Both the position numbers and the translations under genes were made by a program. From an uncultured Methanomicrobiales archaeon (lineage in GTDB: Archaea > Halobacteriota > Methanomicrobia > Methanomicrobiales > Methanospirillaceae), in assembly GCA_903926075.1 (NCBI GenBank), contig CAIYHQ010000111.1:1-64000 (forward strand): a DNA stretch of 64,000 nucleotides, in the 5' to 3' direction. This document shows positions 1 through 64,000 of this stretch, piece after piece. Below the pieces are notes generated by a model. The model did not search any database and had not been told where the DNA came from. It was given only the letters and a program-made list of their open reading frames with translations. The number at the start of each line of letters is the position of its first letter. Position 1 is the stretch's first letter.

Positions 1-746
1 ACATAAGATTCTGCCTGAAGAACTGAGTTAAGAAGTTCTTCTGCGATATCCGAGTGCTCCTGCAATGTTTTCTCATCAGAAACAAGAGAATACATTGAAT
101 GCTGTCCAAGATTGACTGGCCACACAACAGCATTTCCTCCCATCTTATGCCTTATCTGGTAGACAAATGGTTCAGGGGAAAATACTACATCAATATCTCC
201 CTTGACAATTGCATCAACCAAAAAAGCAGGTGAGAGATAAATTACGGTAACATTCTTACTGGAGAGACCATTCAATACAAAAAAACGGTCCATAAAGTAT
301 TCCCCAAATGAACCATTAGTTACACCTATCTTTTTCCCTTCGAGATCCCCAACCTTAATAATTCCTCTATCCCTACGGCCGACGACATAATTCGTATCAG
401 ATTCTGAAAGTGTTGCAATAATCCGGATAGTCGAATTATAGAGTATCGGATCTGATATAGTATAATCATTAAAAAGAATAAAATCTATTTTGTGGTTAAT
501 AAGATCCTGGATTCCGACTGAGGCTTGAGGTGATTGCATGAATGTGACATTCAGTCCATTTTTTTTAAAATATCCTTGTTCATTTGCAACAAGTAACAGG
601 GTTGATGCTGATGTATGACCTGGATCAATAGTGATATCTTTTACAGGTGTATTAGGGGATTGTTGCAGAAAAAAAGAGTATATTACGCCAATACCAACAA
701 GTAAAATTACAATAAAAATGAGTAAGATACCCTGGTTTTTATTCAT
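1..746 (-). CDS. NMT1/SsuA-type solute-binding protein, 3' part outside window
   Basis: The minus-strand frame opens with ATG at 744-746 and stays open to the window edge, so only the N-terminal ~248 residues are visible. Residues ~5-27 form one hydrophobic segment (a signal anchor; no lipobox Cys). The rest resembles periplasmic-binding proteins of the NMT1/THI5/SsuA class: ITIDPGHTSASTLLLVANEQ, then GYFKKNGLNVTF, a LEGKKIGVTNGSFGEYF block and a hinge segment ending in VFSPEPFVY. Family knowledge: these bind small organic ligands for an ABC importer. In methanogens the same domain is also used as the extracellular sensor of histidine kinases, so a C-terminal signalling part beyond the edge cannot be excluded. 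Placement in the family is good; the ligand is unknown. Confidence 0.75.
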   Translation of the reverse strand, partial: MNKNQGILLIFIVILLVGIGVIYSFFLQQSPNTPVKDITIDPGHTSASTLLLVANEQGYFKKNGLNVTFMQSPQASVGIQDLINHKIDFILFNDYTISDPILYNSTIRIIATLSESDTNYVVGRRDRGIIKVGDLEGKKIGVTNGSFGEYFMDRFFVLNGLSSKNVTVIYLSPAFLVDAIVKGDIDVVFSPEPFVYQIRHKMGGNAVVWPVNLGQHSMYSLVSDEKTLQEHSDIAEELLNSVLQAESY

Positions 747-921
747 TATACGATATAAGAAAACTCTATCTTGAGGAATAAAAAGGTATTGAATTAATTC
801 ATTGAAATTTCGTCCGGAATTAATTTCATGAAATGTAAAAAAGTCAAGGATCCAATTTTAAGGATAATATGACAGTGGCATCTGATACCGGTTGGAAAAG
901 GATTAAAGAGGAATTATCAGG

Positions 922-1656
922 TTAAGTTTTCATCGTTGGACAGTTACCCCCGCTGATTGCACATTGCCCGCTTGCACACATGAAAGGCTTATCTGCCGGA
1001 CATTTATTCGGCGGTGGACAATCATTCGAATCTGTTCTACACGAATTATCCGAGCATCTGTATGAATGATTAGAGGGACAGGTTTCCAGCATTCCTGATG
1101 AGTCAATAAAAAGGCTGACCCTGCCTAGATTAATGGGAAGTGTTGGATCACTTTTTATTGCGAGTTCTTTCAATTTTTCACCTTTGTAATTACTGATAAC
1201 TGTCGCAGTATAGAGGATCTCTTTAGTTGTAGAATTATATGTGGGCTTTGCCAGTGCCACAATCATAATATCTTCCGATTCTTTGGCATTTGACCTGGAG
1301 ATTGCAGCATTAGGGGAGACGGACCAGTTGAATCCTGCAATAAAATCCTCCATTGTATAGAACCCGGCAATACGGTCTGGCCGATCCGAGAAGAACATCG
1401 TGTATGGGACAACTTTACTAAGTGTAAGCAGGTAATTGCCATTGCCAACCGGAACAAAAGACGCATTTAAGGACTCCTGCACAAAGAGGAGATTTATTGA
1501 TCCACTCTGACTTGCCTCTAAAGAAGATTTAAGGGCCGGCGTAGCAGGCAAAGTTGCAACAGGGAGAGTCTTTGGAATGCTGTTTGTGCATCCGGCAATA
1601 AATACCCATATAATAAGAATTACAAGAAAGCTGAACCTGAAAAATGATCTTTGCAT
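922..1656 (-). CDS. Cys-rich putative lipoprotein
   Basis: A 244-residue secreted protein. Residues 1-23 are a lipoprotein-type signal peptide ending in the lipobox VFIAGC (Cys23), so it is predicted to be lipid-anchored on the outer face of the membrane. The central ~150 residues match no family I recognise. The last ~50 residues hold two tandem copies of a small motif, CP-x6-C-x3-x-C-x6-CP (starting CPSNHSYRC and CPADKPFMC), which probably fold as disulfide- or metal-stabilised knots. It stands alone, with promoter-like AT-rich DNA upstream of 1656. Function unknown. Confidence 0.7.
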   Translation of the reverse strand: MQRSFFRFSFLVILIIWVFIAGCTNSIPKTLPVATLPATPALKSSLEASQSGSINLLFVQESLNASFVPVGNGNYLLTLSKVVPYTMFFSDRPDRIAGFYTMEDFIAGFNWSVSPNAAISRSNAKESEDIMIVALAKPTYNSTTKEILYTATVISNYKGEKLKELAIKSDPTLPINLGRVSLFIDSSGMLETCPSNHSYRCSDNSCRTDSNDCPPPNKCPADKPFMCASGQCAISGGNCPTMKT

Positions 1657-2020
1657 TCATTATAGGACAACGTTTTGATTTTAAAGCTTTCCGAAATCAG
1701 TCTATCCTGAGTTGGAGGAATTCGAAAAGAGACTAATCCGCATGTGCCTGATCCTTTCAATTTCGCAAAAATACGGCCAAATCACCCGGATTTACATCCG
1801 TTTTGATGAAATAATACCACTCCAGGGGTATTCATACCCCCTCACAATCAGATGAACCCCCCTCCTGTTTGTTTATATCGCCCACATTTGGCCCGGTTTA
1901 CTATAAATGCAGAATATGGCTAATTAAGGCAATATTACCACAATTTAACCGTTGAAATGGCCTTATTTTTTCTGATATTATTTTATAGAGATTGAAAATA
2001 CGTTCTTCTGGCATTATGAG
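1657..2020. other. Gene-free stretch between lipoprotein and rubredoxin-like remnant
   Basis: No frame with a plausible start, Shine-Dalgarno and composition was found here on either strand. The stretch contains one hairpin (1825-1840), a TATA-like TTTATATC near 1872-1879 on the plus strand and several short A/T runs. It may hold the promoter of the leftward lipoprotein gene and the terminator of the leftward gene block to its right. Confidence 0.5.
1825..1840. terminator. GC hairpin, possible terminator
   Basis: GGGGTA-TTCA-TACCCC is a perfect 6-bp stem (7 bp if the loop is reduced to TC) about 180 bases beyond the end of the leftward 2.0-3.6 kb gene block. No strong T-run follows on the minus strand, so it could also be a protein-binding palindrome. 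Evidence is structural only. Confidence 0.25.
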
Positions 2021-2176
2021 TCACCTCTCGTCTTCATAGCGCAATTTCCAGTTTGGCACCGTGATCTCTAATCGTGCACTCTTTTCGAACGGAGTCCCTA
2101 CGGTGATATTCCCCTTCGGATCACCGATCGCAGGGTAATATACGTATCCACACATTTCATAGGTGGATATTTGCAT
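2021..2176 (-). pseudogene. Degenerate rubredoxin-like ORF (51 codons)
   Basis: A 51-codon frame preceded by a strong Shine-Dalgarno (AAAGGAGG, about 6 bases before the ATG at 2176). Its core, CGYVYYPAIGDPKGN-ITVGTPFE, lines up closely with the rubredoxin consensus CGYVYDPAxGDPxxGIxPGTPFE, and PNW lines up with the PDDW that precedes the second Cys pair. Only one of the four iron-binding Cys survives (Cys9): the first Cys of pair one is Tyr6, and the second pair is replaced by KLRYED. As read it cannot bind iron like a rubredoxin. It lies 30 bases downstream of the hemerythrin-like gene and probably shared its transcript. Either a decayed gene, a repurposed domain, or a sequence error in the tail. 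Confidence 0.5.
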
Positions 2177-2205
2177 AACAGTCCTCCTTTACAAGCTAAC
2201 AATGG

Positions 2206-2745
2206 TTATATCGATTGGCACAGGATATCCATAACCTTTGCATATTTTTCATGGATTAACTTCCTGCCAAACTCATAGAATTCCTGGAGCATGGCATCTT
2301 ACTCCTCTTTTGAGAAATAATCCATTATCGAGAAGAAGAAGTGTTTATCTTCCTTCTCGATATGAGGCGGATAAAACTCAGCCAGAGCCTTCAAACAGGA
2401 CACCACATCCCGGAGTGCCGCTTTATCCCCATTCACATACTTTTCCTTGGCTTCCACAAGTCTCCCTGTAAGGGTACGAGTATACTTGTGATCCTCTATC
2501 AGTTCAGTCATCATCCTGGCATGTTCCGGAGATAATTTTTTTCTGTAAAGATCGCGGAAGAGAATCTCTTCCTCTTTACCATGATGTGTTCGATCCGCAT
2601 AGGTCCGCATAAAATCGACTGAAGTATCAATGAAGATCAGGTCGATCGAATTCTCCTGCTGCATCCAACTGCTTTTGGCTTGGAACAAAGAAAGAATCCG
2701 TTCAATGGTAAGATGCTCCCACATTAATGGCCCTATGGGTTTCAT
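2206..2745 (-). pseudogene. Hemerythrin-like protein interrupted by an in-frame TAA
   Basis: Residues 1-148 (2299-2745) form a hemerythrin/HHE-type four-helix protein with the expected ligand pattern: His11 in MWEHLTIER, His54-His55 and Glu59 in THHGKEEE, His86 in EDHKYTR, and HIEKED at 128-133. A TAA at 2299-2301 stops the frame right after FSKEE. The same frame then stays open for 30 more codons, reading DAMLQEFYEFGRKLIHEKYA and ending at 2206. That is the helix usually seen at the C-terminus of this family, so a single CAA-to-TAA change is the simplest explanation. A 148-residue product might still be made, lacking the last helix. Members bind di-iron and sense or carry O2/NO. It sits in the leftward block with the SnoaL-like and rubredoxin-like genes. 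Confidence 0.7.
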
Positions 2746-2838
2746 CCATTCAACACCTTGGGTTTTTTAATGGAATATAATACAAATGCTGTTCCAACGT
2801 CGAGGCTATGATACTCCTCGAAACGTCCCGGTCTACAC

Positions 2839-3104
2839 TCAGTGGTGCTCGCACCCACAGCCATTCTCCTCATGCTTCTCGCCATGTCCAGCAGCAGTTG
2901 TCACCGACAGCCAGAGATGGTGGGAATACACGACACAGCCGATGAACGCCTCTATGTATTCCCGGCCTTGTTATTAATGATCATTCGGCTTGCGACCGTG
3001 CCGTCCGCATACTCCACAAGATCCGGAAGAGTGATGACCTTTCCTTTCAGTTCATCGCATTTTGTGTCGTGCTTATCCGGATTTTCCTGTTTGAATTCCA
3101 CCAT
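2839..3104 (-). pseudogene. Small frameshifted gene with His/Cys-rich tail
   Basis: An ATG at 3104 follows a good Shine-Dalgarno (GGGAGGA, ~5 bases upstream). It opens a 50-codon frame (to TAG at 2952-2954) containing KGKVITLPDLVEYADGTVAS and a single Cys16. A different frame then continues at the same point with GREYIEAFIGCVVYSHHLWL and a tail GHGEKHEENGCGCEHH, ending in TGA at 2839-2841. The two halves look like one protein of ~85 residues broken by an indel near 2955-2970. The first half recalls the N-terminus of small cupins (VEYxDGxVxSR). The tail looks metal-binding. I do not recognise the whole. It lies between the SnoaL-like gene and the hemerythrin gene, same strand. Confidence 0.45.
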
Positions 3105-3129
3105 GTTATCCTCCCTTATCACGGTCTGA

Positions 3130-3564
3130 TTATGCGGGACCCGGCAACATGCCCAGCTGCTGCATTAGCCCCATCATGTTTACTTCGCCCCACAGCTCGA
3201 CGATCCTCCCGTCCTTTACACGGAAAATCTCAATTGCCGTCAAGATAATCGCTTTTCCTGTAGGTGGAACGCCCATAAATTCCCCATTATGTGTGCCGCG
3301 TGCCGTGAAGCGAGCGATTACTTTATTCCCATCAGCCATGATGTCATTTATGGTCACATTCAATCCATGAAAGGCAGCCCGGCAGGTTGTGATAACATTG
3401 TTCATCTCCTCTATGCCAGGTCCCGGTGTCGGGAGCGGTGTGTGAAGGGTAAATTCCGAATGGAGCAGGACGTCGGCTGCCGCAATGTTGCCTTTTGAGG
3501 GCCCCACGTCAAAAAATTTTCGGACAATTGCAATATTTATTTTCTCTATTGTTGTCTGAGCCAT
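3130..3564 (-). CDS. SnoaL-like / ester cyclase family protein
   Basis: A 144-residue protein of the NTF2/SnoaL fold: helix IAIVRKFFD, the middle segment VIARFTARGTHNGEFMGVPP, then TGKAIILTAIEIFRVKDGRI and ELWGEVNMMGLMQQLG. This order is typical of SnoaL-like polyketide-cyclase or ester-cyclase relatives, where GxFxGxPPTGK and EIFRxxDGKIxExW are hallmarks. Length is normal for the family. The actual substrate in methanogens is unknown. It is the first gene of a leftward block, divergent from the TrmB regulator with only 54 bases between the two starts, so both may share a regulated promoter region. Confidence 0.8.
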   Translation of the reverse strand: MAQTTIEKINIAIVRKFFDVGPSKGNIAAADVLLHSEFTLHTPLPTPGPGIEEMNNVITTCRAAFHGLNVTINDIMADGNKVIARFTARGTHNGEFMGVPPTGKAIILTAIEIFRVKDGRIVELWGEVNMMGLMQQLGMLPGPA

Positions 3565-3618
3565 GCAGTACGCTTGGCAGATAACTATTTAGTTCTGTTG
3601 TCCCTAATAGAGTAACAG

Positions 3619-4485
3619 ATGGATTCAGCAGTTGAAAATCTCGTCCAGCTGGGACTTAAAGAATATGAGGCAAAAATCTATGTCGCCCTTGTCGGACTTG
3701 GTGAGACAAATGTACGTCGAATCCATGAGGTCAGCGGGGTTCCGCGGCCCAGGGTGTACGATGTTCTCCATACACTCGATCAAAAAGGATTCATTGAGAT
3801 ACGGCAGAGAAGCCCGCTGATGTATTATGCTGTTCAGCCGGACGTTGTTGTATCTTTCTTAAAAAAAGATCTTGATACCGCTGCCTCTGATAGTGTGAAG
3901 ACTCTGGAGGCGCTGTCAGTAGATGCGCAACAGGATTATTCGCCGATATGGTATGTTCATTCAGATTGGACCATCCAGCGGAATCTTGAGGTGTTGGCTA
4001 AAGGGGTTACCCTTGAACTCATTACTCTTTGTTTCAACAAGGAGACACTGGTAAAATTCCAGGAGCCGATCTCGTCTGTTGCAAAGGATCGTTCGGTAAA
4101 AATCCTGTTCCCCGAAGGAGGTTCAGAGGGGATCGTTCAACGGAATGGTATCAGGTACTTTGAAACCGGAACGCCACACGATTTCTTCGGGGTGAATGTT
4201 TTTGAACAAATATTCCAGGCACCAATCCGGAGAGAAGGAGCACTATTCGAACTTGAGTGTATTCTTATTGCTGATGATCAGGAGTCCATGCTTATCTACT
4301 CACAGAATGGGAAACGAATGGCGGTCATTATTACGCTCCCCTTTATTACCTGCGTCCAGAGCATTTTGTTCTCACGGATGATTGAAGAAGCACATGAAAT
4401 TACCATCAACGTGAAGAGCACAAGGGAAAGCACAGATAAGACCGGAAAAAAATCTCATCTAAAACATTCGACTATGGAGTCATGA
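3619..4485 (+). CDS. TrmB-family transcriptional regulator
   Basis: A 288-residue regulator. Residues ~3-75 are the TrmB winged-helix domain (NLVQLGLKEYEAKIYVALVG, then VSGVPRPRVYDVLHTLDQKG). The remainder is the effector part, with weakly conserved beta/alpha segments and no sugar-binding signature I can confirm. TrmB proteins repress or activate adjacent operons in response to small ligands. The stop codon overlaps the start of the sulfite-reductase-like gene (ATGA), and the gene is divergent from the SnoaL-like gene. It therefore probably controls both directions. The effector is not predictable. Confidence 0.85.
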   Translation: MDSAVENLVQLGLKEYEAKIYVALVGLGETNVRRIHEVSGVPRPRVYDVLHTLDQKGFIEIRQRSPLMYYAVQPDVVVSFLKKDLDTAASDSVKTLEALSVDAQQDYSPIWYVHSDWTIQRNLEVLAKGVTLELITLCFNKETLVKFQEPISSVAKDRSVKILFPEGGSEGIVQRNGIRYFETGTPHDFFGVNVFEQIFQAPIRREGALFELECILIADDQESMLIYSQNGKRMAVIITLPFITCVQSILFSRMIEEAHEITINVKSTRESTDKTGKKSHLKHSTMES

Positions 4486-5180
4486 GGACTATGACAAATT
4501 CCACAGAAGGAGCAATTCTCCAGCGGGACGGCAGGACCTATGCGGTCACAACCCGGATACCTGCCGGTATCATAACACCCGACCAACTGGAAACAATTGC
4601 CAGCGTCGGGCGAAAGTACAATGTATCGATTCTGAAGATTACCTCAGGCCAGCGTGTTCTGTTCGCAGGTCTTGAGCCCGAAAATGTGCAGAATATCATC
4701 AATGATCTGGGCCCGCTTGCAAAACCTGAGAGTGCTCCCTGCGTTAAGTTTGTCCAGGCATGCCTTGGCACTGACTGGTGTAAATATTGCAAACAGGACT
4801 CAATCAGTCTTGCCCGCGCCCTTGATGAAAAATTCAAAGACCAGACCTTCCCAGCAAAGATTAAGATCGGGGTCTCGGGCTGCCCGCGCTGTTGTAGCGA
4901 AAGCCATACGCGAGACATCGGAATTGTAGCAACCCAAAATGGCTGGACCGTCTTTTTCGGGGGGAATGCTGGTACCCGGCCCCGATTCGGAGATCTCATC
5001 GCACGGGATCTTACTGCCGACGGAGTAGTGGATTGTGCAGAGCGTCTTGCCCAGTATTACGGGAGCCATGCAAATCCCCACGAGCGTACAGCACGGTTCA
5101 TGGAACGTATTGGTATTGACTTGTTAAAATCGGAATTGCTTTCGCTGATTCCGTACATTCCTCTTGAAAAGGTGAAATAA
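4482..5180 (+). CDS. Small siroheme/[4Fe-4S] sulfite-nitrite reductase-like protein
   Basis: A 232-residue protein with the siroheme-[4Fe-4S] signature C-x5-C ... C-x3-C: Cys94 and Cys100 in ACLGTDWC, and Cys134 and Cys138 in CPRCC. N-terminally there is a ferredoxin-like half-domain (YAVTTRIPAGIITPDQLETI) typical of nitrite/sulfite reductases. At under half the length of assimilatory enzymes, it matches the small dissimilatory-sulfite-reductase-like proteins (Dsr-LP) known from methanogens. Reaction unproven; sulfite or nitrite reduction or a siroheme-dependent side role are the options. The start overlaps the upstream TrmB stop by 4 bases (an alternative ATG is at 4491), so it is translationally coupled. 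Cytosolic; the electron donor is not encoded here. Confidence 0.85.
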   Translation: MRTMTNSTEGAILQRDGRTYAVTTRIPAGIITPDQLETIASVGRKYNVSILKITSGQRVLFAGLEPENVQNIINDLGPLAKPESAPCVKFVQACLGTDWCKYCKQDSISLARALDEKFKDQTFPAKIKIGVSGCPRCCSESHTRDIGIVATQNGWTVFFGGNAGTRPRFGDLIARDLTADGVVDCAERLAQYYGSHANPHERTARFMERIGIDLLKSELLSLIPYIPLEKVK

Positions 5181-5182
5181 TT

Positions 5183-5533
5183 ATGAAGATTACTGAAGTT
5201 GCAAAAATAACGTCAATCAAGAATCCACACAATGTTGATGTGCGTAAGATTTATGAATCCCCGGATACCGCTGCTGTTGTAATTACCCTTAAACCCGGTG
5301 AATCACTCAAGAAACATGTTACGCCCGTCAATGTTTTTTTCTATGTACTCGAAGGAACCGGGATTGTCGAAATTGGTGACGAACGGCAGACTGTTGGTAA
5401 GGATTCCGTTGTTGAGAGTCCCGCTATGATTGCACATACCTGGATAAATGAGAGCAAAGCGGTGTTCCGGGTAATGGTTGTCAAGATGTTGACGACCGGC
5501 AAGGGTAAAGAGGCTCGTTCTCAGCTGCTCTGA
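5183..5533 (+). CDS. Small cupin protein
   Basis: A 116-residue single-domain cupin. Motif 1 is LKPGESLKKHVTPVNVFFYVLEGTG (GxxxxxHxHP-like, with His45 and Asn rather than the usual second His). Motif 2 is SPAMIAHTW, which keeps one His. The start follows the sulfite-reductase-like stop by 2 bases, so it is the third gene of the TrmB operon. Such cupins bind one metal ion and act as enzymes or ligand sensors. With fewer metal ligands than the consensus, a catalytic role is uncertain. No downstream gene on this strand. Confidence 0.8.
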   Translation: MKITEVAKITSIKNPHNVDVRKIYESPDTAAVVITLKPGESLKKHVTPVNVFFYVLEGTGIVEIGDERQTVGKDSVVESPAMIAHTWINESKAVFRVMVVKMLTTGKGKEARSQLL

Positions 5534-5784
5534 AAAAGACCGTGCAGACCGGTCTCGGAGCATGTGCAAGCACAGGGAAGAATTCCCACACCTTTTTTAT
5601 TGGGAATCACGATAACAAGCCCGTAATTGCCTTTCTGTTGGCAGATCGTCATGTTGATGGATGAATGATAAACATACACGACAATCAGAGACTTATCAGT
5701 GTCGTATTTGATGTGAAAGTTGAATGGAAAAATACGAGCAAATTGAACCCCAAATTAGAATTAGAACTCATCCCAGTGCCTGTA

Positions 5785-5859
5785 TGCTGCTATGGGGATT
5801 CGAACCCCAGTCGTCGGCGTGAGAGGCCGACATGATTGGCCGGACTACACTATAGCAGC
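5785..5859 (-). tRNA. tRNA-Glu (anticodon CTC)
   Basis: The 75-base minus-strand sequence folds as a cloverleaf. The acceptor stem is GCTGCTA/TAGCAGC with discriminator A. The D-arm is followed by the anticodon stem TCGGC/GCCGA around loop CTCTCAC (anticodon CTC), then a short variable loop and T-arm TGGGG-TTCGAAT-CCCCA. Archaeal tRNA-Glu genes share the GTGTAGTCCGGCCAATCAT D-region seen here. CCA is not encoded. No intron is seen. Its 3' end points toward the accessory block at 2.0-5.5 kb. Confidence 0.95.
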
Positions 5860-5882
5860 GAGTTGCCTTACTTTTTAGGAGC

Positions 5883-5897
5883 TTATTTATATTTAAA
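5883..5897 (-). promoter_or_regulatory. TATA-type promoter of tRNA-Glu
   Basis: On the minus strand TTTAAATATAAATAA lies 24-38 bases before the first tRNA base, the expected spacing for an archaeal box A. Confidence 0.55.
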
Positions 5898-5924
5898 CCT
5901 GATGAGTTAATAAAAAAATGGGGT

Positions 5925-6950
5925 TCAGGTTCTCGAATGGTACAGGTGCCAGATTTTACAGGCTCCCTCATGACTGACCATGCATGGTCCTACGGGAGTA
6001 CGTGGGGTGCATACTTTGCCAAACATTTTACAGTCTGTTGGTTGGGAAATACCCCGGAGTACCCGGTCACAAATGCAGCCTCCCTGCTTTACATCGGGTT
6101 TAAATTCAATTCCAAACTTCTCAACTGCATCATACTGTGAGAATGCCTTTCGAATTTTAAGTCCTGAACCTGGAATAACTGGAAACCCTCTCCATGCCAC
6201 ATCAGATGCTGAAAATACCTTCCACATGAGTTCCTGTGCTTTTACGTTTCCCTCACGTGTAACTGCACGGGGATATGCATTATCAACTCTGCTCACTCCT
6301 TCCTGTATCTGCTGAAGGAGGAGGAGAAGGCCCAGTAATATTTCATCGGGTTCAAAACCGGCTACAACCTGGGGTACATGAAACTGTTCATACTCATGGT
6401 ACCCCATAACTGTGCATACGTGACCAGGCAACATAAAACCGTCAATTTTCGCTTCACCCTGTGAAAGGAGCCATTTCATTGCAGGAGGAATTGTCCTGTG
6501 ACTGGAAAGGATACTGAAATTATCAGGTGGATTTGTCAGTATTGTTGCAGCAACTGTGGGTGCGGTTGTCTCAAAACCCACTGAAACGAATACTACTTCT
6601 TTTTTTGTTTTTTGAGCGACCTCAACCGCTTTATGGACACCCTGTACAATCTTTATATCCCCGCCGCATGATTCAAGGGAGCCATCTTTTCCCGGCACAC
6701 GGAGCAGGTCCCCATAAGTTGCGATAGTTACTCCATCAGATGCGAGTTGAAGTGCCGCGTCTATCTCACCCTGAGGTGTTATGCAGACAGGACATCCAGG
6801 ACCCATAACAATCTTAAGGTTTTCTGGAAGTACACTTCTAAGAGCGCTTCTTGCGATTGTTGACTCGTGAGTTCCGCACACATGCATAAATGTAAGATTA
6901 CGATCTGTGAGTGTACGTATGGCTTTTTCAATCTCCTTTCCAGGTTCCAT
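5925..6950 (-). CDS. hypD: Hydrogenase maturation factor HypD
   Basis: A 341-residue HypD, the Fe-S protein that works with HypC and HypE to assemble the Fe(CN)2CO centre of [NiFe] hydrogenases. Diagnostic blocks are present: HVCGTHE (~24-30), GPGCPVCITP (~50-59), TYGDLLRVPG, VGFETTAPT (~124-132), LPGHVCTVMGY, and the C-terminal four-Cys region GGCICDRVLRG...CKMFGKVCTP. Length is slightly below bacterial HypD (~370). The other hyp genes are not in this window, so it is a lone maturation gene here. Cytosolic. Transcribed away from the TPR gene at 7094. Confidence 0.97.
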   Translation of the reverse strand: MEPGKEIEKAIRTLTDRNLTFMHVCGTHESTIARSALRSVLPENLKIVMGPGCPVCITPQGEIDAALQLASDGVTIATYGDLLRVPGKDGSLESCGGDIKIVQGVHKAVEVAQKTKKEVVFVSVGFETTAPTVAATILTNPPDNFSILSSHRTIPPAMKWLLSQGEAKIDGFMLPGHVCTVMGYHEYEQFHVPQVVAGFEPDEILLGLLLLLQQIQEGVSRVDNAYPRAVTREGNVKAQELMWKVFSASDVAWRGFPVIPGSGLKIRKAFSQYDAVEKFGIEFKPDVKQGGCICDRVLRGISQPTDCKMFGKVCTPRTPVGPCMVSHEGACKIWHLYHSRT

Positions 6951-7093
6951 TTCTAATAAGTCTGCATTCTTTGGCTATGTAATTACCCCGGGAATGGAGC
7001 ATAGTGATGACAATAACCGGAGGACATTATTTATTTAAACCGTCCTAAGTAAAAGAATAGTGAATTCGATACACTGTCAAAAAGAATTATAAA

Positions 7094-8251
7094 ATGAGTT
7101 TTGTCAGAAAAGTACTTGGTGCGTTATCTCCGGAAGAGATAGTTGATGAGGTCAGTCGCTTCATGGAGCAGCGGGCTTTTATCGACGCAATTCAAATAAT
7201 TGAAGAATCACTGATAAAGTACCCGGAAAATAATAAAATACTCATAGCAAAAGCCCAGGTTCTATTAGCTCTGGATAAACTCGATGAGGCATATATTACC
7301 ATATACCGCGTTATCAGAAAAGATAACCAGAACACAAAGGGTTGGAACCTTCTTGGTCGTATTCTCAGGGCACGCGGGAATTTTTTGGAAGCGCAGAAAT
7401 GTTTTGACAAAGTAATAAAGATAGACCCTGATAACTCCGATGCATGGAGAAATAAGGGTCTGATTTATTATAACCTCGGTAAAAATTCACTAGCTCTCGA
7501 GTGTTTTAAAAAAGACACCAGGATCTCAATTTTCAATGCAAGAGAATGGCTGACAAAAGCTACAATTCTTGCAAAAGAAAAGTCCTATGTTGCATCAATT
7601 GAAGCATATCAAAAATATCTCTCTTTCATTTCTGATGATGCTCCTGTATGGCTTATGTTAAGTGAATTATTACGAATAGAAAATTATCTGACCGATGCAC
7701 TCAATTGCTGCGAAAAAGCCCTCCAGATTGATTATAACAATAAAATCGCGTGGTACCAGAAAGGACTTGCGCTTTCACGGATGAGACAGATTAAAAAGGC
7801 GGTTAGGGCATTTGACCGGGCACTTGAAATTGAGCCTTCTGATGCACGTATCTGGAAAGCAAGAGCGAGAACCCTTGAATCAGACAAACAGTATGAGGAA
7901 GCACTTTATTCCTATGAACAGTCACATACGCATAATCCAAAAGATATAGAGACAATTCTTGCGATATCTCAAAGATATGAAAAAAATGAGGAATATTTGA
8001 ATGCAATAGATTATTATAAAAAATATCTCGTTTTAAAACCAACTGATGGACATATATGGTATGTAACAGGTATATGCTGCGAAAAATTAGGTAGTTATAA
8101 GGCAGCAATCAGTTTCTTTGAACATTCAGTAGGGATAGATCACTCAAATGCCGATGCCTGGCACCACATGGGTCAGATGTACCAGAACCTGGGGGAGATG
8201 GAAAAAGGAGAAGATTGTTTCAGGAGAGCAAGGAGTTCACTCCTCCACTAA
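7094..8251 (+). CDS. Tetratricopeptide repeat protein
   Basis: A 385-residue soluble protein made almost entirely of TPR units (about ten 34-residue repeats from residue ~20). Examples are KGWNLLGRILRARGNFLEAQ, AWRNKGLIYYNLGKNSLALE, AWYQKGLALSRMRQIKKAVR and the final AWHHMGQMYQNLGEMEKGE. There is no signal peptide or membrane segment. TPR arrays are protein-binding scaffolds and the partner is unknown. The ATG at 7094 is preceded by AT-rich promoter-like DNA (TTATTTATTTAAAC near 7028-7042). It is convergent with the second TPR gene, with 29 bases between them. Confidence 0.85.
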   Translation: MSFVRKVLGALSPEEIVDEVSRFMEQRAFIDAIQIIEESLIKYPENNKILIAKAQVLLALDKLDEAYITIYRVIRKDNQNTKGWNLLGRILRARGNFLEAQKCFDKVIKIDPDNSDAWRNKGLIYYNLGKNSLALECFKKDTRISIFNAREWLTKATILAKEKSYVASIEAYQKYLSFISDDAPVWLMLSELLRIENYLTDALNCCEKALQIDYNNKIAWYQKGLALSRMRQIKKAVRAFDRALEIEPSDARIWKARARTLESDKQYEEALYSYEQSHTHNPKDIETILAISQRYEKNEEYLNAIDYYKKYLVLKPTDGHIWYVTGICCEKLGSYKAAISFFEHSVGIDHSNADAWHHMGQMYQNLGEMEKGEDCFRRARSSLLH

Positions 8252-8280
8252 AACACATCTCTCAAATAGACGTTATAACA

Positions 8281-9065
8281 TTAGTTCGTTGTAATAATAT
8301 CAATGAAATTTCCTTTTTTGATGTTCCCTGTCAACCTCTCTGCTACTGTAATTGCAAGGGCTGGATTATATGTCCGTGCTTTTTCATATGAATCTACAGC
8401 TTTTTTATAATCTTCAACGTACACTTCATTTACCTTTTCAGCTGCGGATTTATCGTTTGAATTTTCATATTGATCTATAAGTTTCTTATAATTTGAAAGC
8501 CCATCGTTTGATTTCCCAAGATATGCATCGCCTTTAAGGAGCCAGACTAGTGCATTTTTCGGATTTTTGGCAAGGACCCTGTCACAGATCTCAATTGTTT
8601 CACTAAATCTCCCTTGAGAGCATAAAATTGAGGCTTTTCGAATAAGGGCATCTGTATTTTCTGGGTCGATTGCAAGAGCGGCAGAATATTTTTCCTGAGC
8701 GGACGTGATATCGCCTTTTTTATAATAAATATCGCCCTCTGATATAATTGGTCCAACCTTCCCTGGATTTTTTTCTGACACTTCCTGGGAAATTTTCAAA
8801 GCTTCATCCTGCCTTCCCAGTTGTTCAAGGGCCAGATCTTTCATCTTGATAGCGTGCTCGTCATCAGATTTCAGGGAGAGTGCCTTGTTGTAAAAAATCA
8901 GGGAGTCATTATACCGGTTCAACCCGACAAGAATATCACCTCCGGCTGAACTACCTGCCTGAACAAATGAAGCTCATAGGGAGGAGTATTATTAAAAATT
9001 GCACTTCCACAAATAAAGAGAACACCAAGGAATAATAGAATAAATATAATTGAAAGGATTTTCAT
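8281..9065 (-). pseudogene. Secreted or anchored TPR protein with a frameshift
   Basis: The 3' part (8281-8922 and upstream in the same frame to ~8973) encodes ~230 residues of TPR repeats such as DEHAIKMKDLALEQLGRQDE and DALIRKASILCSQGRFSETI. An ATG at 9065 starts a signal-peptide-like N-terminus (MKILSIIFILLFLGVLFICG...) in another frame. Restoring one base near 8974-8977 joins them as NNTPPYE + ASFVQAGSSAGGDILVGLNR, a natural junction. The TTG at 8922 is unlikely to be the true start because it cuts inside a repeat. Either a recent frameshift or a base-call error. The intact product would be an ~260-residue exported TPR protein. Confidence 0.6.
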
Positions 9066-9126
9066 TTACTGTTCATTATTTTATTTTTATGATTAAAAAT
9101 ATTATTAATTGATTAATAGTGTATCC

Positions 9127-10011
9127 TTAATAAGTAAGTCCCTTTGAAAATACCTGACGCATATGAATAACCAGGCTTATAAGCTGATCACGCCGGTTTC
9201 TGAGAGGCACAACTTTCATCATCACAATTCTTCGGTTCCCATTCTTTGAAAATAGAGTCATCTGTTTCGATAGTGCAGTAACAAAGCCTTCTCGAACACC
9301 ATTCCAGAGGTCATCCTCCATTTTGTGTCCTGAAACACCATCGCTCATTGAAAAGATTTCATGAATCTGGTGAAGGAGAGATTCTTTGTAAGAATATTCA
9401 GAAAGGTATTCCGCAAAAGGATTCATAAAGAGAATTCTGCCTTTCATATCGAGAAGCACGAAACCTTCATCAATATGTATCAGTCTCTGAAGGTCTCTTT
9501 TTGTGAGTCCGATAGTCTCGCCGGCCTGAGTAGATGAAGAGGCAATAAATGCGCTCAAAGCGAGTTCAACTGTTCCATAGATCTGCATCTCGGAACAGGG
9601 CAGCACAATGCAGCCAAAGGCATCAGCAACTTTTGCCCTTTCAATAGTCTCTCTCGTTGTCTCTGTATCGAGACCTTTCACGATAAAAATAACCGGCCTG
9701 TTGAATGCATGGAAAATATAGGTTGCCGTCGATATTCCACCCATTATCCCCTTGAGTTTAAGGTCGATTAATGTTATATCGGGTGCTGACTCTACAACAC
9801 TTTTAAGTGAAGTTTCCCCTGTACTGATAACCCCGAGAACATTGTATCCTAAATTTTTAAGGAGGTTTTTTAGTGACTGGCCTGTCTCATTTTCAGATTC
9901 GACAATAAGCACACTTGTTTTCACTTCTGCAGCGGTTCGCTGAATGCTCTTTTGAAAACCTTTAATCATGCTTCCGTATTCAGGGTTATTTTGTTCAGCC
10001 ATTGTAATCAC
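9127..10011 (-). CDS. Response-regulator receiver + PAS protein
   Basis: A 294-residue protein. Residues ~33-150 form a CheY-like receiver (SVLIVESENETGQSLKNLLK; phosphoacceptor Asp in ITLIDLKLKG). The usual acidic pair is Glu-Glu (VESENE) rather than Asp-Asp. The Lys of the motif near strand 5 is not obvious (IVLPCSE), so phosphorylation chemistry may be weakened. Residues ~175-285 are a PAS domain (EGFVLLDMKGRILFMNPFAE ... VVPLRNRRDQLISLVIHMRQ). No kinase, DNA-binding or enzyme output domain is present. Such REC-PAS proteins are common in methanogens and relay signals through protein contacts. Confidence 0.85.
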   Translation of the reverse strand: MITMAEQNNPEYGSMIKGFQKSIQRTAAEVKTSVLIVESENETGQSLKNLLKNLGYNVLGVISTGETSLKSVVESAPDITLIDLKLKGIMGGISTATYIFHAFNRPVIFIVKGLDTETTRETIERAKVADAFGCIVLPCSEMQIYGTVELALSAFIASSSTQAGETIGLTKRDLQRLIHIDEGFVLLDMKGRILFMNPFAEYLSEYSYKESLLHQIHEIFSMSDGVSGHKMEDDLWNGVREGFVTALSKQMTLFSKNGNRRIVMMKVVPLRNRRDQLISLVIHMRQVFSKGLTY

Positions 10012-10244
10012 CCGACCGGATATTCCTTGTGCTTTTTATAAAATACATAAGCAGGAGAATTATTAGTTATATTTTATGGTAATAATTCAATTATAGTGTA
10101 TTATAACTTTTCTCATAATCAGGTATTGTTTAAAAGAATCGGTTCAATTTCGCCACATGTCATTGTAATGGGCCTGTCATTCAGGAAGTACAGATCCTCA
10201 TAATTAATGTGAGTTATCTGCCTATTCATAATTGGGTTTCTCTG

Positions 10245-11897
10245 ATGTATTTTATCGAATTCGCAGAATGTTGCAAAAGACTTGAAAAAATACGCAGTCG
10301 TCTTGCCATGGTCGAAGTCCTTGCAGAGACTCTCCTTACCCTGCAGGAGATAGAACTTCCTGTTTTTATCAGATTTATTATGGGGAGAATTTTCCCGGAC
10401 TGGAGTCCCAAAAAGATAGGTATCGGTCCGAACCTGCTTTTTGAAGGGCTTGCATATGTAATAGGAAAACAAAAAGAGACGGTAATTGAAGCACTTAACA
10501 GCAAGGGTGACATCGGGACCGCGGTTGAGGAACTTGTGTCAATGAAGGAACAGACTTCATTTTTTTCAGAACAACTCACGCTTCTTGAAGTATACGCTGC
10601 TATGGAAAAAATAGCATCAATAGATGGAAAAGGTTCCCAACGTGAAAAAAATCTGCTCATCCGACGTTTTTTTGGGGCGTCCAGTCCACTTGAAGCCAGG
10701 TATCTCGCCCGGCTTCTGCTTGAGGATTTACGAATTGGTGTTGGAGAAGGGACCATCCGCGATGCCATTGCAAAGGTCTTTGATTTACCGGTTTCTGTGC
10801 TCGATCATGCAATTCAGGTCACTAACGACATCGGTGAAGTGGCTTTTCTAGCGCTGAAAGATCCAAATAGTCTTAATTCTGTAAAAATCACTCTGTTTCA
10901 CCCGGTCAGGATGATGCTTGCACAAGCCGGAGATATTGCCACAGGGATACACGATCACGGAAAAATCTCAGCCGAATATAAATATGACGGCAGCAGGTTT
11001 CAGTTTCATAGGAAAGGTAAAAGTTGCAGGGTTTACTCAAGGAAACTGGAAGACATCACAAGTTCGGTTCCTGATGTGACTGAAATGCTCATGTCTGTAA
11101 CAAGCAGGGATATTATTCTTGATGGAGAAGTTATAGCCGTAAAGGATGGACGCCCACTCCCTTTCCAGACAGTGTTGCGGCGTGTTAGAAGAAAAAACGA
11201 AGTAGAGGCAATTAAAGACTCAATAGAACTAACTCCACTTGTATTTGACATTCTATACCTTGAAGGGAACGATTTAATTTCATTAACTTATGGTGAAAGG
11301 AGGGAAATTCTCCTTAAGGAAGTCAAAAAATATGTTGCTCCTAACATTATCAGTGATGATCCAGCTGAAATTGAAAGATATTATATGAATGGCCTTGACC
11401 AGGGGCATGAAGGAATTATGCTAAAAGTATTGTCTTCTCAATACACCCCAGGAGTTCGAGGAAAGTCCTGGCTCAAGATAAAACCACATGTTGATACACT
11501 AGACCTCGTTGTTACAGGTGCAGACTGGGGCGAAGGAAAAAGAGCCCACGTTTTTGGATCGTTTCATCTTGCCTGCCGTGATAATGACTATCTGATTCCA
11601 ATATCAAAAGTTGCGACTGGATTTTCAGATGAAGAACTCGCCTTACTATATGATGTACTAAAAGACATTGTTGTCTCAACAAAAGGAAAGAGTGTCATCC
11701 TTGAACCGAATCTTGTATTTGAGATAGGATATTCGGAAATACAAAAAAGCCCTAATTACTCAGGTGGCTATGCACTCAGGTTTCCCCGTTTTATTTCTGT
11801 CAGACCTGACAAATCAATCGACGATATTGATACAATCGAAACTATCCTTGACAGATATGACTTCCAGGAACAACACAGGACCGGGTCAAACCAGTAA
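10245..11897 (+). CDS. lig: ATP-dependent DNA ligase
   Basis: A family I archaeal DNA ligase that seals nicks in replication and repair. Motif I is EYKYDGSRF with nucleotidyl Lys246. It is followed by motif III (VFDILYLEG), motif IV (EGIMLK) and motif V (SWLKIKP), with an N-terminal DNA-binding domain at ~1-200 and an OB domain at the end. I place the start at the ATG at 10245 (MYFIEFAECCKRLE, 550 residues), which matches the usual ligase N-terminus. An upstream GTG at 10209 would add 12 atypical residues. Convergent with nreA, with 11 bases between the stops, making a small DNA-repair cluster. Confidence 0.95.
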   Translation: MYFIEFAECCKRLEKIRSRLAMVEVLAETLLTLQEIELPVFIRFIMGRIFPDWSPKKIGIGPNLLFEGLAYVIGKQKETVIEALNSKGDIGTAVEELVSMKEQTSFFSEQLTLLEVYAAMEKIASIDGKGSQREKNLLIRRFFGASSPLEARYLARLLLEDLRIGVGEGTIRDAIAKVFDLPVSVLDHAIQVTNDIGEVAFLALKDPNSLNSVKITLFHPVRMMLAQAGDIATGIHDHGKISAEYKYDGSRFQFHRKGKSCRVYSRKLEDITSSVPDVTEMLMSVTSRDIILDGEVIAVKDGRPLPFQTVLRRVRRKNEVEAIKDSIELTPLVFDILYLEGNDLISLTYGERREILLKEVKKYVAPNIISDDPAEIERYYMNGLDQGHEGIMLKVLSSQYTPGVRGKSWLKIKPHVDTLDLVVTGADWGEGKRAHVFGSFHLACRDNDYLIPISKVATGFSDEELALLYDVLKDIVVSTKGKSVILEPNLVFEIGYSEIQKSPNYSGGYALRFPRFISVRPDKSIDDIDTIETILDRYDFQEQHRTGSNQ

Positions 11898-11908
11898 CGA
11901 ATAACGAA

Positions 11909-13060
11909 TTAAAATCCTATAAAATCTGTGATCTTTTTCTGTCTCGTTAAATCTGACAGGTATTGACTATGTATTCTCCAATCATCATATCCAAGAATCG
12001 ATGAAACGATCTCTTCAGCCTGTTTAACGTTTTCGCATGTTACCGGCATTTTTTTCATTGCAAGTCTTGAAACTTCCCGGATTACCCAGGTCCCCAGCGG
12101 TGCCCAGTATTCAGAAGAAATGCGCCTGATTACAATTACTGTGCCACTGATATGTCGCGGACTAAGGTATTCCGTGACTGCAAGTCTTGCTGAATAATAA
12201 GCACCAGTGATTGGAGAATAATTCTTTTTTATCCCACGTTCGCGATCAGCGACAATAAAATCATTTTCACCATTCCAGAGAGAGTTCCGGCTCCATATTT
12301 CGATCATCTCGAATTTCCATTCACCTGGTATAAGAATGAAAATAATAAGATTTCCATAAAGTTCATGTGAAAATATGGAAATTGTATCGGTTGAAGAATT
12401 TTTTCTTATTGATACTGCAAGTTTCTTTGATATCATATCATCAACTGCAGTAATTGCCCACCTTGTAGGAGTTACTCTCCTTCTCTTTCCTAATAGGCCG
12501 GATGAGAGGAGGGATGTCATTTTGTACGTGTCAATACCAGAACCGTAAAGATAATCCAAAGCCTCAACCGCTTTCAAATCGGTGTCTGAAGTTACCTTGT
12601 CGACCGCTCTCGCGACATGAGCATTCTCAAGGACCTGGAGGTCTTTTAATTCACCAGATAACCCTACCGGGGCCATTATTCCGTCAAATGTCAACCTGAA
12701 AGAGATTGGTTTTGTAAAATCCACATCTACAGGTAGTGGTTTTGAAGATAGAGCAATTTCCTGTAGTTCGGTTATATGCCCAATTTCTTTCGACCTGCCC
12801 CTGATTGTCCTCGATCTGACTGCGACAATATCTTCAATAGAGTATTGCCCATTAATCCAGTCTGGCGGGTGATCATTATCATCTATTAGCAGGGGTCCCG
12901 TGACAACGTCAGGATATCCATAGCTTCCGATAAACACGGATGGTGAATTGCCATGATATTCTTTTTTAAAAGAAAATGGTGCCTTTGCATAAAATCTGCT
13001 CAATATTGGGCACTTCTCAAGGCCGCACAACCCTTTCCCCTTACATTCAGCACAATGCAC
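11909..13060 (-). CDS. nreA: DNA repair protein NreA
   Basis: A 383-residue archaeal Nre protein. The N-terminus has a four-Cys zinc-finger-like element (CAECKGKGLCGLEKC, residues 3-17). The core has the Nre blocks PSVFIGSYGYPDVVTGPLL and YSIEDIVAVRSRTIRGR. The last ten residues, QKKITDFIGF, are a canonical PIP-box (Q-x2-I-x2-F), which is known to tether NreA to PCNA in response to DNA damage. Length fits the family. It overlaps no gene, lies 6 bases downstream of DUF2117, and is convergent with DNA ligase. Nucleic-acid-level activity is not established. Confidence 0.93.
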   Translation of the reverse strand: MHCAECKGKGLCGLEKCPILSRFYAKAPFSFKKEYHGNSPSVFIGSYGYPDVVTGPLLIDDNDHPPDWINGQYSIEDIVAVRSRTIRGRSKEIGHITELQEIALSSKPLPVDVDFTKPISFRLTFDGIMAPVGLSGELKDLQVLENAHVARAVDKVTSDTDLKAVEALDYLYGSGIDTYKMTSLLSSGLLGKRRRVTPTRWAITAVDDMISKKLAVSIRKNSSTDTISIFSHELYGNLIIFILIPGEWKFEMIEIWSRNSLWNGENDFIVADRERGIKKNYSPITGAYYSARLAVTEYLSPRHISGTVIVIRRISSEYWAPLGTWVIREVSRLAMKKMPVTCENVKQAEEIVSSILGYDDWRIHSQYLSDLTRQKKITDFIGF

Positions 13061-13066
13061 TGGGAG

Positions 13067-14086
13067 TTACACCTTTTGAATTACCACTACGCGGTCCCCT
13101 AGTCTTTCAATCTCATCATTAACCCAGCTGTCCCAGTGAACTTCTCCATTTGGAATTCTTGAAATTAATTCCTTACCGATATCATCATCACGTCCTTCTA
13201 TAGATTTTACAATAACTGAGCCCTCTGTAAAGCTTTTTCGAATGATTCCATCTTCATCACCGTCAGTTATGCCAAATACAGGAATTCCAAGGTGTGCGGA
13301 CATATGTCCCGTAACACTCGTAGTATCATCCCCAATTGTAAGAATTCCTGCAACATCGTCACTTATTCTTTCCCAGAACCGATGGCTTTCATGGTCAATT
13401 ACAATGATTTTTCCTGTAATACGGGATCGAGGGCTCTGAACTGGCAATGTCCCCCTTAAAGAACCGGATTTTATCCAGAGTGAGTAAATGTCTGAATTAT
13501 TTGAAATTTTAACTCTCTGCATTCCATGTTCCTTCAATTTCAGGCCAAAAACAGGTATTATTTCATTGTCATTCAGGCGTATTGTTACTTCTTCGGATTC
13601 TGCAATACCTATTATAGTACCATTTACAAAAACAGGTTCACCAGGAAAACAACCCTTAATTATCCGAAATTCAGTAAGAGAAAGATTGGAAACCGGTTTT
13701 GTTATAAGCTTGTATGAGAGGACAAGTGAGAGATACTCTGCAAGATCATAATTTCCTTGTCCCCATAGGTATACTGTACTGTTTGAACATTCTATCTGAA
13801 CAAGTGATTTTTTATCAGTCCTTTGAGCTACACTCTCCCCGAAAATCATTCCGGAATTCACACTCTTCCCCCTGTTGAGAAGGGCAGCATCCCTCCCATA
13901 CCTGTTTAAAAGAACACTGGGGCGCTCATTCGGACAAGGGATTGTAAAACCTGCTTCGAGAGCTGCTGTACGTGCAATTATACCTGCTATAACAACTTGA
14001 GCCGGGCAGGTCTGACCAACTACATTGAGGACATCCCCTTTATCAAAGGCCTCTGGCCCATGAACAATCAGGGTGTACCCTTGCAT
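13067..14086 (-). CDS. DUF2117 family protein (methanogen-conserved)
   Basis: A 339-residue protein beginning MQGYTLIVHGPEAFDKGDVL. The blocks AQVVIAGIIARTAALEAG, PVFGITDGDEDGII and GEVHWDSWVN are what I associate with DUF2117, a family of unknown function largely restricted to methanogens. The N-terminus (IVHGPE.FD.G) and the GITDGDEDGI segment suggest a nucleotide- or phosphate-binding alpha/beta fold, but this is inference. The start overlaps the 3' end of the mannose-1-phosphate guanylyltransferase gene by 19 bases, and nreA follows by 6 bases, so the three are probably co-transcribed. Confidence 0.8.
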   Translation of the reverse strand: MQGYTLIVHGPEAFDKGDVLNVVGQTCPAQVVIAGIIARTAALEAGFTIPCPNERPSVLLNRYGRDAALLNRGKSVNSGMIFGESVAQRTDKKSLVQIECSNSTVYLWGQGNYDLAEYLSLVLSYKLITKPVSNLSLTEFRIIKGCFPGEPVFVNGTIIGIAESEEVTIRLNDNEIIPVFGLKLKEHGMQRVKISNNSDIYSLWIKSGSLRGTLPVQSPRSRITGKIIVIDHESHRFWERISDDVAGILTIGDDTTSVTGHMSAHLGIPVFGITDGDEDGIIRKSFTEGSVIVKSIEGRDDDIGKELISRIPNGEVHWDSWVNDEIERLGDRVVVIQKV

Positions 14087-15465
14087 AGCGGATCATTCCT
14101 GAACTTTGGATCGACTCTGTTAAAGTCGTCCTCGATCCGTACAATGTCATCTTCTTCGAGATATTCACCAATCTGAACTTCGATGACTTCCAGGGGGATT
14201 TTTCCTGAATTCCCAAGTCTGTGGAGAGTTCCAGCCGGCACAAATGTTGACTCACCGTTCCTGAACTGTTGAACGGTTTTATTCAGAGTAACATCTGCCA
14301 TACCACTCACAATAATCCAGTGCTCACTCCGGTGATGGTGCATCTGGAGCGAAAGCTGCACACCTGGTTTGACAGTGACCCTTTTTATGCGGTAAAACCG
14401 AGAACGCTCCAGGTCTGTGTAGGATCCCCAAGGTCTGTGTACCTGGAGATGATAATCGATAACAGGATCATTTTCTGATTTGAAATATTTGACAAGGTCT
14501 CCCACTCTTTCCGTTTCTGATGTATTGCATACAAGCAGAGCATCTCCCGTATCAACAACTGAAAGATTATTTACACCAATAAGAGCGGTTTTTTTACCTG
14601 GGGTATACACATAATTTGAATTAGCATCAATAAAAACGGCATTGCCGGTATTCCCATCCGCATCATGAGGAGCTGCTTCATACAAAGCCCTGAAGTTTCC
14701 AAGGTCGCTCCATGGTGCATGAAGTGGAATTACTCCAACTCTTTTTGAATGCTCTAAAAGACCATAATCAATAGAAATTACGGGTAAACCTTTATAATCA
14801 GGCGGTTTTACATTAAAAGTCCTGAGTAGTTCGGGTTCGTACCTTTCCATTTCTTCCCTAAACATCCTTGTAGAGAAGAAGAACATCCCGCTGTTCCAGA
14901 GAAACCCAGCCCTGACAAATTCTTCTGCCTGTTCTACAGATGGTTTTTCTTTGAACTCATTTACCAAAAATCCTCTTTTCAGCGCATTCCCTGGGTTGAT
15001 ATAACCGTATCCGGTATGAGGAGATTTAGGTATGACGCCAAACGTCACAAGATAGTCATCAGCAATATCGGTTGCAGTTTTTATCTCATCCATCGCATCA
15101 ACAGGAAGAGAGTGGTCGCTTGGAAAAATTGCAGCATATCCTTCCCCTACTCTCTCCTCTATTGTAGTCATGGCCCAGGTTATTGCGGGCAATGTATTTT
15201 TTCCTACACTTTCGATGAGAATATTTTCTTCGTATAATTTTGATTTGATATCTTCTATCTGGTTTTTAACAAGATACTGGTGCGATTCATTTGTTATAAC
15301 GAGAATATGCCGGGTGTCACAAATCCTTAATGCTCTTTTGTATGTTTCCTGGAAGAGGGAGGGCTTATCCATTATAAGAAACTGTTTTGGGTAATAAGTA
15401 CGTGAAAGAGGCCAGAGCCTTGTACCTACTCCTCCGGCTAGGATGACAGAGAAAAGATCAGTCAT
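14068..15465 (-). CDS. manC: Mannose-1-phosphate guanylyltransferase / mannose-6-phosphate isomerase
   Basis: A 465-residue type II bifunctional enzyme that makes GDP-mannose for glycans. The pyrophosphorylase signature GGVGTRLWPLSRTYYPKQFL is at residues ~11-30. The FPSDH and EKPSVEQA blocks and the GYGYINPG substrate loop follow. The C-terminal cupin isomerase domain (from ~320) carries QMHHHRSEHWIIVSG and GESTFVPAGTLHRLGN. It overlaps the DUF2117 gene by 19 bases. The abundance of secreted Asn/Thr-rich proteins elsewhere in the window fits a need for activated mannose, but the link is not shown by sequence. Confidence 0.95.
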   Translation of the reverse strand: MTDLFSVILAGGVGTRLWPLSRTYYPKQFLIMDKPSLFQETYKRALRICDTRHILVITNESHQYLVKNQIEDIKSKLYEENILIESVGKNTLPAITWAMTTIEERVGEGYAAIFPSDHSLPVDAMDEIKTATDIADDYLVTFGVIPKSPHTGYGYINPGNALKRGFLVNEFKEKPSVEQAEEFVRAGFLWNSGMFFFSTRMFREEMERYEPELLRTFNVKPPDYKGLPVISIDYGLLEHSKRVGVIPLHAPWSDLGNFRALYEAAPHDADGNTGNAVFIDANSNYVYTPGKKTALIGVNNLSVVDTGDALLVCNTSETERVGDLVKYFKSENDPVIDYHLQVHRPWGSYTDLERSRFYRIKRVTVKPGVQLSLQMHHHRSEHWIIVSGMADVTLNKTVQQFRNGESTFVPAGTLHRLGNSGKIPLEVIEVQIGEYLEEDDIVRIEDDFNRVDPKFRNDPLCKGTP

Positions 15466-15545
15466 ATTTCTCTACCGGTATTGGAGTGAAAAGATAATAT
15501 TCATTTTGATATGTTTTTTTAAATTTTTTAATAAATGGACTTTGT

Positions 15546-16151
15546 TCAAGGTGATTTGTTTTGAAAAGGTTTTGTTAAATGATTATAATCATCCATACTA
15601 TTTACATTCGTAAAAGAGAGGAATTCCGGGTCTATATCATTCATCAGTTCAACCGGGATATTTTTTACTTTTATCCTGTCGAGATAGTCCCTGAATGAAT
15701 GGTTCTCCATTAATTCCTCTTCTTTTATCAACCGATCACGCAGGTACACTCCATGAAGTGGTTCTATATATCCATTTTCCCATATAGGAATAACCGCCTC
15801 ATACCCGGGCAGAAAAGAAAATAGCCGGTTAATAACTTTTTTGTTTATAAATGGCATATCACAAGCGACTGCAAAGATCTCACTTCCTCTGGCAGCCCTG
15901 GCCCCTGTAATAAGTCCATTGAGCGGTCCCCTGTCAGGAATTTCGTCAAAAATATATCTTATTTGTGGAAAACTGATAAACTTCTCTCCCTGACCTGGAT
16001 CTTTTCCAACAATAAGAATCTCATCAACAATATCATTTAGTGTGGACAATGTCCTATCGATGAACATCTGCCCATCAATTGAGAAGAAATATTTCTCTCT
16101 CCCTTCAGCCCTTCTGGCTTTACCTCCTACAAGAATCACTGCAGATTTCAT
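15546..16151 (-). CDS. mobA: Molybdenum cofactor guanylyltransferase (MobA-like)
   Basis: A nucleotidyltransferase of the MobA class, which adds GMP to molybdopterin for formate dehydrogenase or formylmethanofuran dehydrogenase. It has the N-terminal LVGGKARRAEGREKYFF loop (LAGGxSxRMGxDK type, degenerate), DRGPLNGLITGARAA, the metal-binding VACDMPFIN and the family-typical PLHGVY. I use Met at 16151 (MKSAVILVGG), which opens the first Rossmann strand. An upstream ATG at 16193 would add 14 residues and overlap the ogt stop (ATGA), so coupling cannot be excluded. The loop lacks the usual Ser/Met, so substrate assignment is moderately secure. Confidence 0.82.
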   Translation of the reverse strand: MKSAVILVGGKARRAEGREKYFFSIDGQMFIDRTLSTLNDIVDEILIVGKDPGQGEKFISFPQIRYIFDEIPDRGPLNGLITGARAARGSEIFAVACDMPFINKKVINRLFSFLPGYEAVIPIWENGYIEPLHGVYLRDRLIKEEELMENHSFRDYLDRIKVKNIPVELMNDIDPEFLSFTNVNSMDDYNHLTKPFQNKSP

Positions 16152-16189
16152 AAATTTTTTTTTAAAAAGGAAGCATCCATTTGATAATA

Positions 16190-16636
16190 TCATTTTTGCT
16201 TTTTTGTTCGCCGTTTTTCAAGAGAGAGAAGATCTTCCTTAATTGTAATATCCGGAGTAAACCCTCCTATAGAATTTTTTCCAATAATCCTGTGACATGG
16301 AATCAATAATGGAGTTGGATTTCTTTTTAGTGCCAGTCCCACCAAACGTGGATGAGTCCCTGTAACTCTGGCTATTTCACCATATGTTTCAGTTTTTCCA
16401 TATTCAATTCTTTCCACAGCCTCGTAAATATTAGCAAAAGGGTAATCCGCAGTTGTCCCAATACTCCTGAAATCTCCAAAATTTTCTGAAATTCCAGCAA
16501 GAAAGCGAGAGATTTCAACTGGAACTGAGCCCGGAACCGGCCTTCTCATAAAATTGATACGAAATACCATGTTTTCTTCCCAATGGACATGAACGTGCCA
16601 CAGACCGAATCTGGCTGAACCATTCATCTGTGCCAT
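16190..16636 (-). CDS. ogt: Methylated-DNA--protein-cysteine methyltransferase
   Basis: A 148-residue O6-alkylguanine-DNA alkyltransferase. The suicide motif PCHRIIG (acceptor Cys at ~118) is followed by GGFTPDITIKEDLLSLE. A helix-turn-helix YGEIARVTGTHPRLVGLALK with the arginine finger and the conserved RNPTPLLIPCHR context are intact. The short N-terminal domain is normal for archaeal Ogt. It transfers alkyl groups from guanine to itself, a one-shot repair reaction. The start overlaps the XPD-like helicase 3' end by 13 bases and mobA follows, so it is the middle gene of a three-gene operon. Confidence 0.95.
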   Translation of the reverse strand: MAQMNGSARFGLWHVHVHWEENMVFRINFMRRPVPGSVPVEISRFLAGISENFGDFRSIGTTADYPFANIYEAVERIEYGKTETYGEIARVTGTHPRLVGLALKRNPTPLLIPCHRIIGKNSIGGFTPDITIKEDLLSLEKRRTKKQK

Positions 16637-18762
16637 TTCCTAACGTATTCTTTGAAGTCCTGAAAGGAACAGGAGATTAATTCGTCCTGCATCCACATAG
16701 GAAGACCTTTTCTTACAGATGGATCAAGAAATCTTCTCTCTCCTAATACGAGAAAGCCTCTGTCTTCCGGGGTCCTTAAAACCCTTCCCAAGGCCTGCTG
16801 GGCTTTATTAATTGCAGGTAGAGTGTAGGAAAGAAATTCACCTTCGTTCCCGAATTTTCTTTTATAATAATCCATCACCATCTTTCTTATACGGGTAAAT
16901 GGTGCAAGGGGAAGACCTATAACCATTGCACCGTTTAATAATTCGCCTTTATAATCAAGTCCTTCACTCCATTTTCCTCCACAGACAGCAAAAAGTATAC
17001 CTGATCTTCCTTGTCCAGGGAGCAATAGAAATTGTGAAAGTGCCTTGTCCGCCTGTGCCGGATTTTTTGGTTCAATAAAACATTCTTTTCTAGTGATTAG
17101 TTCACAACAGTTACCAGCATATTTCTCAAGCATCTGGTACGATGGGAAATAAATGGCAAGGTTTCCTGGAAGTTTTGCAAATTCCAGGATATAATTTTGT
17201 ATCAATTCGAAATTTTCACGTTTTTCTCTCTCCTTAAATGAAGTAGTAATCTCTGTAGCACAAAGAATGAGCCTCAACTCTCTTGGAAATATATTTGGTA
17301 ATGATAATTCAGAAACAGGGATGTCTTCAAAAAAAAGTCTTCTATAGTCATGCACAGGGGAAAGAGTCCCTGATATTAAGATAACTGAGTGATGAATTTT
17401 TGTGGTCTCTGTAAGTGAGTCGGCAGCGTCAATTTTTCTTACCTCAAGGATAATGTCACCTTCATATCTACGGAATAACGAGAGATACGACAACGATGTC
17501 AGGGCGAGACCTAGTGAAAAGAGAAAAATAGAGACCTTCTCAATTGCAGACTCCTTAAAATCACCTCTCTGTATTGCCTCTTCCACAATTCTCTCACTGA
17601 TATGCCTTAAGTCTTCAACAACTTCATTAAAGGAATGATAGAGACTCCCACGGATCAGGTTTTTTGCAAAAATATTCGGATCAATCCAATCCTCCTGTTC
17701 AGTTGAACGTGAAAGCCCTGAAATAAAATTCAAAGCGTTTGGAAGGACCTGTGCAACCGATTCAGCACCAATGCTGCGTGATTTGATTGAGTTGAGCTCC
17801 TTTATTGCAAGGTCAATAATCTCAGTATTAACTGAAATACTTTCAATATCTATGATTATGTCGCCACAGTTATGTGCTTCATCAATTAGAAGAATGATGT
17901 CTTCAGGATTTAATCCAATAGTTGCATAGAACTGTTCACGAATGTCTTTATTCAGGACATGATGGTAATTCACAATCAGAATTTCTGCCTTCTGGGCTGC
18001 ATAAAGCAGAGTTTCATAAGGACAGATTTCAGCGCAAAACGCCTTCAACTGACCGGGTGATATCTTCTCCCTGACCAGTCGGTCTCCTTTTGCTTTAAGT
18101 GATGCCGAATGGACAGCTCTCAATCCACCACCATCAGTCTCTGTATATACTTTGCTTTTAATATAAAATGGGCAAATCATTGGATTTTCAGAGTCTAAGA
18201 GCTTAATCTGACGGATTATCTCAGGGTCTTTAGCCGGGACCAGAGATCCTTTGTCTGCCCGCTCCCGCATCAATGAGAGTGAAAAAGCTTTCACACCTTC
18301 ACAACGTCGATATATATCGCTAATGCCTCCAAGGGGGCAGATATGACCTTTTCCTATTAGATATGAGTAGTGGATAGATTTTTTCTTTCTAACTAGTTCC
18401 AGTTCCTGAATGAATGTAGAGAGTTGACTTACGGTCCTGACTGCAATAATAATCTTCTTTTTCCCACGCGCAGCGAGCAAAGCCGCAATAATACTTGATT
18501 TTCCGCTTCCGGTCGGAGCATCCACCATAAGAATACCGCCAGTTTTTGCAATTTTGTAAGCAGCTTCCAGCATCTCATGCTGATGAGGACGGTAAGATGG
18601 GTAAGGAAACCATTCAAAAAAGGGATCGATCTCCTTTTTTTCATTATCTGTTCCTTTTTGGAAGAGCGTTATTGAATCTTCTTTTATTGATTCATCCTTG
18701 TCACTCCCCCTGATTCGGTTATAGAGGTTAAGAAGGTCCTTTCGTCTGCCTTCTTCACCCAT
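16624..18762 (-). CDS. XPD/Rad3-type Fe-S DNA helicase
   Basis: A 712-residue superfamily 2 helicase. Walker A APTGSGKSS is at ~82-90 and the DEAH box (LLIDEAHNCGD) at ~300. The C-terminal motif V/VI region has GGKWSEGLDYKGE and QALGRVLRTPEDRG. Four Cys between motif Ia and the DEAH box (GHICPL, YRRCEG, MICPF, EICPYE) form the expected 4Fe-4S domain. The first ~48 residues (charged, before FEWFPYPSYRPHQ) are an extension not usual in archaeal XPD. The role is 5'-3' unwinding in repair. It overlaps ogt, an unusual but sensible repair pair. The product could equally be called DinG-like. Confidence 0.93.
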   Translation of the reverse strand: MGEEGRRKDLLNLYNRIRGSDKDESIKEDSITLFQKGTDNEKKEIDPFFEWFPYPSYRPHQHEMLEAAYKIAKTGGILMVDAPTGSGKSSIIAALLAARGKKKIIIAVRTVSQLSTFIQELELVRKKKSIHYSYLIGKGHICPLGGISDIYRRCEGVKAFSLSLMRERADKGSLVPAKDPEIIRQIKLLDSENPMICPFYIKSKVYTETDGGGLRAVHSASLKAKGDRLVREKISPGQLKAFCAEICPYETLLYAAQKAEILIVNYHHVLNKDIREQFYATIGLNPEDIILLIDEAHNCGDIIIDIESISVNTEIIDLAIKELNSIKSRSIGAESVAQVLPNALNFISGLSRSTEQEDWIDPNIFAKNLIRGSLYHSFNEVVEDLRHISERIVEEAIQRGDFKESAIEKVSIFLFSLGLALTSLSYLSLFRRYEGDIILEVRKIDAADSLTETTKIHHSVILISGTLSPVHDYRRLFFEDIPVSELSLPNIFPRELRLILCATEITTSFKEREKRENFELIQNYILEFAKLPGNLAIYFPSYQMLEKYAGNCCELITRKECFIEPKNPAQADKALSQFLLLPGQGRSGILFAVCGGKWSEGLDYKGELLNGAMVIGLPLAPFTRIRKMVMDYYKRKFGNEGEFLSYTLPAINKAQQALGRVLRTPEDRGFLVLGERRFLDPSVRKGLPMWMQDELISCSFQDFKEYVRKWHR

Positions 18763-18880
18763 TTAGTGTTTCCCCTTTTTTATAGATACTGCCTTTCAAT
18801 ATTTTCATAACAATCATTAGCTTCTGATGTCCCTTCAATTTCGCGCTATTTTATGAATGAGAGATCACAAAGATCTTTGC

Positions 18881-20224
18881 ATGGCTATCCACCCAATCGA
18901 ATTCCGGTACGGAACACAGGAGATGAAAAAAGTATGGAACGAAGAGTTCCGCTTTAATTGCATCGTAAGAGCCGAAGTTGCCCTTGCAATGGCCTGCAGC
19001 AAGGCAGAACTTATTCCTCGAAAAGATGCCCTCCGGATTGAGGAATTGGCCTACAAGGCATCGCTCGATCGAGCTAAAGAGATAGAGGACACCATAAATC
19101 ACGATATGATGGCAATAGTGAAGTCTATAGCAGAAGTCTGTGGTGAATCCGGGCGCTGGGTACATTATGGTGCAACTTCGAATGATATCCTTGATACTGC
19201 AACCGGACTTCAGTTAAAAAGTTCGCTCGAAATTATATCTAAAAAATTGAAAGAACTCCTTTTTGCCCTGATAAAACGTTCCCTGGAGACCAAAAATCTG
19301 GTATGCGCTGCAAGGACTCATGGTCAGATTGGGGTCCCAACAACTTATGGACTCAGATTTGCGATATGGGCTAGTGAAATCGGGCGCCATATTGAAAGGG
19401 CGCGGGAACTGGGTCCACGAATAGCCGTTGGCCAGCTTACTGGTGCAGTAGGTACCCAGGCAGCTCTTGGTAATGCAGGTATAGAAGTCCAGAGGAAGAT
19501 GATGGACCTGCTTGGGCTTACACCTGTTGATGTTTCAAATCAGGTTATTGGAAGAGACCGTTATGCCGAATACTGTTTTTTTCTTGCAAATGTTGCAACT
19601 ACCCTGGATAAAATCGGTATTGAACTAAGGACACTTCAGAGGACAGAGATTGGAGAAGTAGAAGAGGCATTTGGTGTAAACCAGGTCGGTTCCAGCACAA
19701 TGCCACATAAAAGAAACCCAATAAAAAGTGAACAGGTGTGTGGTCTCGCACGAATAGTCCGCTCATTTGTCGGACCTGCTCTTGAAAATAATACCCTGTG
19801 GGATGAACGAGACCTGACCAATTCGTCCTGTGAACGGGTGATATTTCCTGAAGCATCGATTCTCGCGGATCACATTCTTACGCTGATGATAAAGGTGATT
19901 CAAGGACTTTCAGTAAAGGAAGACCGGATAAAAGAGAACCTGGGAATACTGCAGGGTGTCAATATGGCTGAATCGATAATGATTGAACTTACAAAAATGG
20001 GAATGGACCGCCAGAAGGCCCATGAACTGATCAGGGTTAAAAGTATGGAAGCTATTGCAATAAAGGAACCCCTTGCAAACCTTCTTTTAAAGGATAATAA
20101 TGTAACAGAACTGATAAAACCTGAAAAATTAACCCTTCTTCTCGCACCAGAGAACTACATTGGGACTTCAGTAAAGCAGGTGGAAAATGTAAGTGAAAAA
20201 CTTACATCACTGTATGCTTCATGA
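18881..20224 (+). CDS. purB: Adenylosuccinate lyase
   Basis: A 447-residue fumarase/aspartase-superfamily enzyme catalysing two steps of purine synthesis (SAICAR to AICAR, and adenylosuccinate to AMP). The signature loop GSSTMPHKRNPIKSEQV carries the catalytic Ser. The conserved TSNDILDTATGLQL and RTHGQIGVPTTYGLRFAIWA blocks are present. I start at the ATG at 18881 (MAIHPIEFRYGTQEMKKVW), the standard archaeal N-terminus. An ATG at 18857 would add eight residues. Monocistronic, and convergent with the FKBP gene (12 bases between stops). Confidence 0.97.
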   Translation: MAIHPIEFRYGTQEMKKVWNEEFRFNCIVRAEVALAMACSKAELIPRKDALRIEELAYKASLDRAKEIEDTINHDMMAIVKSIAEVCGESGRWVHYGATSNDILDTATGLQLKSSLEIISKKLKELLFALIKRSLETKNLVCAARTHGQIGVPTTYGLRFAIWASEIGRHIERARELGPRIAVGQLTGAVGTQAALGNAGIEVQRKMMDLLGLTPVDVSNQVIGRDRYAEYCFFLANVATTLDKIGIELRTLQRTEIGEVEEAFGVNQVGSSTMPHKRNPIKSEQVCGLARIVRSFVGPALENNTLWDERDLTNSSCERVIFPEASILADHILTLMIKVIQGLSVKEDRIKENLGILQGVNMAESIMIELTKMGMDRQKAHELIRVKSMEAIAIKEPLANLLLKDNNVTELIKPEKLTLLLAPENYIGTSVKQVENVSEKLTSLYAS

Positions 20225-20236
20225 TTCACTAGTTAA

Positions 20237-20935
20237 TTAATCACTCACTTCTTCTTTATTTTTTTCTTCACGCCTGATAGTCTCGACAAATGTGATCTCC
20301 TGAACCTCTGAAAGGAATTGCCATATCTCGTGTATGATTCGGCCCCTCCAGATAAGCCAGGCCTGGTCATATCCAATGCCTGCAGGTAGCTCGATCTGGA
20401 GTTTTCCCTCTGTCAGTGAGACATCGAGACTGTGACCAGTAAATAATTCAATGATTCCTTTTACTTTTTCCTCTGGAGACTCCACCAAATCTTCAATTTT
20501 TATTTTATAATTGAGTGTTTTTCCTGCAAGGCTGTTATTGAAATCAACAATTGCGCGACCACCAATAACACGGACAATCACACCTGAACCCTTGTTTTCA
20601 ATTCTTACCTGCATCCCGGGTTTAGGGTTTTCCTTAAATACCTTTTTTGGGAAAGATTCTAATTTACTTTCATCATAATTACCAAAACCCAGTTCAGGAG
20701 GTACGATGATTTCTCCTTCATATCCTGCATCTTTACCTGCAAGTTCCAGATCAATTCCTTTCACAACGTGAGAACCGCCGACCCTTACTGTTATAGGTCC
20801 ATAAGAGCTTTGAGGATTGTAAATTCCCCACTCCTTTGCTGTTTCAGAGTTTGTTGTATCAAAAACTGTTCCATTGTACTCACCAGTATAGGAGAGTCTG
20901 ATAAAGTCGCCTTCTTTTATTGACAAATATACCAC
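20237..20935 (-). CDS. FKBP-type peptidyl-prolyl isomerase (long archaeal type)
   Basis: A 232-residue FKBP. The FK506-binding fold at ~4-150 (GDFIRLSYTGEYNGTVFDTT, VVKGIDLELAGKDAGYEGEI, VPPELGFGNYD) is interrupted by the 'insert in flap' chaperone domain (KKVFKENPKPGMQVR ... VDFNNSLAGKTLNYKIKI). A C-terminal ~75-residue extension is typical of the 26-30 kDa archaeal class. These combine prolyl isomerisation with general folding activity. No signal peptide; cytosolic. The catalytic pocket residues VGGSHVVKGIDLELAG look intact. Confidence 0.93.
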   Translation of the reverse strand: MVYLSIKEGDFIRLSYTGEYNGTVFDTTNSETAKEWGIYNPQSSYGPITVRVGGSHVVKGIDLELAGKDAGYEGEIIVPPELGFGNYDESKLESFPKKVFKENPKPGMQVRIENKGSGVIVRVIGGRAIVDFNNSLAGKTLNYKIKIEDLVESPEEKVKGIIELFTGHSLDVSLTEGKLQIELPAGIGYDQAWLIWRGRIIHEIWQFLSEVQEITFVETIRREEKNKEEVSD

Positions 20936-21020
20936 CCTAAAAAATTATTATTTCAGTAGTTCATGACGTGAATACTTCTATTATTATGTGACAATGTGAA
21001 TACATAAACCTGTGTGAATT

Positions 21021-21557
21021 ATGCTTGAGCTCGAATTAAAAGCAAAAATTGAGGATCCTGAACTTATGCGTGAGAGAATTCTTTCACTTGGTGCTTTATC
21101 CACTGAGTTTGTAACGGAACACGATTATTATTTCAATGCACCCCACAAGGATTTTTGCAATACTGATGAAGCCCTCAGACTGAGATCTGCAGCAAATTCC
21201 TGGACTCTCACCTATAAAGGTTCAAAAAGACGTGATTTTGCATTTAAAGCAAGAGAAGAGATCAATGTGCAAATAGAGGACGGAGAAAAAATGCGGGAAT
21301 TGCTTCTGAACCTGGGTTTTAAGATTAGCGCAGAAGTGAAAAAGGACAGGGAGTACTTTTCCTATGAAAATACTACTATAAGTCTTGACAATGTCTATAG
21401 TCTGGGCTATTTCATTGAGATAGAGGTTATAACTGAAGGAGAAGCGAGTGAAGCTTCGCTCAAAATCGATAAGATAAAAGAAATGCTGGGGGTGACAGGA
21501 GAGCCGATTCTTCTCTCATATCTTGAATTATTACTTCTTAAAGAGAATGTAACTTGA
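21021..21557 (+). CDS. CYTH-domain protein (class IV adenylate cyclase family, CyaB-like)
   Basis: A 178-residue CYTH tunnel-fold enzyme. The N-terminal ELELKAK is the defining ExExK metal/triphosphate motif. Further in are RLRS (~57-60), LTYKGSKR, the acidic SLDNVYSLGYFIEIEV strand and a C-terminal helix. Archaeal members act on triphosphates (adenylate cyclase or thiamine- or polyphosphatase-like), so cAMP synthesis should not be assumed. It converges with the phosphoesterase gene, with the 3' ends overlapping by 20 bases. Confidence 0.9.
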   Translation: MLELELKAKIEDPELMRERILSLGALSTEFVTEHDYYFNAPHKDFCNTDEALRLRSAANSWTLTYKGSKRRDFAFKAREEINVQIEDGEKMRELLLNLGFKISAEVKKDREYFSYENTTISLDNVYSLGYFIEIEVITEGEASEASLKIDKIKEMLGVTGEPILLSYLELLLLKENVT

Positions 21558-22179
21558 TCTGAATATCTTTCGGTTCGTCTCCAAAGTGGATCATGGCACA
21601 GTTTCCAACTGCGGCAGGACCCGGATTAACAATTTTCACACCATCGACTTCAATTGAACCTCTCTCTTCATGAACATGTGCACAGCAGACAAGATCAAAA
21701 GCCTTCATGTGCTTTCTGATGCTTGCGCTCCCAACATGGTTACCACCTATCTTGTCAAGGGTCTCGAATGGAGGGGCGTGGCATAACAAAATATTATGCA
21801 CCGACCTTTCCATCTTCGACATTGCAGATGTCAGGAGATCATCAATCTGTTTATCAGTCATCTCAAATGGCGTATTGAAGGGTGTTGGGTTTGAACCCCC
21901 TAGTCCTACAATGGATATCTTCCCAAGATTTATCCTGGAGCCATGGAGGTTGACTGCATTTGACTGTTCAAGGCATTCGAGAATCTCGTGAGGGTCACAG
22001 TTTCCAGGGACCGCAAAACATGGAACATCAATTCGGGAAAGTACCGATTCGATGCTTTCAACAGGTCCCATATTTGTGATGTCGCCTGCGATAAAAACCG
22101 CATCAGGCTGCAGATCCATAAATGAGTCCATTTTACCATAACTCCCATGGAGATCTGCTATCAACAACACATCCATCAT
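21538..22179 (-). CDS. Calcineurin-like metallophosphoesterase
   Basis: A 213-residue phosphodiesterase of the YfcE/MJ0936-like group. The dimetal motifs appear in order: ADLHGSYGK (D-x-H), AGDITN (GD), GNCD (GNxx), CHAPP, and HVHEERG (G/AHxH), ending in PGPAAVGNCAMIHF. Substrate unknown. The start overlaps the stop of the upstream radical SAM gene by 4 bases, so the two are translationally coupled. Confidence 0.9.
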   Translation of the reverse strand: MMDVLLIADLHGSYGKMDSFMDLQPDAVFIAGDITNMGPVESIESVLSRIDVPCFAVPGNCDPHEILECLEQSNAVNLHGSRINLGKISIVGLGGSNPTPFNTPFEMTDKQIDDLLTSAMSKMERSVHNILLCHAPPFETLDKIGGNHVGSASIRKHMKAFDLVCCAHVHEERGSIEVDGVKIVNPGPAAVGNCAMIHFGDEPKDIQIKLHSL

Positions 22180-23303
22180 GATATATGATTCTGCACGCCG
22201 CTTGAAAACCTTATCTCAGAATCCTGAAAACTTCCTGTAACTTTTCCAGCGAGCGCAAGTCTTCCAAGTTCGTGCTGAAGGTGCGGACTTATATTTCCAG
22301 GCTTATTTTGAGACAATGAAGTTCCGGGAAGAGGTATAAATTTATGGAGATGCACACTGCCATTTCGCACAATAAATTTGATTAGTGATAATGTCTCCTC
22401 TTCATCAGAATCTGTCTCACCTGGAATTCCAAGAATTATGTCTACAACAGGTTTCAATCCCCATTCACGAATTTTTTCTATTGCCAACAATACGCATTCA
22501 AGATTGTGTCCCCGGTTTAGATATGTTAAAATCCTGTCACTTCCTGATTGAGCACCGATATGGATTTTATCGTTGGAACAATAATCAGTAATTAACTCCA
22601 GTGCCTGGGAAGTGACAAATTCAGGCCTTATTTCACTTGGAAATGTTCCAAAATATGATTTATTTCCACTTTTCTTTAATGATTCAAGCAATAATCTGAC
22701 TTTCTCAATCTTAGGGTTAATTCCATTGGACCCATAAGCCAAAGCATTCGGAGAGAGAAATCTGGGATGACGGTGATGACGTGCAAAAGCAACTATCTGA
22801 TCAACTGGGCGGTGGCGCATGTCCCGGCCAAATAATTTAGGTGTTGCACAATACCCGCAACTGTAGGGACAGCCCCGTGAAATTTCAATATAACCTTTCA
22901 CATTACAAAAAGGACTGTACCCTCCAAGGTAAACCGATGATGTGGCAGGAATGTATTCATTATTGGCTGCAGTTCCAGGAACTATACCCGGTAAACCACT
23001 TTTTATATGAAGAATAAGATTAGGCAGAGAATATTCACCCTCACCACATACCACGTAATCTGAGTACTTTAATACTTCATTCGTGCAGGCTGTTGCATGC
23101 GGCCCTCCTGCAATTGTTATACAGCGGGCAGATTTTATCTCATCTTTCAGATAATTCCATTCCAGAGAGTTTATACTGTAACAGGTTATTTCACTATGTG
23201 GTCGCTTTATAGGAATCAATTCTATTCCGGATTCAAGACAAGCTGCAGAGAGAACTGCATAGCTATTCCTTGTCTGGGGAGTTGTCCTCCAGTATACCTG
23301 CAT
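22176..23303 (-). CDS. Radical SAM protein of the B12-binding/MJ_1487-like family
   Basis: A 375-residue protein. An N-terminal ~120-residue cobalamin-binding-like Rossmann domain (ITIAGGPHATACTNEVLKYS, CGEGEYSLPNL) precedes a radical SAM barrel with CPYSCGYCATP at ~143. Later blocks are IHIGAQSGSDRILTYLNRGH and DIILGIPGETDSDEEETL. It fits a methanogen-conserved B12-radical SAM family whose reaction is unknown. Such enzymes methylate or rearrange unactivated carbons. The B12-domain DxHxxG motif is not present in the visible N-terminus, so cobalamin may be bound base-on or lost. Coupled to the phosphoesterase. Confidence 0.88.
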   Translation of the reverse strand: MQVYWRTTPQTRNSYAVLSAACLESGIELIPIKRPHSEITCYSINSLEWNYLKDEIKSARCITIAGGPHATACTNEVLKYSDYVVCGEGEYSLPNLILHIKSGLPGIVPGTAANNEYIPATSSVYLGGYSPFCNVKGYIEISRGCPYSCGYCATPKLFGRDMRHRPVDQIVAFARHHRHPRFLSPNALAYGSNGINPKIEKVRLLLESLKKSGNKSYFGTFPSEIRPEFVTSQALELITDYCSNDKIHIGAQSGSDRILTYLNRGHNLECVLLAIEKIREWGLKPVVDIILGIPGETDSDEEETLSLIKFIVRNGSVHLHKFIPLPGTSLSQNKPGNISPHLQHELGRLALAGKVTGSFQDSEIRFSSGVQNHIS

Positions 23304-23324
23304 AATAATGTCTAAACCTGATTT

Positions 23325-24032
23325 TCAGGCTCCTATCTTCCTAACTTTTACGGTTAGATTTTTAGCTTCAATATTGTTCCCTGATACTTCTATCTGGTAA
23401 TTTCCCCCTGTACGCATCGTGAGAATTACTTTTTTGTGAGGTATCGGGTTCAACGTAAGATCATCTGGGTTATGAATTTCATAGCCATTGCCGTATCCAG
23501 TCTCATCGATAACATTTCCGGTTAATTTATCCCTTATTACAATCTTAAGCCAGGTATTTGGGGCTATTCTCGTAACTGATATATCTTTCCAGGCTTTGTC
23601 AAGTTCTTTACTTAACACAGTATCAGTCCTTGTAATTACTTTGGGGACTACATCTGCTTCCACCTGGAGAGGAGGCGATGTAAGAGAGTAAGCAAAAGCA
23701 ATAGTTTCACCCTTGAAACTGATTGGAGCGGTATAAATAACAAACCATGGAATGTCAGGGATGTCAGGAACGCTATAATAGCTGGAGTGGTTCACTATAG
23801 ACGTTATTGTTTCTATGCTGAACGGAGTAGTTGTGGAAAATGATGAAATTTCTTTTGATGTTGGAGATGCAGTAGGTGTAGGTGTAACTGTAGTAATTTG
23901 CAATCCATTGGTCTGAACTGCAGTAGATATCGAAGCTGAACTGGAGCTGGACCTTTGTGGTTCAATACAACCGGCAAAGGAAAGTAGAAGAATTAATAAA
24001 AGGAGAATAAATGCAGGATATATGAGCTTCAT
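23325..24032 (-). CDS. Putative lipoprotein with Ser/Thr/Pro-rich linker
   Basis: A 235-residue exported protein. A hydrophobic signal (residues 4-21) ends in the lipobox LSFAGC (Cys22). A ~50-residue Ser/Thr/Pro linker (TPTPTASPTS) follows, then a ~150-residue beta-rich ectodomain (ISFKGETIAFAYSLTSPPLQ, KIVIRDKLTGNVIDETGYGN, GGNYQIEVSGNNIEAKNLTV). The ectodomain recurs in methanogen lipoproteins, but I cannot name it. It is likely displayed on the cell surface. The gene lies 21 bases from the end of the radical SAM gene and is transcribed in the same direction. Confidence 0.7.
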   Translation of the reverse strand: MKLIYPAFILLLLILLLSFAGCIEPQRSSSSSASISTAVQTNGLQITTVTPTPTASPTSKEISSFSTTTPFSIETITSIVNHSSYYSVPDIPDIPWFVIYTAPISFKGETIAFAYSLTSPPLQVEADVVPKVITRTDTVLSKELDKAWKDISVTRIAPNTWLKIVIRDKLTGNVIDETGYGNGYEIHNPDDLTLNPIPHKKVILTMRTGGNYQIEVSGNNIEAKNLTVKVRKIGA

Positions 24033-24157
24033 ACTTTTCTTTTCATCTACATACTATTAAAGTGATTTCTTTGTTCTGGCATTAACTAAAAATATAAAGT
24101 CTTTCAAAGATGATCTGATAACTTATATAAAATGGCACAGAGGGGAAACAAAGTTTT

Positions 24158-24400
24158 ATGAATGTGATGAATATCAGGACGTGGATTGTTTTCTATGTTT
24201 TTTGTTTTGTCGCGATGTTTGTCTCAGTCGATTTTCTTTATCAGGGAATGTGGAAATGGGTAAGAATGGGACTATTTAATCTGGTACTCTGTTGTAATTT
24301 TCTTCTTATGATTTCTGAGATAAAATATTTTGGTGAACGCAAAAAGATGATGAAAAATTATTCTCCCAGAGAAAAATTACAAGAAGATATGGATGAGTGA
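24158..24400 (+). CDS. Small two-helix membrane protein
   Basis: An 80-residue protein with two predicted membrane helices (WIVFYVFCFVAMFVSVDFL and MGLFNLVLCCNFLLMI) and a charged cytoplasmic tail (RKKMMKNYSPREKLQEDMDE). A GAGGGG Shine-Dalgarno precedes the ATG. It is 9 bases upstream of the next unknown gene and probably co-transcribed with it, near the chemotaxis genes. No family recognised. Confidence 0.6.
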   Translation: MNVMNIRTWIVFYVFCFVAMFVSVDFLYQGMWKWVRMGLFNLVLCCNFLLMISEIKYFGERKKMMKNYSPREKLQEDMDE

Positions 24401-24409
24401 GGATTTCAG

Positions 24410-24997
24410 ATGCATAGCGATCTTCCGACGTTCTCAATAATAAACCAGGGAGAAGTATGGAAGAGATACCAGACAATAATAGAAATGATTCAGCATATTG
24501 AAAAACAGAATTTTATTCTCGAGTCTATGAAATCCGAATATTCAATCCCTGATCAGACCCGGCACATCGTTCTCAATTCCCTCTCTGAAGATTTAAAAGA
24601 AAATAAAAAGATGTTTTTTGAATTTCTGAGAAACTTTATAACATTTAGTATGAGAGGGACCCAGAACCTCGATATTGAGTTTTCTCTAACTTTAAAAGAA
24701 GGGATACCATTTGTCGTCGATTCTACAGTGCTTGTGCTTGAAGGGCGACGCGAGAGCATTCCTGCGGAGATTGGTCAGAGATTTGGCGAGGAAATATTAA
24801 AAAGCACTGGGAAAAATTTTCTCTCTGATATTATTGCTTTTTATAAAGGAGAAGAGATCAAATATGACAAGATGTTTGGAGCTAATTTTGAACGTTGCTC
24901 TCTTCAGCTGCTGCAGGAACTCTATCCACTGCAATGCTATTACGTCAAAATCAGGTTACCTGCCCAGTCATTGGTTGATCACGACATTACCATATAA
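24410..24997 (+). CDS. Conserved-looking soluble protein of unknown function
   Basis: A 195-residue protein with a clean start (GTGAGG 7 bases before the ATG). Residues 1-85 are helical (GEVWKRYQTIIEMIQHIEKQ, DLKENKKMFFEFLRNFITFS). The C-terminal part mixes strands and helices (IPAEIGQRFGEEILKSTGKN ... CSLQLLQELYPLQCYYVKIR). I recognise no domain. It follows the two-helix membrane protein and converges on cheR with a 12-base gap, so the pair may belong functionally with the chemosensory genes; that is inference. Confidence 0.6.
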   Translation: MHSDLPTFSIINQGEVWKRYQTIIEMIQHIEKQNFILESMKSEYSIPDQTRHIVLNSLSEDLKENKKMFFEFLRNFITFSMRGTQNLDIEFSLTLKEGIPFVVDSTVLVLEGRRESIPAEIGQRFGEEILKSTGKNFLSDIIAFYKGEEIKYDKMFGANFERCSLQLLQELYPLQCYYVKIRLPAQSLVDHDITI

Positions 24998-25009
24998 TTT
25001 GGCTTCAAA

Positions 25010-25819
25010 TTATGGCTTGACAAAAATTTTGTGCATTGGCCGGTATGGTTTAAAAAGACTTTCTACCTCACGACCTAGGTATTCAGACATGCCCATTATA
25101 TAAAATCCACCGGGTGCAAGTCCCTCATTTATTGTTGTAACAAGTAAATTTTTCTGCTTTTCATTGAAATATATTGTCACATTCCGACAAAGAACGAGAT
25201 CAAGGAATCTTGCCACCGGAATGCCCCGCATAAGGTCATGTGACTGAAACCTGATGAATGGTTTTAATAACGATTTGACCTCAAATTTTGTATCTTCTCT
25301 CTCTGCAAAGTATCGTTTTAAATAGACATCACTAACATTCTCAAGAGCCTGCTTTTCGTAGATGCCATCCCTCGCTTTTTTTAAAATCTCTTCATCGATA
25401 TCCGATGCATAAATGAGTGCGTCCAGGTCTCTGTGTGTTGATTTATATTCTGCAAGGAGAATTGCAAGAGAATACGGCTCTTCTCCTGAAGAGCATCCGG
25501 CACTCCAGATCCTGATACGGTTTTTCCCGCGTAAAATTTCAGGTAGTATCTCTTTTTTTAATGTATCAAAAATTTCAGGATCACGAAAAAACTTTGTTAC
25601 GTTTATTGTGAGAGCATTCCTTAAAAGCTCCATCTCAGTCTTATTACCAAGCAATACCTGTTGATATTCTTTATAATTCTGGGTCTTAGTTGCATTCATC
25701 CTGGATAGAATGCGTCTTTTTATATAATCTTCCTTATAACTTGCACATTGCATATTTAAGAGGCGCTCTATGGTATTTCTCAACGAATAAAAATCATCAT
25801 CATTACTAACTTTTATCAT
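25010..25819 (-). CDS. cheR: Chemotaxis methyltransferase CheR
   Basis: A 269-residue SAM-dependent glutamate methyltransferase for chemoreceptors. The N-terminal helical domain (ERLLNMQCASYKEDYIKRRI) is followed by the catalytic domain with SAM motif IWSAGCSSGEEPYSLAILLA, the acidic ALIYASDIDEEILKKAR strand end, LDLVLCRNVTIYF and a receptor-contacting beta-subdomain. Complete. It lies downstream of the PAS-CheW fusion (95-base gap), same strand. The methyl-accepting receptors themselves are not in the window. Confidence 0.95.
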   Translation of the reverse strand: MIKVSNDDDFYSLRNTIERLLNMQCASYKEDYIKRRILSRMNATKTQNYKEYQQVLLGNKTEMELLRNALTINVTKFFRDPEIFDTLKKEILPEILRGKNRIRIWSAGCSSGEEPYSLAILLAEYKSTHRDLDALIYASDIDEEILKKARDGIYEKQALENVSDVYLKRYFAEREDTKFEVKSLLKPFIRFQSHDLMRGIPVARFLDLVLCRNVTIYFNEKQKNLLVTTINEGLAPGGFYIMGMSEYLGREVESLFKPYRPMHKIFVKP

Positions 25820-25914
25820 TTATTAGGCCCTATTTCCCTATTTCAGTTCATTCTAAAAAAATGAACATATAATAACAATTCCTTGTACTTAATCGTTTTT
25901 TTGGATGAAAAAGG

Positions 25915-28014
25915 TTATTGAAATTTCGAAAGTCCATTGATAAGTCCATGCATGTTAAGAAAAATGACGAGATCCTTTTCTTTTTTCTTATCATCGGAAG
26001 AAATACCATCACTTGAATCCATCATTATGATTCCCTGAATATATGCCTGTGAGGAGATATTTTCAAAGCTCTCTCCGAGTGCTTCGATCTGACTTATTTT
26101 AATAGAATTTACACTATTTACTTCATCAACAATGACTCCGAGGTTTTCACCTTCAGTCGCTTCGTGTGAAAGCACTATTATCTTTTTCTGGATGTCTTTT
26201 CGAATATCTGGAATTCCAAGTATTGTATTGATATTTATGATATTAGTGATTTCACCCCTTAAATTGATAATTCCATAAAGATATGAGGGCGCCCCAGGTA
26301 TTGGGGTTATTGCCATCATCTCAACTATTTCGCGAGCCATAAAGACATCTATTGCATATTTGTCGCCCCCTATTTCAAATTCTACAACATCAAGACTGTT
26401 ATCCTTAATAGAGAGGTCAACTTTATTTTTATTTTTTATTTCCTTTTCAGGTTTCAAATCCGGGAGAAGTGAGATCTTCTGGTCTGGAGAAGGAAAGCTT
26501 TGAGATAGGGCCTCGCCAACTTGCTCAATAGGAGGTGTTTTTATTTCGTTTAGTAATTTTTTGAGTTCTTTAATATCAGTTTCTTTTTCATTAAGCTCTT
26601 CTCTTAATTTCTGAATCTCATTCTCCTGATCTGGAGTTATACCAGGAACTATTTTAGAAATATTCCCGATTTCTGATTTTAAAGATATATTTTCATCGAA
26701 AATAGATTTTATCTTTAATTCCTGCTCTTCTATCTGACTTTTCTTTAAAGAAAGATCGAGTGATAAATCTTTTATTTTTGTTTCGTTTTGATTCTCCTGA
26801 TTCTTCAATCTCTGTTTCAGTTCAAGAATCGTTTCTTCACTTTTTCTTTTTACTTCTTCTGACTTTTTAGTAAGCTCCAGAAGGTCCTGTTCCTTTTCGT
26901 TGATCTCTGCAATATACCTGGCTTTTAGTGTGTCACTTTCAATGCTGAGTTTTGCTATCTCTTCACGCTTGTCAGTAATAAGTTTCTTGTTTTGAAGGGC
27001 AAGTAAATCAAGACGTTCTTTGAAAATCCGTGTCTCTTTCTCATTTCCAGAAATCTTATAATAGCCTATAACAGACTTTTGAATTTCATTATTCTCGTTT
27101 ACAATTGGAACAAATATTTCTGAAAATGTCTCTTCTGCTCCATCAAATTTAAGACTTACATCACGCTTTAATGGCATAATTATAGAAGGTGGCCTTGAAA
27201 TATTGTTGAATGGAGGGACTGAGTAAATATTTTTTCCTGATAACTCGTTATCCGGACTAACAAGTTTTTTAAACTCATCATTTATTTCAATAATTTGAAA
27301 ATCCGGATCAATTACAACCATTGGCACAGGATTTTCGCCTACAAATTTCTGAAAGCCAAATATTGCTGAGTTTAGTTCTTTCTCGAACTTTTTTGTCTGC
27401 GATTCAAGAACTCTGATATTAGAACGATCATGGAAAACAAATAAACCCAGTGTCTGACCTTCTACACCATTTGAGAGAGGTACTGCCTCCAATTGAACAA
27501 ATCGCTCCTGACCATTCTCATACAAAACCTTGAGCTCAGCAAGTGCCCGGTTTTTTCCACGATATATCGATGAAGGGTCATCTCCGGATTCTGTCTCAAT
27601 AGAGCAATGGGTCACACCTTCTTCACTAAGTTCGTCAACGGTTGAACCCATCAGATTGGCATACGCCTCATTCAATGCATGGACATGAGAATTATTGTCC
27701 TGAAGGACCATCGGGACCGGATTCTTTGAAAATAATTCTTCACTCATTCTGGACCGCTCAATTGTCCTTTCCATCTCCTCGACAAAGATATTGATTAAAT
27801 TAACAAGAGGCTGCAAAAGAGGGATAACGAGATCGCTCTCAAGCTTCCTGCTTCTATCTCTTTGTTCCAAATAAGTTACTATTACGCTGATACTATCAGT
27901 AATCTCACTTTCAAGGTTATTTATGGGTTTTTTCCCGGGTCCTCCCGTAAAAAGTGCCTTCCTTCCAGGCTTTTCTGTCATCTCATCATCTCTCACTTCG
28001 GCTATCTGAAACAT
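25915..28014 (-). CDS. PAS-PAS-coiled-coil-CheW fusion protein
   Basis: A 699-residue cytosolic protein. Residues ~40-90 are helical. Two PAS domains follow (~95-190, with NPVPMVLQDNNSHVHALNEA; ~235-340, with NPVPMVVIDPDFQIIEINDE). A long coiled coil runs ~345-480 (heptads such as KQRLKNQENQNETKIKDLSL). The C-terminal CheW domain spans ~545-690 (VVEFEIGGDKYAIDVFMARE, LYGIINLRGEITNIININTI). There is no transmembrane or MCP signalling hairpin, so it is not a receptor. It should plug into receptor-CheA arrays through CheW while sensing through PAS. It lies between a ParA-like ATPase and cheR, reminiscent of CheW-containing array-positioning proteins. Confidence 0.9.
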   Translation of the reverse strand: MFQIAEVRDDEMTEKPGRKALFTGGPGKKPINNLESEITDSISVIVTYLEQRDRSRKLESDLVIPLLQPLVNLINIFVEEMERTIERSRMSEELFSKNPVPMVLQDNNSHVHALNEAYANLMGSTVDELSEEGVTHCSIETESGDDPSSIYRGKNRALAELKVLYENGQERFVQLEAVPLSNGVEGQTLGLFVFHDRSNIRVLESQTKKFEKELNSAIFGFQKFVGENPVPMVVIDPDFQIIEINDEFKKLVSPDNELSGKNIYSVPPFNNISRPPSIIMPLKRDVSLKFDGAEETFSEIFVPIVNENNEIQKSVIGYYKISGNEKETRIFKERLDLLALQNKKLITDKREEIAKLSIESDTLKARYIAEINEKEQDLLELTKKSEEVKRKSEETILELKQRLKNQENQNETKIKDLSLDLSLKKSQIEEQELKIKSIFDENISLKSEIGNISKIVPGITPDQENEIQKLREELNEKETDIKELKKLLNEIKTPPIEQVGEALSQSFPSPDQKISLLPDLKPEKEIKNKNKVDLSIKDNSLDVVEFEIGGDKYAIDVFMAREIVEMMAITPIPGAPSYLYGIINLRGEITNIININTILGIPDIRKDIQKKIIVLSHEATEGENLGVIVDEVNSVNSIKISQIEALGESFENISSQAYIQGIIMMDSSDGISSDDKKKEKDLVIFLNMHGLINGLSKFQ

Positions 28015-28038
28015 GTGTTCTCTTCACCTTACCATTAT

Positions 28039-28881
28039 TCATTGCCATCTCACTATATTTTCAGTAATTTTTTTATATGCCAGGGCACCAGGTGATTCCT
28101 GGGCAAATTGTTCAAGCGGCAGACCTACCTGTTGAGATTTGGGTATGAGGGGGTCATAAGGAATATAATATACCCCTTTAAACTGTCGCCGAACCTCTGT
28201 TTCGATCTCACTTTGCAGGGATACTACCTCCTTGTTTAATTCTTTTTTCCCCCTCTTTCTTATTAGATTTAGTAGTCTCTCCCAAAATTCATTTTCAATC
28301 TCAGGATTGTCCCAGCGGGTGAGGATTGCCATCTCAGCATTGACCTGATAACCAGTATATTCGCGAATATCATTGAAGATCTCAAGGAGAGCAGTCAGTC
28401 CGTGAAGACCAAAAACACCGGCGTCAAATGTTACAACTATATGATCTGCAGCGATGAGACCATTTAGGACAAATTGCCCCATGCTCGGTGGAGTGTCAAT
28501 TAATATCCAGTCATAATTTTCTTTGATTTTCTCTGTTGCGATTTTTAATATCTCAAATCTGCCTTCTGTTTCATATAAAAAAGGCTCTGCACCAACAAGA
28601 TCAAGTGACGAGGGCACCAGGTCAATTCCACTTTTTGTCTCGAGGATTATCTCTTTGAGACTCATATACGGAAAATCGGCAACATTACTCATGTAAATAT
28701 CATAAATGCTCTCTTTGCAGGTCAATGGGTTTATTCCAAGACCGGAGGTCGCATTTGCCTGGGGATCAGTATCTATGACAAGCACTTTTTTTCCCAGGTT
28801 TAAGAGCGATCCGGCAATGTTGAGACACGATGTTGTCTTGCCGGTCCCGCCTTTATGATGGGCAAATGTGACGATTGAGAT
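28039..28881 (-). CDS. ParA/Soj-type ATPase with non-canonical or lost start codon
   Basis: The frame encodes the full ParA N-terminus FAHHKGGTGKTTSCLNIAGS (deviant Walker A) and VLVIDTDPQANATSGLGI (Walker A'), then DWILIDTPPSMG. The first ATG/GTG/TTG in this frame is a GTG at 28785, inside the Walker A' strand. Homologues begin M-x-x-IVTFAHHKGGTGKTT, which puts the start at ATC 28879-28881, preceded by GGGTGG four bases upstream and by an in-frame TAG beyond. So either AUC is used or the ATG has been lost or misread. The product would be ~280 residues. ParA ATPases position plasmids or chemoreceptor arrays; the chemotaxis neighbours favour the latter. Confidence 0.75.
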   Translation of the reverse strand: MSIVTFAHHKGGTGKTTSCLNIAGSLLNLGKKVLVIDTDPQANATSGLGINPLTCKESIYDIYMSNVADFPYMSLKEIILETKSGIDLVPSSLDLVGAEPFLYETEGRFEILKIATEKIKENYDWILIDTPPSMGQFVLNGLIAADHIVVTFDAGVFGLHGLTALLEIFNDIREYTGYQVNAEMAILTRWDNPEIENEFWERLLNLIRKRGKKELNKEVVSLQSEIETEVRRQFKGVYYIPYDPLIPKSQQVGLPLEQFAQESPGALAYKKITENIVRWQ

Positions 28882-29018
28882 GGTTCCACCCTACGATTCA
28901 TATATGAGTAAGAAACATTTTAATCTATCTTTGAAAAAAACATCACTCAGTCAAGAGGAAAAAATGTATATTCAGTGACTGAAAGATTTTTATTTTCTTT
29001 GTGCCCATACACATTACA

Positions 29019-29429
29019 ATGGCATCAGATGGTATTTGGGTTAATGATGCTACGTCTGATGAGTGGTATCAGAAGGGCATGGAATATTACCGAAATAAAG
29101 ATTATGAAACCGCTATTTCTTATTTTGACAAGGCATTAGCTCTAGATCCTAATTTTGAATCTGCGTTGAATAAAAAAGGAATTGCATTATATCAAATGGG
29201 TCAATTTAATAAATCTCAATCAATATTTGACAAGATACTTACAATTAACCCTCAAAATCAGGAAGCGCTTAAGAACTGGCAGGCAGTACTGAAAGTAAGT
29301 TCCTCTTCCAGGGATTATGTGAATACATTCTCCAAAGAGAAGAGGACCACCAGTATTTTTTTATGGGTTTTAATTGTCGTGGTAATAATATTTGTTTTAG
29401 TTATCGCGTTGTTATTTTTTGGTATTTAG
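29019..29429 (+). CDS. TPR protein with C-terminal membrane anchor
   Basis: A 136-residue protein. Residues ~14-95 hold two and a half TPR units (DEWYQKGMEYYRNKDYETAI, ESALNKKGIALYQMGQFNKS, QEALKNWQAVLKV). A single hydrophobic C-terminal helix (IFLWVLIVVVIIFVLVIALL, ~112-132) anchors it with the TPR facing the cytosol. The ATG at 29019 gives MASDGIWVNDATSDEW. A GTG at 29001 is possible but has no support. Divergent from the ParA gene. Partner unknown. Confidence 0.75.
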   Translation: MASDGIWVNDATSDEWYQKGMEYYRNKDYETAISYFDKALALDPNFESALNKKGIALYQMGQFNKSQSIFDKILTINPQNQEALKNWQAVLKVSSSSRDYVNTFSKEKRTTSIFLWVLIVVVIIFVLVIALLFFGI

Positions 29430-29505
29430 AGAAATTAAAACAATTTCAGCACTTTTATAGAGTAGAGAAGTATTAGTGATAAAAAACTAGAGGGAAACTA
29501 ATTCC

Positions 29506-30297
29506 ATGATATATATTGTACCAAAACCAACCGATTCAGATGGTGACAATTCCACTGCAGCCGTAATTAATGAACTTGAAATTTTAGGTGAAAAATGGGA
29601 ATTACTATCTCCTGATATTATTAATCCATTTCACAACGCCCCGGAAAGGGCACTGATATGGATATGCGGGATGAAACAGGACCAGCACCAGTTCGAGGTC
29701 TTAAATGCCTTGTCACTTAATAACCGCTGCTGTAATACTCCAGAGGCTATTGCAACATGTGCGAGTAAAGTTTTAACTTCTGCCCTTTTGATCAGACACT
29801 TAATTCCCACTCCTAAAACATTTTTTTCGAATTCGAAAGAAGCAGCAATAAAATTTTTAAATGCGAATTCCTGTGTTGTAGAAAAACCAGTATATGGCTA
29901 TGACGGGGTAGGTGTCGGGCTTGTTACAAAGGAGAACGAACTTACAGGTCCTCCTTTTTACTTACAGGAATATATAAAAAACGAACGCGATTATCGCATT
30001 TTTGTTATCAACGGGAAAGCAGTAGGCGCAATTATGAGAGAATCACCCCATCTTGCCCACAATATACACCAGGGTGGAACAGGTACTCCTGTCCCTTTAA
30101 ACAATATAATGGAGGAAATATCCGTAAAAGCTGCAGAGGCAGTTTCTGCGGATTACTGCGGTGTTGACCTACTTGAAATTCCCGGGGGTTATACAGTATT
30201 AGAGGTGAATGGAACTCCAAACTGGCATTGCATGTCTGCACCCATACCAAGACTTCTGGCGAGATTCCTGTCAGCTACTCATGGAGAAGTCATTTGA
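29506..30297 (+). CDS. ATP-grasp glutamate ligase-like protein (RimK/MptN-related)
   Basis: A 263-residue ATP-grasp enzyme. The N-terminal ~80 residues are a pre-ATP-grasp domain. CVVEKPVYGYDGVGVGLV holds the nucleotide-binding Lys and glycine-rich loop, YLQEYIKNERDYRIFVINGK the hinge, and DYCGVDLLE...VLEVNGTPNWHCMSA the metal-binding Glu/Asn of the C-terminal lobe. Close in plan to RimK and to MptN, which adds glutamate to tetrahydromethanopterin to form tetrahydrosarcinapterin; CofF is the other archaeal option. Substrate cannot be fixed by eye. A GAGGGA Shine-Dalgarno precedes the ATG. Confidence 0.85.
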   Translation: MIYIVPKPTDSDGDNSTAAVINELEILGEKWELLSPDIINPFHNAPERALIWICGMKQDQHQFEVLNALSLNNRCCNTPEAIATCASKVLTSALLIRHLIPTPKTFFSNSKEAAIKFLNANSCVVEKPVYGYDGVGVGLVTKENELTGPPFYLQEYIKNERDYRIFVINGKAVGAIMRESPHLAHNIHQGGTGTPVPLNNIMEEISVKAAEAVSADYCGVDLLEIPGGYTVLEVNGTPNWHCMSAPIPRLLARFLSATHGEVI

Positions 30298-30337
30298 TAT
30301 GAAACGAATAAATAATGCTATTATTATTTTCACGTAG

Positions 30338-30649
30338 TCATTCACCTGAAAGGTTATCATCCGAAGTGAGAAGGAGAGAACCATAAATAATCTTTTCAAG
30401 GACCTGTGCAACAAACCTGACCTTTTGTGCCTGTTCAAGGTCCTCATTTCTGTGGATATCTGCATGAAGCTGAAGCCTGAAGAGTCCAAACCTAAGTTGG
30501 TCAAGAGTATTCTCATCAAATGTCATGGCCTTTCGATAGATAGGTTCGACAAGAGAGGGGAAGAGTGAAATTCTCTCAATACACTGAGAGATCTCTTCAT
30601 ATATCTCAAGTGAAGTCTCATTTCCCGCCATAATCGCAGAATAGTCCAT
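30338..30649 (-). CDS. Small protein downstream of Mrp
   Basis: A 103-residue, largely helical protein (IYEEISQCIERISLFPSLVE, LDQLRFGLFRLQLHADIHRN, KVRFVAQVLEKIIYGSLL) with no Cys-metal motif, signal peptide or membrane segment. Its ATG immediately follows the Mrp stop (TAG-ATG, zero spacing), so translation is coupled to the Fe-S carrier. Function not recognised. A role with Mrp is inferred only from the junction. Confidence 0.6.
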   Translation of the reverse strand: MDYSAIMAGNETSLEIYEEISQCIERISLFPSLVEPIYRKAMTFDENTLDQLRFGLFRLQLHADIHRNEDLEQAQKVRFVAQVLEKIIYGSLLLTSDDNLSGE

Positions 30650-31525
30650 CTAACCCTCTACAATTTTTACGAGAGCTTCCATAATATTGTCTACACACTT
30701 CCAGGTCGGATTTTCTGATTTTAGGAGGATAAATGGTCTACCTTCATCGCCTGCTTTTCTCATTTCAGGGTCAAGCGGGATACTTCCGAGAAATGGAACA
30801 TCCATCTCATGAGATATTGCTTCTCCTCCACCGGACCCAAAAATATCTATCTCCTTATGACAATGGGGGCAGAGCATACTGCTCATATTTTCAACTACAC
30901 CAAGGACCGGGAGACCGAGTTTCCTTATGAACGATATTGCCTTTCTTGAATCTATTGTAGAGACATCCTGAGGTGTTGTTACAATCACCGCACCGCGTAC
31001 ATTTGGTGCCATCTGGGCGACAGTGAGAGCCTCATCGCCAGTACCTGGTGGCAGATCTACGACAAGGTAGTCAAGTGGCCCCCAGTTGACCTCTTCAAGG
31101 AACTGGTGTATCGCTGACATCTTCATTGGACCTCTCCATATAACGGGAGTGCTGGGATCAGGTAGCAGAAATGCCATTGAAATTACCATCAGATTACCTG
31201 TGACTCTGACAGGTTCAATCATATTTCCCTCTGCACCGAGGTTACTACTTTCTATCCCCAGCATCTTTGGGATATTGGGGCCATGTATATCAAGATCAAG
31301 AATTCCGGTTCTTTTCCCTTTGTTCGATAAGGCGTATGCGAGGTTTACGGAAACAGTAGATTTACCTACTCCACCCTTACCACTAAGAACAAGTATTACA
31401 TGCCTGACATCTATTTTGGCCGTTTTTGGAGGACATTCAGGTTTAGATCCCCTTTCATTACTTGCACAGTCTGAACACTCACCTGAACATTCCTGACTTG
31501 ATTTATCATTTGAGGACTTTTTCAT
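30650..31525 (-). CDS. Mrp/NBP35-type Fe-S carrier ATPase
   Basis: A 291-residue P-loop ATPase of the MinD/Mrp class. The deviant Walker A SGKGGVGKST is at 48-57. DLPPGTGDEALTV and the C-terminal CPHC (MLCPHCHKEIDIFG) follow; the latter ligates a bridging Fe-S cluster at the dimer interface. An N-terminal Cys-rich segment (Cys13, Cys17, Cys20, Cys31) resembles the NBP35 N-terminal ferredoxin-like motif C-x13-C-x2-C-x5-C only loosely. The role is delivery of [4Fe-4S] clusters to apo-proteins. It is followed without a gap by a 103-residue gene. Confidence 0.93.
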   Translation of the reverse strand: MKKSSNDKSSQECSGECSDCASNERGSKPECPPKTAKIDVRHVILVLSGKGGVGKSTVSVNLAYALSNKGKRTGILDLDIHGPNIPKMLGIESSNLGAEGNMIEPVRVTGNLMVISMAFLLPDPSTPVIWRGPMKMSAIHQFLEEVNWGPLDYLVVDLPPGTGDEALTVAQMAPNVRGAVIVTTPQDVSTIDSRKAISFIRKLGLPVLGVVENMSSMLCPHCHKEIDIFGSGGGEAISHEMDVPFLGSIPLDPEMRKAGDEGRPFILLKSENPTWKCVDNIMEALVKIVEG

Positions 31526-31640
31526 TAAAAAGAGTTAGTTTTCACGCATGAAAAGTATGTTGTACCTGACAATATTACTTCAGGATTCACTTCTTCCCGA
31601 TCAATCAATTATAAGTAGACGCCCTAATGACTATAATATA

Positions 31641-32402
31641 ATGGACAAGCGGGACATCTTCATTGTCATTGCAGCTCTCGTAATAATCCTTGTAATGGCA
31701 GTTGTTGTTAAACCGGCAGTTACCGGGGAACCTGTGGAACTTGGAATTCCGTTTCTTCCGGCACCAGCAACTCCAACACCCACACCTTCACCTACTCCAA
31801 CTGCTACTGCTGCGCCTGCAATAATAATTAACAAAACACCTACTCCTACTCCCACTACTCCCGTTGCCACAGCAACAATATGGAATGGAAGCAGTATGAA
31901 TCTGGCATTATCCAATTCATTAGATACTCCGACTCCACAACGCACATATCTCAATGATGAAAACGTCTATAATTATAACTCAGTACCAACTGTAGCGTAT
32001 GCCACTATCAATGGGGCTGCAAGTGGTACTACACAGGTCATCAACATTCCATACCCATATTGGGAACTCACATATACTTTTGTACCGAAAGGAGAACCGG
32101 GAGCTGGGGCTGATGTAATATCAGGTCAGGCAGTTGCTCCAGGCTCTGGCAAAACCGGTGACTTCCAGTTGGCGGGAAGTAGTTTATTTCCAAGTTTTGA
32201 AATTTTGGTGATGAATGGTGATAACCCCAGTGAAGTCGTCAGAGACATAACACCCTCAACTATGATGCCAGCAGATCAAACAACGTCATATACCGAGAAA
32301 TTTTATGAGGGAAAGAAAAATTATTTCTTTGTTATAAAAGCGCACCTCATATCCTCCTACACAATCCAGATAAATGTTCCAAAAAAATATATTGGAACCT
32401 GA
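31641..32402 (+). CDS. Membrane-anchored surface protein with Thr-Pro linker
   Basis: A 253-residue protein. MDKRD is followed by one hydrophobic segment (~5-27), then a Thr/Pro/Ala linker with many TP dipeptides (residues ~40-85). A ~150-residue beta-rich ectodomain follows (YPYWELTYTFVPKGEPGAGA, KTGDFQLAGSSLFPSFEILV, GKKNYFFVIKAHLISSYTIQ). I start at the ATG at 31641. An upstream ATG at 31548 adds 31 atypical residues and lies before the likely promoter. Family not named. Divergent from the Mrp gene. Confidence 0.7.
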   Translation: MDKRDIFIVIAALVIILVMAVVVKPAVTGEPVELGIPFLPAPATPTPTPSPTPTATAAPAIIINKTPTPTPTTPVATATIWNGSSMNLALSNSLDTPTPQRTYLNDENVYNYNSVPTVAYATINGAASGTTQVINIPYPYWELTYTFVPKGEPGAGADVISGQAVAPGSGKTGDFQLAGSSLFPSFEILVMNGDNPSEVVRDITPSTMMPADQTTSYTEKFYEGKKNYFFVIKAHLISSYTIQINVPKKYIGT

Positions 32403-32488
32403 TATTATCGTGTATCAGAAATTTTTTCATTAATATCAAAAAAAAATCTGGGGAAATTGATTTAGTATTTAGAATGGAATTAAAAATA

Positions 32489-32872
32489 TCAGTCTATTGA
32501 GATCTTGCGCTTTCCAAGAGACTCAATATACCCTATCTCCTTTCCTACCTCAACTTTATCAGCAATATCGTCAGGAATCGGTATCTCAAAATTAGTATAT
32601 TCTTTCATATCCATTAGCTGTGCAGTTGTCCCTGATATTGAAAGTACCTGGCCACTCTTTCTTTCAACGATCGGTACATAGGTCTTTGCTGATACCGGCT
32701 GGACAATTGAACGCTTTACACCGTCGAAAATTCCTACTGCATCGATTCGTGATTTTGCTGCACCATGTTTCCCAGGTTTGGAGGTAGCGATACCCAGAAT
32801 TTTACATGGTTCATCTTCAATAACGACATAGCGGCCTTCCTTCAGCTTCCCTACTTCGGTCTGTTCTTTCAT
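32489..32872 (-). CDS. eif5a: Translation initiation factor aIF5A
   Basis: A 127-residue IF5A. The hypusine loop TSKPGKHGAAK places the modified Lys at residue 35. The N-terminal SH3-like barrel and C-terminal OB fold are both complete (ISGTTAQLMDMKEYTNFEIP). It relieves ribosome stalling at difficult peptide bonds and needs deoxyhypusine synthase, which is not in this window. Monocistronic, with a divergent promoter shared with the phosphatase/NAD kinase operon. Confidence 0.97.
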   Translation of the reverse strand: MKEQTEVGKLKEGRYVVIEDEPCKILGIATSKPGKHGAAKSRIDAVGIFDGVKRSIVQPVSAKTYVPIVERKSGQVLSISGTTAQLMDMKEYTNFEIPIPDDIADKVEVGKEIGYIESLGKRKISID

Positions 32873-32959
32873 AACTCACTTATACCTTATCTCGCAGTAG
32901 TAATTTATCTTTGCGGGATTACATAATATTGACGAAGTAAAGGGAAGAACTGTTCAGAG

Positions 32960-33736
32960 ATGGATTTCAAAGCATATTGCGACGAGATAACACTAGAGGT
33001 AAGGACTGCAATAGCACAATATATTGGTAATCAAAAAGGAGCAGTTGTAGTAAAAATAGGAGCTGACGGCACTCCGACAAAACTTATAGATCAAGTTGCT
33101 GAAGAGTGTATCCGCAAAAGGCTTGTTGAGGATGAGCTTTGCGAAATCCTAGTGAGTGAAGAGTGCGGAAATGTGTGTTGCAGCGGGAAAAAAGGGACTA
33201 TTTACCTCGACCCTGTTGATGGTACATATAATGCAATAGCCGGGATTCCATTTTATGCAATTTCAATTGCATACGCTGAAAATGGAAGAATTACCAGAGG
33301 TTATATCCAGAATCTTGCGAATGGTGAGACATTTTATTCAGAACTTGGGAAAGGAGCTTTTCTGAATGATAGCAGAGTTAATGTCTCAAATACAAAAAAT
33401 CTTGATAAATGCGCAATGAGCATTTATGGTAAAAAATTTGATCCTGGAAGGGCGATGCAACTTGGACAGAAGATCCGTCGATGGAGGCTTCTAGGGGCTT
33501 CAGCCCTTGAAATAAGTTATATAGGTGCAGGGAGAATTGATGCTTTCGTAGACTTAAGAGGAACATTGAGAGTAACTGATGCTGCTGCAGCTATCCTTTT
33601 TTGCGAAGAGGCCGGCGGATATGCAACTGATCTCAATGGGAATAAAGCTGTTTTCCCAGATGATGTCAGGGTGGGAAGATGCCTTATAGCTACAAACATG
33701 ATACTCCACCATAAAATTATCGAGTACCTCAGGTGA
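32960..33736 (+). CDS. Inositol monophosphatase-fold phosphatase (FBPase IV / NADP phosphatase type)
   Basis: A 258-residue lithium-sensitive phosphatase fold. The metal sites are Glu in VSEECGN, YLDPVDGTYNAIAGIPFYAI (DPxDGT) and the terminal VTDAAAAILFCEEAGG (WDxAA-like, with Thr-Asp). Archaeal members dephosphorylate fructose-1,6-bisphosphate, inositol-1-phosphate or NADP. The stop overlaps the NAD kinase start by 4 bases. In some methanogens these two activities are fused in one protein, which supports an NADP(H)-balancing role here. Substrate inference only. Confidence 0.9.
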   Translation: MDFKAYCDEITLEVRTAIAQYIGNQKGAVVVKIGADGTPTKLIDQVAEECIRKRLVEDELCEILVSEECGNVCCSGKKGTIYLDPVDGTYNAIAGIPFYAISIAYAENGRITRGYIQNLANGETFYSELGKGAFLNDSRVNVSNTKNLDKCAMSIYGKKFDPGRAMQLGQKIRRWRLLGASALEISYIGAGRIDAFVDLRGTLRVTDAAAAILFCEEAGGYATDLNGNKAVFPDDVRVGRCLIATNMILHHKIIEYLR

Positions 33737-34554
33737 TCCTTTTGAGAGTTCTTCTGGTATCCCGCATTGACGATAGAAATGCCTTGGAATTTACAAAAAA
33801 ACTTGCCGATTCTCTTGAAAAGAATGGTTTTTTTGTGATGTTTGAAAAGAGTACCGGCAAATCTCTAGGGTCGTGCGGATTTCCTCTCAAAGAGATATCT
33901 GCAGACTTCGTAATTGTTGTTGGAGGAGATGGTACATTTCTGCACACAGCCCAGTGTCTACCTCCAAATATTCCACTCATTGGTGTCAATATGGGTGAGG
34001 TAGGCTTTCTTGCGGGCCTTGAACCGCGTGAAGCAATTCCCTTTCTATTATCAATGCGTGAAGGTTTTTTAACTGAAAAACGCATGAAAATTCGGTTTTC
34101 CCGTGGAGGATCCTGGTTGGGGGATGCTCTCAACGAAGCTGTTATTGTCACCCGCAGTCCGGCAAAGATGTTAAGATTCACTATTAAAATTGATGAAATT
34201 GAAGCAGAAGGTTTCAGAGCTGATGGCATCATTATTAGTACTCCAACTGGTTCTACTGCCTATGCTATGAGTGCAGGAGGGCCAATCGTTGACCCAGGCA
34301 TTGAAGGTTTTCTTCTTGTCCCCCTTGCACCTTATATGCTATCTTCTCGTCCACACCTGATAGCTGCCGAAAGATCCCTTTCTATAGTTCTTGAGAGCGA
34401 AAAAACTGCAACCCTTGTTATTGATGGTCAGAACAGGATCGATCTCGGAGAATACGATGAGATAACAGTAACACGCTCTCCAAATCCTGCTATTTTTATT
34501 TGTGGTAAAAAAACCTTCTTCGAGAAAGTAAACGATAAATTAAAAAGATTGTAA
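33733..34554 (+). CDS. nadK: NAD kinase
   Basis: A 273-residue NAD kinase. FVIVVGGDGTFLHTA is the GGDGT catalytic motif. GVNMGEVGFLAGL, the ADGIIISTPTGSTAYAMSAGGP nucleotide loop (read in parts: DGIIISTPTGSTAY, SAGGPIVDP) and the C-terminal PLAPYMLSSRP follow. It phosphorylates NAD to NADP. The start is GTG 33733, overlapping the phosphatase stop (GTGA); TTG 33742 is an alternative. The opposing phosphatase and kinase in one coupled operon suggests control of the NADP pool. Confidence 0.95.
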   Translation: MILLRVLLVSRIDDRNALEFTKKLADSLEKNGFFVMFEKSTGKSLGSCGFPLKEISADFVIVVGGDGTFLHTAQCLPPNIPLIGVNMGEVGFLAGLEPREAIPFLLSMREGFLTEKRMKIRFSRGGSWLGDALNEAVIVTRSPAKMLRFTIKIDEIEAEGFRADGIIISTPTGSTAYAMSAGGPIVDPGIEGFLLVPLAPYMLSSRPHLIAAERSLSIVLESEKTATLVIDGQNRIDLGEYDEITVTRSPNPAIFICGKKTFFEKVNDKLKRL

Positions 34555-34612
34555 TTAATTCAGATAAAGCTGGTAGTATCTCATTCAAACGAAGATCTTA
34601 AACCCGTTTTTT

Positions 34613-34624
34613 TCACAATTGTGA
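34613..34624. promoter_or_regulatory. 12-bp palindrome upstream of the DUF169 gene
   Basis: TCACAATTGTGA is a perfect dyad 62 bases before the DUF169 start, in the 131-base gap after nadK. It has the size of a dimeric regulator site. No factor can be assigned. Confidence 0.35.
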
Positions 34625-34685
34625 CAATATGAGGCCTTAAACTTATTAAGGAGTAATGGAATAACCACTGTCTGGTGATAAATGA

Positions 34686-35402
34686 ATGATAGAAACTATG
34701 AGAACAAAAATTAATTACTCCGAGATTTCTGAATTATTGAAAACCACCCTCAATCTTGAGGGGTCACCAGTCGCTATTAAACTAGTAACTGCAGCAGACC
34801 AGATTCCTGAAGGAATAAAAGAAGTGGAAAGTCAGTTAAGGCATTGCATGATGGTAAACCTTTCAAGAAGAGAGGGTGCAATATTTTATGCAACTGCCGG
34901 TAAACATCAGTGCATGGGCGGTGCATGGTCTCTTGGATTACGTGAACTGACTGAATCGTTGAAGAGTGGCGAATTTTATTATAAACTTGGCAAGTTTGAC
35001 ACATGGGCAGCTTGTAAGCGCACGATAGATAATATCCCTCATATCAAATCTGGTCTGACATATGCAACAGTGTATGCTCCGCTCGAAAAGACCCCTTTCT
35101 CTCCAGATGTTGTTTTAATTTTTGGAAAGCCTAAAATCATGCTTAAACTTGCTCAAAGTACGTTATATCATATCGGTGGAAGAATCCATACTTCATTCTC
35201 AGGAATTCAATCGGTGTGCTCTGAAGCTACAGGTCAGACTTATCTTACCGGGAAACCAAATTACTCAATTGGGTGTGATGGTTCAAGGCGTTATTCCGGA
35301 ATAGCGGATGAGGAGATGGTAATGGGAATGCCGGGTGAAATGTTAATCGAGATAACCCAGGCCCTTAAAATAGTCACGGCAGCTCCCGGATCAATAAAGT
35401 GA
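34686..35402 (+). CDS. DUF169 family protein
   Basis: A 238-residue protein of the DUF169 family (conserved in methanogens and sulfate reducers). It shows LEGSPVAIKLVTAADQIPEG, a Cys in LRHCMMVNLSRR, KHQCMGGAWSLGL, DTWAACKRTIDNIP and the C-terminal YSIGCDGSRRY. Conserved Cys in HCM, QCMGG, ACK and GCDG suggest metal or redox chemistry; no function is established. No signal peptide. A thioredoxin-like gene follows 49 bases downstream on the same strand and is probably co-transcribed. Confidence 0.85.
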   Translation: MIETMRTKINYSEISELLKTTLNLEGSPVAIKLVTAADQIPEGIKEVESQLRHCMMVNLSRREGAIFYATAGKHQCMGGAWSLGLRELTESLKSGEFYYKLGKFDTWAACKRTIDNIPHIKSGLTYATVYAPLEKTPFSPDVVLIFGKPKIMLKLAQSTLYHIGGRIHTSFSGIQSVCSEATGQTYLTGKPNYSIGCDGSRRYSGIADEEMVMGMPGEMLIEITQALKIVTAAPGSIK

Positions 35403-35451
35403 TAAAAATTAAAGTGGAAAGAAATTAGGGTTAAAAGGATATGATACAATA

Positions 35452-35787
35452 ATGGCAATAAAACTGGAGATTGTAGGACTTAAAGACCAGGAATGTTCAC
35501 CATTTCCCTGTGATGACGACAGGTCGTGTGGTCTTACTGAATGTTATCCAACAGGGAAATTTGTTCCCGCATTTCATGCACTCCAAAAAAAACTGAAAGA
35601 AGAGTATGGTGACAAGATAGAGATCAACCTGACATTAATTGATGAAGTTGTTCCAATTCATATACAAAAAATTCTTGAAACTTACTATCCACCTCTTCCT
35701 ATCATTCTTATTAATGGAGAACTGGCAAAAATTGGCAGTCTCTCACTTAACAGGATTCACGAAAAACTACAGATTAACAGTATATAA
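35452..35787 (+). CDS. Small thioredoxin-fold-like Cys protein
   Basis: A 111-residue protein. The N-terminal strand is followed by a Cys cluster (CSPFPCDDDRSCGLTEC, residues ~15-31), a helix (FHALQKKLKEEYGDKIEINL), then YYPPLPIILINGELAKIGSL. The last has the cis-Pro, strand, turn and helix order of the thioredoxin/glutaredoxin fold. The active-site spacing differs from CxxC. A redox or metal-handling role beside DUF169 is inferred from fold and position. Shine-Dalgarno AAGGAT lies 10 bases before the ATG. Confidence 0.65.
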   Translation: MAIKLEIVGLKDQECSPFPCDDDRSCGLTECYPTGKFVPAFHALQKKLKEEYGDKIEINLTLIDEVVPIHIQKILETYYPPLPIILINGELAKIGSLSLNRIHEKLQINSI

Positions 35788-35837
35788 AAAAATTTCCAAA
35801 TAATATTTGAAGGGTTATTTGTGCGAGCCTGATGATT

Positions 35838-36485
35838 TCAGGCTGCAATTGTAATTGTGGGTTTAATTGTTGTCAGGACTTCAGTAACATTCTTTTTTAT
35901 CGTTACAGTTGCATTTTTTATCAATGTAAGGTTGGCAATTATCTTTTGTGTTGAATTTACAATAACCTTATGCGTAGTATTAATTGTAATTTTAGGCGTT
36001 GGGGAAACAGTCCTTTTAAGAGTTATTGTCGGTTTTAAAGTGGTATTGGTAATATTAGTGATATTAGTTGTATTAACCGTTGGAGTGTGGGTCTGGAAAA
36101 AATCTCCAAGACTTGATGACAAACCTATTGGATCAGTGGTACCCATATCAAATAGGGAAGTCCCTGTAGGTGTAAGAGTAGACGTAGTGGTTAAAAACTG
36201 GTCTACATTCTCTAAGGTCTGCTGGCCTGATAACGATAATGAGTAACTTGAAGGGGAGTAACTAGTCGAACCAAAAGGGTCTAGTGATTGCGATGAATCT
36301 GAAGTTTGATATTGACCTGGGTCTGAAGTTTGATATCCTGCAGGTAATTTTAAAATATAAATTCCTAATTTTGTCATAATTGTTGTTGATCCAGGAGGAA
36401 TACTTCCACATGCTGAATCAACCGGAATAACAATTAGAGAAATTCCGGCAATAATTAAAAGGACAAACAAAATTACAATACGCAT
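35838..36485 (-). CDS. Secreted Asn/Thr-rich protein
   Basis: A 215-residue exported protein with an N-terminal hydrophobic segment (~3-24) ending near VDSACG. No globular domain is visible. Residues ~50-110 are Ser/Gln-rich and include a tandem YQTSDPGQ/YQTSDSSQ. Residues ~135-205 carry a dense series of N-x-T sequons (NTTNITNITNTT, INTTHKVIVNSTQKI, NATVTIKKNVT), at least nine in ~70 residues. It is probably a heavily N-glycosylated extracellular stalk or pilin-like adhesive. It ends without a C-terminal anchor. Confidence 0.65.
   Translation of the reverse strand: MRIVILFVLLIIAGISLIVIPVDSACGSIPPGSTTIMTKLGIYILKLPAGYQTSDPGQYQTSDSSQSLDPFGSTSYSPSSYSLSLSGQQTLENVDQFLTTTSTLTPTGTSLFDMGTTDPIGLSSSLGDFFQTHTPTVNTTNITNITNTTLKPTITLKRTVSPTPKITINTTHKVIVNSTQKIIANLTLIKNATVTIKKNVTEVLTTIKPTITIAA
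36298..36336 (-). repeat. Short tandem repeat in the Asn/Thr-rich protein gene
   Basis: The 15-base word TCTGAAGTTTGATAT occurs at 36298-36312 and 36322-36336, a 24-base period. It encodes the duplicated YQTSD segments. Probably a slippage or unequal-recombination product. Confidence 0.7.
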
Positions 36486-36585
36486 AATTAAACTCTTATG
36501 TTTATCAGTTGATAGAATAAAAATCTCTTCTGTTTATGACCGAAACAAGACTTTATGATCGATTAAAGTATTTTAAAGTCAGAAC

Positions 36586-38169
36586 TTAATCTGAAGCAAG
36601 CGTTACATACCTGTGGCCTAGAGATATTTGAAAAATCCTTTTAAAATTCTTCTTTTCATTTTTGACACCCATGATTTCGAGAGAGCAGTCCTCATGCGAT
36701 ATTAGTTCAATAATTATCCCTGCCTTTAAATCGCGCACAATATGTATATGATGAACATGGGCTGCATGACTTCTGTCAAGGCTCTCGGCGAGGCGCAGAA
36801 ACATAATAAGAACCTTAATAGTATTCCATAGTTCCTCGTCAATATCGGGTATTGATACTTTCTTTCCTGGAATTTTTTTCCGATGGTAACGAGTAATAGT
36901 AGCAATTATGGTTATCTCAAGCTCGTCAAATCCCAGTAATTCAACATTTCTTATAATGTAATATGAATGGTTCTGATGATTTGAGAAAGCAATGAAAGAA
37001 CCCACATCATGGAGATAAGAGGCATAGTGGAGAAGGTTTCGCTCCCATTCACCAAATTTATGAAGACCTGAAACTGCAGACTGGTCAAATAGTTCCAAGG
37101 CCAGTCTTGTCACTGTTCTTGCATGGTTTTCATTAATATGACAGGAACGTGCAAGCTGAAGGACACTTCTCTCGCGAACTGACACTTCACCAAAAAGCGG
37201 GTAATTATCAAATTTTGAGAGGTAATCAATAAGCATCCCGTCTTTTAAACTCCGGTTTGTCACCCTTATATCAGATATGTTAAAATGATCCATTACACAT
37301 TCAACAATAATAGCACCCGGGATGATAATATCCGCCCTTTCAGGATTGATACCTGGAATTTTTTTTCTCTCATCAAGCGTTTTGGAGCATAGAAGTGTAA
37401 TTATTCGTTTCAGAACACTTAATGAAAAAAACCCGGTCCTAATCCCTTTTTCGTTTGGAAATACTTTCTGTGCTATTTCAGCGAGGTTTAACAGAGTTCC
37501 TGAACTTCCGATAAGCATTGAAACAGAATATTCATCCATGTCCTGCAATGCCCGGATCATAGCTATTTTTACATAATTCCGAATTTCTTCATACTTTTGT
37601 ATTTCAACAGGACTTTTATCCAAAGGAGAAAAAAATTCATTAGTCAGCCTGATTGAACCAATTTTGAGACTTGTAAGATACAGATATTTTTCTTTGGTTC
37701 CTATTGCAATTTCAGTACTTCCACCACCAATATCAAGACATAATGCGGTGTTATTCTCAAGACTAATCCCACTTATTATACCGAGATAAATAAGCCTCGC
37801 TTCTTCTTTTCCCGATATAACATGAACAAAAAGACCTGTTTCTTCATGTATCCTGCTTAGAAATTCATGTTTATTATGAGCTTCACGCGTCGCAGCGGTC
37901 GCTACAGCTATGAATTCATCAACACCAAAATTTTTTGCAAGACCAATAAAACGTTTACATACGGTTATAGTCCTATCTATTGCTACAGGTGTCAGGACCT
38001 CGGTATGAAATGCCCCTTCTCCCAGCCGGACTGATTCCTTCTGTTCAGTAAGGACTGAATAGGAAAGGTTGAAGTTGATCCTGACAATAAATAGCCTCAA
38101 AGAATTTGTCCCTATGTCAATGAATGCTACAATCTTCCCTTTTTCAGAAATTTTATTTTGATTTATCAT
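36586..38169 (-). CDS. Ppx/GppA-type phosphatase with HD domain
   Basis: A 527-residue protein. Residues ~12-305 form the ASKHA-fold exopolyphosphatase/pppGpp phosphatase (FIDIGTNSLRLFIVRI, VATAATREAHN, ALCLDIGGGSTEIAI, MLIGSSGTLLNLAE). Residues ~340-500 carry an HD domain with LHYASYLHDVGSFIAFSNHQ and ...RYHRKKIPG. This is the usual bacterial/archaeal long architecture. It hydrolyses polyphosphate or related phosphoanhydrides. Monocistronic, with ~50 bases to the MFS gene end. Confidence 0.93.
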   Translation of the reverse strand: MINQNKISEKGKIVAFIDIGTNSLRLFIVRINFNLSYSVLTEQKESVRLGEGAFHTEVLTPVAIDRTITVCKRFIGLAKNFGVDEFIAVATAATREAHNKHEFLSRIHEETGLFVHVISGKEEARLIYLGIISGISLENNTALCLDIGGGSTEIAIGTKEKYLYLTSLKIGSIRLTNEFFSPLDKSPVEIQKYEEIRNYVKIAMIRALQDMDEYSVSMLIGSSGTLLNLAEIAQKVFPNEKGIRTGFFSLSVLKRIITLLCSKTLDERKKIPGINPERADIIIPGAIIVECVMDHFNISDIRVTNRSLKDGMLIDYLSKFDNYPLFGEVSVRERSVLQLARSCHINENHARTVTRLALELFDQSAVSGLHKFGEWERNLLHYASYLHDVGSFIAFSNHQNHSYYIIRNVELLGFDELEITIIATITRYHRKKIPGKKVSIPDIDEELWNTIKVLIMFLRLAESLDRSHAAHVHHIHIVRDLKAGIIIELISHEDCSLEIMGVKNEKKNFKRIFQISLGHRYVTLASD

Positions 38170-38219
38170 TATTTATCTGCCTTTTTATTCATTTTTCATT
38201 TATTCACACCAATAGTTCT

Positions 38220-39308
38220 TTAATTGGTACAATTGCATCTATCTATTGTTATAGATACAGATAATGAGAGTAATGCTATGATGCTGAAGGCTGCAAAAAA
38301 ATTAATTTTTTCTGAAACAAATCCAGATATTGCAGGAATTAGCGCCATACCTGCATAACTTGCCATATTATATAGACTCATCGTGGTTCCCTGTTCCTTT
38401 TCAGAAAACGAGAGATATGATAATTGGGAAATTATAACAAAACCTGCAAGAAAACCCAGGATAATAAACCCAATGAAACTCTGAAGACAAAGGAAAACTG
38501 CAAATGCACCTGTTAATGCTGCAAACCGGATAGTTTTTACAGGAGGGAAGCGGGCATGAGCAGAAAGAAGTGATGAACAAATTGTTGCGACATTCATCCC
38601 TGCAACGATAAGACCAAGAGGTAATGAATCCATTCCTGAATATTCAGGGTATATCGCAGTTACACCTCCAGTAACTCCTAAAATTATAAGAACAGACCAG
38701 AAAATCCAGAAATTTCTAATCCCGATAGCAAAAATCTTTCGAATCTGGTAGCCATACTTTTTACTTGACGAATGCTTGATTCCCTCCCTGTTTTTTAATA
38801 TTTGACTCGTAAAAAGAGGAATACAAAGCATGGCTGTAAAGACATACATTCCAAAGAGTGGATTTTTGAAAACGTCAACAAGAAAACCTGTAAATCCGAG
38901 ACCTAAAACCAGACCAAGGTTTAGAAATGCTATAAAATACCCTGCAAATATTTCATGATCCGGACCTGAATTTACAAATGAAAGTCCTGCTGCCGTAAAA
39001 AGCCCTGCCCCAATTCCCTCGAGAAAACGAAATCCGATCATTAGTAAAAAATTTTGGGGGATACAAAGAATTGAACCTGCTATAAGACTGATTAGAATGC
39101 CAAGCCTCATGAAAAGCACAGGGCCAGTCTTATCAACCATAATCCCTGCCGGGATAGTAAAAATGAATGCCCCTAAAAAATACGCAGCAAAAATGCCGCT
39201 TTGTTCAAATGTACTGGGAGAGAAACGGGTTAATACCGGTACAACAGCGTTTGAAAGTGCCATGACACAGAAAACACCGAGAAGTACCGGTAATCGTTCT
39301 CTCATCAT
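38220..39308 (-). CDS. Major facilitator superfamily transporter
   Basis: A 362-residue polytopic membrane protein with about 11-12 hydrophobic segments. MFS motif A-like loops are present (PAGIMVDKTGPVLFMRLGIL and, in the second half, PPVKTIRFAALTGAFAVFL). It is short for the family (~400), and the first helix is close to the start. The start overlaps the aCPSF1 stop by 4 bases (ATGA), so it is translated after an RNase. The pairing has no obvious functional logic. Substrate unknown. Confidence 0.88.
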   Translation of the reverse strand: MMRERLPVLLGVFCVMALSNAVVPVLTRFSPSTFEQSGIFAAYFLGAFIFTIPAGIMVDKTGPVLFMRLGILISLIAGSILCIPQNFLLMIGFRFLEGIGAGLFTAAGLSFVNSGPDHEIFAGYFIAFLNLGLVLGLGFTGFLVDVFKNPLFGMYVFTAMLCIPLFTSQILKNREGIKHSSSKKYGYQIRKIFAIGIRNFWIFWSVLIILGVTGGVTAIYPEYSGMDSLPLGLIVAGMNVATICSSLLSAHARFPPVKTIRFAALTGAFAVFLCLQSFIGFIILGFLAGFVIISQLSYLSFSEKEQGTTMSLYNMASYAGMALIPAISGFVSEKINFFAAFSIIALLSLSVSITIDRCNCTN

Positions 39309-41194
39309 ATCATACGGAAAGTCTCCAGGTTCATCGGAGAATGGGTTTCAATATGATACCTCTTATAAATAGAACTGGCCAGATCAATTGTATTGTTTTC
39401 ATCTCCATGGATGGTGAAGATCTTTTCAGGCCTGGGTTGCAGTTGTGCAATATACGCCATAAGCTGACGCCGGTCGGAATGCCCTGAGAAACCATCGATT
39501 GTAATAATTTCCATATTGATGAGTATAGTCTCACGCCTTCCGGTTGGTATCTCCCGCCAGCCTTTTTGAATCCTGCGGCCAAGTGTCCCATCAGCCTGAT
39601 ATCCAACAAATATCAGTGCATTCTCTTCAATACCTGCCAGTTGTGAGAGGTATTCAATAACAGGGCCCCCGTTCATCATTCCACTTGTGGATATGATTAC
39701 ACACGGGTCACCATTGATTACTTTATCTCTTAGTTCAGAAGAGTCTACAGCGGTAAAGCAGGGTGCAAGGAAAGGATTAGTCCCTTCCCGGAATATAAGG
39801 TTTCGAAGATCACTGTTGAGATACTCTGGATATGTTGTATGAATTGCCGTCGCTTCTTTTATCATCCCATCGAGGTATATCTTGATATTTGGTATCTTCT
39901 CTTTTCTTATCCCTTCCTCGAGTGCAAGCATAACTTCCTGGGAACGCCCGACTGCAAAGGCGGGAATTATGACTTTTCCTTTCCTTTCAATAATCCGGTT
40001 CACGGTCTCATACAGTTTTTCTTCAGCTTCAGACCTGGCAGGCTGATTATTACCCTGGCCGCCGTAGGTACTTTCCATAAAAAGAGTCTCAAGCCTGGGG
40101 AAGTTATTCGTTGCCGGATTAAAGAGCCTGCTCTTTCCATAATTGAAATCGCCAGTAAAGGCAATATTATACAAGCCATCTCCAAGATGGAAATGTGCTA
40201 TGGCCGAACCAAGAATATGACCGGCATTATGGAAAGTTAACTTTATATCCGGGGCAATATCAGTCACACTCCCATAATTCAGGGTTAATGAGTGTTTTAT
40301 ATAGTTCTTGATATCAATTGAATTGTAAGGGATTTTACGGTCTTCTTTTGCTACTACTTCAAGATAGTCAAGCTGGAGGAGTACTGCCAGGTCACGAGTG
40401 GGCGGTGTACTATATACGGGTCCTTCAAAACCGTATTTATATAAAAGAGGAACGAGTGCACAATGGTCCAGATGAGCGTGAGTGAGGACAACTGCATCAA
40501 GTTGAGATATAGGATGGATCTCTGGCACATACAGATAAGGAGTACTGTTATTTGAGTCAGGTTTTTCTCCGCAATCTATGAGAATACGACTTTCAGGAGT
40601 TGTAAGGAGAAAAGCAGCTCTTCCTACCTCTCTGCAGCAACCTAGTGTTGTAACCCTGACCCATTGATCTTTTGATGTAATCTCCCTGTGAATTCGGCGC
40701 CCGATTGTTCTCAAAAAAATTTTTCTTTCATCGTTGACAGATCTTAGAAACTGACGGACCTGTTTAACGGTACTACTTTCAATTGGCGGAGTTCTCACAA
40801 CTTTAGGTGTCCAGCCGATATGTTTCGTTATTTCACGAAGTGTTATGCCATTTTTACCAATGACTACTCCAGGTTTTTCTGCCTCGATAAGAACTTCTCC
40901 TGTATCCGGGTCAAAGAAAATATCGGTGATCCCTGCATTTTCAGGAACAACCGCGTTAATTTCATTTATTGCCCGATCAGGGTCTTCGAGGATTGTCGGC
41001 CTTACTACTATACGCTTTCTGAGGTCTCGAGCGAGCATTTTGACAAGATCAGCCTCATCAGCAAATTTTTTGGGATCATCGGTATAGATAACCAGTTCAG
41101 GTCCTTCGAATTCAACCTGGGAAACAATTATTCCTGCAGGGACTTTTAAATTGATCTTATCTTTGAGATCTTTAAGCCTCTCTTCTATCTGCAT
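39305..41194 (-). CDS. aCPSF1-type KH/beta-CASP ribonuclease
   Basis: A 629-residue archaeal CPSF73 homologue. Two N-terminal KH domains (~1-150; GVVIGKNGITLREITKHIGW) are followed by a metallo-beta-lactamase core (VVLTHAHLDHCALVP, GAIAHFHLGD-type FHLGDGLYNIAFTGDFNYGK) and a beta-CASP insert with the C-terminal histidines (DGFSGHSDRRQLM, FTIHGDENN). Such enzymes have endo- and 5'-3' exonuclease activity and act as general transcription-termination factors in archaea. It is followed by an overlapping MFS gene and preceded by the proteasome beta gene 29 bases upstream. Confidence 0.96.
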   Translation of the reverse strand: MQIEERLKDLKDKINLKVPAGIIVSQVEFEGPELVIYTDDPKKFADEADLVKMLARDLRKRIVVRPTILEDPDRAINEINAVVPENAGITDIFFDPDTGEVLIEAEKPGVVIGKNGITLREITKHIGWTPKVVRTPPIESSTVKQVRQFLRSVNDERKIFLRTIGRRIHREITSKDQWVRVTTLGCCREVGRAAFLLTTPESRILIDCGEKPDSNNSTPYLYVPEIHPISQLDAVVLTHAHLDHCALVPLLYKYGFEGPVYSTPPTRDLAVLLQLDYLEVVAKEDRKIPYNSIDIKNYIKHSLTLNYGSVTDIAPDIKLTFHNAGHILGSAIAHFHLGDGLYNIAFTGDFNYGKSRLFNPATNNFPRLETLFMESTYGGQGNNQPARSEAEEKLYETVNRIIERKGKVIIPAFAVGRSQEVMLALEEGIRKEKIPNIKIYLDGMIKEATAIHTTYPEYLNSDLRNLIFREGTNPFLAPCFTAVDSSELRDKVINGDPCVIISTSGMMNGGPVIEYLSQLAGIEENALIFVGYQADGTLGRRIQKGWREIPTGRRETILINMEIITIDGFSGHSDRRQLMAYIAQLQPRPEKIFTIHGDENNTIDLASSIYKRYHIETHSPMNLETFRMI

Positions 41195-41222
41195 TACTCA
41201 CATCCTTACTCTTAAAAACAAG

Positions 41223-41855
41223 TTATAAGCCAATAATGGCCAGTTCTTCTTCAGAAAATTCATGATAGCGGTCTTTTGCGATAACAACAACGTTGATACC
41301 TTCACCAGATCCTGCATCACGTCGCATTGCTGATTTTAGAGATCTTATAGCAAGGCTGACCGCATCAGCCTCGTTCATATCCTTCACGTAACGGTCCTCA
41401 AGGACACCATATGCCATTGGGGAACCTGAACCCGTGGAAACTATCTCCTCTTCCTGGGTTGCACCGCCAAGTGCGTCAACAGAGTATATGGAAGCCCCTT
41501 TTTCATCAATTCCACCAACAATAAGCTGAACATAATACGGGAAATAGCGGTTTGCATTCAGAAGGTTCGAAAGAAGCGTGGATGCTGCACTTACACTAAT
41601 TGATTTACCTCTCCTGATGTTAAAGAGATTGCATTCAACAGTCATCATCCGTGCCAGTTGCTGGGCATCACCAACTCCACCTGCAGTGGTCATCCCTATA
41701 CGGTCAGATATCTGATACACTTTCTTTGCCTTTTTACTGGCAATTAAGCTCCCCATTGTGGCTCTTTTTTCTGTTGCAAGGACAACCCCGGACTGAAAGA
41801 TAATTGCAACTGTTGTAGTTCCCTGCATAATTTCCTGAGATGATGTAGCATTCAT
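41223..41855 (-). CDS. psmB: 20S proteasome beta subunit
   Basis: A ~210-residue Ntn-hydrolase. A short propeptide (MNATSSQEIMQG) is cut before Thr13, the catalytic N-terminal threonine (G-TTTVAIIFQSGVVLATEKRA in two parts: TTTVAIIFQSG, VVLATEKRATMG). SGSGSPMAYGVLEDRY-like TGSGSPMAYGVLE and the SAMRRDAGSGEGINVVVI segment are intact. I start at ATG 41855, with GAGG 8 bases upstream. A TTG at 41870 is not convincing. It assembles with the alpha subunit (not in the window) for ATP-dependent protein turnover. Confidence 0.96.
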   Translation of the reverse strand: MNATSSQEIMQGTTTVAIIFQSGVVLATEKRATMGSLIASKKAKKVYQISDRIGMTTAGGVGDAQQLARMMTVECNLFNIRRGKSISVSAASTLLSNLLNANRYFPYYVQLIVGGIDEKGASIYSVDALGGATQEEEIVSTGSGSPMAYGVLEDRYVKDMNEADAVSLAIRSLKSAMRRDAGSGEGINVVVIAKDRYHEFSEEELAIIGL

Positions 41856-41953
41856 GAAAACAATCCTCAAAATGTAATTAACGCCTGATACTAGATTAAA
41901 AATCGCGTTATCAAATAAATGACATCAAAAAATTTAAAGCTTTTTATTATACT

Positions 41954-42775
41954 TCAATTATCTATCAGTATTTTGATCAGTTCACGGTCAAAAAGCATGG
42001 ATACAAGTCTCTGATTTCCATTTACAACCGGAAGCTGATCGACACGGGCACGTTTCATCTTTAGTGCACATTCACTAACACCTGCATTCACAGGAACTGC
42101 AATAACATTCTCAATCATCGCATACTTTACAGCCTTTAATGGTAACTGCACACGTGATATTCCGTAACTTATCGTATGAAGATCACGGATGCTCTCCCAT
42201 GTCCATTCATCATCATCGGTCCCGTTAGAGAAGTCCCTGATTTCAACACTATCTTCGATCATCGAGTGGCGGATAAGATCACGTTCTGATATAATGCCTT
42301 TGAGCATGTTTGATTTGTCAAGTATCGGGATAGCTTCATACCCTGATATTTCCATTATCCTTCCTACAACCGGCAGCGGAGTCTCTTCCCAGAGTGCAAA
42401 TGTTTTGCTTGTAAATTTTCCCCTAATCTCGTCTTTTATTTTGAGTTGGGCGATTGCATTTACGATATCTGCTACACTGATGATTCCGACAAGCTCACCA
42501 TTTTCGACCACTGGCAACCTTCTGATATTTTTTTCGGTAAGTAATTTTGCAGCATCCTGAATTTTAGAGCCGGGTCTGATAGTAACCGGGTCAGGAGACA
42601 TCAACAGTCCAAGCTGAGTTTCCTCCGGTTTATTAAGGAGATCCTTTCTTGTGATGATGCCAACCAATTTTCCACTTTTCTGAACGGGTACCCCACTAAT
42701 ACCTGTCCGCTTAAGGATCTTCAGCACATCGTCACGACTTCCAGGTATTTCAACCCTGACAACATCCTTTGTCAT
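41954..42775 (-). CDS. Four-CBS-domain protein
   Basis: A 273-residue cytosolic protein made of four CBS motifs in two Bateman modules. Examples are LKRTGISGVPVQKSGKLVGI, LTEKNIRRLPVVENGELVGI, MEISGYEAIPILDKSNMLKG and MKRARVDQLPVVNGNQRLVS. CBS pairs bind adenosyl ligands (AMP, ATP, SAM) and act as energy sensors. No catalytic domain is attached. It is 23 bases downstream of the universal stress protein gene, probably the same operon. Confidence 0.9.
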   Translation of the reverse strand: MTKDVVRVEIPGSRDDVLKILKRTGISGVPVQKSGKLVGIITRKDLLNKPEETQLGLLMSPDPVTIRPGSKIQDAAKLLTEKNIRRLPVVENGELVGIISVADIVNAIAQLKIKDEIRGKFTSKTFALWEETPLPVVGRIMEISGYEAIPILDKSNMLKGIISERDLIRHSMIEDSVEIRDFSNGTDDDEWTWESIRDLHTISYGISRVQLPLKAVKYAMIENVIAVPVNAGVSECALKMKRARVDQLPVVNGNQRLVSMLFDRELIKILIDN

Positions 42776-42798
42776 AAAGTCGCAAACGAACAGATCTT

Positions 42799-43227
42799 CT
42801 ATGCTCTCACCACCATTGTAGTTGTCTTGCTGTGAGTTACCACATAGGTGCTGACACTTCCAAGCAGAAGTCTGTCAACATCTCCCTTACCATGTGATCC
42901 TACAATTATCAATTCAGCTCCGATTTCATTAGATTTCTTACAGATCTCTTCACCGGCATGACCTGACGCGATAAAGGATTTTACTGTCACTCCTTTTGAT
43001 TTGGCTTTCTCAAGCGCTTTTTCAATTGCAGTATTTCCTTCTTTTTCAAGGACACTATAGATAAGTTCCCAGGTGTTATCCATCGGAAGATGGGTAAAAA
43101 GACCTGTTTCAACAACATAGAGCACCGATAACGAGGCTTTCTTTGAATGGGCCTCCTCAATTGCCACATCAAGTGCTTTTTCACTAATCTTTGAGCCATC
43201 AATTGCAACAAGGATATTTAAAAACAT
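42799..43227 (-). CDS. Universal stress protein (UspA family)
   Basis: A 142-residue USP with the start ILVAIDGSKISEKALDVAIE and the ATP-binding C-terminal motif IIVGSHGKGDVDRLLLGSVS (G-2x-G-9x-G-S/T). Residues for ATP binding are intact, so an ATP-binding type is expected. Probably dimeric. It is followed by the CBS protein, a pairing that fits nucleotide-level sensing. Confidence 0.93.
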   Translation of the reverse strand: MFLNILVAIDGSKISEKALDVAIEEAHSKKASLSVLYVVETGLFTHLPMDNTWELIYSVLEKEGNTAIEKALEKAKSKGVTVKSFIASGHAGEEICKKSNEIGAELIIVGSHGKGDVDRLLLGSVSTYVVTHSKTTTMVVRA

Positions 43228-43259
43228 TAAAGGACCTCCCTACTTAAAACTGTCTTTAT

Positions 43260-44324
43260 TTATAGAAGGTACTCATTAAAAACTCTTTTCACAATTGTCT
43301 TGGTCCCAGCACGCCTCACAAGGCTTCTTAAAGGGTTATGCGAATGTAAAAGACTGCTTTTTTCACTGTCTATTATTGTAAAATGGGCAGGAAAACCCAC
43401 TTTTATCCAGTAAGCCCTATTGGATAAACTCGAACCTGCGATTGCGGATTCGAGTATTAAACCAGGTTCGATTTTATATATTGCCGAAATAAAATTGAGT
43501 TCGGAAAAAATATCCGGATCGTTGAACATCACGTTATCAGTACCTATAAAAACATTACATCCTAAAGAGTACATTTCCTGTAAAGGTGGCGTACTTGCCG
43601 AGTGTGTGACTCCCAATGTCCAGTTTGAACGTGGACAAACACATATTGCAATATCATCTTCTGCGCATCTCTTAAGTTGTTTTTTCGTTGCGTATGTACA
43701 ATGGATGAGAAGATCTGGTTTAAACTCTATAGCTGCGTCAATATCCAGCCTGTCCTGTTCACCGGCATGAAACGCAACTAGTTTATTATTTAACCTGGCG
43801 TCTCTAACTATCTGCTCTGCATTATTTACATCTCTGATACTGCTGATACCAGCGCCATCAGCTGATTTTTCGCTTCCATCACGGCCAAGAATCAAAGGGA
43901 CGATTGGTAATCCCTTCACTGCTTTACGGAGTGCATTAATACCGGGAATGCCCCCTTCCCTGAAATCGGCAAAACCATGAGTTCCGCTCTCAATCATAGT
44001 GAAAAGCGCTGAACGCATTCCTTTTACCAGACAGTCTTCATCCGTTTTTCCAAGAATCTGATGCTTTAATCCAGAAGGAGGTGTTACAAGAGAGGAAAGG
44101 TCGCCATCAGCATCAATATCCATCGCGACGGTATCACCAATATGGGTATGTGCGTTATAGAATGCTGGGATTATCCAGTACCTACATTCACCCTTATAGT
44201 CTTCAACAGATTCAATAATCCCGTTTTTTACAAATATTGTTGATTTTTGAGGGTTTAACTCTTCACCCTCAAATATAAGACCGCTAAATTCTCTTTCACT
44301 AATCATCTTGGTTGGATTAACCAT
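43260..44324 (-). CDS. Amidohydrolase-superfamily protein
   Basis: A 354-residue TIM-barrel hydrolase of the TrzA/chlorohydrolase-like group. Metal motif AFYNAHTHIGD (HxH) is at ~56, the central His in LVAFHAGEQD, another in LLIHCTYATKKQL, and FIGTDNVMFNDPD gives the terminal Asp. Family members deaminate or dechlorinate purines, pyrimidines or adenosine analogues. The residue following the second His (AGE) recalls adenosine- and cytosine-type deaminases. Substrate not resolvable. Divergent from the Sec61-beta gene, with 28 bases between starts. Confidence 0.88.
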   Translation of the reverse strand: MVNPTKMISEREFSGLIFEGEELNPQKSTIFVKNGIIESVEDYKGECRYWIIPAFYNAHTHIGDTVAMDIDADGDLSSLVTPPSGLKHQILGKTDEDCLVKGMRSALFTMIESGTHGFADFREGGIPGINALRKAVKGLPIVPLILGRDGSEKSADGAGISSIRDVNNAEQIVRDARLNNKLVAFHAGEQDRLDIDAAIEFKPDLLIHCTYATKKQLKRCAEDDIAICVCPRSNWTLGVTHSASTPPLQEMYSLGCNVFIGTDNVMFNDPDIFSELNFISAIYKIEPGLILESAIAGSSLSNRAYWIKVGFPAHFTIIDSEKSSLLHSHNPLRSLVRRAGTKTIVKRVFNEYLL

Positions 44325-44352
44325 TTATAGATGTAAAAAGAAATATTTTTGT

Positions 44353-44511
44353 ATGGCTAAAAAGAGTGGTGGGAGGCTCATGTCATCAGCAGGGCTTGTC
44401 AATTATTATGATAGCGAAGACAAGCGTGCAGTTCATATAAGTCCTCTGGTAGTTATGGGTGCGGGAATAGTAATCGGTGCAGTAGTAGCAATAATGAATT
44501 TTCTATATTGA
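44353..44511 (+). CDS. secG: Preprotein translocase subunit Sec61-beta (SecG)
   Basis: A 52-residue protein. A cytosolic basic N-terminus (MAKKSGGRLMSSAGLVNYYD) precedes the family-typical RAVHISPLVVMGAGIVIGAV transmembrane helix. Length and motif fit archaeal Sec61-beta, which stabilises the SecYE channel. ATG 44353 is the only sensible start. Complete gene, single cistron, divergent from the amidohydrolase. Confidence 0.93.
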   Translation: MAKKSGGRLMSSAGLVNYYDSEDKRAVHISPLVVMGAGIVIGAVVAIMNFLY

Positions 44512-44545
44512 AAAAAATATTTCCCTTTTTTTTGGTATATTTCCA

Positions 44546-45313
44546 TTATAACCTTTTTAGAGACTTTCGAATAAAATCTTCATCTTCCCTGAAATAGAGA
44601 GAATCGTGTCCATTCCAGGGTTCGCAGTTTCGAAATATTACAGCGGGTACACCATTATTGCTTTCACCCATAAGGAAGTTTGCAAACCCTGATATCTCAT
44701 CGATAACAGCTTCTTCTGTTATTTTTAATTCATGACCGAATAGATCGTGGTCCCCCCGGAAATCACGTATTGCATGAATGCCGCTCCAGCCTATAGCGTG
44801 ACCAGTCTGACCTCTGCGAAATGATCTACCGCACGTATCTGTGAGAATAACACCAACTTTTTTACCTGTAATCTTCTGAAATGAATTTCTTAACTCATTC
44901 GCAGATTCCATGGGATCTAACGGCAGAAGAATTACGTATTCGTCCTCGATATTACTTTGGTCCACTCCTGCCCTCACACCAACATGTCCGCACGGCAGGA
45001 GGGAGAGAACAAAAGGAAACTCAAGGAGTACTTCTTTTGATTCTGTGAGAACAATCTCTATAAACCTGGGATCTTCTCCAGTGGATTCTGCAATTTTACT
45101 TGCACGGGCGCAAGGCGTAACAGAGTCAAGTCTCTTAACAAAACCTTTGGACTTTGAATATACTGTGGTAGCGATAGTGATAATATCACCATCCTCCAAA
45201 GAATAATTTTTAATAATTAATTCAGGGAGTGAATCACCTTTTTTAATCAGGGGAAGGTTTTGAACTGGAATTACCTCAATCTTTCCTCTTTTTGCAGACA
45301 CAGTGTTATTCAT
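44546..45313 (-). CDS. cofE: Coenzyme F420-0:L-glutamate ligase
   Basis: A 255-residue CofE, which adds gamma-linked glutamates to F420-0 using GTP to make the methanogen redox cofactor F420. Diagnostic stretches are DGDIITIATTVYSKSKGFVK, CGHVGVRAGVDQSNIEDEYV, GVILTDTCGRSFRRGQTGHA and IGWSGIHAIRDFRG. Complete and typical in length. It lies 6 bases downstream of the cohesin-like gene on the same strand. No other cof gene is in the window. Confidence 0.96.
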   Translation of the reverse strand: MNNTVSAKRGKIEVIPVQNLPLIKKGDSLPELIIKNYSLEDGDIITIATTVYSKSKGFVKRLDSVTPCARASKIAESTGEDPRFIEIVLTESKEVLLEFPFVLSLLPCGHVGVRAGVDQSNIEDEYVILLPLDPMESANELRNSFQKITGKKVGVILTDTCGRSFRRGQTGHAIGWSGIHAIRDFRGDHDLFGHELKITEEAVIDEISGFANFLMGESNNGVPAVIFRNCEPWNGHDSLYFREDEDFIRKSLKRL

Positions 45314-45319
45314 ATTTAT

Positions 45320-46165
45320 TCACCTGTTAAATTTTCGAAAAATAATAAATCCTGCGAATAATGAGAAAACAGCTCCAATAATAAGAAATCCTGGTTGTTT
45401 TTTCACCCCAGTACTTTGGGAGGATGTGTCATTCTTTGCTGGAACTGTTGAAACCGGGACGCCTCGTGAAAATACGGGTGACGCTTTTGTCGAGGATTCT
45501 ATCAGTTCTTTCTCTGTATTTGTTGAATTTATAATATTTCCCTGTGTTACTTGTTCCAAAATTGCCTGATATGATTTCGTAATACTTATTGCTGATTCTA
45601 TCATTGTTTCCTCGTTTTGTTGAGGAACTACTGACTGAACAACCTGTGCCGGGTTGCCAGAATTATCTGTGCCGCTTTGAGGAAAAGGAGTAATTGATCC
45701 TGTGATGCTGTTTATAATCTTATTTTCCTGAGGAAAAACCGGGTTCCCATTGTCATCATCAACTGCAAGGGGAACTACGTGTAGTGAGCCTTTTTCTCCG
45801 GTAACACTTTTTATTTCTACAGTCGCAAGAACCACTTTCGAATCCGCCTTAGTTACTTTGTCATTCAGGTCAACACCCTTTATGACTACAGATTCAGAGG
45901 GCAATAATGTCGTGTTTTTTAACTGTATCCAATCAGGGAATTTTACGTCTGTTATAATTATATTCCCCTGTTTTTCAGGAGAAATTTGTAACTTAAAGCC
46001 TGAAATGCCGTTTGAAAACCCGTCTAAAATTATATCAACCGATGTCGTGTCTCCTGCTTTTGTAAATTTATAACCCGTATCAAGGAGAACTGGAGCCGCC
46101 GAGACTGATAATGTTAATAGTCCTGCAAAGAGGATTGTTAAGATAAGAATTCTTTCCATATACAA
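45320..46165 (-). CDS. Cohesin-like surface protein with PGF-CTERM-type tail
   Basis: A 281-residue exported protein. The signal peptide (MYMERILILTILFAGLLTLS, cleavage near SAA-PV) precedes a ~120-residue beta-sandwich of the cohesin/carbohydrate-binding class (TSVDIILDGFSNGISGFKLQ, SKVVLATVEIKSVTGEKG). A Ser/Thr/Gln-rich linker follows. The C-terminus is QPGFLIIGAVFSLFAGFIIF then RKFNR: a PGF motif, a hydrophobic helix and basic residues. That pattern is the PGF-CTERM sorting signal recognised by archaeosortase A, implying removal of the tail and lipid attachment. Confidence 0.8.
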   Translation of the reverse strand: MYMERILILTILFAGLLTLSVSAAPVLLDTGYKFTKAGDTTSVDIILDGFSNGISGFKLQISPEKQGNIIITDVKFPDWIQLKNTTLLPSESVVIKGVDLNDKVTKADSKVVLATVEIKSVTGEKGSLHVVPLAVDDDNGNPVFPQENKIINSITGSITPFPQSGTDNSGNPAQVVQSVVPQQNEETMIESAISITKSYQAILEQVTQGNIINSTNTEKELIESSTKASPVFSRGVPVSTVPAKNDTSSQSTGVKKQPGFLIIGAVFSLFAGFIIFRKFNR

Positions 46166-46289
46166 GATTCATCAAGACTTCTATATCAGTTTACGCCCGC
46201 ATATTGCTGCAATTGAATTTTCATAATTCTACTTCAACCGATAACTTAAGCGGAACCTTTTTCCTTGAAAAATACATAAAAACCTGTTT

Positions 46290-46556
46290 ATGTATAAGGT
46301 GTACCGCTGTACCCTCTGCAGCTCGTTCACCTATGCGGACAGATTTCAACGCTGGAAACTCTGTCCTCACTGTGGAGCGACAATAGACCTTCTCAGAACC
46401 CGCGTCTATCTTGAGGTTGATTCATATTCAATAGCAGAAGATGTAATATCTCAAATTGAAAAACATCTGGCTGGAAAGAGAAAGAAAGATCTATCAGAGA
46501 GGGAAGTAGAACTGATAGAAAACCAGTACCGCCAATGGTTAGGCGGATCATGTTAA
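46290..46556 (+). CDS. DUF1922-like zinc-ribbon protein
   Basis: An 88-residue protein. An N-terminal zinc ribbon with CxxC pairs (YRCTLCSSFTYADRFQRWKL, then CPHCGATIDL) is followed by a basic helical tail (ISQIEKHLAGKRKKDLSERE). This arrangement matches the archaeal DUF1922 family; function unknown, possibly nucleic-acid or ribosome binding. It converges with the Pelota gene, with 7 bases between the stops. Confidence 0.8.
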   Translation: MYKVYRCTLCSSFTYADRFQRWKLCPHCGATIDLLRTRVYLEVDSYSIAEDVISQIEKHLAGKRKKDLSEREVELIENQYRQWLGGSC

Positions 46557-46563
46557 AAATGGA

Positions 46564-47592
46564 TTAACCGGAGATAGAATAACGGAGAAGTGCTGCAACA
46601 CCGCCAAGACCCATAAGGCGTGAACCTGGCTCAAAATCCATGGAAAAAACAATGACGGCAGCTCTGTTTTTCTCTGCATCATCCATGCATTTGCGCATTT
46701 TTTCACTGTGAATACAATCACCTGCAACAAGAAGAGTTTCCACTGCCCCAATAGAGACCGCGCGACTCACTTCTTCCCACCCATATGCAACCCTGCCTCC
46801 ATCTGCAATTCTCTTGAGGAATTCATCCATAAAATTGACCTCGCGTTTGAGTTGCATGTCACCCAGAAGTCGTTCAAAGACTCCTTTTCCGATTATTTCC
46901 TGTATTGCCCCGGCTCCTGTCCTCCTTGTATCAACAACTACGACACGCGCAAATAATGAGGGAGTTTCTGTCCTGATTTTCTTTACGAGTTCTTCCTTTA
47001 CAAAACCTGGGCCGGCTACTACAAGAGGTCCATTAATATCTCTGATGATATTGATAATATCCTCAAAAAAAGTACTCCTTTTTTCTACCGGTGCTCCTTT
47101 CCCGCTGCCAGCAACAATAGATGTAACGATTTCCGGCCCATACTGGCGCATGCGGTAGATTTCAGATTCTCCCTCTTCAATAGTAACAATATGGACCAGT
47201 TCATTTAATGAAGCTTTAATGGCCCGCTCAATCCTGTCAAGATCTGTAAAATGCCAGTGTTTTACAATTGAAATTTCAAATCCGGTTTCGACATTCAATG
47301 TATGAAATGACCCGGTATCAATTCCACTTTCAATTATTCCTGTAACACGCAGCCGTTCTGAGTATCTATGCAGTTCCACCTTTTGAACGCGTATTCCCAG
47401 CCTTACCTGCCGTTTTTCAAGTTTTTCAGGCCTTAATTTATCAGATGCGCCTTCAACACTACGCATCGTGGTAGCATAAACCAGGTCCCCCACCCTGATA
47501 AGATAAGAGAGATGCCACAGATCATCTAAGCTCTCAGGAACTACCTTTATCTCACCAAAGAAACCTGAAGTGAGAGAATTATCCACCTTCAT
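46564..47592 (-). CDS. pelA: Pelota (Dom34), mRNA surveillance release factor
   Basis: A 342-residue Pelota. The N-terminal Sm-like domain (GEIKVVPESLDDLWHLSYLI ... TMRSVEGASD) and the central and C-terminal eRF1-like domains (PLVVAGPGFVKEELVKKI, RVAYGWEEVSRAVSIGAVET, LMGLGGVAALLRYSI) are complete. As expected, there is no GGQ, so it rescues stalled ribosomes rather than hydrolysing peptidyl-tRNA at stops. It works with ABCE1, encoded 2.4 kb away. Its start overlaps the NFACT gene 3' end by 14 bases. Confidence 0.96.
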   Translation of the reverse strand: MKVDNSLTSGFFGEIKVVPESLDDLWHLSYLIRVGDLVYATTMRSVEGASDKLRPEKLEKRQVRLGIRVQKVELHRYSERLRVTGIIESGIDTGSFHTLNVETGFEISIVKHWHFTDLDRIERAIKASLNELVHIVTIEEGESEIYRMRQYGPEIVTSIVAGSGKGAPVEKRSTFFEDIINIIRDINGPLVVAGPGFVKEELVKKIRTETPSLFARVVVVDTRRTGAGAIQEIIGKGVFERLLGDMQLKREVNFMDEFLKRIADGGRVAYGWEEVSRAVSIGAVETLLVAGDCIHSEKMRKCMDDAEKNRAAVIVFSMDFEPGSRLMGLGGVAALLRYSISG

Positions 47593-49477
47593 GTGAACCT
47601 TCTATATCTGATCCTCCAGGTGGGACAAATGCAGCAATCCGTTCGGTGGTAAGAAAAGCCTTGTACTCCTGGGACTTTTGTGGGCCAAGCTGCTCCCGGA
47701 GCTCGCGGATAACTTTTTTTGCTACATCATTTGGTTCAAAAGTTCCTGGTTTCAGAAGAACTGATGCAATTGCACTCTTACAAATTGCTGACTGCGGTCC
47801 ACCAATTACCATTGCTTCAGGGCTGATCTGGACTCCAATCATAATACCCAGTGGGACGTCACGTTGATATTCCCTCTCACCACGGACAATAAATGAACCT
47901 TTGCTTATATATTCCCCTGATTCAGGGGTCTTTGTCACCTGATTTGATGCAACGCTGTAAACATCGGCACTAAAGTGGCCACTTTTCCAGGAGCCTGAGT
48001 AAGATGCCGCAAAACGGGCTACTTCATCCATACAACTGCTCTCACCTTTTACAATAACCACACTTGCGCCATGTACATCAGCATGAACAAAGCGGTCCTT
48101 TCCTTCCATATACTTCTTGACGAGTTCTTCATTCTGTGTGGCATCACGACCTCCCAGGACAAGCACTGAATCTGTTGTATAGAACCACCTGAATTTATGA
48201 AACCACCTCTTCTTCGCGGGCTTTATAGAAGATTTTGGCTCCTTTTTTCTTGCAACCGGCTGTTCCATAGCTCTCTTTGCCCCTTCCCTCTTGCGTTTAA
48301 AACGTTTAATTTCGTCATAATACCTGCCAAGGTTCGCGTTTACACTTTCTGAAACATAAATCCGGACAGTAATTCCAAGGTCAAGATCAACAGCCGCTTC
48401 TGCAGGGTGAACCCCTTTTATCTTTTTTGCTGATTCGAGGGTACTCTTCTTTAAAACTTCAGATATCTCCTGCCATGAATGGGTCTTACTTGCTGACCTC
48501 AGAGTCTGTATAGTTTCTTCAATAAAACTATAATTTTCATAAATTTTCTCATTAATCGCCTCAAAGTGGTTGATCTTTTCAGAAAACTTTTTTACTGCTG
48601 CTTCCTGCCTGGCACGGATAATGTCCTTATGACTTGCTTTTGGCCCCTTTTCCTCCTTCAATACTTCTTCTTTGGGGTATAAATTATCGAGAGCCTCATT
48701 AAATGATTCAAAATGAACACTTTCACTCATTTCAAGAAGAGGAAAAGGTAAAACAGAATTATTGAGAAGGCAGGGACTTCTTGCATAATCAACCCTGTGA
48801 ATAAGTGAATTGAATGAATCATACAATGGTTTAAAGTCTTTTATTTCATTAACAGGGCAGTTTTTCTCTATTTTGGCAGTACTGCAGATATACTCAGCGT
48901 ACAATCCACCCAGCAGACAACGTGTAGCAAGCGCACGAACTATGTCCCGGTTATCAGATTTCAGAAGTGCTTCAAACTCTTCCTCTGATATTCGGGTCAC
49001 ATCAATGGGAGAAAATTCATATTTTACACCCGGAACTACATCACGGTCCTTAAACCGATGGTGGCGCAGGGGCTTTAATATCAAACCTTCTTTATCAAGG
49101 AGAATTATATTTCCCTCGTCATAGAGTTCAGCTATCAGCCTGTATACACCATCACTTTTCTGGATGTCTATAAAAAATATTCTTTCAAGGCTATGTTGCC
49201 CAAAATTAATGATTCTACCGCCATTCAGGTATTTTCGCAAAAGCATTGCAAATGAAGGCGGATTTTTTGGTGCCACAGGTAAAACACCTGTAAGATGGAC
49301 CCTTTTTCCGGATTCTATCAATAGATCAAAACGGCGGTGTTCTTTTGCATTCAGCCGGATTCCAAATAACTTGTCATCAAACTGATATACCTTATTGACC
49401 CAGAGTGGAAGGTGAACAGCCAGTTCAACGGTTACCGCCCTGACATCTATACCGCTCATTCCCTGGAGGTTCGCCAT
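47579..49477 (-). CDS. NFACT/Rqc2-like ribosome quality-control protein
   Basis: A ~633-residue archaeal RqcH/NEMF homologue. The NFACT-N domain (~1-180; FDLLIESGKRVHLTGVLPVA, NPPSFAMLLRKYLNGGRI) is followed by two HhH-like and coiled-coil segments (~280-430; KKFSEKINHFEAINEKIYEN). The NFACT-R domain (~465-560) reads WFHKFRWFYTTDSVLVLGGR and DRFVHADVHGASVVIVKGES. I start at ATG 49477 (MANLQGMSGIDVRAVTVELA). The frame stays open to 49690, but that extra part is antisense to the divergent gene's start and hydrophobic. It binds 60S/50S-peptidyl-tRNA after splitting and can add a C-terminal tail. Confidence 0.93.
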   Translation of the reverse strand: MANLQGMSGIDVRAVTVELAVHLPLWVNKVYQFDDKLFGIRLNAKEHRRFDLLIESGKRVHLTGVLPVAPKNPPSFAMLLRKYLNGGRIINFGQHSLERIFFIDIQKSDGVYRLIAELYDEGNIILLDKEGLILKPLRHHRFKDRDVVPGVKYEFSPIDVTRISEEEFEALLKSDNRDIVRALATRCLLGGLYAEYICSTAKIEKNCPVNEIKDFKPLYDSFNSLIHRVDYARSPCLLNNSVLPFPLLEMSESVHFESFNEALDNLYPKEEVLKEEKGPKASHKDIIRARQEAAVKKFSEKINHFEAINEKIYENYSFIEETIQTLRSASKTHSWQEISEVLKKSTLESAKKIKGVHPAEAAVDLDLGITVRIYVSESVNANLGRYYDEIKRFKRKREGAKRAMEQPVARKKEPKSSIKPAKKRWFHKFRWFYTTDSVLVLGGRDATQNEELVKKYMEGKDRFVHADVHGASVVIVKGESSCMDEVARFAASYSGSWKSGHFSADVYSVASNQVTKTPESGEYISKGSFIVRGEREYQRDVPLGIMIGVQISPEAMVIGGPQSAICKSAIASVLLKPGTFEPNDVAKKVIRELREQLGPQKSQEYKAFLTTERIAAFVPPGGSDIEGSHEGG

Positions 49478-49593
49478 AAATACCAAATTAGATATGGCGA
49501 GAGTCCCTATATAATAAGACGATTCGGGATCTACCAGCCCCGGTTCAATATAAAACTGGTATGGCCTTGCGAATAAGGTCACAGGTGTTTCTA

Positions 49594-49950
49594 ATGGCAG
49601 GAGAAGAAATTGCAGTAACCCCGGTAATAGTAAAAAAAAGTGATCCACATAGAGACCTTCTTCAAAGAATAGAGCGGACCCTGGTCGCATGTTTTGCCGG
49701 GATTATCACAGGAATTCTTTCTTTTTTTATTGTCGGCGACCGTGCTGTTAACGGAATTAACCAGGCAACGATTCTTGCCCTCCTAATAATGGTTGCAGCC
49801 ATCCTTGTTCAAAAGCATCTTTTTATCCTCCGTAAAATCGATCCCGCAAATCTTTCTGGTAAGGACTGGTTTTACCAGGGATTTATGACGTTTGCTTTCT
49901 GGTTCATCACCTGGACAATTCTCCTGACAGAGAAGTTACAAGTAAAATGA
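49594..49950 (+). CDS. Three-helix membrane protein, EMC6-like (inferred)
   Basis: A 118-residue protein with an acidic/basic N-terminus, then three predicted helices: TLVACFAGIITGILSFFIVG, ATILALLIMVAAILVQKHLF and FYQGFMTFAFWFITWTILLT. Spacing and the GIxxGILSF and FxTxxFWFxTWxxL features resemble EMC6, the small core subunit of the membrane insertase complex, for which archaeal relatives exist. Recognition is by pattern only. I start at ATG 49594 (MAGEEIAVTP), with AGGTG eight bases upstream; an ATG at 49561 is less likely. The stop overlaps the ABCE1 start by 4 bases. Confidence 0.7.
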   Translation: MAGEEIAVTPVIVKKSDPHRDLLQRIERTLVACFAGIITGILSFFIVGDRAVNGINQATILALLIMVAAILVQKHLFILRKIDPANLSGKDWFYQGFMTFAFWFITWTILLTEKLQVK

Positions 49951-51716
49951 GAATTGCAGTTGTCCATAGGGAGCGGTGCCATTCCCGAAAATGTGGCACC
50001 GAGTGTATCATTTACTGCCCAAGGGTAAGAACCGGTGATGAAACCGTTATTCTTAACGAAGAGGGGTTTGCCCAGATATCAGAGGAACTCTGCGTCGGTT
50101 GTGGAATTTGTGTCAAGAAGTGTCCATTTGATGCCCTTGACATCGTGAGCCTTCCCGAGGAACTAGAATATCCTACCCACCGATATGGTGTAAATGGATT
50201 TACCATGTATGGACTCCCGATTCCGGTAAAGGGTAAAGTCTCAGGAATTCTTGGTGCGAACGGTATAGGGAAAAGCACAGCACTTAAAGTATTATCCGGC
50301 CAGTTAAAACCCAATCTTGGTGATGTTTTTTTCGAGAAAGACTGGGAAACTATTCTCAAGAGGTATGCCGGGACAGAGGTATATGATTATTTAAAGACAA
50401 TATCAGAAAAAAAACTCAAGGTCGCAGTAAAACCTCAATATATTGACAATATTCCAAAAATTTTTAAAGGGACTGTTCAAGACCTTCTTGCCTCAACAGA
50501 TGAACGAGGGGCACTTAATGATTATATTGAACGACTTTCGTTAACTGGAATTATTGACAGGGATATATCTACGCTATCAGGAGGAGAACTACAAAGGACT
50601 GCTCTCGCAGCATGCCTTTCCAGGGAAGCAGATTTTTATTTTCTTGATGAAGTAACACCATATCTTGATATTCACCAGAGAATGGTTGCGGCGTTCTGCA
50701 TCCGCGACCTTGCACAAAAAAGACCAGTTGTAATTGTTGAGCATGACCTTGCAATTCTGGATATGCTTGCTGATACGGTAAGTATAGGTTATGGGAAATC
50801 AGCAGTCTTTGGTATAATTACCCGTCCAAAAGGGGTGCGGGTTGGAATTAACGAATACCTCCAGGGATTCCTTCCTGAAGAAAACGTAAGGTTCAGGGAC
50901 TTTTCGGTGATATTCGAAGAGAGGGCCCATAAAAAGGGATCTGATCGCCTTGACCTGTTTCTTATACCAGGTATGGAAAAGCGATTTTCTTCTTTTCATC
51001 TGAAAGTAGAAGCAGGAGTCATAAAACGCGGAGAGGTCATCGGAATAGTAGGAGAAAACGGTATAGGGAAGAGCACTTTTGCAAAACTCCTGGCAGGTGT
51101 GACTGTACCAGAGTCGGGAAAACTTGAAACGACTTTGAAAATCTCCTATAAACCTCAGTATATTAGTGCAGATTCACAGGAAACAGTTGAATTTTTACTG
51201 AGGTCAAGCGCAAAAAATTTTGACTCTTCTTACTATCAACAGGAATTAATTGAACCACTTGCACTACGGCCTGTTCTTGCTTCACCCATTGATACCTTGT
51301 CAGGGGGTGAACTCCAGAGGGTGGCAATTGCAGCATGCCTGTCAAGGCAGGCAGACCTATACATTTTTGATGAACCTAGTGCTCACCTTGATGTAGAACA
51401 AAGGGTAGCAATTACAAAGATATTCAGGCATTTTGCAGACGGAAAGGACTCTGCGATTCTTGTAATCGATCATGATACATATTTAATAGACATGATAAGC
51501 GAACGCCTCATTGTATTTCAAGGTGAACCCGGTGTTTTTGGGCAGGTTACCGGACCTTTCCAGATGCGGGAAGGAATGAATACTTTTCTTAAACTTCTTT
51601 CAGTAACATTCAGACGTGATAAGAGCGGTAGACCCAGGATAAATAAACCTGATTCATATCTTGACCGGGAGCAAAAGGCTTCTGGTGAATTATACTATGC
51701 AGGGGCAGAAGACTAA
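49947..51716 (+). CDS. abcE1: ABCE1/Rli1 ribosome-recycling ATPase
   Basis: A 589-residue ABCE1. The N-terminal iron-sulfur domain has two 4Fe-4S Cys sets (CHSRKCGTECIIYCP at 11-25; CVGCGICVKKCPFDAL at ~48-63). Two ABC domains follow, with Walker A GANGIGKST and GENGIGKST, two LSGGELQR signatures, and the Walker B segments FYFLDEVTPYLD and LYIFDEPSAHLD. The first Walker B reads LDEVTPYLD instead of the commoner FDEPSSYLD; the catalytic Glu is kept. It splits ribosomes after termination or rescue. Overlaps the EMC6-like gene (ATGA). Confidence 0.97.
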   Translation: MRIAVVHRERCHSRKCGTECIIYCPRVRTGDETVILNEEGFAQISEELCVGCGICVKKCPFDALDIVSLPEELEYPTHRYGVNGFTMYGLPIPVKGKVSGILGANGIGKSTALKVLSGQLKPNLGDVFFEKDWETILKRYAGTEVYDYLKTISEKKLKVAVKPQYIDNIPKIFKGTVQDLLASTDERGALNDYIERLSLTGIIDRDISTLSGGELQRTALAACLSREADFYFLDEVTPYLDIHQRMVAAFCIRDLAQKRPVVIVEHDLAILDMLADTVSIGYGKSAVFGIITRPKGVRVGINEYLQGFLPEENVRFRDFSVIFEERAHKKGSDRLDLFLIPGMEKRFSSFHLKVEAGVIKRGEVIGIVGENGIGKSTFAKLLAGVTVPESGKLETTLKISYKPQYISADSQETVEFLLRSSAKNFDSSYYQQELIEPLALRPVLASPIDTLSGGELQRVAIAACLSRQADLYIFDEPSAHLDVEQRVAITKIFRHFADGKDSAILVIDHDTYLIDMISERLIVFQGEPGVFGQVTGPFQMREGMNTFLKLLSVTFRRDKSGRPRINKPDSYLDREQKASGELYYAGAED

Positions 51717-51742
51717 ACTATCAAAAAAATTTTTGAAATACT

Positions 51743-51765
51743 AAAAAAAGAAGAGGGAAAAAAAA
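51743..51765 (-). terminator. T-tract terminator of the giant PKD protein gene
   Basis: On the minus strand, runs of eight T (51765-51758) and seven T (51749-51743) begin just 8 bases after the stop of the PKD protein gene, with no strong hairpin. This is the form expected of archaeal intrinsic terminators. The near-palindrome TCAAAAAAATTTTTGA at 51721-51736 may serve ABCE1 on the plus strand. Confidence 0.45.
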
Positions 51766-51772
51766 TTTATCT

Positions 51773-54700
51773 TCAGGTCACTTTGATAAGACCTGTTTTT
51801 GTTACAGTCTGTCTACCATATATTGACGGGTCTCTTCCATTGACATTTCCCACGGTCAATGATACAGTATAGGTTCCTGGTTTCATATAGGAGTATCTGG
51901 GGTTTTTCTCTACAGAGTAACCTCCATCACCAAAGCTCCAGAACCATTCATTAATAGGTGCATAAGAAGTGGACTCGTCCGTAAACATTACCGTAAGCGG
52001 GGAAACACCTGAAGTTACAGATGCATCAAACGCTGCATTTGGAATGTCTTTCACTATCACATAATTATTTTTAATGAGATAGTTACTTCCGAAATTGTTC
52101 TGGACAGCAAGTGAGACATTGAAGAATCCCGGTTGTCTGTATGTATGAATTGGATTCTTCTCAAATGAATATCCACCATCACCAAAGTTCCATGCCCACA
52201 TGTACGGACTTCCGGATGAATAATCAGTGAATGATACGGTAAGAGGTTGCGAATCCGCACTTGTCGGTGTCCCTATGAATGCAGGAAACGGAGCAGGTGT
52301 TACCAGGATGTAATCCCTTTTTGAGACCCTGCTTGGAGTATTGCCATTTGCCAGATTTGCACAGGTTAGGTTGACTGTGTAGGTTCCATAATTATTGTAT
52401 GCGTAAATCGGGTTTTTCTGTCCGGTCACTATCTTACCATCACCAAACTCCCAAATAAATGACTTCTCGTCCGGATTATTAAGTGAAAGATCTGAAAACT
52501 GTACTGTGAGCGGACCGGTACCGCCTAATGGATTTGCTGTGAAATTGGCAACAGCCGGCATCATAAAGTTTGCACTGATTGAATGGTTAGAGACAATATT
52601 GGGGAAAGTGTATGTTGAATTCTTGCCTGCATAAGTACCATCAACTACTACGCTCCCGATTATGTTCCCTGTGTCCGGTGTTATCTGGAACTGCTTATTT
52701 GTCCCATAATCTGCTGAAACAATTCCACTTGGGTTAATTGAACCACCTGCTGAAGCATTTGCAGATATGTAATACGCCTTTATAACGAATGAACCTGTCA
52801 AAGTCTGATCACTTGTGACAGGTGCAAAGGTATAAGATGAAATTGCTCCCTTGCTCACACCGCTTACCAGTACATTTTGGACTACATAACCTGACGAAGG
52901 TGTAAATGTATAAGTTGGAGTTGATCCCCAGGCAACCTGTTGTGTTCCCGGAGAGATTACACCATTTGAAGCCTGCGTGACTGTGATATTATACATTATC
53001 TGGTTATATTTAGCCTGAATAGTCTTGTTTGAATTAATCTGGTTAAAGGTGTATGGGTTCGTTATTCCGACTGATGCACCATTTACAATAACATCCCCAA
53101 GGTAATACCCGGAATTCGCATTCATCGAAAAAGTGGGTGATGAATTATAAGGATACTGTAGGTTTGTACCAGATGGCGTTATTGCCCCTCCTGTGTTTGA
53201 ACTTGCTGTTATGTAATAGATAGAGGGCTCAAATGCAACATCCATGTAATAATTGTTCCTTACACTGTAGAATGTTACTGTGTTGTTCACCATCGTCACA
53301 TTTTGCAAATTTGCAATCGGTTCATTATTGACTACCACTCTTGCGATACGCCATCCACTTGCCGGGTTAACGCTAAAGCTTTGTGTTGCCCCTGCAGGGA
53401 CATATACAGTCCCATCCGATGGAACTATAGTCCCCTGGCCTGACTTTCTTACAACAATTGGGTAAGGGGTCTGCCCAAAAGCAACTTCAATCTTCTGGTT
53501 ATCAGAAGTTACATTGTTAAACGTGTAGCTAGTTGGATATTTCTTTATGTCAATTGATGTTCCGTTAACCGTTAAAGTAGAGAGCTGATAACCCTCAATT
53601 GGAGCATACGTGAAACTTATACTCTGACTATTAGTCACTTTTTGAGTGCCAACCGGAGATATTGTTCCACCTGGTGTTGATGTTGATGTCAGGTTATAGA
53701 CATTGATTGCGTAGGTTGCAGATATGGTATGATTTACTATGACAGGATCAGGTGTAGTCCATTGAATCTCCTGATTAAACGGACTCGAGATTCCCTGTGA
53801 CTTTCCATCATAACTTAAGTCCGTGAGATGGTAACCAAATTCAGGAACAAACCTATATGTCTTCTTCTGATTATAATAGATATTTGAATCTCCATCTTTT
53901 GGTAAAACCGAACCATTAACAGGTGTTGTTATCTGAATTCCAAGGGGTTCCATATTTACAACCTGAGCAGTGTATGGACCACCGGAAGGGAACCAACCGT
54001 TAAGATCAAGATAGAGCGAATTGTCCTTGAAATTTGGCTGTGAATAAACTACTGTGAATTTATTTCTGCCAGTATCACTTGCAAAATAACTGAAATATTC
54101 AAGTGCAAGTGTCTTATTGCTGCTTGTCCAGCAACCAATGCTAATTGAAGAACTTTCTGGCTTTGTATCAAGATAAACTCCAATTTTTGGAGTAACCGGA
54201 TTTAGTTTTACATTCAGGAGCGGATTAGTGACGCCCGCAACTATTGTAAACTGCCCGCTGGCGGTCTCATAATTATCCTTTGAAAGAGTATAGTTATAGA
54301 TTCCAGGAGACATTTCAAGTGTCTGAGGTGTAAGTCCCTTATCAATGCCATTTACCATCAGTTTAGCTGAAGGATCTTCCGGGCTGTTCAGGATGAATGT
54401 TGAGATTGTCTGTATTCCAGTCGTAGGAATTGGAGTCATCTCCATTGGTACTGAATTTACATCACCCCCAACGACAAACGTCTCATTCCACATCGGATAG
54501 TATCCATCCATTGTTAAAGAGATATTATAGCATCCCGGTGTAAGAGTAAGTTCATGCTTAGTGCCCCATGTAAAAAACGTTGAGTCCGGAAGTCCACACA
54601 TCTTTGTTTTAAGGTTAGCGTTGCTTGGGCTGCTTTCAACCTTCAATGTTCCTGTCACCGGTTCTGCATCTTCAAGAGTAAGGTCGAGCTGCCCAGTGCC

Positions 54701-55024
54701 CCCAGATGTGACATTAACTGTTGTTGTGGCATCTTTTTTACCTGCTGCCTTTAATGTCAGTATGTATATTCCGGCTGTAACCTTGTTGTTCGGGCTTCCA
54801 GGGGGAATCTCAGAAATTTTCAAGGGATTTGACATAGTCTGCCCTGCAATTCCTACCGGAATCGGGTCTGGACTAATATCAGTCTTCAAAACGTAGACCG
54901 TTACCGGATTCGTCACAGTGGATGAGCTTGATGCCACCCATATATCCTCAGCGCTAACCGCACCTATGAATAATACACACAATACGAGGAATATTGCGTA
55001 CTTTATTTTCATATGCTTCATCAT
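51773..55024 (-). CDS. Giant surface protein: PEGA-like, six InlB-type repeats, three PKD domains
   Basis: A ~1083-residue exported protein. The start MMKHMKIKYAIFLVLCVLFI at 55024 gives a signal peptide cut after AVSA; the frame also runs further upstream without purpose. N-terminal ~50-280 are beta/PEGA-like units (TGTLKVESSPSNANLKTKM, DPSAKLMVNGIDKGLTPQTL). Then come about six ~75-residue divergent InlB B-type repeats, each with GGTISPVG-like turn and a VTSDQTLTGSF-like close. Three PKD domains end it (WEFGDGKIVTGQKNPIYAYN, WNFGDGGYSFEKNPIHTYRQ, WSFGDGGYSVEKNPRYSYMK). No C-terminal anchor. Likely S-layer-associated adhesion or matrix. Confidence 0.9.
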   Translation of the reverse strand: MMKHMKIKYAIFLVLCVLFIGAVSAEDIWVASSSSTVTNPVTVYVLKTDISPDPIPVGIAGQTMSNPLKISEIPPGSPNNKVTAGIYILTLKAAGKKDATTTVNVTSGGTGQLDLTLEDAEPVTGTLKVESSPSNANLKTKMCGLPDSTFFTWGTKHELTLTPGCYNISLTMDGYYPMWNETFVVGGDVNSVPMEMTPIPTTGIQTISTFILNSPEDPSAKLMVNGIDKGLTPQTLEMSPGIYNYTLSKDNYETASGQFTIVAGVTNPLLNVKLNPVTPKIGVYLDTKPESSSISIGCWTSSNKTLALEYFSYFASDTGRNKFTVVYSQPNFKDNSLYLDLNGWFPSGGPYTAQVVNMEPLGIQITTPVNGSVLPKDGDSNIYYNQKKTYRFVPEFGYHLTDLSYDGKSQGISSPFNQEIQWTTPDPVIVNHTISATYAINVYNLTSTSTPGGTISPVGTQKVTNSQSISFTYAPIEGYQLSTLTVNGTSIDIKKYPTSYTFNNVTSDNQKIEVAFGQTPYPIVVRKSGQGTIVPSDGTVYVPAGATQSFSVNPASGWRIARVVVNNEPIANLQNVTMVNNTVTFYSVRNNYYMDVAFEPSIYYITASSNTGGAITPSGTNLQYPYNSSPTFSMNANSGYYLGDVIVNGASVGITNPYTFNQINSNKTIQAKYNQIMYNITVTQASNGVISPGTQQVAWGSTPTYTFTPSSGYVVQNVLVSGVSKGAISSYTFAPVTSDQTLTGSFVIKAYYISANASAGGSINPSGIVSADYGTNKQFQITPDTGNIIGSVVVDGTYAGKNSTYTFPNIVSNHSISANFMMPAVANFTANPLGGTGPLTVQFSDLSLNNPDEKSFIWEFGDGKIVTGQKNPIYAYNNYGTYTVNLTCANLANGNTPSRVSKRDYILVTPAPFPAFIGTPTSADSQPLTVSFTDYSSGSPYMWAWNFGDGGYSFEKNPIHTYRQPGFFNVSLAVQNNFGSNYLIKNNYVIVKDIPNAAFDASVTSGVSPLTVMFTDESTSYAPINEWFWSFGDGGYSVEKNPRYSYMKPGTYTVSLTVGNVNGRDPSIYGRQTVTKTGLIKVT

Positions 55025-55143
55025 ACACCTACATCCTGTCATTTGGTTGGTGGTCACGTGAACCTCACCCATTCCGTCTAAACTGATGTGAGGATTCACC
55101 GATTCTCGCATTATTAGAGTTATTCAGCAATATATTAATTAAA

Positions 55144-55153
55144 GTATATAAAT
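55144..55153 (-). promoter_or_regulatory. Candidate TATA box for the PKD protein gene
   Basis: ATTTATATAC on the minus strand, about 120 bases before the start codon. Context is AT-rich, so this is one of several possible boxes. Confidence 0.35.
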
Positions 55154-55301
55154 CTATTGTAAAATATGGCCGAAAAGGGGAGTACATGAACATGTGGCGA
55201 ACCTAATGAGAGGGATAGTAAAAGTAAGACCCCTAAAACGATAAATTTTTTTGAAAAAAAAAAAGACATTATTATGAATTGATTTGAAAAGTAAGATTGG
55301 T

Positions 55302-57761
55302 TTAAGGGAGAATGGCAAGTTTTAAGGTCCTGGTCCCCAAGTCAGTTGTCAACCCCTTTACAATCGCAACGTTTGGTATAATATCGGTTTGGTACCATGT
55401 TTTCTTAAGAGTTACCAAGTGTTGACCTACAGGAACCTCAATACTCCGCGGTGTTGTCCCCCTGTCTAACCCATCAACCATGATTGTCGCGCCGATTGGA
55501 TTTGAATTGATCCTCAAAAATCCTGTTGCACTTCGACCAAATGTTGTATTTATATTGTGATCCTTGTAGTCCGAAAATGTCCTCGTCCAGGAGTCTGTGA
55601 GAGGCCCAACAGAGGCTTCTGAGTCCACATATATCTTATCGATATAGAACCCGTAATCCGGTTTAATTTCAATTGTTTTATTTGTCCCACATGTTGAAAC
55701 AGAAGTCGGTGTTATTGTCCCACCGGCATTCATAGCCTGCGTTCTGATAGTGTAATTCCTAATAATAAACCGGGCATAAATAGATTGCGGACTTGTAACA
55801 TTGACAAAGGTGTAATTCGTTACACTCCCGATATTCTGACCGTTTACATAAACGCCCTTTATTGTATAACAATCCCATGGGGTGATATCAAATCTCTGTG
55901 GCTGGCCAAATGGTATAGAGATGATTCCCTTTGGCGTAATATTACCTCCAACGTCCGGTGTATCCTGTGATACTCCAACTGCACCACACGTGGCGTTCAC
56001 GGTATTCAGGTTTGGAGTAAAGTTCGCATATATCTGATAGTCTTTCGTAATTGGAGACAAGTTCAGATAAGGTTGCAGAGGTACCAAAGATACATTATTA
56101 ACTCTCATATCTGACAGGGAATATCCTGAATCAGCTACTGCAACAAATCTCTCGGTGTCACCATAATCATAAACTGTTGTGTTTTTATATGTCGGGTATA
56201 TCTTTCCACCGATACCTGAAGTTGCAATTACATTGAATTTCTGGATAGCAAATGTAACATTTACAATATTATCTGAACTTACTATCGGAATTTCAATAAG
56301 TGATTTCTGACCTGTCCAGGTTGTATTGTTCACAGTTTCAGTGTCAATATTATACCCGGTTCCATTTACTACGGAAATTTTTACCGAACTCCCGCAATCA
56401 GCTTTCCAGGTCCCATTAGGTAAGATATAACCATTCGGATTCGTATTTGGATACCAGTATCCAGCCTGGAATGCATTTCCTGTAATGTTATACTTAATCC
56501 TGGATATTTTCGCTCCGAATGTCTGGTTAGCAGTTACATTTACAAATGTATAATTCGCAGCCGGATAAGTGGCAGGTAAGACAGTGATTCCATTAACAAG
56601 GAATGATTCTACATAATAACAGGGATTTGGAGTGACAAAATAAGTTTTATTTTGACCATATATTATATCGCTGCCGTCTAAGGGTTCGATCTTGCCATTG
56701 TCCGGGGCTGTAACAGCTATATTCAATGATTCGAAAAGGATCTTGTCAGGCCATATATAAGTGCTCCCGGCAGGCAGGGCAGATAAAATCTCTTCGGATA
56801 CCAACAAAGTTTGATCCTTGTAATTCGCCTTCTTAAAGAGAATATTGTGATCACTATTCTTGCTGAGTATCACAAAATTTGCGGTTAAAATATCTTTAAC
56901 TAGAGTTCCATCCACTGTGATGCTAGCACCTGAAGGTATGGTTTCAAGAAAAACATTTACAGATTGAATCGGGGCAAGGGAAGCAAATACCTGTGTAGGT
57001 ACACCTCCCTCATTTGGAGTTATTGTAAAAGACCCGGTTGAATTAGAATATCCACTTAGAGACAATGTGTAACTATGCACTCCGGAAGTAAGAAGGTCTA
57101 CCTTGTATGGCGTTATTCCTCGTGGAACCGTATCTGAATCAACAAAGACATTGGCACCTGGAGGATTTGAGTTAAAAGTTGCACTCCCTACATTATTCGG
57201 ATGAAGAACAACAAATACTTCATAGGTATTGTTGCCTACATAGTACTTTTTCCATCCTTCATTACCAGTTGTAGTGTTCGTGAAAAAGCCTTCTTTTTCC
57301 AGGGTAAGAACTGTTCCGTCCGATATTAAAGCCTGAATACCAGTAATTGGCGTCTTACCTATGTTTATTCCACCAATTTTTGCTGTTGCTCCATCCGGTT
57401 GAGTTCTAACCCTTAATTCTGAAGCAGTAGTATCATATGGGAGATCGACTTTCCCGGTACTATTATTTACAGTTCCAGCAGTTACAATGAGATTTGTAAA
57501 GAACTTGTCTCTTAGACCCCCATTATAATCATAGTAAATCAGTTCGGCGTCCCATGAACCTGCATCAACTGATATTAAGGCCGGTGTAATTCCTTTATAA
57601 ACATAACTATTAATATCACCTGAAGAAGGTTTGACATAAATTTGTGCACCGGTCGGATTAGAATCAAAGTAAATACCGCCGGTATCCGCGTCTGCTACCC
57701 CAATCAGGAAAATTGCTATAACAACTCCAATCATCAAGATGGATAATTTTTCTTTCATCAT
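55302..57761 (-). CDS. Giant surface protein: PEGA domains and five InlB-type repeats
   Basis: An 819-residue exported protein. The signal peptide (MMKEKLSILMIGVVIAIFLI, cleavage near ADA) follows a strong AAGGAG Shine-Dalgarno. The N-terminal ~25-340 are PEGA-type units (GIYFDSNPTGAQIYVKPSSG, ASELRVRTQPDGATAKIGGI, SATFNSNPPGANVFVDSDTV, IPSGASITVDGTLV). About five InlB-type repeats follow (for example FNVIATSGIGGKIYPTYKNT). One C-terminal PEGA unit (LRINSNPIGATIMVDGLDRG) ends the protein. No transmembrane tail, so release or non-covalent wall attachment is expected. Second of three tandem paralogues on this strand. Confidence 0.9.
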   Translation of the reverse strand: MMKEKLSILMIGVVIAIFLIGVADADTGGIYFDSNPTGAQIYVKPSSGDINSYVYKGITPALISVDAGSWDAELIYYDYNGGLRDKFFTNLIVTAGTVNNSTGKVDLPYDTTASELRVRTQPDGATAKIGGINIGKTPITGIQALISDGTVLTLEKEGFFTNTTTGNEGWKKYYVGNNTYEVFVVLHPNNVGSATFNSNPPGANVFVDSDTVPRGITPYKVDLLTSGVHSYTLSLSGYSNSTGSFTITPNEGGVPTQVFASLAPIQSVNVFLETIPSGASITVDGTLVKDILTANFVILSKNSDHNILFKKANYKDQTLLVSEEILSALPAGSTYIWPDKILFESLNIAVTAPDNGKIEPLDGSDIIYGQNKTYFVTPNPCYYVESFLVNGITVLPATYPAANYTFVNVTANQTFGAKISRIKYNITGNAFQAGYWYPNTNPNGYILPNGTWKADCGSSVKISVVNGTGYNIDTETVNNTTWTGQKSLIEIPIVSSDNIVNVTFAIQKFNVIATSGIGGKIYPTYKNTTVYDYGDTERFVAVADSGYSLSDMRVNNVSLVPLQPYLNLSPITKDYQIYANFTPNLNTVNATCGAVGVSQDTPDVGGNITPKGIISIPFGQPQRFDITPWDCYTIKGVYVNGQNIGSVTNYTFVNVTSPQSIYARFIIRNYTIRTQAMNAGGTITPTSVSTCGTNKTIEIKPDYGFYIDKIYVDSEASVGPLTDSWTRTFSDYKDHNINTTFGRSATGFLRINSNPIGATIMVDGLDRGTTPRSIEVPVGQHLVTLKKTWYQTDIIPNVAIVKGLTTDLGTRTLKLAILP

Positions 57762-57880
57762 ACAACTCCTTCCCTCAAATTCAGATCGAAATGCTTATTC
57801 ACCTGTGTGTTTCGCATCAGACCTTTCAATTATGTTCTTTTAGCGATATAAAGAATATTTAGCATTATCATTTTTATCCT

Positions 57881-57887
57881 ATATAAA
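57881..57887 (-). promoter_or_regulatory. Candidate TATA box for the 819-residue PEGA protein gene
   Basis: TTTATAT on the minus strand about 120 bases before the ATG, the same distance as for the neighbouring paralogue at 55 kb. Evidence is composition and spacing only. Confidence 0.35.
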
Positions 57888-58040
57888 GATGTTGGGAAAA
57901 ACAGAAGATTTGCTTTTCTATTCTGAATTACTTAATCGAGCTTCCAGTGTAGCGGCACTCTGCCCCAGGATAAAGCGCAATTATTTTAGACTACTAAATT
58001 AGTCTGTTTGAATAAAAAGATGTAAATCTGGAGAATATTA

Positions 58041-61022
58041 TTACTTACTCAGTTTTGCATTGATTTTTATCGTCTTTCCGTCACCAGGTACAGTTACCTT
58101 CGTGGTATAATCCTTGTAGAAAGGAGCCTTAAGGGTAATCGTGCGCTCTCCAACAGGTATATTGGTAATTGTCACGGGTGTCCCGCTTATATCCTTCCTT
58201 ACTCCATCAATAAAGACTTGTGCACCAGTTGGATCTGAAGAAACAAATATTGTTCCGGATGGAATTAATTTCCATTTTACTGCGATTATAAAGTCTTTTG
58301 TCACTGGAGCCGTGGTATAACTTGTGACTGGGCCTACAGATTTCCCATCTACAATTACATCATCCACAACATAACCATATGAGGGGGTCATTGTAAAGGT
58401 CTGGACTCCGCTGCAATTCACTTTTGTGACTGTTGACGGAGTGATCGTCCCACCTGTACCACTCTGTGGCGTAATTGAATACTGCTTGATTGCGAACCTC
58501 GCGTCAATTGTATGACCAGAGATCACAGATGTAAATATAAATGAGGGTAAAGCGCCCACAGATTTTCCATCAACTAGAACATCTGATATTAAATCGCAGG
58601 AATCGGGCGAAATAGAAAATCCCTGTGTCCCATTATACGCTACCCCAATTGGAACTGAAGGTGATATTGTTCCACCCGTTCCTGCAGTAGGAGTAATTGT
58701 GAACACTGATATGTTGAATGCAACTGATACTGAGTGGTCACTATTAACATTCACAAATGTATAGTTTGATGCAGAAGGGACTATCCCATTATCTACAAAC
58801 ACTTTGTCGACAGAATATCCAGTATATGGGGTAAATGAAAAGGTCTGGTTTGTACCATAACCCGCTTGAACGATACCAGACGGCGTTATATTTCCATAAG
58901 GTCCGGATGTCGCCGTAATATTAAACATTGTCAGTGAAAATTTTGCATTTATAAACCCATTTGATGAAACAGGTGGGAACTGGTATGAATTGACTTTCCC
59001 CACAGAAATTCCGTTAACAACTACATCTGCTATGGAATAACCTGTATTTGGTGTTATGATAAAGATAGGAGTGGCACTGGCATTGTAGGAAAGGTTCCCG
59101 GAAGGATTTATCGACCCTCCTATACCTGCTGTTGCGTTAATCGAGAAGATATTTGTTGCAAAGTCTGCACTAATTACCTGATTTTGTGTAATTGGAGTGA
59201 ACTGGTAGGTTGGCAAGGTTCCAACTGAAACATTATTAACACGGACATTCGCAATAGAAAAACCTGGATTCGGAATTATGCTATAGAGTGGTGTCGCTCC
59301 ATACGAGTATGTTGTAATTCCAGATGGACTAATGCTCCCATTTGGTCCTGCAATTGCAGTTACAGTATAATTAACCTGGCTAAACCCGGCATAGATACTC
59401 TGATCAGAAGTAACATTACTAAAGGTATAAACTGCCGGATACGGACTCTGGACTGGAATACTATTAACTATAAGTTGGGAAGTGATGAAACCTGGATTAG
59501 GCACTATCGAGAAAGACTGGGAATTTCCTGGTTTAACTTTGACACTACCGTTTGGAGACAGGTAACCACCCTGTGTTGATGTTGCAGATATTGTCCACGG
59601 GTTCCTTCCAAAAGTTGCATTGATTGTATGTGGCCCGATAACACTAGTAAAAGTATAGTTTTCTGTTCCAAAGTTCTTTGGATCTGAGCCAATTCCATCA
59701 ACAAAAATTTTATCAATATAGTACCCGTCAAAAGCTGAAACTGTAAAAACCTGATTTGTTCCATGGGTGACAGAAACGTTTCCGCTTGGATTAATTGAAC
59801 CCCCGGGTCCGGTTGACGCTGCAATAGTGTAAACATTCAGGTCAAAGAGGGCAGTTATTGTGTGGTTTGAGACAACATTTTTAAAGGTATACGTGTCTCT
59901 TGGACCTTTTCCTTCTCCATCTGCAATTACATTAGTAACATGATAGCCAAAATTCGGGGTCATCATGTAGCTCTTGTCAGCACCATAAATAATGTCCGGA
60001 CCATTAACAGGTGTGATTACCCCATTAACCGGAGTCGGAGTGATATTTATTCCGAGATCACGAAGGACTACTGGTGGTGCCTGGTAAACTTCTCCTCCTT
60101 TAAAGAGCGATAAGTCAATTGTAAGCGGATCTGAATTAAGATAGTTTTGTTTCGAAAACACTACTGAAAAGATCTTTCCTGCTGCAAGGTTCAAGGGACC
60201 TGGACTTACTCCTTTCAGTACACCATCGACCAGGATGTTTGCGAGCATAGGTGTTGTATTGAAGTAAACTGTTACCATTGGCGGTATTTTATCGAGTGTA
60301 ACACTTACATCAGTTGTTGCACCGGCAGTCACAGAGAAAGTCCCGCCAGCCGGATAGTAACCATCAAGGGAGAGGTTATAACTGTAAGATCCCGGGGCAA
60401 AATCAAGTGTCGATGGGGTATAACCCCGGAATTCATTATTTACCAGAATCAAAGCACCAGGCGGATTTGTCCCAATTTGGGCTTTCCCGGTCTTAGGAAT
60501 AGGAACAAGGGTGACCTGAGTTGTATTGACCTGACCGGCAATTATTGTCACAGGTACGAGAAGCGGATAATATTCGGGTTTTGTAACGTTGATCATATAA
60601 TTTCCGGCATCAAGACCCGGAAAGACAAGTGGTGTCATTCCTAAATAGAAGTTATTATAATCAGTTAGAAAAACCTGGGCTCCTGATGGTATAGATTCAA
60701 CATTTAAAGTCCCTGCGGTTGGAGGTGTCTTTGTAAGGTTTATTGAAACTGTAATTGCCTGACCCGATACTACGTTGATCGTAGACATATTGTCCTGATA
60801 ACCTTGTTTTCGTAAAAGGAGGGAATGAACACCAGAATTAATCGTAAGTGATTTCGGGGTGTCTCCCAGATAATTGGTAAGACTATCTACAAAGATCCCT
60901 GCTCCTGCCGGTTCTGTTTTAACAAGTAAAAATCCATCCTCTGCCGCTGCCACCCCTGATAAAAGCAGGCACGAAATTACTACTATGCCACATATTATAA
61001 TCCAGTTTTTTTGCATATCCAT
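58041..61022 (-). CDS. Giant surface protein: four PEGA domains and eight InlB-type repeats
   Basis: A 993-residue exported protein with signal peptide MDMQKNWIIICGIVVISCLL cut near AAAED. GAGGAAGT precedes the ATG. Four PEGA units span ~30-325 (GFLLVKTEPAGAGIFVDSLT, GTLNVESIPSGAQVFLTDYN, AQIGTNPPGALILVNNEFRG, VTVYFNTTPMLANILVDGVL). Eight ~75-residue InlB-type repeats run to ~920, with closers such as NVTSDQSIYAGFSQ and NVNSDHSVSVAFNI. A final PEGA (GTIFVSSDPTGAQVFIDGVR) closes it. Adhesin-like surface fibre. Longest of the three paralogues. Confidence 0.9.
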   Translation of the reverse strand: MDMQKNWIIICGIVVISCLLLSGVAAAEDGFLLVKTEPAGAGIFVDSLTNYLGDTPKSLTINSGVHSLLLRKQGYQDNMSTINVVSGQAITVSINLTKTPPTAGTLNVESIPSGAQVFLTDYNNFYLGMTPLVFPGLDAGNYMINVTKPEYYPLLVPVTIIAGQVNTTQVTLVPIPKTGKAQIGTNPPGALILVNNEFRGYTPSTLDFAPGSYSYNLSLDGYYPAGGTFSVTAGATTDVSVTLDKIPPMVTVYFNTTPMLANILVDGVLKGVSPGPLNLAAGKIFSVVFSKQNYLNSDPLTIDLSLFKGGEVYQAPPVVLRDLGINITPTPVNGVITPVNGPDIIYGADKSYMMTPNFGYHVTNVIADGEGKGPRDTYTFKNVVSNHTITALFDLNVYTIAASTGPGGSINPSGNVSVTHGTNQVFTVSAFDGYYIDKIFVDGIGSDPKNFGTENYTFTSVIGPHTINATFGRNPWTISATSTQGGYLSPNGSVKVKPGNSQSFSIVPNPGFITSQLIVNSIPVQSPYPAVYTFSNVTSDQSIYAGFSQVNYTVTAIAGPNGSISPSGITTYSYGATPLYSIIPNPGFSIANVRVNNVSVGTLPTYQFTPITQNQVISADFATNIFSINATAGIGGSINPSGNLSYNASATPIFIITPNTGYSIADVVVNGISVGKVNSYQFPPVSSNGFINAKFSLTMFNITATSGPYGNITPSGIVQAGYGTNQTFSFTPYTGYSVDKVFVDNGIVPSASNYTFVNVNSDHSVSVAFNISVFTITPTAGTGGTISPSVPIGVAYNGTQGFSISPDSCDLISDVLVDGKSVGALPSFIFTSVISGHTIDARFAIKQYSITPQSGTGGTITPSTVTKVNCSGVQTFTMTPSYGYVVDDVIVDGKSVGPVTSYTTAPVTKDFIIAVKWKLIPSGTIFVSSDPTGAQVFIDGVRKDISGTPVTITNIPVGERTITLKAPFYKDYTTKVTVPGDGKTIKINAKLSK

Positions 61023-61125
61023 TACTTCCTCAGATCTGATTTTTTTTGAACTTAATATTGCTCATGATTGCTCAATTCAAACCCCTTGATGGAGCAATTA
61101 GAATTAATCAGCGTTATATTTTTAT

Positions 61126-61135
61126 TATATATATA
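61126..61135 (-). promoter_or_regulatory. Candidate TATA box for the 993-residue PEGA protein gene
   Basis: The palindromic TATATATATA tract lies about 105-115 bases upstream of the start at 61022. On the minus strand it offers a good archaeal box A, but the tract is low-complexity. Confidence 0.35.
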
Positions 61136-61281
61136 ACTATGTGAAAAATCGCAGAAAATTCAACTTAATTTCTGATCTGTGACTAATTATTTATTTCAAT
61201 ACAAATAAAAGGCACATACAACCCGATATTTATAATCATCAAAAATCAAGAAATTTAATCTGATTTTCGCTAAATCCTAAA

Positions 61282-61626
61282 TTAATTCCCCTTTTTCTTG
61301 CATGGACATTCATATGCAGCGGATGTTGGTTCCGGTGTTGGAGAAACGGTCTGTTGCGCGATATCCTCTGATGTCTGGTTAAGAACCAATTTTGTTGCTT
61401 GTTCAAATAAATTACCTGGTATTTCACTTTGATACTGGTTATCCCTCCCAATAACTTTAAGCTGTAGAGATATTCCACCCAAAGCAGGTGTAGAGCCCGA
61501 TACAATAATTACGTAGGGCATATGTGTATCTTTCGCCTGAATTGAAGGAGTGAGCGCATTAACTTGAGTGATTGCAATTATAAAGATGAAAGAGACAATA
61601 AAAAACAAATTAAGAATTCTATTCAT
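61282..61626 (-). CDS. Small secreted protein with Cys-Pro-Cys tail
   Basis: A 114-residue exported protein. The signal peptide (MNRILNLFFIVSFIFIIAIT, cleavage near VNA-LT) is followed by a short strand-rich segment (MPYVIIVSGSTPALGGISLQ), a Pro/Thr linker and the terminus YECPCKKKGN with a Cys-Pro-Cys. No family recognised. It lies 47 bases downstream of the subtilase gene, same strand, so may be its co-expressed partner, propeptide-like inhibitor or substrate; none of these is shown. Confidence 0.6.
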   Translation of the reverse strand: MNRILNLFFIVSFIFIIAITQVNALTPSIQAKDTHMPYVIIVSGSTPALGGISLQLKVIGRDNQYQSEIPGNLFEQATKLVLNQTSEDIAQQTVSPTPEPTSAAYECPCKKKGN

Positions 61627-61673
61627 ATAACAATCTCGAGCTTACTTACCAATAATAATTGTGGTATCCAATC

Positions 61674-63290
61674 CTAATGCCTGGTGGATTGCATTAGGAG
61701 AAGTGCTCTGTAAAAAATCTTTGACCCATTATACAAAGAGGTTTCAGATAGAACTGACGGACTAACAGGCTTTAAATAACGAATGAACGCTTTTTCTTTT
61801 AATTCTGTATTAATAACACTAGCATTTTTCTTAATCACGGGTTCGTATTCCGGAACAATATCATTAAGATCGCGGACAGGATATCCATTTAAAAGGAGGT
61901 ACATCCGCAACGTATCTATCCGGCCATAGCCATATACGGGATCCCACCCGGGTTTTCCAAGGTCGATAGCTGATTTATACATGGCATTTCGAATAGTTGA
62001 TGAATTTTGAGATAAATTCTGTGACCACAGCAGGGCAGATATACCTGCAATATATGGAACAGATGCACTGGTCCCATAAAAGTCTTTACCAAATCCTCCT
62101 GCACCGCTAACGCTGATGTTATCAATGCCAACGATATCAGGTTTATTTATTAATATCATCTCATTATTTTCATGAGTCACAGGGCCTTGTGAAGAGAAGG
62201 CCTCAATAGTGTCTGGATTATCTAATGCAACAGCTCCCACTGAAGTGACAGGGGGAAGTGATCGATGGCCATATATCGCATCTGTGGCGTTTACAAATCG
62301 CTTATCAAGAACTGCAGGATTCGATGGAGGTGAGAAAACGAAGAGTTCAAGAGATTTTTGTTTTGATGTGCCGTTCCTGTTCTCGATTAAAAGCGAAAGA
62401 TTTACACTTTTATTGAAAGGATTTACATAAACAACTGTTTCCATAGGATTTTTATTTAAGGTCACCTGATTATTGGTTTTTAATGGACTGAAATTATCCG
62501 CATCAATTACATATAATTGATATTCGTTCTCCCGATCCTCCCAAGGGTCGTCCCACTGCAGAATTGCTTCAGTATTGCCATATGGCGGTAGTGTAATTAA
62601 AAATTTTTCAGGAGACGCATTCTTTGGGAGTGTCCCACCTGAAAAATCATGAAAATTGCTCCCATTGTTATAGTAAAGTCCCTGGTAATGCCGAAGGCCA
62701 TCGTTACCGGCTCCAATAACATAAAGTAAGTCATTTTCTTTTGTAGTATTATTGATGTAATCGGATAACCAGTCATCCTCAAAATAAGGAACTTCGCGCC
62801 ATTCAACATCATCACAGATTATTTTACATCCTGCATCAACAAGCAGGCTTACCCCGTCCCTGAATTCTGTTTTGTCCTTTCCATGTGACACAAAGTAAAA
62901 ATCTGCATTTGGAGCGATTTTATATAATACCTCAAGAATTGCAGTCCCCTCATCACCCGAAATAACTGAATTTCTCAGAACATGGACAGAATTTGGAAGA
63001 ACTCCTGCATTCACCGCATCCTCCAGGTGTGAGACACCGTCCGATATTACCCCAATCTTTACCCCGGTACCATTCAACCCGGTAAAGGCCTGGATATCAA
63101 TGTAGGAACTGGTTTTGTTTTCATGTAATTTTAATTCCTCAATTAAGGACTCATTCGCGATAGAAGATCCAGTTTTGTTAAAATTTTTCTCAAACAGGGA
63201 GAAAACAGGATTAATACTGCTGGAAACCGGATTTATAAGTACAATGGCGAATAAAAGTGCAATTATCCGGATAAAGGCATATTTATGCAA
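61674..63290 (-). CDS. Subtilase-fold (S8-like) secreted protease with unusual active site
   Basis: A 538-residue exported serine peptidase. A signal segment (~5-24) is followed by the catalytic Asp84 in GVKIGVISDG, the GAGNDG segment at ~193-198 and the nucleophile Ser408 in FYGTSASVPYIAGISALL. The expected His (HGTxVA) is missing: at that point the chain reads SGDEGTAILEVLYKIAP, placing a Glu (114). An acidic ICDDVEW at ~158-164 is also present. This Glu-for-His pattern recalls sedolisins within a subtilase framework. A ~130-residue insertion (~220-350) separates the halves. It is the first gene of the leftward surface locus. Confidence 0.88.
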   Translation of the reverse strand: MHKYAFIRIIALLFAIVLINPVSSSINPVFSLFEKNFNKTGSSIANESLIEELKLHENKTSSYIDIQAFTGLNGTGVKIGVISDGVSHLEDAVNAGVLPNSVHVLRNSVISGDEGTAILEVLYKIAPNADFYFVSHGKDKTEFRDGVSLLVDAGCKIICDDVEWREVPYFEDDWLSDYINNTTKENDLLYVIGAGNDGLRHYQGLYYNNGSNFHDFSGGTLPKNASPEKFLITLPPYGNTEAILQWDDPWEDRENEYQLYVIDADNFSPLKTNNQVTLNKNPMETVVYVNPFNKSVNLSLLIENRNGTSKQKSLELFVFSPPSNPAVLDKRFVNATDAIYGHRSLPPVTSVGAVALDNPDTIEAFSSQGPVTHENNEMILINKPDIVGIDNISVSGAGGFGKDFYGTSASVPYIAGISALLWSQNLSQNSSTIRNAMYKSAIDLGKPGWDPVYGYGRIDTLRMYLLLNGYPVRDLNDIVPEYEPVIKKNASVINTELKEKAFIRYLKPVSPSVLSETSLYNGSKIFYRALLLMQSTRH

Positions 63291-63432
63291 AGCTCTTCTA
63301 CTAATCTGTAAACCATAGATAAAAGGTATTAGGTTTTATTTTATCGATCTCTCCATGATTATCTGTTTCCGGTTTGCCGTCAAATATTTTTCATAAACAA
63401 TACATTTATCCATATAGATATACTCTATCCAT

Positions 63433-64000
63433 ATGATCCAAATGTCACACTTCCTAAAGAGCAGGTTAAGTTTGATAATTATCCTTATCTCTTTATTTAT
63501 CCTTCCTTTACCGGTAATAGCAATTAATACAGGAAATGTAACCATATCTGTTACCCCTTCCACAGTTGATCAGGTTCAGATCTATGTTGATTCAATACTT
63601 ATGGGGAATTTTCCTGCAAAATCCACGCTTGAACTACAGGAAGGAACACATGAAATCCGGATTGAAAATTCTTTATACAATCCGTGGAAAACCCGGGTTT
63701 TTGTGAGGAAAGGTAAGACGGTAACACTTGCTGTAAAACTTACACCTAACAGTGGTAAACTGGAAATTAACTCGGTCCCGGCTGGAGCAGACATAATGGT
63801 AGATGGAACGCCACAGGGTGTGACCCCGCTTTCTATTTCTTCTATTAGTAAAGGGTATCATACCGTATTTCTTCAGAATACCGGTTACTTTGACTGGAGT
63901 GGGAATAAAGTATATGTTAAGCCAGGTGATACAACCCGGCTTAATATAAAACTTAATTCATATCCTGTAGTACAAAATGTAACGCCATTTCCCACACCCT
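63433..64000 (+). CDS. PEGA-domain surface protein, 3' part outside window
   Basis: The frame runs from ATG 63433 (an alternative ATG lies at 63442) to the edge, 189 visible residues. The signal peptide (LSLIIILISLFILPLPVIA) is followed by two PEGA-type units. The first is degenerate (VQIYVDSILMGNFPAKS); the second is clear (GKLEINSVPAGADIMVDGTP, then QGVTPLSISSISKGYHTVFL). The visible part ends in a Pro/Thr stretch that may start a linker. It is divergent from the subtilase gene across a 142-base AT-rich region. PEGA domains are linked to cell-surface roles. Confidence 0.85.
   Translation, partial: MIQMSHFLKSRLSLIIILISLFILPLPVIAINTGNVTISVTPSTVDQVQIYVDSILMGNFPAKSTLELQEGTHEIRIENSLYNPWKTRVFVRKGKTVTLAVKLTPNSGKLEINSVPAGADIMVDGTPQGVTPLSISSISKGYHTVFLQNTGYFDWSGNKVYVKPGDTTRLNIKLNSYPVVQNVTPFPTP

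Follow-up and report, generated by a model that had tools for sequence, protein, structure and literature searches.

The three-gene locus described here likely encodes an archaeal ParA-based system that positions and partitions chemosensory arrays, although binding, ATPase stimulation, movement and localisation are inferred. It lies in the analysed window, a stretch of 64,000 nucleotides from a Methanomicrobiales genome (3.14 Mb, 134 contigs). As read from the DNA, it comprises a ParA of the Soj type, CheR, and a soluble partner that is encoded in the same direction and joins a conserved N-terminal peptide to an array-building module (Table 1). The original prediction had seen a possible array positioning system in these genes. 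This is supported by the chemosensory partner without ParB, the co-occurrence with CheA and archaellin, and the N-terminal peptide in two distant lineages. Domain searches also confirmed its description of a CheW-tailed coiled-coil protein lacking receptor features 24 bases from a ParA-type ATPase, with CheR as the third gene of the set (E 2e-56). The gap between the 699-aa gene and CheR is 95 bases. A TPR protein and an unknown protein flank the trio, and because both are encoded on the plus strand, we regard the trio as a three-gene unit beginning with ParA.

Table 1. Features of the ParA locus and their positions in the window.
Feature	Position	Strand	Details
CheR methyltransferase	25010..25819	(-)	269 aa; E 1.9e-56
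ParA-partner scaffold, PAS-PAS-coiled-coil-CheW	25915..28014	(-)	699 aa, soluble; Pfam CheW 3.9e-26, PAS_9 9.7e-8; structure model
CheW domain	25939..26397	(-)	residues 540-692; E 4e-26
Long helical coiled-coil region	26539..27042	(-)	residues 325-492; model secondary structure
Second PAS-like domain	27055..27351	(-)	about residues 222-320; PAS_8 1.9e-5, model fold
First PAS domain	27421..27720	(-)	residues 99-198; domain search
K-P-G-R-K-A-L-F peptide	27949..27972	(-)	residues 15-22; GR invariant in relatives; predicted disordered
ParA/Soj-type ATPase	28039..28881	(-)	280 aa read from ATC; AAA_31 E 6.2e-47
Likely non-standard parA start (ATC)	28879..28881	(-)	stop at 28891-28893 in frame; relatives ATT/ATC/ATA/ACG at same codon position
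Shine-Dalgarno-like GGGTGG upstream of ATC	28886..28891	(-)	GGTG 9-10 bases upstream in most relatives

The 699-aa partner has no MCP signalling domain detectable by Pfam, and a receptor role was rejected for this reason; no membrane span was found in it either (maximum hydropathy 1.57). Its CheW domain matched by Foldseek the CheW of the core signalling unit (TMt 0.86). The nearest CheWs were those in the ParA loci of other species (up to 49%) and those on contigs C69 (47%) and C70 (42%) of the same genome, whereas the CheWs of two further clusters, on C50 and C111, reached only 27-29%.

The remaining chemotaxis genes of this genome were assigned from sequence start, position and family searches. 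Contig C74 holds the archaellum operon together with CheY, CheB, CheA, CheD and a CheC-like gene, and ORF calling detected no CheW or CheR on it. The clusters on C50 and C111 are two more CheA-like ones, and MCP/CheW pairs are found on C70. Thirteen MCPs could be typed, three with membrane spans and ten without (three of these ten are cut by contig ends). Since ten of the 13 lack a membrane span, soluble receptors able to form a cytoplasmic array are present. Cytoplasmic arrays are reported in Methanoregula (PMC7534058, citing Briegel 2015).

Homology and predicted structure together place the window ATPase in the ParA/Soj subfamily, whose marks it fulfils: a deviant KGGxGKTT Walker A with the signature lysine, a Walker B motif and a Soj-like fold. 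The deviant Walker A box HHKGGTGKTT is intact and did not vary across 50 aligned sequences. When the ParA model (pLDDT 92) was compared by Foldseek, Soj was the best match (TMq 0.77-0.82) and MinD scored lower (0.67-0.69); a PDB profile search with ParA also returned Soj/ParA. A MinD-type identity was rejected, as the archaeal MinD profile gave 69 bits, below its cut-off of 202, and the Soj-like fold was preferred. The genome presents a single strong AAA_31 match, the window ParA (3e-47), and the runner-up reached 5e-10.

The original prediction suggested searching archaeal genomes with motility genes for the conserved pair. We searched 199 Methanomicrobiales genomes (one per species, some incomplete) with seeds from the window genome and mechanical gene calls, and 104 of them contained this ParA (E ≤ 1e-20). 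Archaellin was detected in 102 of these 104 genomes vs. 54 of the 95 without ParA, and CheA in 96 vs. 35 (Fisher test, phylogeny ignored in both comparisons). The eight genomes with ParA and no CheA match include incomplete ones. CheA occurs without this ParA in 35 genomes, and therefore positioning by ParA is not essential.

In the 95 parsed loci, the commonest gene orders were ParA>MCP>CheR (23) and ParA>MCP>CheW>CheR (22), followed by ParA>coiled-coil-CheW>CheR (12) and ParA>MCP>CheW>MCP>CheR (8). The CheW-tailed partner is a minority form, and most relatives have a soluble receptor instead. When a genome with ParA had a single CheR match (43 genomes), that CheR adjoined ParA in 38, was on another contig in four and lay far away in one, which ties the ParA locus to the main chemotaxis pathway. 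The linkage of ParA with chemosensory genes, recurring in about 95 parsed relatives, is far from chance. A contig scan with the single ParA matched only two Methanogenium loci; Methanogenium cariaci is a member of the order matched by sequence. In some genera, a gene for a Ras-like small GTPase lies divergently beside the ParA locus.

The co-occurrence with archaellin would also suit a ParA that acts with array proteins chiefly in polarity or signalling, in the way FlhG and MinD4 act for flagella or archaella, and not as an array-spacing transporter. This possibility gains some weight from Haloferax MinD4, which affects both arrays and archaella (PMC11588486), and from the neighbouring GTPase. 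We consider it unlikely, however, since the genes linked to ParA are those for receptors, CheW and CheR and not archaellum genes, the ATPase is of the Soj and not the MinD type, and the docking-type peptide is on array components only.

That peptide was found by reading the N-termini of the genes downstream of ParA, and its consensus is [K/R]-P-G-R-K-A-L-F. Exactly one carrier was present in 91 of the 95 parsed loci, whatever the module that follows the motif, and whether the carrier gene comes directly after ParA or two genes further on. The four exceptions are loci with N stretches (L136, L141) or at contig ends (L173, L174), and L174 has GRRGLF, which the domain filter missed. In some genomes of genus g4, the first protein lacks the motif, which is then found on the second receptor that the locus encodes. 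None of the 13 typed MCPs of the window genome has it. Among 88 distinct carriers, G and R were always present (88/88), L in 87 and F in 86, with a basic residue two positions before G in 80, and conservation decayed within a few residues beyond the motif. An alignment of 19 carriers with a CheW tail left G17, R18, L21 and L258 as the sole invariant positions ahead of the CheW domain. AlphaFold gave residues 1-30 of the 699-aa protein a pLDDT of about 31-36, so they are predicted to be disordered. Membrane anchoring of the carriers was rejected: four of 91 marginally exceeded a hydropathy of 1.6 (top 1.83), and membrane MCPs gave 2.98-3.13.

Across the fetched loci, which hold 1,499 distinct ORFs, each N-terminal match belonged to a carrier or a carrier fragment, and none occurred past residue 60 (0 of 437,993 positions), on which grounds we rejected a chance origin. 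A search of the genomes with a DNA pattern for GRKALF gave matches near the control level, the pattern being too degenerate to discriminate. Searching the peptide against PDB sequences gave no match, and the motif could not be aligned by database search to the LGRGL-type peptide of ParB. Helicobacter pylori Spo0J (PDB 4umk) begins MAKNKVLGRGLADIF, which resembles the motif, with homology not demonstrated. ParA/MinD activators, TlpT included, have a short basic N-terminal peptide in common (PMC7993993; see also PMC10241942). Neither the motif letters nor a paper on this locus or peptide turned up in the open-access literature searched. Judging from its residues and predicted disorder, the motif resembles the known ParA-docking kind, by which the bacterial partners ParB, PomX and TlpT bind ParA, in the absence of binding or ATPase data for the methanogen peptide.

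A basic peptide could instead bind DNA itself and tether the arrays to the nucleoid, leaving ParA only loosely related to the process. FrzCD of Myxococcus is reported to bind the nucleoid by a positively charged N-terminal tail (PMC5716589). For our carriers this seems very improbable: the invariant positions form a precise G-R-x-A-L-F with conserved hydrophobics rather than a diffuse basic tail, and in the fetched loci every occurrence of the peptide belongs to a ParA locus.

Outside the order, ParA at E ≤ 1e-35 was found only in family f10 (phylum-wide sample, 7 genomes), and a family search located it in nine of 51 f10 genomes. In the readable f10 loci, the gene after ParA starts M..KIRKPGRKALFEDVE or nearly so. 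The sole intact one (L196) reads ParA > motif-polyHAMP-MCP > CheW > MCP > ... > CheB > ... > CheA. As far as gene content and order tell, ParA, the peptide and a full chemosensory cluster travel together in this family.

A ParA regularly paired with ParB would have refuted the original prediction, and such pairing was not seen. Pfam detected no ParB among the ten upstream neighbours tested, and the partner slot of the parsed loci holds no ParB, the following genes being chemosensory. A segregation ParABS was rejected given this absence and the single strong ParA-type match in the genome. Although its nearest relative is Soj, the ATPase can hardly be a ParA for routine segregation of chromosomes or plasmids that lies beside chemotaxis genes by chance; this reading is already contradicted by a linkage retained in about 95 loci and in the distant family f10, by the lack of ParB beside ParA among the neighbours tested, and by the motif at the N-terminus of the chemosensory partner.

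The start of parA appears to be non-canonical. No ATG, GTG or TTG exists in the window parA frame between the stop and Walker A; the earliest standard start is a GTG at 28785, and using it would remove the Walker A box. The codon seven before HHKGG was ATT in 52 of 102 distinct loci, ATC in 19, ATA in 12, ATG in 10, AGC in eight and ACG in one. The AGC loci are those of family f10, where an ATG is present two codons earlier. Within the order, 37 of 93 parA loci had no standard start before Walker A (ATT 21, ATA 11, ATC 4 and ACG 1 at that codon), and the control genes CheR and CheW never lacked one (0/46 and 0/60). GGTG begins 10 bases (38 loci) or 9 bases (29 loci) upstream of the same codon. 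An assembly error was ruled out because 13 or more single-contig genomes likewise lack a standard start.

From this comparative evidence, which is not proof, we infer that parA is probably translated from ATT, ATC or ATA within the order. In some loci, such as L102 with a stop immediately before ATT, the only other options are frameshifting or a different non-standard codon. The f5 group has an in-frame GTG that overlaps its Shine-Dalgarno sequence, and a GTG start is not excluded there; in four loci a TTG stands one codon later. A review of archaeal initiation names AUG, GUG and UUG as starts and leaves AUU unmentioned (PMC7531240). If real, the apparent isoleucine-type start would be a conserved non-AUG/GUG/UUG start in archaea. 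Such a start also explains why automatic gene calls would trim the P-loop off ParA.

In ParA systems, ATP-bound dimers bind DNA non-specifically, and multivalent cargo with activating peptides releases the dimers and climbs the gradient. By analogy, we infer that ParA-ATP dimers would coat the nucleoid, that KPGRKALF, in many copies on the array, would dock on ParA and stimulate ATP hydrolysis, and that the array would track the resulting ParA gradient, leading to its spacing and its inheritance at division. The peptide would supply the ParA contact and the CheW domain (MCP in relatives) the array integration; in the window organism, the CheW domain would link the adaptor with arrays built from the genome's many soluble receptors. 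The PAS domains of the partner may feed a redox or ligand signal into the array. The ATC start, as an infC-like device, would keep ParA in short supply compared with its cargo.

At the evolutionary level, we somewhat favour a portable ParA-docking peptide that moved between soluble receptor and CheW scaffold while ParA stayed constant (order and distant family), together with an order-wide conserved near-cognate parA start (AUU, AUC or AUA) that would keep ParA scarce relative to cargo. The locus suggests that ParA-based cargo positioning evolves when a single short peptide is grafted onto one array component or another. For array placement and inheritance in archaea other than haloarchaea, it points to a motor and a cargo adaptor, and to a putative docking peptide of eight residues.

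Among known systems, MinD4/MinD2 of Haloferax volcanii is likewise an archaeal ParA/MinD-family ATPase that affects the position of chemosensory arrays. It differs in being of the MinD type and oscillating along the cell, whereas the window ATPase is Soj-type with a genetically linked array partner; to our knowledge, MinD4/MinD2 has no dedicated one. ParB/Spo0J, SopB, MinE, PomX and McdB resemble the partner in that a cargo protein, variable in the rest of its sequence, carries a short basic peptide at its N-terminus, but the methanogen motif is shorter (GRKALF) and its cargo is an archaeal chemosensory array.

The original prediction took bacterial ParC/ParP as its model, and the layout agrees with that in Vibrio: a ParA relative is joined by an adaptor, and the N-terminus of ParP meets the ATPase while its C-terminal CheW/P5-like domain enters the array. 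However, the AIF domain of ParP is reported to be nearer CheA-P5 (PMC5706961) and the window domain is a true CheW with PAS sensors; furthermore, ParP partners the CheA LID domain and works with the polar protein HubP. PpfA/TlpT of Rhodobacter sphaeroides is the closer model: its ParA is likewise of the Soj type, the locus family also places soluble chemoreceptors next to ParA, and the cluster includes CheW and CheR. Nucleoid-based partitioning of protein arrays has been proposed for it (PMC3964821). According to another report (PMC2829493), 77 of 206 species, which may include archaea, have ppfA homologues without parB in their che operons. Compared with PpfA/TlpT, the methanogen system is archaeal, its partner is marked by an invariant KPGRKALF and its parA start is apparently isoleucine-type; the window locus, moreover, has a PAS-coiled-coil-CheW scaffold without a receptor signalling domain where PpfA/TlpT has a receptor.

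Two ParA loci occurred in each of two genomes, G079 and G151. In G079 (L104 and L105), each locus had a motif carrier of its own, and the motif segments of these carriers differed (METIGRKALFEAY vs. KRPGRKALFTG); the two loci are possibly insulated systems. Elsewhere, mostly in genus g12, the motif shifted to GRRGLF or GRKGLF (L085, L086, L088, L095, and L174), and these loci displayed the most diverged ParA (40–45% identity). From sequence comparison alone, this joint drift of ParA and motif is suggestive of co-evolution.

Within the order, 37 of the 93 parA genes (L076–L174) lacked any ATG, GTG, or TTG before the Walker A box. The start codon appears to be ATT, ATC, or ATA (once ACG) across the order, at 28879–28881 in the window, and GGTG is usually located 9–10 bases upstream of this codon. 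For the 699-aa partner, the true start may be Met12 (ATG, 27979–27981), since several relatives begin with MTEK.GRKALF.

In family f10, most contigs ended within the motif-polyHAMP receptor gene (L177–L183 and L195), probably because of its internal repeats; G383 has two copies.

Some genera present a Ras-like small GTPase gene adjoining ParA, and L105 has a gene of similar size to those at L101 and L103. This GTPase is a possible polarity partner. The second P-loop ATPase of the window is unrelated to the positioning ParA, being of the NUBPL/Mrp iron-sulfur carrier type.

Other genes in the window, its genome, and related loci
Feature	Sequence	Position	Strand	Remark
Small ORF adjoining ParA locus	window	24158-24400	plus	no Pfam match
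Small ORF adjoining ParA locus	window	24410-24997	plus	no Pfam match
Second P-loop ATPase	window	30650-31525		
Two-CheW-match protein, 341 aa	L074 (same genome)	16804-17829		genome's third chemosensory cluster
Ras-like small GTPase gene	L101	9375-9851	opposite to ParA	
Ras-like small GTPase gene	L103	7848-8396	opposite to ParA
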